From JAMORN01 sp027063545 [NCBI: bacterium] (GTDB lineage: Bacteria; JAMORN01): DNA of 6,888 bases. Position 1 is the first letter of the stretch. The number at the start of each line of letters is the position of its first letter. Position numbers and translations under genes: made by a program. The stretch spans positions 1-6,888 of the forward strand of contig JAMORN010000142.1 in NCBI GenBank assembly GCA_027063545.1, written 5' to 3'. Shown here piece after piece: positions 1-6,888 of the stretch. The notes under the pieces were generated by a model. That model searched no databases and had not been told where the DNA came from. It saw nothing but the letters and a program-made list of their open reading frames with translations.

Positions 1-504
1 ATATATATCTAAAGAACCTAGAAGATATAGAATTAAAGATTTAGATGAGGTATTTGAAAGAAATATATTGAGAATTGAGATAATTGATGAAGAAAAAAAA
101 CTAAAGAATACTCCTATTATTAAAAGCAGAATAGAGTTTTGTGATTTTTTATATATATTTATTAAAAAAACTAAAAGAGTAAGGGAAAATAAAATAGAAA
201 AAAGAAAAGTCATATTGGGAAGATTAAATAAAATAGCAAATGAAGCGCCTAATGCTCCCATACTTGTTATTCCGAGGGTATGTCCTGTGATTATAGGATT
301 TTTAAAGAGTCTTTGATATATATACCCAGAGAGTGCAAGAATAATAGAAGATGAGATTATTGTAATAATTTTAGGGATTCGTATGAAAAGTAGAATATTT
401 GCTATAATTTCTTTATTGTAGTTTAAAATAAAACCTTTAGAAAATAGGATATTTAAAAGAATACTTATTATGGATAAAATTAATGCTATAATAACTTTTT
501 TCAT
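1..504 (-). CDS. FecCD/BtuC-family ABC transporter permease, N-terminal part (gene runs off the left edge)
   Basis: This is the inner-membrane channel subunit of the uptake system encoded upstream. The frame is open for 168 codons from an ATG at 504 and has no stop before the window edge. Family members are usually about 320-350 residues, so roughly half is missing. The diagnostic FecCD stretch is present: RIPKI at residues 42-46, then ALSGYIYQRLFKNP at 57-70 and GHTLGITSMGALGA at 74-87. LLGSL at 161-165 fits the family's mid-protein loop. Hydrophobic segments are visible at about 3-22, 47-64, 78-94, 100-118 and 125-150. The start lies one base after the TAA of the ATPase gene (TAATATG), with no clear Shine-Dalgarno site, so translation probably depends on reinitiation by ribosomes leaving the ATPase gene. 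The family is certain; the substrate (corrinoid, heme or siderophore) cannot be read from this part. Confidence 0.9.
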   Translation of the reverse strand, partial: MKKVIIALILSIISILLNILFSKGFILNYNKEIIANILLFIRIPKIITIISSSIILALSGYIYQRLFKNPIITGHTLGITSMGALGASFAILFNLPNMTFLFSILFSLTLLVFLINIYKKSQNSILLLIIGVFFSFFSSSIISILNIFLSNTSSKSLILYLLGSLDIY

Positions 505-505
505 A

Positions 506-1240
506 TTAACTATAAAAGATAAACTTTTTATTTAATATTTTATAATCTAACCCTTTGTATTTTTCTTTAAAATATTCTGTGTTTATAAATTCCTCTATTG
601 AGTTGGCACTTTTTATTTGATTTTTTTCTATATAAAGAATACAATCTGCCATATTTATATCATTAATATCATGCGATACTAATACTATAAGATAGTCTTT
701 TTTTAATAAATTTAATTTTTTTTTCACAAAAGAAGAGGTATTATAATCAAGATTGTTAAAAACTTCATCAAGTAATAGAATTTTAGGGTTTTGATAAAAT
801 AATGAGAATATATTAAGTTTTTGAAGTTCTCCACCACTTAATTGTAGTAGATTTTTATTAATAATGTTGCCAATCTTAAACTTTTCATATATTTCACTTA
901 GAAACTTATTTTCTTTTATGTAGTGAATAGAAAAATTTTTATTTAAACTTAAAAAGTCCAAAACATTAATATCATAAACAGTATTATTTTGAAAGAGTAT
1001 TCCAACATATTTATAATATTCTTCAATAGAATACTTGAAAATATTGTTCTTAAAAAGTTTTATCTCTCCTTGAAATTTTTTATTGAGCCTTGCAATAGTT
1101 TTTAATAGAGATGTTTTCCCTGCTCCATTTTCGCCTATTAGTACATAAAGACCTTTTGAAAATGATAGATTTATATTTTTTAATATGGTATTATCTTTGT
1201 TGTAATAAATAGATACATTATTTAGAACTAACCAATTCAT
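506..1240 (-). CDS. ABC transporter ATP-binding protein (BtuD/FecE type)
   Basis: This is the cytoplasmic ATPase that powers the permease encoded next to it; two copies would be expected per transporter. All nucleotide-binding motifs are intact in the 244 residues: Walker A GENGAGKT at 36-43, Q-loop glutamine Q84, signature LSGGE at 134-138, Walker B ILLLDE at 154-159 with catalytic E159, D-loop NNLD at 162-165 and switch histidine H190. The length is normal for the family (about 240-260). The ATG at 1240 lies inside the end of the binding-protein gene, giving a 23-base overlap. Only a weak AAAGAAAA stretch precedes it, so translational coupling is likely. The order binding protein, ATPase, permease, downstream of an outer-membrane receptor, points to import of a TonB-dependent ligand. 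The protein is very rich in Lys, Asn and Ile, as expected from the base composition. Confidence 0.93.
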   Translation of the reverse strand: MNWLVLNNVSIYYNKDNTILKNINLSFSKGLYVLIGENGAGKTSLLKTIARLNKKFQGEIKLFKNNIFKYSIEEYYKYVGILFQNNTVYDINVLDFLSLNKNFSIHYIKENKFLSEIYEKFKIGNIINKNLLQLSGGELQKLNIFSLFYQNPKILLLDEVFNNLDYNTSSFVKKKLNLLKKDYLIVLVSHDINDINMADCILYIEKNQIKSANSIEEFINTEYFKEKYKGLDYKILNKKFIFYS

Positions 1241-2078
1241 TTTTCTTTAATTTTACATCTATCTCTTCAATTAGTTTTTTAACAGAAATAGGCCCTGGTA
1301 TTGAAGCATATTGAGTTTTAATAGAGATAAGATTAACATTTTTCTTTAATTTAAATAAAGGTTTAACGTTTTTTAAAGAATCACCAATAGAAAAATCAAA
1401 TATTATTTCAGGATTTAGTTTTATTATATCTTCCAAAGAAAGTTTGTAATAACTTAAAGAACTATCACATACATTTTCAATATTAAATAAAGTTAAAATA
1501 TCATTATAATAGGTTCTTTTACCAGCAACATAAAAAGATATATTATCTTTATTTAAAGAGGAGAGATATACCACCACTAATCCTTTTTTTCTTTTTGTAT
1601 TTTTGTATTTATTTTTAATAGTACTTAAAAATTTTTTATACTCTATAGTATTATTTGTATCATTAATATTTAAAAGTTTTGAAACAATATTTATACTTCT
1701 TATAATATTATCTATACTATTTTGCTCTATTTTTAACTTTTTTATACCAGTTATTTTATTTACTCTACTTTCTTGTGCGGGAGTATATAATATTATATCA
1801 GGTTTTAAACTAATAATCTTTTCAATAGAGAAATCAACAATTCCACCAACAATTTCAACATTTGATAATTGCTTAAAATTTTTAGAGAATCTAGTTATAC
1901 CAACAAGATTTTCAGGTTTGTTTAGGTAGATAAAAATTTCGGTAATACTAGGCGCAAGAGAAACAACCCTTAGATTATCTTTTTTTTCTATCGAAGAGGA
2001 AGAGCAACTATTTATAAATATTAAAATAAAAATGAAAAAAACTACTATATTAGTAATCTTCAAGTATTTCTGTATCAT
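1218..2078 (-). CDS. BtuF-like periplasmic substrate-binding lipoprotein
   Basis: This protein captures ligand in the periplasm and docks on the permease. A signal peptide with a hydrophobic core at about 11-22 ends in the lipobox INSC, with the lipidated cysteine at C25. Ser-rich and Lys-rich linker sequence follows. The mature part opens with RVVSLAPSITEIF (37-49), then VGITRFS and FSIEKIISLKPDIIL (83-97), which is the pattern of the BtuF/FhuD helical-backbone (type III) binding proteins. By eye, E86 in the first lobe and E216 in LSLEDIIKLNP match the two glutamates of E. coli BtuF (E72 and E202, precursor numbering) that contact BtuC arginines. The 286-residue length is normal. The ATG at 2078 overlaps the upstream lipoprotein gene by 29 bases and has no clear Shine-Dalgarno site; a TTG at 2063 would also leave a good signal peptide. 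Corrinoid is the favoured ligand, but a siderophore or heme binder of the same fold is possible. Confidence 0.87.
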   Translation of the reverse strand: MIQKYLKITNIVVFFIFILIFINSCSSSSIEKKDNLRVVSLAPSITEIFIYLNKPENLVGITRFSKNFKQLSNVEIVGGIVDFSIEKIISLKPDIILYTPAQESRVNKITGIKKLKIEQNSIDNIIRSINIVSKLLNINDTNNTIEYKKFLSTIKNKYKNTKRKKGLVVVYLSSLNKDNISFYVAGKRTYYNDILTLFNIENVCDSSLSYYKLSLEDIIKLNPEIIFDFSIGDSLKNVKPLFKLKKNVNLISIKTQYASIPGPISVKKLIEEIDVKLKKNELVSSK

Positions 2079-3105
2079 ATATTTTGTATGGGATTTGGAA
2101 TGTATAAACTACCTTTTTATAATTTGGATCATAAAATATTATTGAATAGTTTTGAGCTAGATTTTTTTGATATACAATATAATCATTAGTTAAGAAAAAT
2201 GGATAAACAATAGAAGAATCGTCTAATATTGTACTGATAATATTATTTGAAAGGAGATTTATATTATCTCCATCAAGGTATAAAATAGAATCAGAGAGAA
2301 TATCACCAATAAAAACTTTTGCATTTAAAGTGTTCTTTGAATAAATTGTTTGATATTCTACTTTTATACTATCATTAAGAATTATCTTTCCAATCTTATA
2401 TGTTGTATCAGTAGGAGAATTATAAATTATTATAGGATATTTAAATAGTAAAGGAGAAGAAGTAATAAGAGAGGTAGAATCTACTGTTTGAATTATACTA
2501 TCATTTATTACCTTAAACGCGTGAATATACCAAGTATTATTTGTATCATTTGATATAGATATAATTGTAGAATCATTTATTTGATTTATTTTTTGAATAT
2601 TAAAATTACTATTTATATAAAGTGCTTTAACAACAGAATCTAAATTTGTATTTAATATTCCAATAATATTTTTGTATGCAATGTATATAATAGAATCATT
2701 CTTTATAGAAAAGTCTGAAATTAATTTGTCATATATTGTTATATCCTTTTCTAGATATAGATCATCAAAAAACTCTTCAGCAGTAAATATATGAAATATT
2801 GATAAATTATTTATAGAATCATTTTCTAAAACAACAAGTCTTTTTCCCCTTTGCTTCATTGTTTTATAGTTTTTGTATTGAAATTGATATATGGTAAAGT
2901 TTAAAGAATCTTTATTGGCAGAGGACAGATATTTTATTTTAAAAATAAAAAAACTATCTGTTACACCAAACTTAGATTTTATTGTTTTATATGGTATAAT
3001 AGGCTGATCTTCTTCATCAGAACAAGAAGTGAAAGTAAATATAAAGATAAAACTTACAATTAGGATTTTTATGATATTCTTTCTAATATTTATAAATAAC
3101 TTCAA
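2050..3105 (-). CDS. Lipoprotein with recurring Asp-Ser motifs, possible beta-propeller (BtuG-like position)
   Basis: I do not recognise a named family. The 351-residue product has a signal peptide with a hydrophobic core at about 12-25 and lipobox FTSC, with C28 as the lipidated residue. Acidic sequence SDEEDQ follows directly, which resembles lipoprotein surface-export signals known in Bacteroidota. The mature protein alternates short beta-type hydrophobic stretches with polar turns. A motif of the form NDSI or a close variant recurs at about residues 95, 136, 177, 201, 244, 271 and 295, and other Asp-Ser pairs lie at 50, 66, 156 and 209. This suggests a repeated-hairpin fold such as a beta-propeller. 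There are no catalytic motifs and few cysteines. The gene sits between the TonB receptor (23-base overlap) and the binding protein (29-base overlap), so a role in ligand capture at the receptor, like BtuG in Bacteroides B12 loci, is inferred. The start is TTG, chosen because a strong GAAGGAG site precedes it. Confidence 0.75.
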   Translation of the reverse strand: MKLFINIRKNIIKILIVSFIFIFTFTSCSDEEDQPIIPYKTIKSKFGVTDSFFIFKIKYLSSANKDSLNFTIYQFQYKNYKTMKQRGKRLVVLENDSINNLSIFHIFTAEEFFDDLYLEKDITIYDKLISDFSIKNDSIIYIAYKNIIGILNTNLDSVVKALYINSNFNIQKINQINDSTIISISNDTNNTWYIHAFKVINDSIIQTVDSTSLITSSPLLFKYPIIIYNSPTDTTYKIGKIILNDSIKVEYQTIYSKNTLNAKVFIGDILSDSILYLDGDNINLLSNNIISTILDDSSIVYPFFLTNDYIVYQKNLAQNYSIIFYDPNYKKVVYTFQIPYKIYDTEILEDY

Positions 3106-5137
3106 AACTATAACTCCTTCCAGGTTCTGGGTATTTAGGGTTTAAAGTTACTCTATTATTTAAAATATTATCAAACCTTATATTATAAGTAATATAATTT
3201 TTTTGATAATTTAATACAATGTTTAACTTTAAATTAGAAGGCAAAAACCCATAATTCCCATATACGAGATATTGATAATCTTTGGGATGGTCATATATTA
3301 TATTACTTTTAAAGGTATAACACATAGAACTATAGATTAAATCAGAATAAATATTGATACTTTTATTTATTTTCAATTCTGTATGATTTTTTATTCTATA
3401 TTTGCTGGTGTATGGTAATATTTTATTAAAGTATATACCTTCTGTTTTATTTCTGTTATCAGAAATTGTTAAATAAATTTCGTTTTTTAATCTTTGGGTT
3501 CTGTAAAGGAAAAATAAAGTTAGAGATTTTATCTCGGCTTTTTCTATATTTTCAAATTTTATTAAATTATAGTTAGGGTAATATACACTTTTTATTATAT
3601 TTTCAGCTTTTAAGTGAAAAATAGACATTCCTAGAATAATATTTGAGAAGATTCTTTTTATACTAATTCCATATTTAAATAAAAGTTTTTCGTTTTTTAA
3701 ATAAGGATTAGGTATGATAAAATAGTTATCTCCAAATAGTTCTATTAAAGATGGTATTCTATAACCATTTAAAATAAAAAAAGCCATTAAATATTTTTTG
3801 GTATTTAGAATATTAAAAGTTAAAGAATAATCTGTTGTTATATTTTTAGAAGTATTGATAGAATCATATATAAATAATCTATTTACAAATAAAGCATTAT
3901 TTTTGTAGTATGTCAAAGAGCCTTTAGCTACAATCTTTTTGTATTTTATGGAATTACTAATAATAAATCGATTTCTATAAAAACTTGTTAATGTTTGATT
4001 TAAAATACTATCAAAATTGTCGTAGTTTTCTTTTATGAGATTTACTGAAAGATTATTTTCTAAAAAATTTTGATAATATTTGATTTTTATGTTAAAAGTT
4101 TTCCTTTTATTATTGCTTTCTAAATTTGTTTGGTTAAAGAAATATAAGTAGGATGTGCCATATATGTCTTTTAACCTATTATAAATAATATGGTCATAAA
4201 ATGTTATATGAAACATTAAATTATCACTTAATATGGTTTTAAAATAAAGAGAATAGATATTATAAAACTTTTTTTCTGATATTTGATACATTTCAGGGAA
4301 AAACACATTATGAAATGTAGAAAATTTATTGCCTGTGATGATAAAGAAATACAATTTTATTATTTTATTTTTTAAAATAAAATAAGGGGAATCTACATAA
4401 GTAAAAATTGTAGTTTGTTTTATTGGAGCTATATTGTATTCAATATAGTAATCATCATTGAGATTGTATAATGTGCCATTATAATTTAAGATAGAAAATC
4501 TGTTTTTGATATCTGCCCAATACGTTGAGAAAAATACATTAAATTGATTTTGATTAAAATAGATATTAGAGAAGATTTTTTTATTATTTAAAGAGTTGTA
4601 TGATAATAGAGCTATATTATCTTTTATTGGGTTCATTTTAAACTTTAGGGATACACCTAAAGGATTATTTATTTCATCATCTCCATTATACTTAAGATAG
4701 ACTTGATTTATAAAAAAAGAGAATATACTATAATCAAAAGATGAAGTGGTTTCTAAAGTTATAGGAATAGAATTTAAATAATAGTTGTTATGATATCCTC
4801 TTAATCCTTCAAACTTTATTTCTGAATAATTACCATCAGCATTTTTGGTTATATATATATTGGGATTTTGTTCTATAATTTGAGATACAGAAATTAGAGA
4901 ACTAATATTTTTTTGTTTTTTTATTGAAAAATTTTTAATTTTTTTATATATAACGTAAATAGTATCATTATAATAAGTTGTATCTGAAGGATAAGAAAAA
5001 ATGGGATTATTAAGAGCCATAAAAAAGATAAAAAGATATAGACAAATTAAGGAAATAAAAGTTTTATCTAAAATGGTTCCCCATCTATTTTGTGGTCGTT
5101 CTAAGTTTTTATTCTTAATTAGTTTCGATTTAAACAT
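3083..5137 (-). CDS. TonB-dependent outer-membrane receptor (BtuB-like candidate)
   Basis: This is a 684-residue ligand-gated beta-barrel that would bring the ligand across the outer membrane using TonB energy. A hydrophobic signal core spans about 27-42, with cleavage likely near 48-50, followed by a TonB-box-like stretch DTIYVI at 58-63 that resembles the DTLVVTA box of E. coli BtuB. The plug domain follows at about 80-170, with SVSQIIEQNPNIYI, EIKFEGLRGYHNNYYLNSIPI and INQVYLKYNGDDEINNPLG showing the usual order of plug motifs. The remaining roughly 500 residues are aromatic-rich alternating strands, ending in a typical barrel terminus (PEPGRSYSFEVIYKY with a final aromatic residue). No N-terminal carboxypeptidase-like domain is present. 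The ATG at 5137 has a strong GGAGGAGAG site at 5146-5154. The region before the signal core is unusually long, about 25 polar residues. This is the first gene of the operon. The receptor class is certain; the ligand is inferred. Confidence 0.88.
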   Translation of the reverse strand: MFKSKLIKNKNLERPQNRWGTILDKTFISLICLYLFIFFMALNNPIFSYPSDTTYYNDTIYVIYKKIKNFSIKKQKNISSLISVSQIIEQNPNIYITKNADGNYSEIKFEGLRGYHNNYYLNSIPITLETTSSFDYSIFSFFINQVYLKYNGDDEINNPLGVSLKFKMNPIKDNIALLSYNSLNNKKIFSNIYFNQNQFNVFFSTYWADIKNRFSILNYNGTLYNLNDDYYIEYNIAPIKQTTIFTYVDSPYFILKNKIIKLYFFIITGNKFSTFHNVFFPEMYQISEKKFYNIYSLYFKTILSDNLMFHITFYDHIIYNRLKDIYGTSYLYFFNQTNLESNNKRKTFNIKIKYYQNFLENNLSVNLIKENYDNFDSILNQTLTSFYRNRFIISNSIKYKKIVAKGSLTYYKNNALFVNRLFIYDSINTSKNITTDYSLTFNILNTKKYLMAFFILNGYRIPSLIELFGDNYFIIPNPYLKNEKLLFKYGISIKRIFSNIILGMSIFHLKAENIIKSVYYPNYNLIKFENIEKAEIKSLTLFFLYRTQRLKNEIYLTISDNRNKTEGIYFNKILPYTSKYRIKNHTELKINKSINIYSDLIYSSMCYTFKSNIIYDHPKDYQYLVYGNYGFLPSNLKLNIVLNYQKNYITYNIRFDNILNNRVTLNPKYPEPGRSYSFEVIYKY
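3114..3120 (-). promoter_or_regulatory. Ribosome-binding site that fixes a TTG start
   Basis: On the minus strand GAAGGAG lies 8 bases before the TTG at 3105, which is ideal spacing. No ATG or GTG start in the same frame would leave a full signal peptide. The site lies inside the last codons of the receptor gene. Confidence 0.75.
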
Positions 5138-5268
5138 CTGAAATACTCTCCTCCAGTCAATATCATTTCAAAAAATAAAAAAATAAATCTAAAATAAGTA
5201 AAGTTCTTTTAGTATTAAAAAATTTTTTCTTTTTTCTAGTAAAATTTGAATAAATAAGGAGGAGAGGA
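5138..5268. promoter_or_regulatory. Divergent intergenic promoter region between uptake operon and speD
   Basis: These 131 bases must hold the promoters of both transcription units. They contain the receptor ribosome-binding site (GGAGGAGAG, minus strand, 5146-5154), the speD site (AAGGAGGAGAGG, plus strand, 5256-5267) and a perfect A6T6 palindrome at 5217-5228 that may bend DNA or act as an UP-type element. A weak minus-strand candidate promoter is TTTACT (5238-5243), 18 bases, then TTTAAT (5214-5219). A plus-strand minus-10-like TAAAAT lies at 5240-5245 but has no minus-35 partner. Neither promoter call is firm. I see no riboswitch, no B12 box (GCCACTG) and no stem-loop terminator. Confidence 0.5.
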
Positions 5269-6051
5269 ATGATTGCTTTAGGAAGACAAGTAATTATAGA
5301 AATGTATGATGCAGATCCAAAGGCTTTAGCTGATGCAACAATTGTTGAGGATATATTCTTAGAAGCAGCAAAAGAAGCAAATGCTACAATTTTATGGAGT
5401 TATTTTCATCCTTTTGAACCACAAGGGGTAAGTGGGGTTATTGTTATAGCAGAGAGTCATTTTACTGTTCATACATGGCCAGAGTATAGATATGCTGCTA
5501 TAGATATATTTTATTGTTCTGAAACAGTAAATGTGGAAAAGGCTGTTGAGGTGTTTAAAAGAAGATTTAATACTAAAGAGATAGTAATAGTAGGAGATTT
5601 AAATAGAGGGGTTATAGATACAGATGGAAACATGAGAATTCCTGCAAATATGGAAATTAAACAACCAGAGTATTATACATTCTCTTGGGAGAAAAAATTT
5701 AAAGAAAGCAATGCAAGAGCAATTTCCGCTTCTATTGATTTACATGATGTAGATTCTAGTTCAATGGAAGATATGGCAAAAATAGAACATTTCTTAAAAG
5801 AAATTGAAGATAAGTTTAATTTTATTCCTTCAGGGGAGATGGAAGTTTCTTACTCAAAGGAAGATAATGAGTATACAATAATTCTGCCAATGAAAAATTC
5901 TTCATTAACTTTACATGTTGATATAGACGAGAATAGAGTTGCTATAGATGCTTATAGCAATAGTTTTTTTGAGCCAAGGGAATTAGCAGAGTTTGCTTTA
6001 AAATATTTTGGAGGTAAACACTATACATTAGAAGTTGCTTTAAGAAAATAG
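5269..6051 (+). CDS. speD: S-adenosylmethionine decarboxylase proenzyme with extra C-terminal degenerate domain
   Basis: This cytoplasmic pyruvoyl enzyme decarboxylates AdoMet to supply the aminopropyl group for spermidine. Residues 1 to about 120 form a complete Thermotoga-type SpeD. Self-cleavage is expected between E62 and S63, with S63 becoming the pyruvoyl group; H68 (in HFTVHTWPE) and C83 (in DIFYC) are the other active-site residues. These match the S63, H68 and C83 of the T. maritima enzyme in numbering. That family is usually about 120-140 residues, but this product has 260. The extra part (about 150-260) does not resemble the long E. coli-type SpeD. It aligns almost without gaps to the first half, so it looks like a second, decayed AdoMetDC domain. 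AAGGAGG with 6-base spacing sets the ATG at 5269. speE follows 39 bases downstream, which supports an operon. Function of the first domain is near certain; the role of the second is unknown. Confidence 0.95.
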   Translation: MIALGRQVIIEMYDADPKALADATIVEDIFLEAAKEANATILWSYFHPFEPQGVSGVIVIAESHFTVHTWPEYRYAAIDIFYCSETVNVEKAVEVFKRRFNTKEIVIVGDLNRGVIDTDGNMRIPANMEIKQPEYYTFSWEKKFKESNARAISASIDLHDVDSSSMEDMAKIEHFLKEIEDKFNFIPSGEMEVSYSKEDNEYTIILPMKNSSLTLHVDIDENRVAIDAYSNSFFEPRELAEFALKYFGGKHYTLEVALRK

Positions 6052-6090
6052 GATAAGAGGCTCACTGAATTAGAAGTATAAGGAGATTAT

Positions 6091-6888
6091 ATGGAGATAA
6101 AAATAGGTGATAGTTTATGGTTTATTGAAGTAAGTGATTTATGGCCTGGTAGGGCTTTAGCTGTTGAAATTGAAGAGGTTTTATATAAGGGAAAATCTAA
6201 ATATCAGGATATAGCTATTTATCAAACAAAGCATCTTGGAAAGATGTTGGTTTTAGATTATGCTATTCAACTTACCCAGTCAGATGAGATGGCATATCAT
6301 GAGATGTTTGTTCATGTACCATTAAATGGGGTTAATTTTTCAGTTGAGAGAGTTTTAGTAGTTGGTGGAGGAGATGGAGGGCTTCTTAGGGAAATATCAA
6401 GGTATAAAGAGATAAAGCAGATTGATATTGTTGAGATAGATGAAGAGGTTATTAGGGTTTCAAAAGAGTATTTAAAATTTACAAGTATTGGTTTTGATGA
6501 TAGTAGGGTTAATGTTTATATAGAAGATGGATTTAAGTTTTTAGATGAAAGGGAAGGTTATTATGATATAATTTTAGTTGATTCTTCAGATCCTGAAGGT
6601 CCTGCAGAGAGTTTATTTAGAAGTGATTTTTATAAGAAACTATATAGAGCATTAAAAGATAGAGGAGTTGTTGTTACACAGGGTGAAAGTATATGGCTTC
6701 ATTTTGATAAGATAATAAAGCCTTTAATTGATGATATAAAGAATATTTTTGATAGAGTTGATTATTATAAAACTCAGATTCCTACATATCCTTCTGGTAT
6801 GATAGGTTATATTGTAGGAATTAAAGGGGATTTTTCAATAAGAGAGCCTAAAGGAGAATTGGAATTTCAAAATGATTTGAGGTATTAT
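6091..6888 (+). CDS. speE: Spermidine synthase (aminopropyltransferase), 3' end beyond the window
   Basis: This enzyme transfers the aminopropyl group from decarboxylated AdoMet to putrescine (possibly another diamine or agmatine), using the product of the adjacent speD. The frame stays open for 266 codons to the window edge. Motifs include LWPGRA at 17-22, SKYQD at 36-40, DEMAYHEM at 65-72, the nucleotide-binding GGGDGG at 92-97, EID at 115-117, EDGF at 145-148, catalytic DSSDPEGPAESLF at 164-176, QGESIWLHFD at 197-206 and IPTYPSG at 230-236. D95, D164, D167, Y69 and Y233 match human spermidine synthase D104, D173, D176, Y79 and Y241. The window ends at LRYY, which aligns with human LKYY, so only about 25 residues should be missing. 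AAGGAG at 6080-6085, 5 bases before the ATG, sets the start. Resemblance to the animal enzyme is unusually strong, including the N-terminal LWPG segment. Confidence 0.95.
   Translation, partial: MEIKIGDSLWFIEVSDLWPGRALAVEIEEVLYKGKSKYQDIAIYQTKHLGKMLVLDYAIQLTQSDEMAYHEMFVHVPLNGVNFSVERVLVVGGGDGGLLREISRYKEIKQIDIVEIDEEVIRVSKEYLKFTSIGFDDSRVNVYIEDGFKFLDEREGYYDIILVDSSDPEGPAESLFRSDFYKKLYRALKDRGVVVTQGESIWLHFDKIIKPLIDDIKNIFDRVDYYKTQIPTYPSGMIGYIVGIKGDFSIREPKGELEFQNDLRYY

What the first reader, a model, noticed from the sequence alone, without database searches (positions are those of the whole stretch)
5269..6051. SpeD appears to be a tandem duplication of the AdoMetDC domain within one protein
The second half of the 260-residue SpeD can be aligned to the first by eye. 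DAD (14-16) matches DVD (160-162), and VEDIFLE (26-32) matches IEHFLKE (172-178). FTVH (65-68) matches LTLH (213-216), and AID (77-79) matches AID (225-227), with exactly 11 residues from His to Asp in both copies. The pattern around F100 and K103 matches F247 and K250. Offsets stay at 146-148 throughout. Thermotoga-type SpeD is normally a single roughly 130-residue domain. Eukaryotic AdoMetDC is thought to have arisen by duplication and fusion of such a unit, so this bacterial gene may show a parallel or intermediate form.
Basis: partly seen in the sequence, partly recalled or inferred. Interest (0 to 1): 0.75.

Follow-up and report, generated by a model that had tools for sequence, protein, structure and literature searches.

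The report
Fused spermidine enzyme with decayed half
This bacterial gene makes one protein from two related enzyme halves, a working-looking spermidine-pathway enzyme and a worn-out sister enzyme; such fusions were described in 2023, so this is a new example of a known kind rather than a new invention.

Summary
In detail: the 260-residue SpeD at 5269-6051 holds two AdoMetDC-fold domains. The C-half alone passes the Pfam AdoMet_dc cut-off (39.5 against 25 bits). Folded alone, it best matches Thermotoga SpeD (Z 15.2).

"Tandem duplication of the AdoMetDC domain" is only half right. The C-half is not a copy of its own N-half. It scores 44.9-68.9 bits with models of SpeDC (the pyruvoyl ornithine-decarboxylase paralogue) and 3.9 with a SpeD model; the N-half does the reverse. 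It lacks the four residues I took as ODC-diagnostic and the catalytic Cys, but keeps the Ser and His equivalents.

Li et al. 2023 (PMC10407285) already described such SpeD-SpeDC fusions upstream of speE, some with a degraded C-half, and proposed them as a model for eukaryotic AdoMetDC. I compared 60 relatives found in a sample of 387 genomes of one phylum; 44 have a degraded C-half.

One point may be new. Of 45 degraded C-halves, 40 lost the His equivalent, while 61 of 61 N-halves keep theirs; the eukaryotic enzyme uses a His in its C-half. The window's is the only one of the 45 with both Ser and His. New member of a known kind.

The parts
5257..5264 (+). probable ribosome-binding site (AGGAGGAG) of the fusion gene
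   Evidence: read from the sequence
5269..6051 (+). speD fusion gene, 260 aa
   Evidence: PF02675 two stretches; TIGR03330 146.7 bits against cut-off 75.65
5269..5622 (+). N-half (residues 1-118): class 1b SpeD domain
   Evidence: SpeD HMM 157.7 bits, SpeDC HMM 10.6; T. maritima SpeD Z 19.7 over 117 residues
5431..5433 (+). Ser55 of the N-half
   Evidence: 61 of 61 fusions keep it
5452..5457 (+). Glu62-Ser63, predicted self-cleavage and pyruvoyl site of the N-half
   Evidence: 61 of 61 fusions; T. maritima S63 named in PMC10407285
5470..5472 (+). His68 of the N-half
   Evidence: 61 of 61 fusions
5515..5517 (+). Cys83 of the N-half
   Evidence: 61 of 61 fusions
5623..5712 (+). linker (residues 119-148), including the SW..KF start of the C-half typical of fusions
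   Evidence: low model confidence in residues 121-140; 54 of 61 fusion C-halves begin xSW
5713..6048 (+). C-half (residues 149-260): degraded SpeDC-type domain
   Evidence: SpeDC HMMs 68.9 and 44.9 bits, SpeD HMM 3.9 (half taken from residue 138); fold match
5875..5877 (+). Thr203, equivalent of Ser55
5896..5901 (+). Asn210-Ser211, equivalent of the cleavage pair (Glu-Ser in SpeD, Thr-Ser in intact SpeDC-type C-halves)
5914..5916 (+). His216, equivalent of His68
5959..5961 (+). Asn231 in place of Cys83
6091..6888 (+). speE, spermidine synthase, runs off the window; starts 39 bases after the fusion stop codon
   Evidence: TIGR00417 278.7 bits, cut-off 249.55; PF01564

Best explanation
The gene encodes a SpeD-SpeDC fusion of the Victivallis vadensis type, next to speE. 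The N-half is the working S-adenosylmethionine decarboxylase. It cuts itself between Glu62 and Ser63, turns Ser63 into a pyruvoyl group and makes decarboxylated AdoMet for SpeE. The C-half descends from the pyruvoyl-dependent ornithine decarboxylase paralogue SpeDC, lost the catalytic Cys and the ornithine-specific residues, and now most likely serves as a non-catalytic structural partner. Shown here: the two domains, the family of each half, the residues kept and lost, the speE neighbour. Inferred: activity and cleavage of the N-half, inactivity of the C-half, its structural role.
For: C-half alone over the Pfam AdoMet_dc cut-off. C-half SpeDC 68.9 bits, or 44.9 with a model built only from 8 free-standing SpeDC-like proteins, against SpeD 3.9; N-half SpeD 157.7, SpeDC 10.6. 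Quick tree of 109 rows: C-half with fusion C-halves (95*) and SpeDC-like singles (96*, 99*). Linker of 34 residues against 30-35 in the 23 other fusions listed; 54 of 61 fusion C-halves begin xSW, the window's included, while 0 of 9 free-standing SpeDC-like proteins carry the SW..[RK].F-type motif. N-half keeps Ser55, Glu62, Ser63, His68, Cys83, as do 61 of 61 fusions. C-half keeps 0 of 4 ODC-diagnostic residues and has Asn for Cys83. speE follows directly. Published relative: the V. vadensis fusion with degraded C-half restores spermidine in an E. [quoted passage not shown]
Against: The C-half keeps Ser211 and His216, so self-cleavage there is not excluded by residues alone. The window N-half does not settle in one place: outside a clade of the 25 other sampled fusion N-halves, nearest fusion L086, nearest L078 and L100, on long branches in the last two. 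Decayed C-halves also have long branches, so their 95* grouping may partly be attraction. The SpeDC label rests on similarity and on diagnostic residues placed by me; the paper's Figure 8 and supplements were not seen. The arrangement of the halves is not predicted with confidence (pTM 0.65).
Confidence: 0.82

Rival explanations
1. The C-half is still a working pyruvoyl enzyme: Ser211 is converted to pyruvoyl with the help of His216, and the domain decarboxylates ornithine poorly or another substrate, without the usual Cys.
For: Of 45 degraded C-halves only the window's keeps both the Ser and the His equivalents. Three family searches of the own genome found no other putrescine source: the one PF02784 hit is lysA, no arginase-family hit, and the one OKR_DC hit is under the cut-off and is an aminotransferase.
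Against: Cys83 equivalent is Asn; 0 of 4 ODC-diagnostic residues kept; Cys83 is named among the residues essential for processing and involved in catalysis (PMC10407285). The genome is 82.7% complete, so genes may be unassembled, other routes were not searched, and putrescine may be imported.
Confidence: 0.1
2. True tandem duplication: the C-half is a copy of this organism's own SpeD domain that diverged quickly.
For: Offsets and motifs line up. In the 29-residue motif Ser55..Cys83 the C-half is neutral between SpeD and SpeDC (+1.2 bits, second highest of 45), with SpeD-like LTLH and AID.
Against: Over the whole domain SpeDC models win by 41-65 bits; the tree puts it on the SpeDC side; near-neutral motifs also occur in other decayed C-halves (L088 +7.6, L103 +0.1).
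Confidence: 0.03
3. The fusion arose independently in this lineage from separate speD and speDC genes, rather than sharing one origin with the fusions of L027's phylum.
For: In one search the window N-half lies outside a 98* clade of the 25 other sampled fusion N-halves; only 8% of 200 bootstrap trees hold all sampled fusion N-halves together; this is the only held genome of its phylum; separate SpeD and SpeDC-like genes near each other exist in another phylum.
Against: One clade of all 20 sampled fusion N-halves is not rejected (p-AU 0.45); linker length and the xSW..F start are shared with other fusions, and the motif was found in 0 of 9 free-standing SpeDC-like proteins.
Confidence: 0.2
4. 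The C-half completes the N-half active site within one chain, as in the eukaryotic class 2 enzyme: Thr203 and His216 act on Ser63, in a face-to-face N:C pair.
For: In eukaryotes the N half holds the pyruvoyl Ser and the C half the His (PMC1282579 section 19); the window C-half keeps His and has Thr at those places; the C-half matches the human C half (residues 171-288) at Z 9.7, though an apparently unrelated protein (2fpn, YwmB) reaches 9.2 in the same list.
Against: The N-half keeps its own Ser55 and His68 in 61 of 61 fusions, while 40 of 45 degraded C-halves lost the His, so those relatives must work without it. TM to human and potato enzymes in the top 50 is only 0.27-0.35, several of these rows covering one half only; the single-chain model does not settle the arrangement (pTM 0.65).
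Confidence: 0.25

Closest known systems
Victivallis vadensis SpeD-degraded SpeDC fusion, WP_116885763, 271 aa (Li et al. 2023, PMC10407285)
   Same: One ORF of two SpeD-family domains, SpeD-type N-half, degraded C-half, size within 11 residues
   Different: V. vadensis belongs to Lentisphaerota, the window to a phylum with no other held genome. By the paper its C-half lacks at least two critical residues; its sequence was not identified here. The window C-half keeps Ser and His and lacks Cys.
Desulfotignum phosphitoxidans and Ca. Omnitrophica OLB16 SpeD-SpeDC fusions (same paper)
   Same: Same order of domains, directly upstream of speE
   Different: Both halves are active there (AdoMetDC and ODC) and two pyruvoyl groups are expected; the window C-half lacks the ODC residues and Cys
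Kiritimatiellota MAG fusion L027 (JAADHT010000068.1)
   Same: 36-37% identity over residues 3-260, similar linker
   Different: C-half intact: Ser, His, Cys and the ODC-type motif; no speE in the 3,099 bases held downstream
Thermotoga maritima SpeD (1tlu, 1vr7)
   Same: N-half: Z 19.7, 44% identity; C-half alone: Z 15.2, 14% identity
   Different: A single-domain protein; the window chain has two
Eukaryotic class 2 AdoMetDC (human 1i7b, 1jl0; potato 1mhm)
   Same: Two SpeD-fold halves in one chain, second half without a pyruvoyl site (PMC10407285, PMC1282579)
   Different: The N-half here keeps its own His68 and Ser55; the eukaryotic His acts from the C half. No class 2 chain among the 10 sequence matches at E up to 10

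Membership tests
Class 1b SpeD (N-half) | PF02675 and TIGR03330 over their cut-offs | tested here: met
   N-half alone: PF02675 125.8 bits against 25. TIGR03330 was run on the full protein: 146.7 bits against 75.65, best stretch 4-107
Class 1b SpeD (N-half) | Ser63, His68, Cys83 (T. maritima numbering) present | tested here: met
   61 of 61 fusions, window included
Class 1b SpeD (N-half) | Pro that separates AdoMetDC from the arginine-decarboxylating SpeDA | tested here: inconclusive
   HTWPE Pro71 is present in the sequence, but Figure 8 was not seen, so whether this is the Pro meant is not confirmed (text)
Class 1b SpeD (N-half) | AdoMet decarboxylation | not testable with these tools
   needs an assay
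SpeD-SpeDC fusion (Li et al. 2023) | one ORF with two SpeD-family domains upstream of speE | tested here: met
SpeD-SpeDC fusion (Li et al. 2023) | second domain belongs to the SpeDC family | tested here: met
   the SpeDC reference set is by similarity, not assayed
SpeD-SpeDC fusion (Li et al. 2023) | no other polyamine biosynthetic genes in the genome | tested here: inconclusive
   no arginase-family hit, PF02784 hit is lysA, OKR_DC hit under cut-off, but the genome is 82.7% complete and other routes were not searched
Working SpeDC ornithine decarboxylase (C-half) | four diagnostic residues Gln, Thr, Phe, Tyr | tested here: not met
   Leu, Asn, Val, Ala; positions placed by me from the paper's text
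Working SpeDC ornithine decarboxylase (C-half) | Ser63, His68 and Cys83 equivalents | tested here: not met
   Ser and His kept, Cys is Asn231
Eukaryotic class 2 AdoMetDC | each half has the SpeD fold | tested here: met
   N-half Z 19.7 and C-half alone Z 15.2 to T. maritima SpeD
Eukaryotic class 2 AdoMetDC | halves paired face to face in one chain | tested here: inconclusive
   TM 0.27-0.35 to human and potato chains in the top 50, pTM 0.65
Eukaryotic class 2 AdoMetDC | active-site residues split between the halves, His from the C half | tested here: not met
   N-half carries its own Ser55, His68 and Cys83, so the residues are not split; eukaryotic pattern from PMC1282579 section 19

The most novel reading that the evidence does not exclude
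Bacterial SpeD-SpeDC fusions mostly decayed in the opposite way from the eukaryotic enzyme: the working half kept every active-site residue checked and the dead half lost the His that the eukaryotic second half supplies, so most of them cannot be wired like a class 2 enzyme and their N-halves must be self-contained or pair across chains. The window protein is an exception: its C-half keeps Ser and His (with Thr for Ser55) while Cys and the ornithine-specific residues are gone. It could be the first known bacterial chain in which the second half still serves the first half's active site, a real functional intermediate.
Probability: 0.15. Interest if true: 0.55.

Novelty: new member of a known kind. 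Interest (0 to 1): 0.3.

Why it matters
It extends the published SpeD-SpeDC fusions to a phylum with no other held genome, and it corrects the reading as a simple domain duplication. The comparison of 61 fusions gives a concrete test for the published idea that such fusions led to the eukaryotic AdoMetDC: in 40 of 45 degraded ones the second half no longer has the His that the eukaryotic second half supplies, so either they assemble differently or they are not good models.

Tried and rejected
Direct pairwise comparison of the halves was too weak to decide. phmmer of the C-half against PDB sequences gave nothing meaningful (best E 0.25). The idea that the C-half motif was re-tooled towards SpeD was tested and not supported: it scores +1.2 bits, neutral, and L088, whose C-half lacks Ser, His and Cys, scores higher. 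The idea that degraded C-halves keep the residues that eukaryotic C halves supply failed for the relatives: His kept in 5 of 45, Ser55 as Ser in 4 of 45. An acidic residue four after His216 (Asp220) is not special: 23 of 45 degraded C-halves, the window's included, have Asp or Glu there. Among 59 other genomes of the same domain no further full-length match to P0001 appeared. A search for more fusions in the phyla of G208 (6 genomes) and G244 (12 genomes) found none, only separate SpeD and SpeDC-like genes. Viral contigs: pattern scans with P0001, P0002 and A2 gave no relative; a scan with a SpeD alignment gave 593 relatives, of which the tool kept 80, and in those 80 no matching ORF of 230 aa or more and none with two domain hits was found. 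Phages: 0 of 138 records with a match cover 80% of the query; plasmids: 2 of 25 do, in two pieces under two annotated genes. Repeated loss of the C-half is suggested by the N-half tree (4 changes, bootstrap range 4-5) but a single degraded clade is not rejected (p-AU 0.258), and the full-length tree needs only 2 changes. Two papers on T. maritima AdoMetDC structures that I looked up by DOI were not held; nothing was seen of them.

Rows dropped before counts: of the matches, L085 (fusion split over two contigs) was left out, and L029 and L059 as duplicates, giving 61 fusions (window, L027 and 59 others). 57 of 61 distinct other ORFs were kept (four over 250 aa dropped). One search used 26 of 61 fusions; one search used 20 of 61 N-halves and 35 of 57 singles. 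The SpeD HMM used 21 of 57 singles; the SpeDC models used 8 of 9 SpeDC-like singles, with or without 16 intact fusion C-halves, and left out four more distant ones (L124, L126-L128). Residue counts depend on the alignment; L116 and L075 have gaps in the motif.

Full report
What is there. The window holds a 260-residue ORF at 5269-6051 on the + strand with a ribosome-binding site, and speE starts 39 bases after its stop codon. Pfam finds two AdoMet_dc stretches. The C-terminal half alone passes the Pfam cut-off (39.5 against 25 bits, E 7.5e-10) but not the stricter TIGR03330 cut-off (20.1 against 75.65). A direct comparison of the halves is weak (44 of 2000 shuffles reach it), so the claim rests on profiles and folds.

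Fold. AlphaFold2 on an alignment of 28 rows, of which only the window and L027 are two-domain proteins that cover the C-half, gives mean pLDDT 91.1 with the same order of elements in both halves and a loose linker around residues 121-140. The N-half matches T. maritima SpeD at Z 19.7. The C-half, predicted alone from the single sequence (pLDDT 78), matches the same protein at Z 15.2 over 112 residues with 14% identity; human spermine synthase (10.9) and human AdoMetDC (10.4) follow, and the first row not named after either enzyme is 2fpn (YwmB) at 8.8. In the full-length model the C-half matches the C half of human AdoMetDC at Z 9.7, but 2fpn reaches 9.2 there, so that match alone would not decide. 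The arrangement of the two halves is not settled: pTM is 0.65 and TM to the human and potato enzymes in the top 50 is 0.27-0.35, several rows covering one half only.

Origin of the C-half. I built profile models from relatives found in whole genomes. The window C-half scores 3.9 bits with the SpeD model, 68.9 with a SpeDC model that includes intact fusion C-halves, and 44.9 with a SpeDC model from 8 free-standing proteins only; the N-half scores 157.7 with SpeD and 10.6 with SpeDC. 45 of 45 degraded C-halves score higher with both SpeDC models than with SpeD. In a quick tree of 109 rows, with few columns, the C-half sits with other fusion C-halves (95*) and with SpeDC-like singles (96*, 99*); decayed rows have long branches, so the finer grouping is not to be trusted. 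So the protein is a fusion of two paralogues, not a duplication of its own domain. The SpeDC reference set is defined by similarity and by residues that I placed from the text of Li et al. 2023; their Figure 8 and supplements were not seen. 15 of 16 intact fusion C-halves carry all four diagnostic residues and one carries three.

Relatives. The genome-contig scan gave one fusion relative, L027 from a Kiritimatiellota MAG, 36% identical over residues 3-260, and one single-domain SpeD. In a sample of 387 genomes of that genome's phylum 76 have a match; 60 of the 387, L027's own included, gave fusions used here, and one more (L085) was split over two contigs and dropped. In 386 genomes of the same domain the window's was the only full-length match among those listed; the list was cut at weaker matches. 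The window genome is the only one held of its phylum. speE was found downstream on the same strand in 27 of 61 fusions: 11 of 16 with intact C-half and 16 of 45 with degraded C-half; in L065, L090 and L114 only 253, 448 and 625 downstream bases were held.

What was kept and lost. 61 of 61 N-halves keep Ser55, Glu62, Ser63, His68 and Cys83. Of 61 C-halves 16 keep Ser, His and Cys and 45 do not. Among the 45, 33 keep none of the three, 4 only Ser, 3 His and Cys, 3 only Cys, 1 only His (L116), and 1 Ser and His: the window. The window also has Thr for Ser55 and 0 of 4 diagnostic residues. In the eukaryotic enzyme the pyruvoyl Ser lies in the N half (strand 4) and the His in the C half (strand 12), each half contributes active-site residues, and prokaryotic chains carry the union of both sets (PMC1282579 section 19, read whole). 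Ser55 of T. maritima corresponds to human Ser229, and the T. maritima S55A mutant still activates (PMC3975893, passages). Most degraded bacterial fusions therefore decayed in the opposite way: the working half is complete and the dead half lost the His. I take this as a sign that their N-halves pair across chains or are self-contained. This is inference; no structure of a fusion was available.

Placement. The window N-half has no stable position: among single-domain SpeDs and outside a 98* clade of the 25 other sampled fusion N-halves; nearest the fusion L086, where one clade of all 20 sampled fusion N-halves is not rejected (p-AU 0.45) but appears in only 8% of 200 bootstrap trees; and on long branches elsewhere. 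The linker length and the xSW start (54 of 61 fusion C-halves; motif in 0 of 9 free SpeDC-like proteins) favour one fusion origin.

Pathway. Three family searches of the own genome (82.7% complete) found no arginase-family gene, one PF02784 hit that is lysA and one OKR_DC hit under its cut-off that is an aminotransferase. Where putrescine comes from is open: import, a missing contig, another route not searched, or residual activity of the C-half.

Known or new. Li et al. 2023 (PMC10407285: abstract, Results parts 1 and 3, the first part of the Discussion and passages of the fusion section seen) report single-ORF fusions of two SpeD homologues upstream of speE, show AdoMetDC and ODC activity in two of them, describe degraded C-halves in V. 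vadensis, many other Lentisphaerota and Desulfobacter latus, and propose them as a model for the eukaryotic enzyme. [quoted passage not shown] the window protein does not supply one. The parts of that paper that I read do not discuss the His pattern by residue; its Figure S5 and supplements, which may show it, were not seen. My literature searches cover openly licensed papers only, and apart from the three papers named here their hits were seen as listings. Verdict: new member of a known kind, interest 0.3.

Noticed in passing
window 1-5137, - strand: A divergent cluster: FecCD-type permease (PF01032), ABC ATPase (PF00005), periplasmic binding protein whose best NCBIfam scores are to BtuF and IsdE models, under their cut-offs (PF01497 over its cut-off), then a 351-aa and a 684-aa ORF with no Pfam or NCBIfam match at E 0.001; to me the 684-aa protein looks like an outer-membrane receptor. 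Probably a metal, heme or cobalamin uptake operon.
   Followed up: partly
G000 (the window's genome): It is the only genome held of its phylum, so the whole window comes from a sparsely sampled lineage.
   Followed up: no
L117, L118, L119: Three fusions with very diverged C-halves (SpeDC model 19-24 bits) on a long branch, Ser kept, His replaced by Arg; they keep speE next door.
   Followed up: no
L079-L083, L086-L091, L093-L098, L101-L104, L106-L111, L114, L115: 29 of 45 fusions with a degraded C-half have no speE in the stretch held downstream, against 5 of 16 intact ones; the operon may have been broken up in that group. Some held stretches are short.
   Followed up: no
L122 and L123 (G208, G339): Separate SpeD and SpeDC-like genes on one strand about 850 bases apart, a possible picture of the arrangement before fusion.
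   Followed up: no
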